Shown in pieces: positions 1-5,565 of a stretch of DNA of 5,565 nucleotides. The stretch comes from Candidatus Latescibacterota bacterium (GTDB taxonomy: Bacteria > JAAXHH01 > JABIQT01). Below the pieces are notes generated by a model. It did no database searches. It was not told where the DNA came from and was given only the letters and a program-made list of their open reading frames with translations. A program made the position numbers and the translations under genes. Each line of letters begins with the position of its first letter. Positions within the stretch are counted from its first letter, which is position 1. The stretch covers positions 1 to 5,565 of the forward strand of contig JABIQT010000571.1 in the NCBI GenBank assembly GCA_018667995.1, in the 5' to 3' direction.

Positions 1-2614
1 GCCGGCGGGCAAGGACACCGATGTCCCACATGGCGCCGCGACTGCTATTCGCGATGCTGTCCAAGGCACCGGATTTCGCAAGATTGTCGAGGGCGTCGCG
101 AGGCATCTTCACCCGCTGATACAGTTCTTCAACCGACTTATAAACCCCGTTCATCCGCTCCCAGACAATTGCTCTGGCCATGTCAGCCGTCACGTTATCA
201 ATGGCGGTCAACGGCTTATTAATGCAGAGTTTATGATCGGGCGTATGCATGAGATCATATCGCGTGAGTGAGCGGTTGATATCCGGAATCTCGATCGGCA
301 CCTCACATCGCCGCGTCTCCTGCTCCAGCGTCATCAGGCTGTACATCCCAGGGCGATGTTGCATCACCGCCGCCATGTAGGCCGCGGGATAAAACCGTTT
401 CATCCAGGCTGACTGATACACTATCCGGGCGAATGCGGCCGCATGGCTACGGCAAAACCCATACCCCACGAATTTAGAGACCTTATCAAATACGCTGTTT
501 GCAATATCCTGGGGGATCCCTCGCTCCATAGCGCCACCGACAAATTTGTCCCTCATGGACTCCATCTCATCGGGATCCCGGTACTTCGACATCAATGCCC
601 TGAAATCATCAGCTTCCGCGAGGGACATACCTGCGAAACGATGCGCGACCTCTAAAACCTGTTCCTGGAACAGGATGATACCATAGGTATCTTTAAGCGC
701 CGGAATGAGGTCGGGATGTTCATATTCGATAGGCTCTGTGCCTTTTCGTCGACGGACGAAAGGATGTACCATACCCCCCTGCAGGGGGCCCGGTCTGAAA
801 AGAGCAATCTCGGCTATCAGGTCATCAAAATTGCGAGGCTGATTGACCGCGAGCAGGTGAATCTGTCCCTGGGACTCTATCTGGAACAGGCCAATCGTGC
901 TGTCGGAACAGATGAGGTCATAGACCTCTTCGTCTTCCAATGAGACGGCATCGACATCGGCGGGATCCTCTTCTGTTTTGGCCACGAGTTCGGCGGCTTC
1001 ACTCAGAGTCGCTAGCATACGCAGCCCCAGCACATCCAGTTTCACCAGCCCCAGAGCTTCCACATCATTCTTGTCGAACTGCACCACCTTGACGCCATTC
1101 GCAGAAACCTGAACAGGCGTAAAATGCCTGAGGGGTTTTCTGGAGAGGACCATACCACCCGCATGCAGTCCGAGGTGTCTTGGAATACCGGCGAGTCCTT
1201 CTACCATCGTGATGAGGAGTTCAAATAGCGGAGACTCCCCGAGAATGGCAGAGAGATGATTGCGGTAGGTACGAACCTCTGACGCACTTCTGGACGGGAT
1301 GGCCGGTGTGAGTTTGTCGATTACATCAAGCGGCCATCCCAATGTCTTTGCCACATCCTTTATGGCCATGCGAAGCTGGTAGGTTATGAGTGTGGCGGTC
1401 ATGGCAGTCTGTTCAATGCCGAATCGCTGTTCAACCCATTCGATAATCTCGTCACGCCGTTCGCTGTCGAAATCAATATCGATATCCGGAGTTCCTTTGC
1501 GGCCGCTGTGTAGAAACCGTTCAAAGAGCAGGTTATGCCGAATAGGATCCACACCGGTTATACCGAGGAGGTACGCCACGATGCTATTGGCTGCCGAACC
1601 CCGTCCGGCGCATCGTATACCACGTTTCCGGGATTCATTGACGACTTCACGAACCACCAGAAAGTATTCCTCGAGGCCAAGCGAGGTTATGACACCGAAT
1701 TCTTTATTGTACTGTACAACTGCTTTGTCCTGCCGATCTGCGGGATAGGTGTTCAGCAAGGCATCTCCGCACAGCTTGTTAAGGTAGGCCCTTGGAGACA
1801 TGCCGTCCGGGAGGATGGCTGCCGGCGGGGTAATGTATTCGGGAACGAGTTCCACGTTGCAGCTTTCCGCGATTCGGATGGTATTAATGAAAGCTTCCGG
1901 ATAGGGAATGAGGGGACGAAGCTGCAATTCATCTTTCAGATAGGCCTCGGCATTGGTCGGGCGTTGCGCGTGCGGCTCGTGGATTTTTATACCCAGCCGA
2001 ATGCAGGTGAGCAGGTCGTACCGGCGATAATCTACGGACTCAGCATATCGCACATCATTGGTCGCCACCACCGGTAGGTCCATCTTTTGAGACAGATGGT
2101 ACAACGCATCGATCATGGCCCGATCTCCATAGGAGACGGTATTGGCCAGCTCCACGTAGAGTTTATGGGGAAAGGCCTTACTCAATCTTTCGAGCCATGA
2201 TCTGGCGGCGCCGATTTTTCCTTCGCTTACGAGTTTTCGAAGCAGACTCTCACGGCCCCCCGACAAGCAGATCAGATCCTGGTGATCGGGGATATTTTCC
2301 AGCAGGATACCCGGTTTTTTTCGGTCTGCCAGGTGAACTTTTGTCAAGAGGTCACAGAGGCAGGCATACCCTTCTTTCGTCTGGGCAAGCAGTACTACAG
2401 GATGATGATCCAGGGTAACTTCCGCGCCGACGATACCGACGATACCTTCCGCTTTGCAAAGTTTGAGGAACCGTACGACCCCGTATACACCGTTTACGTC
2501 GGTCAGGGCAAGATACTTGTCGTTGTTTCTTTTGGCGCTGGTTACGAGATCCTCGGGAGAAGAACCACCTGAGAGGAAGGAGAATGTGCTGCGGACATGT
2601 AAATGGGCGAACAT
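1..2614 (-). CDS. dnaE2: Error-prone DNA polymerase III alpha subunit DnaE2 (3' end cut off by the window)
   Basis: C-family replicative-type polymerase that carries out error-prone translesion synthesis with ImuB. The frame is open for 871 codons from ATG 2614 to the window edge; the family usually has about 1,030-1,080 residues, so roughly 170-200 C-terminal residues are missing. Visible parts in order: PHP domain (about 1-205) starting MFAHLHVRSTFSFLSGG; polymerase core with GRGSAANSIVAYLLGIT (337-353), a DnaE2-type signature; catalytic acidic motif PDIDIDF (376-382; D377 and D379 match E. coli D401 and D403); third aspartate in KLDVLGL (D527, matching D555); FRPGPLQGGMV (606-616); YGFCRSHAAAFA (718-729); and the start of the helix-hairpin-helix region near 824-871. 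The polymerase triad is intact. The PHP metal site is degenerate (R8, TDVNG 38-42, R189), so PHP exonuclease activity is unlikely. The start is chosen because family homology begins at residue 2 and an AGCAGGT site lies 8 bp upstream. It is last in the visible imuB cassette. Confidence 0.94.
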   Translation of the reverse strand, partial: MFAHLHVRSTFSFLSGGSSPEDLVTSAKRNNDKYLALTDVNGVYGVVRFLKLCKAEGIVGIVGAEVTLDHHPVVLLAQTKEGYACLCDLLTKVHLADRKKPGILLENIPDHQDLICLSGGRESLLRKLVSEGKIGAARSWLERLSKAFPHKLYVELANTVSYGDRAMIDALYHLSQKMDLPVVATNDVRYAESVDYRRYDLLTCIRLGIKIHEPHAQRPTNAEAYLKDELQLRPLIPYPEAFINTIRIAESCNVELVPEYITPPAAILPDGMSPRAYLNKLCGDALLNTYPADRQDKAVVQYNKEFGVITSLGLEEYFLVVREVVNESRKRGIRCAGRGSAANSIVAYLLGITGVDPIRHNLLFERFLHSGRKGTPDIDIDFDSERRDEIIEWVEQRFGIEQTAMTATLITYQLRMAIKDVAKTLGWPLDVIDKLTPAIPSRSASEVRTYRNHLSAILGESPLFELLITMVEGLAGIPRHLGLHAGGMVLSRKPLRHFTPVQVSANGVKVVQFDKNDVEALGLVKLDVLGLRMLATLSEAAELVAKTEEDPADVDAVSLEDEEVYDLICSDSTIGLFQIESQGQIHLLAVNQPRNFDDLIAEIALFRPGPLQGGMVHPFVRRRKGTEPIEYEHPDLIPALKDTYGIILFQEQVLEVAHRFAGMSLAEADDFRALMSKYRDPDEMESMRDKFVGGAMERGIPQDIANSVFDKVSKFVGYGFCRSHAAAFARIVYQSAWMKRFYPAAYMAAVMQHRPGMYSLMTLEQETRRCEVPIEIPDINRSLTRYDLMHTPDHKLCINKPLTAIDNVTADMARAIVWERMNGVYKSVEELYQRVKMPRDALDNLAKSGALDSIANSSRGAMWDIGVLARR

Positions 2615-2622
2615 GTTGGTTT

Positions 2623-2629
2623 ACCTGCT
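2623..2629 (-). promoter_or_regulatory. Likely ribosome binding site of dnaE2
   Basis: On the minus strand AGCAGGT lies 8 bp before the dnaE2 ATG. It is a partial Shine-Dalgarno match (AGG core) and supports the start at 2614. A separate binding site makes sense here because dnaE2 is about 150 bp from the preceding gene and cannot rely on translational coupling. Confidence 0.5.
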
Positions 2630-2651
2630 TTGTGGCACATTAACGGTGTTC

Positions 2652-2770
2652 GGATTAACCACCGCGACACAGAGAAATCAGGGCAAATTAAGGGCTACAA
2701 AAAAGCACGAAGACACAAAGAGCTTAGGGCAGGTATACACTTGTGGACAGTCTGTGTTACGGGTTAATCC
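2652..2770. repeat. Inverted-repeat-bounded intergenic element of the 'AACCAC..GACACAGAGA' type
   Basis: The ends are perfect 9-bp inverted repeats, GGATTAACC (2652-2660) and GGTTAATCC (2762-2770). Just inside them is a second inverted pair, ACACAG (2667-2672) and CTGTGT (2752-2757). Inside are two direct near-copies, GACACAGAGA (2666-2675) and GACACAAAGA (2712-2721), 46 bp apart. The wording resembles short dispersed intergenic repeats (AACCAC-GAGACACAGAGA and relatives) that I recall from many environmental bacterial genomes. It has no coding capacity and fills most of the gap between the 77-codon gene and dnaE2. The right end overlaps the stop codon of the 77-codon gene. It may be a non-autonomous mobile element (MITE-like) or a transcript hairpin. 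No flanking target duplication is evident, and only one copy is in the window. Confidence 0.55.
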
Positions 2771-2997
2771 CAGATTTTTGAGAGCATCCAATCACCATCG
2801 GTGCAGAAAATCTCGAGCATCCCCTGGTCAGTGATCAGGTGCATATAGAGTCGGCGTTCGTCCTTCAACCACCACTTGCTCTGTACAATCCAGTATTCCA
2901 GCATACGAATCACACGGTATGACATAGAACCGCGTTCGATCCGTGTGGGACGATTTTCCTTTGTCATCACCAGTATGGTCTCTTCTACCACCCTCAT
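2764..2997 (-). CDS. Small DUF6504-like protein between imuB and dnaE2
   Basis: A 77-residue protein without signal peptide or membrane segment, rich in Trp and Arg. Its aromatic and charged spacing (YRVI 27-30, W36, WW 42-43, RRLY 48-51, G59, LEIF 61-64, W70, final WD 76-77) resembles the DUF6504 family, which I recall as a small domain encoded beside Y-family/DnaE2 polymerase genes in Actinobacteria and others. No biochemical function is known to me. ATG 2997 lies 6 bp after the imuB stop, so the two are probably translationally coupled; GGGAAG in the imuB tail could serve as a weak ribosome site. M11 (ATG at 2967) is an alternative start, since the conserved-looking part begins near residue 16. 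The stop TAA lies inside the end of the inverted-repeat element. Position in a mutasome operon suggests an accessory to ImuB or DnaE2; this is inference. The family match is from memory and unconfirmed. Confidence 0.72.
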   Translation of the reverse strand: MRVVEETILVMTKENRPTRIERGSMSYRVIRMLEYWIVQSKWWLKDERRLYMHLITDQGMLEIFCTDGDWMLSKIWD

Positions 2998-3003
2998 GAT
3001 CGA

Positions 3004-4164
3004 TCACTTCCCGTCCTGTACGACCGGCACCAGTTTCCACTCGTCGCCGGGAAAAAAGGGGGTCTCGTGAATAATATGAGGTCTCAACAACTTTCCGGGA
3101 AAACGCCTATCCATACGCGCAATGAGCGCATCACGATCGCCTTTCTTCAGGAATAACGCTTGTTGACTGGGGATCACAGGGACCAGACCGCCAAAGGTGA
3201 GCACCACCGTTTTAACAGACATTCCCGGCACCGCTATTTTTTTCGAGGTCAATGCGGCGAGACGGGATAACACTTCCGGTCTGGCTGTGGGTTCCGTCAG
3301 AGTACGGCTTCTCGAGAGCGAGGCACCATCTTCCATTATCAGTCGAACTTCTAATCGTGTCGGTTTGCTGTCGTTAAACTCTGCTGCTGCTGCCAGAACA
3401 AGCTGTCCGAGAGTTTCCGCAATCTGTTCCGGTTCTGAAATGGGCCAGTCAAAATCTTCCGCGTGTTCTATCTCACGCCATTCATAGTTCGGCACAGTAT
3501 CGTCCCGGTCCGCCGGATTCAGAAAATCATAAAGCCGGCGCCCCGCTTCCCCGAATTGAACCATAAGATGCCGTCTGTGAAGCTGGCAAACACGCCAGAC
3601 CGATCGAAAACCAAATAGCTCCAACCGTTCAATCATGTCTTCATCAAATTGGAGCATATCGAGATCTCCCAGCACGTTAACTCGGGTCGTCTTTAAAAAG
3701 GAGACTCTGTCTCGACCAGATATGGCAAGGACCGTTCCCGGATCACTACGAATAGATGCCAGCATGGCAGTACGGCGTTCAATCGACACACCGACCCGGG
3801 CATGCAATTGCGCGGCAATCCACTCCAGGTCTTTCAATCCAGCCTTTGCCGTTAGAAACCAGGCTCCTTTCCCATTGAGGTTGGGTACAGGCATGATACG
3901 GGGAGTGAGTTTGTAGAGCAGACGCAGAATAGATTCTGTCATAGTGAAATCCATATGGGGCTCCCAGACACAAAACCGGGCTCCCGGGACCAATGTACGT
4001 GCCCTATCTACGGTATCACCGATATTAACTCCCCAATCGTTCTCCGGGGGATTCATGGAGATCACACGATGATTGAATGACACAAAGAGCGGGGACGATG
4101 TCTTCAAATGGCGGGCCATGGACCATGCCGGAAAATTCGATATATAGACACACGCTATATGCAT
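3004..4164 (-). CDS. imuB: ImuB: inactive Y-family polymerase, mutasome clamp adaptor
   Basis: ImuB is a Y-family DNA polymerase paralogue that does not synthesise DNA but links DnaE2 to the beta sliding clamp. The 386-residue product opens MHIACVYISNFPAW, the usual ImuB start where active polymerases have a D-x-D-x-F-x-x-V-E motif; the acidic residues are absent. The second catalytic motif (SxDE in active enzymes) is replaced around LNGKGAWFLT (96-105), so it is predicted inactive. A helix-hairpin-helix-like segment (VNVLGDLDML 162-171) and RFG-like FGEAGRRLYDFL (204-215) follow, then a little-finger domain (about 268-325) and QQALF (334-338), a near match to the beta-clamp motif QLxLF. At 386 residues it is shorter than typical ImuB (about 450-550). 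The frame extends to an ATG at 4224, but that codon lies inside the promoter palindrome, so 4164 is preferred by homology although no good Shine-Dalgarno precedes it. It is first in the cassette; no imuA precedes it. Confidence 0.88.
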   Translation of the reverse strand: MHIACVYISNFPAWSMARHLKTSSPLFVSFNHRVISMNPPENDWGVNIGDTVDRARTLVPGARFCVWEPHMDFTMTESILRLLYKLTPRIMPVPNLNGKGAWFLTAKAGLKDLEWIAAQLHARVGVSIERRTAMLASIRSDPGTVLAISGRDRVSFLKTTRVNVLGDLDMLQFDEDMIERLELFGFRSVWRVCQLHRRHLMVQFGEAGRRLYDFLNPADRDDTVPNYEWREIEHAEDFDWPISEPEQIAETLGQLVLAAAAEFNDSKPTRLEVRLIMEDGASLSRSRTLTEPTARPEVLSRLAALTSKKIAVPGMSVKTVVLTFGGLVPVIPSQQALFLKKGDRDALIARMDRRFPGKLLRPHIIHETPFFPGDEWKLVPVVQDGK

Positions 4165-4210
4165 ACAGATACCGCGCGATAAGAATGGATACCGACGTTC
4201 TCTTTCTACT

Positions 4211-4241
4211 AATACACTAAACATTTGTTTAGTTTTGTCAA
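4211..4241 (-). promoter_or_regulatory. imuB promoter (TTGACA -35, weak -10)
   Basis: On the minus strand a perfect sigma-70-type -35 hexamer TTGACA (4241-4236) is followed after 19 bp by TGTATT (4216-4211), a 4/6 match to TATAAT. The suboptimal spacing and weak -10 make the assignment of the -10 tentative; TATTAG slightly downstream is an alternative. The operator-like palindrome fills the spacer. Transcription would start roughly at 4200-4205, leaving a leader of about 40 nt before ATG 4164 and excluding ATG 4224 from the message. Confidence 0.6.
4216..4233. promoter_or_regulatory. Putative SOS (LexA-type) operator, 18-bp palindrome
   Basis: ACTAAACATTTGTTTAGT has two perfect 8-bp arms (4216-4223 and 4226-4233) around a 2-bp centre. 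It lies between the -35 and -10 of the imuB promoter, the position expected for a repressor that excludes RNA polymerase. imuB/dnaE2 cassettes are LexA-controlled in most bacteria studied, which makes LexA the likeliest binder; this is inference. The sequence does not match CTGTN8ACAG, GAACN4GTTC or GTTCN7GTTC. An extra half-site ACTAA lies at 4208-4212, one 8-bp step from the ACTAA of the left arm. Confidence 0.68.
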
Positions 4242-4320
4242 GGGGGATTTTTGTTGGTGGGAGGGATTGTATTGAGTTGCTGAAGGATGATTTTCAGGAT
4301 GGAGACAAGCCGTCGATACA

Positions 4321-4358
4321 TAAAAAAAGCCGCTTTCGAATATTTATCGAAAGCGGCT
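4321..4358 (-). terminator. Intrinsic terminator after the BNR-repeat gene
   Basis: A perfect 12-bp stem, AGCCGCTTTCGA paired with TCGAAAGCGGCT (4358-4347 with 4339-4328), encloses a 7-nt loop. On the minus strand it runs straight into seven T residues (4328-4322, the first shared with the stem). It ends the BNR-repeat transcript about 80 bp after its stop codon and insulates the imuB promoter from readthrough. The A-rich side is only on the low-coordinate flank, so it is not bidirectional. Confidence 0.93.
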
Positions 4359-4437
4359 ATAGTTCATTCGCAATAAGACCACTGCATTTGATACATCAGA
4401 AGCATCGAGACCGGATACACCGGGGCCAGAGAGGTTT

Positions 4438-5538
4438 TCAGGCTATCCGAACAGAATAGATAGGCGGTAAAAAGCAGCCCACTGACTCCCAGGACTGACC
4501 ACGATCCTCTGATACAAAGAGATTCCCAGTGGTACTACCAAAGGCCATCAAATCTCCCCTTTTGTCCAGGGCGTGCCTCAGCACAATATCATAACACAGT
4601 TCCTGCGGTAATCCGTCGCGGAGGGGAGTCCAGCTCTGCCCGCAGTCGGAGGTGTACGACACGCAGAGCGCTCCGCCAACGGCCATACGACGATCATCGC
4701 TCACTCCGGGTACCACCCAGGCAGACTCGGGCTCCTGTTCGTCCACCACCACCGGGAATCCAAACTTTACAGGGCCGTCTGTTTCGGAAACGTCCGTCCA
4801 TGTATAGGCGCCATCCCGACTGACAAAGACGCCGACATGATTCTGTTGCCACAGTGTATCCGGTTCTGCAGGGCATCCGACGAGACAGTGGGGATCGTGC
4901 CCGTAAGCCGCCTTGGGATCCGGTAGAAATTCCGATACGATACCGTTGTTTCTACCCTCCCATGTGGCGCCTCCATCCGAGGATTCAAAAACGCCACCAC
5001 AACTGACTCCCACAAAGAGGTGATCACTATCACGGGGATCCACAACGATCGAACAGGCCCCTGCCTGGTCGCGCCCGCCACCGAACCATGCCTCCTTTCG
5101 CGAGGGATGATTCCAGAGGCTCTCTATCAGTTCAAATGTAACACCTCCATCGTCGCTACGAAACACGCCACCTGGCTCGCTTCCGATATACAACCGATTC
5201 GGCATGTCATCGCCACCGGGTGTGATGGTCCAAATATAGGTCATTGAAGCTGGCGTTTCAGCCTGATCGTCCCAAACGTCATATTTCACGGCACCTTCAG
5301 GATATTCGGGCCGGTCTACCTGCTCCAGTTCAGCGCCGGGTTCTGTGGCTCTGTAGAGTTTGAGACCAAAGTGCCCGTGCTCAGTACCACCCCAGAGGAC
5401 GCCGGAGCGATGGTCTACCATGCCATAGGAAAACGGGATGCCGGGCATATACTCGTGAACGAGCTTCCACCGACCTGCCTGCCCCTCCAGGATCAACAGT
5501 CCTTTCCGGGTACCCAGTATCAAACGGGAATCACTCAT
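4438..5538 (-). CDS. Asp-box/BNR-repeat beta-propeller protein (sialidase-like fold, function unknown)
   Basis: A 366-residue protein with five Asp-box motifs (S/T-x-D-x-G-x-T/S-W/F) at 128-135 (SDDGGVTF), 186-193 (SSDGGATW), 240-247 (SRDGAYTW), 296-303 (TSDCGQSW) and 343-350 (SEDRGQSW). They are spaced 47-58 residues apart, as expected for successive beta-propeller blades. Proteins of this type are often auto-named exo-alpha-sialidase or WD40/YVTN/BNR-like, but I see no basis for sialidase activity: the repeats are structural, and no sialidase arginine triad is assigned. The N terminus (MSDSRLILGTRKGLLIL) is not a signal peptide, so it is probably cytosolic. ATG 5538 is supported by AGGAG 7 bp upstream. 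It is followed by a strong terminator, so it is a separate transcription unit from the mutasome cassette and need not share its function. Substrate and partner are unknown. Confidence 0.9.
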   Translation of the reverse strand: MSDSRLILGTRKGLLILEGQAGRWKLVHEYMPGIPFSYGMVDHRSGVLWGGTEHGHFGLKLYRATEPGAELEQVDRPEYPEGAVKYDVWDDQAETPASMTYIWTITPGGDDMPNRLYIGSEPGGVFRSDDGGVTFELIESLWNHPSRKEAWFGGGRDQAGACSIVVDPRDSDHLFVGVSCGGVFESSDGGATWEGRNNGIVSEFLPDPKAAYGHDPHCLVGCPAEPDTLWQQNHVGVFVSRDGAYTWTDVSETDGPVKFGFPVVVDEQEPESAWVVPGVSDDRRMAVGGALCVSYTSDCGQSWTPLRDGLPQELCYDIVLRHALDKRGDLMAFGSTTGNLFVSEDRGQSWESVGCFLPPIYSVRIA

Positions 5539-5545
5539 AGTTCGT

Positions 5546-5550
5546 CTCCT
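5546..5550 (-). promoter_or_regulatory. Ribosome binding site of the BNR-repeat gene
   Basis: On the minus strand AGGAG, a consensus Shine-Dalgarno core, lies 7 bp upstream of ATG 5538. It fixes the start of the BNR-repeat gene and indicates that this organism uses canonical ribosome binding sites, in contrast to the weak sites before imuB and dnaE2. The promoter itself is not visible in the 15 bp that remain before the window edge. Confidence 0.8.
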
Positions 5551-5565
5551 GGTAGCATAGTTTAC

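Follow-up and report, generated by a model that had tools for sequence, protein, structure and literature searches.

An 18-bp palindrome in the promoter of a probable imuB-dnaE2 translesion operon of a Candidatus Latescibacterota bacterium is, to judge from its sequence and those of related genomes, almost certainly a LexA operator (SOS box) in a lineage-specific form, and is very probably the site at which a dimer of the host LexA represses this operon. The palindrome occupies an operator position in the promoter, the host encodes a canonical LexA, and in the order as a whole the element is found again at repair genes, among them recA, uvrA and lexA. At the site, LexA binding, repression and induction by damage are expected to follow the known LexA system: a LexA dimer on CTAAACANNTGTTTAG, between the -35 and -10 hexamers, would block RNA polymerase; upon DNA damage RecA would be loaded on single-stranded DNA and stimulate self-cleavage of LexA at its Ala-Gly site; and the release of LexA would induce the imuB-dnaE2 operon. 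The presence of a LexA box at error-prone polymerase genes, recA and other repair genes implies that DNA damage probably turns on mutagenic repair in these bacteria.

A broader proposal is put forward with moderate confidence, namely that Latescibacterota possess a previously unreported LexA specificity (CTAAACA-N2-TGTTTAG), tied to a helix-turn-helix (HTH) that is one residue shorter than that of E. coli LexA and carries the invariant helix STRAAYDHL, and that a second LexA of the sister genus g3 (LexA2), which heads a lexA2-imuA-imuB-dnaE2 cassette, has diverged to ACAGACA-N2-TGTCTGT. The role of LexA is constant while its target sequence differs between bacterial groups, with 17 distinct motifs by 2021 (PMC8565304). 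A literature search, in which subscription journals were thinly covered, found neither a report of CTAAACA-N2-TGTTTAG nor a LexA study of Latescibacterota. The motif adds a LexA target for this candidate phylum and makes its SOS regulon searchable. In addition, LexA1 and LexA2 form a natural paralogue pair, whose palindromes and recognition helices are akin but not identical and on which the evolution of LexA specificity can be tested; if g3 LexA2 has indeed acquired its own palindrome, the splitting of a motif after lexA duplication could be studied within one order.

The imuB promoter

The window analysed is the whole 5,565-nucleotide stretch of contig JABIQT010000571.1. As described in the first-pass annotation, the palindrome ACTAAACATTTGTTTAGT (positions 4216-4233) is 18 bp long and has perfect 8-bp arms; the two letters between them are TT. 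Its consensus core, CTAAACA-N2-TGTTTAG, lies in the minus-strand promoter of imuB, an intervening ORF and dnaE2 (Table 1). Dinucleotide shuffling of the window, repeated 200 times, never produced a match to the palindrome with three or fewer mismatches; when the 300 bp upstream of imuB were shuffled 1000 times, the best chance match had two mismatches, against none in the observed site.

Table 1. Features of the imuB-dnaE2 region, in window coordinates
Feature	Position	Strand	Basis or remark
dnaE2-like error-prone DNA polymerase gene, running off the contig	2-2614	-	PHP, DNA_pol3_alpha and finger domains
77-aa ORF between imuB and dnaE2	2764-2997	-	without Pfam or NCBIfam match
imuB-like gene, 386 aa, Y-family-related	3004-4164	-	Pfam IMS_C; partial similarity to DNA polymerase IV models
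Probable -10 hexamer TGTATT	4211-4216	-	sequence; best -10-like hexamer
Candidate LexA operator (SOS box) CTAAACA-AA-TGTTTAG	4217-4232	-	sequence; recurs at host recA and lhr and at recA, lexA and uvrA of relatives
-35 hexamer TTGACA of the imuB promoter	4236-4241	-	sequence; relatives likewise have TTGAC ahead of the operator in their lexA and most of their recA promoters
Intrinsic terminator of the upstream BNR-repeat gene	4328-4358	-	4358-4328 on the minus strand

Read along the minus strand, TTGACA comes first, then the operator and then TGTATT, so that the operator does lie between the two promoter hexamers. The fit is less exact than first proposed, since the positions of the hexamers set them 19 bp apart, compared with 16-17 bp in the recA and lexA promoters of relatives, and a consensus promoter scan (spacing 16-18 nt) called no imuB promoter. 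The first-pass annotation further suggested that an ACTAA half-site 8 bp away belongs to the operator. The sequence is present at 4208-4212 and reads TTAGT on the promoter strand, at the end of the -10 region. Because of this position, and because no such element follows the recA or lexA operators, it was rejected as a half-site and is probably part of the -10 region. Upstream, the terminator of the BNR-repeat gene insulates the imuB promoter from that gene.

Translation of imuB probably starts from the ATG at 4164 (MHIACVYISNFPAW...). The open frame has an earlier ATG, its first, at 4224, and this one falls within the operator. The gene order, imuB followed by dnaE2 behind one operator, is that of an ImuB-DnaE2 mutagenesis cassette, and no imuA was seen within the window. 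The best NCBIfam model for the dnaE2-like protein is PRK05672 (error-prone DNA polymerase), with a score below its cut-off; the protein is truncated at the contig end. Among the genomes of the order, the search for imuB orthologues whose promoter could be read gave none, and outside the host there was one weak match only.

Recurrence in the host genome and across the order

The host genome (6.06 Mb, about 85% complete) contains a single copy of the perfect core. Allowing one mismatch yields three sites, all in promoters and each at the promoter position: that of imuB-dnaE2, that of recA (C617) and that of an Lhr-type helicase gene (lhr, C200). This compares with 0.5-1.2 sites expected, depending on GC or base composition, and with none in the reversed control; the count by itself is modest, but the locations are not. 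With up to three mismatches allowed, the bare palindrome shows no enrichment over the genome (62 matches versus 185 in the control), and such matches were for this reason never used alone. Matches within coding sequence (e.g. on C237, C44, C1104 and C444) were set aside as chance. The genome search proposed in the first-pass annotation thus succeeded for recA, lhr and imuB, but the expected place at host lexA holds no more than a degraded element, CTATTCAGGCGTTGTG, with mismatches at 5 of 14 positions; its P value is about 0.55 in a free scan and reaches about 0.002 only when the promoter position is fixed. This points either to weak autoregulation of the host LexA or to drift of the host lexA site. 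Checked for the adverse case named beforehand (no LexA in the host, or no palindrome at lexA, recA or other repair genes), the host was found to have both a LexA and the palindrome at recA.

The comparison covered 16 genomes of the order including the host, which are all the genomes of the phylum examined. At recA, the element is found with one or two mismatches between -35 and -10 in 16 of 16 genomes, for example as TTGTTAT-CTAAACATTAGTTTAG-TATAAT in the host and CTTGACA-CTACACAAATGTTTGG-CATATT in genus g3, and in each of the seven genomes tested none of 1000 shuffles matched it. At lexA, CTAACC- variants stand between TTGAC and the -10 box in all 15 relatives, in the layout TTGACnn-CTAACCnnATGTTnnG-TATATT/TACATT/TATAAT; the host promoter holds the weak site only. 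The best lexA sites by shuffling are those of G001 (CTAACCAAATGTTTGG) and G011 (CTAACCACATGTTTTG), with P at most 0.002, and the genus g3 sites taken singly reach free-scan P values of just 0.006-0.10. At uvrA, an upstream element with two or three mismatches is present in all 14 genomes examined, which are those with a near-identical UvrA start and do not include the host; in 11 it directly follows TTGATTT, and in two another site, located further upstream, is the one listed as best.

Further sites were located at nrdR (host C33 and G001 C299), at a Rad52-family gene (G001), at DUF5131 genes (G003, G014 and G005) and, judged by eye, at small ankyrin-like proteins (G001 and G011). Two tandem elements precede a conserved protein of about 100 residues and of no known family, with the sequence MVLxYRGFEGxRVFKW..., in the host (G000:C722:2190-2227, L020) and in G011 (C303:3176-3203, L221); this is possibly a new SOS gene. 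At recA, lexA, imuB and other genes the operator overlaps the promoter, being placed between -35 and -10. A pattern extended to include the -10 box gave 135 matches in the 16 genomes versus 32 in the reversed control. The consensus of 25 chosen sites is CTAAACA-N2-TGTTTAG, with CTAACC- as the left half in lexA promoters; its information content of about 21 bits is an overestimate because the sites were picked by similarity.

An AT-rich inverted repeat arisen by chance, or one with a structural (RNA) role, might be suspected from the AT-rich promoter region and from the lack of genome-wide enrichment at up to three mismatches. Against this stand the failure of all 1000 shuffles of the imuB upstream sequence to reach the palindrome, the same element at the same promoter position of recA in every genome, and the conservation at uvrA and lexA, which together make such an origin so improbable as to be negligible.

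A number of other promoters drew attention. In the host, a two-mismatch site (G000:C448:2308, L021) lies in front of a small membrane protein and, behind it, a lytic transglycosylase domain, a target that might have a cell-wall or division function. In genus g3 a small zinc-ribbon-like protein (CCGRxM...CPxCGxRR) repeatedly follows the operator (L087, L212 and L230), and a BtrH_N-domain protein, a candidate for an unusual SOS target, is regularly found behind TTGAC-operator-TATA promoters (L088, L214 and others). The conserved TAAACANNTGTTTA elements in the dnaA-dnaN intergenic region of genus g3 (e.g. L077, L079 and L089) overlap the DnaA-box-like TTATCCACA and were not counted.

LexA proteins of the order

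A family search identified one canonical LexA gene in the host, which is cut by the contig end and retains the HTH and Ala-Gly region. The intact LexA proteins of relatives score above the NCBIfam lexA equivalog cut-off and carry Peptidase_S24 (PF00717), so that the pairing of a winged HTH (PF01726) with an S24 peptidase that defines LexA is found in the order, the peptidase being seen in relatives and the host copy being truncated. Identities to the query LexA within the order are 69-100%. Canonical LexA was found in every genome; since the host, G001 and G013 each have a single LexA, no second repressor is needed.

The first-pass annotation had offered a lineage-specific LexA motif and a different damage-responsive repressor as explanations, and the former is favoured by the recurrence of the site, which stands at recA and lhr of the host and also marks recA, uvrA and lexA of its relatives. 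The palindrome could belong to a non-canonical LexA of the S24/CI type, such as Bacteroidetes have, or to a DdrO-like protein, with LexA doing something else, an idea that gains some appeal from the similar-looking CTAA-N5-TTAG used by Bacteroidetes repressors at like genes. Here, however, the half-sites are spaced as CTAA-N8-TTAG, with three mismatches to the eight positions of the Bacteroidetes box, every genome of the order has a canonical LexA, and the element sits in the lexA promoters themselves; a separate repressor is therefore unlikely.

The helix of LexA1 is invariant in the order (ISTRAAYDHLRAIEKKG, STRAAYDHL). Inspection of the HTH for divergence, as advised at the outset, revealed that, in an alignment to solved LexA, the turn preceding the recognition helix is one residue shorter than in E. 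coli LexA; the LexA of PDB entry 3k2z has the same shorter turn. LexA proteins outside the order, found by helix patterns, have different helices and different promoters; where the helix is STNGV, the protein's own promoter carries a GAACA-type site (G016, TTGAACATTTGTTCAG; L126, CTGAACAGATGTTCCG). These sequences suggest that LexA helix and motif changed together. The L126 contig, with its STNGV-helix LexA and CTGAACA-type site, is labelled as a Klebsiella pneumoniae MAG, a label that looks wrong.

Twelve of the 16 genomes, all of genus g3, encode in addition LexA2 (helix FRAVQSARQHLEKL), which also scores above the lexA cut-off. Its promoter contains the palindrome ACAGACANNTGTCTGT, i.e. ACAGACA-N2-TGTCTGT, which at up to one mismatch is found in exactly the 12 lexA2 genomes, once each at lexA2, with one extra match in G008, and is absent from the four other genomes of the order. 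In the cassettes of genus g3 (L245 and L246; G002:C2:477700 and G010:C109:45300) lexA2 is followed by an ImuA-like protein (a weak NCBIfam match under its cut-off), an ImuB-like ORF assigned by position and sequence only, and a DnaE2 above its cut-off. By this layout, a LexA1 box heads the mutagenesis genes of the host, and those of the sister genus stand behind a LexA2 palindrome distinct from it. The wide occurrence of LexA2 raises the question whether it, instead of LexA1, reads the CTAAACA-N2-TGTTTAG box. This is very unlikely, as the recA box is present in the host, G001 and G013, in which no LexA2 match was found, and LexA2 has a palindrome of its own, essentially confined to the lexA2 promoter.

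Comparison with known LexA boxes

The statement in the first-pass annotation that the palindrome differs from known LexA motifs holds for the Myxococcus, GAAC-N4-GTTC and Bacteroidetes boxes, none of which it matches. By sequence, the nearest known motifs are the Myxococcus box and GAAC-N4-GTTC with G replaced by A. The Myxococcus xanthus box CTRHAMRYBYGTTCAGS (PMC9705874) shares the length, the outer CT...AG and the AAC-A...T-GTT core. The imuB site differs from it at 2 of 17 positions and the other operators of the order at three or four; its right half has a fixed C (GTTCAG), where the imuB site has T (GTTTAG). The Gram-positive/actinobacterial box (t)CGAAC-N4-GNNCG(a) (PMC9380542), GAAC-N4-GTTC, shares the AAC-N4-GTT core in register, but each half-site has A-T where GAAC...GTTC has its G-C pair, and CT/AG flanks are added; two or three of the eight specified bases differ. 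A GAACA-type site, TTGAACATTTGTTCAG, stands in the promoter of the LexA gene of G016, outside the order.

The non-canonical Bacteroidetes box CTAA-N5-TTAG (PMC8565304) shares the CTAA/TTAG ends and the kinds of target genes. Its spacer, however, is five nucleotides long and its repressor is an S24 protein whose DNA-binding domain is of the CI type, whereas the element described here combines a spacer of eight with a canonical LexA. A precedent for two paralogues with separate palindromes is provided by LexA1 and LexA2 of Leptospira (PMC3789691), where LexA2 is confined to its own promoter, as is suggested for genus g3; the Leptospira motifs, TTTGN5CAAA and TTGTAN10TACAA, are unrelated to those of the present order.
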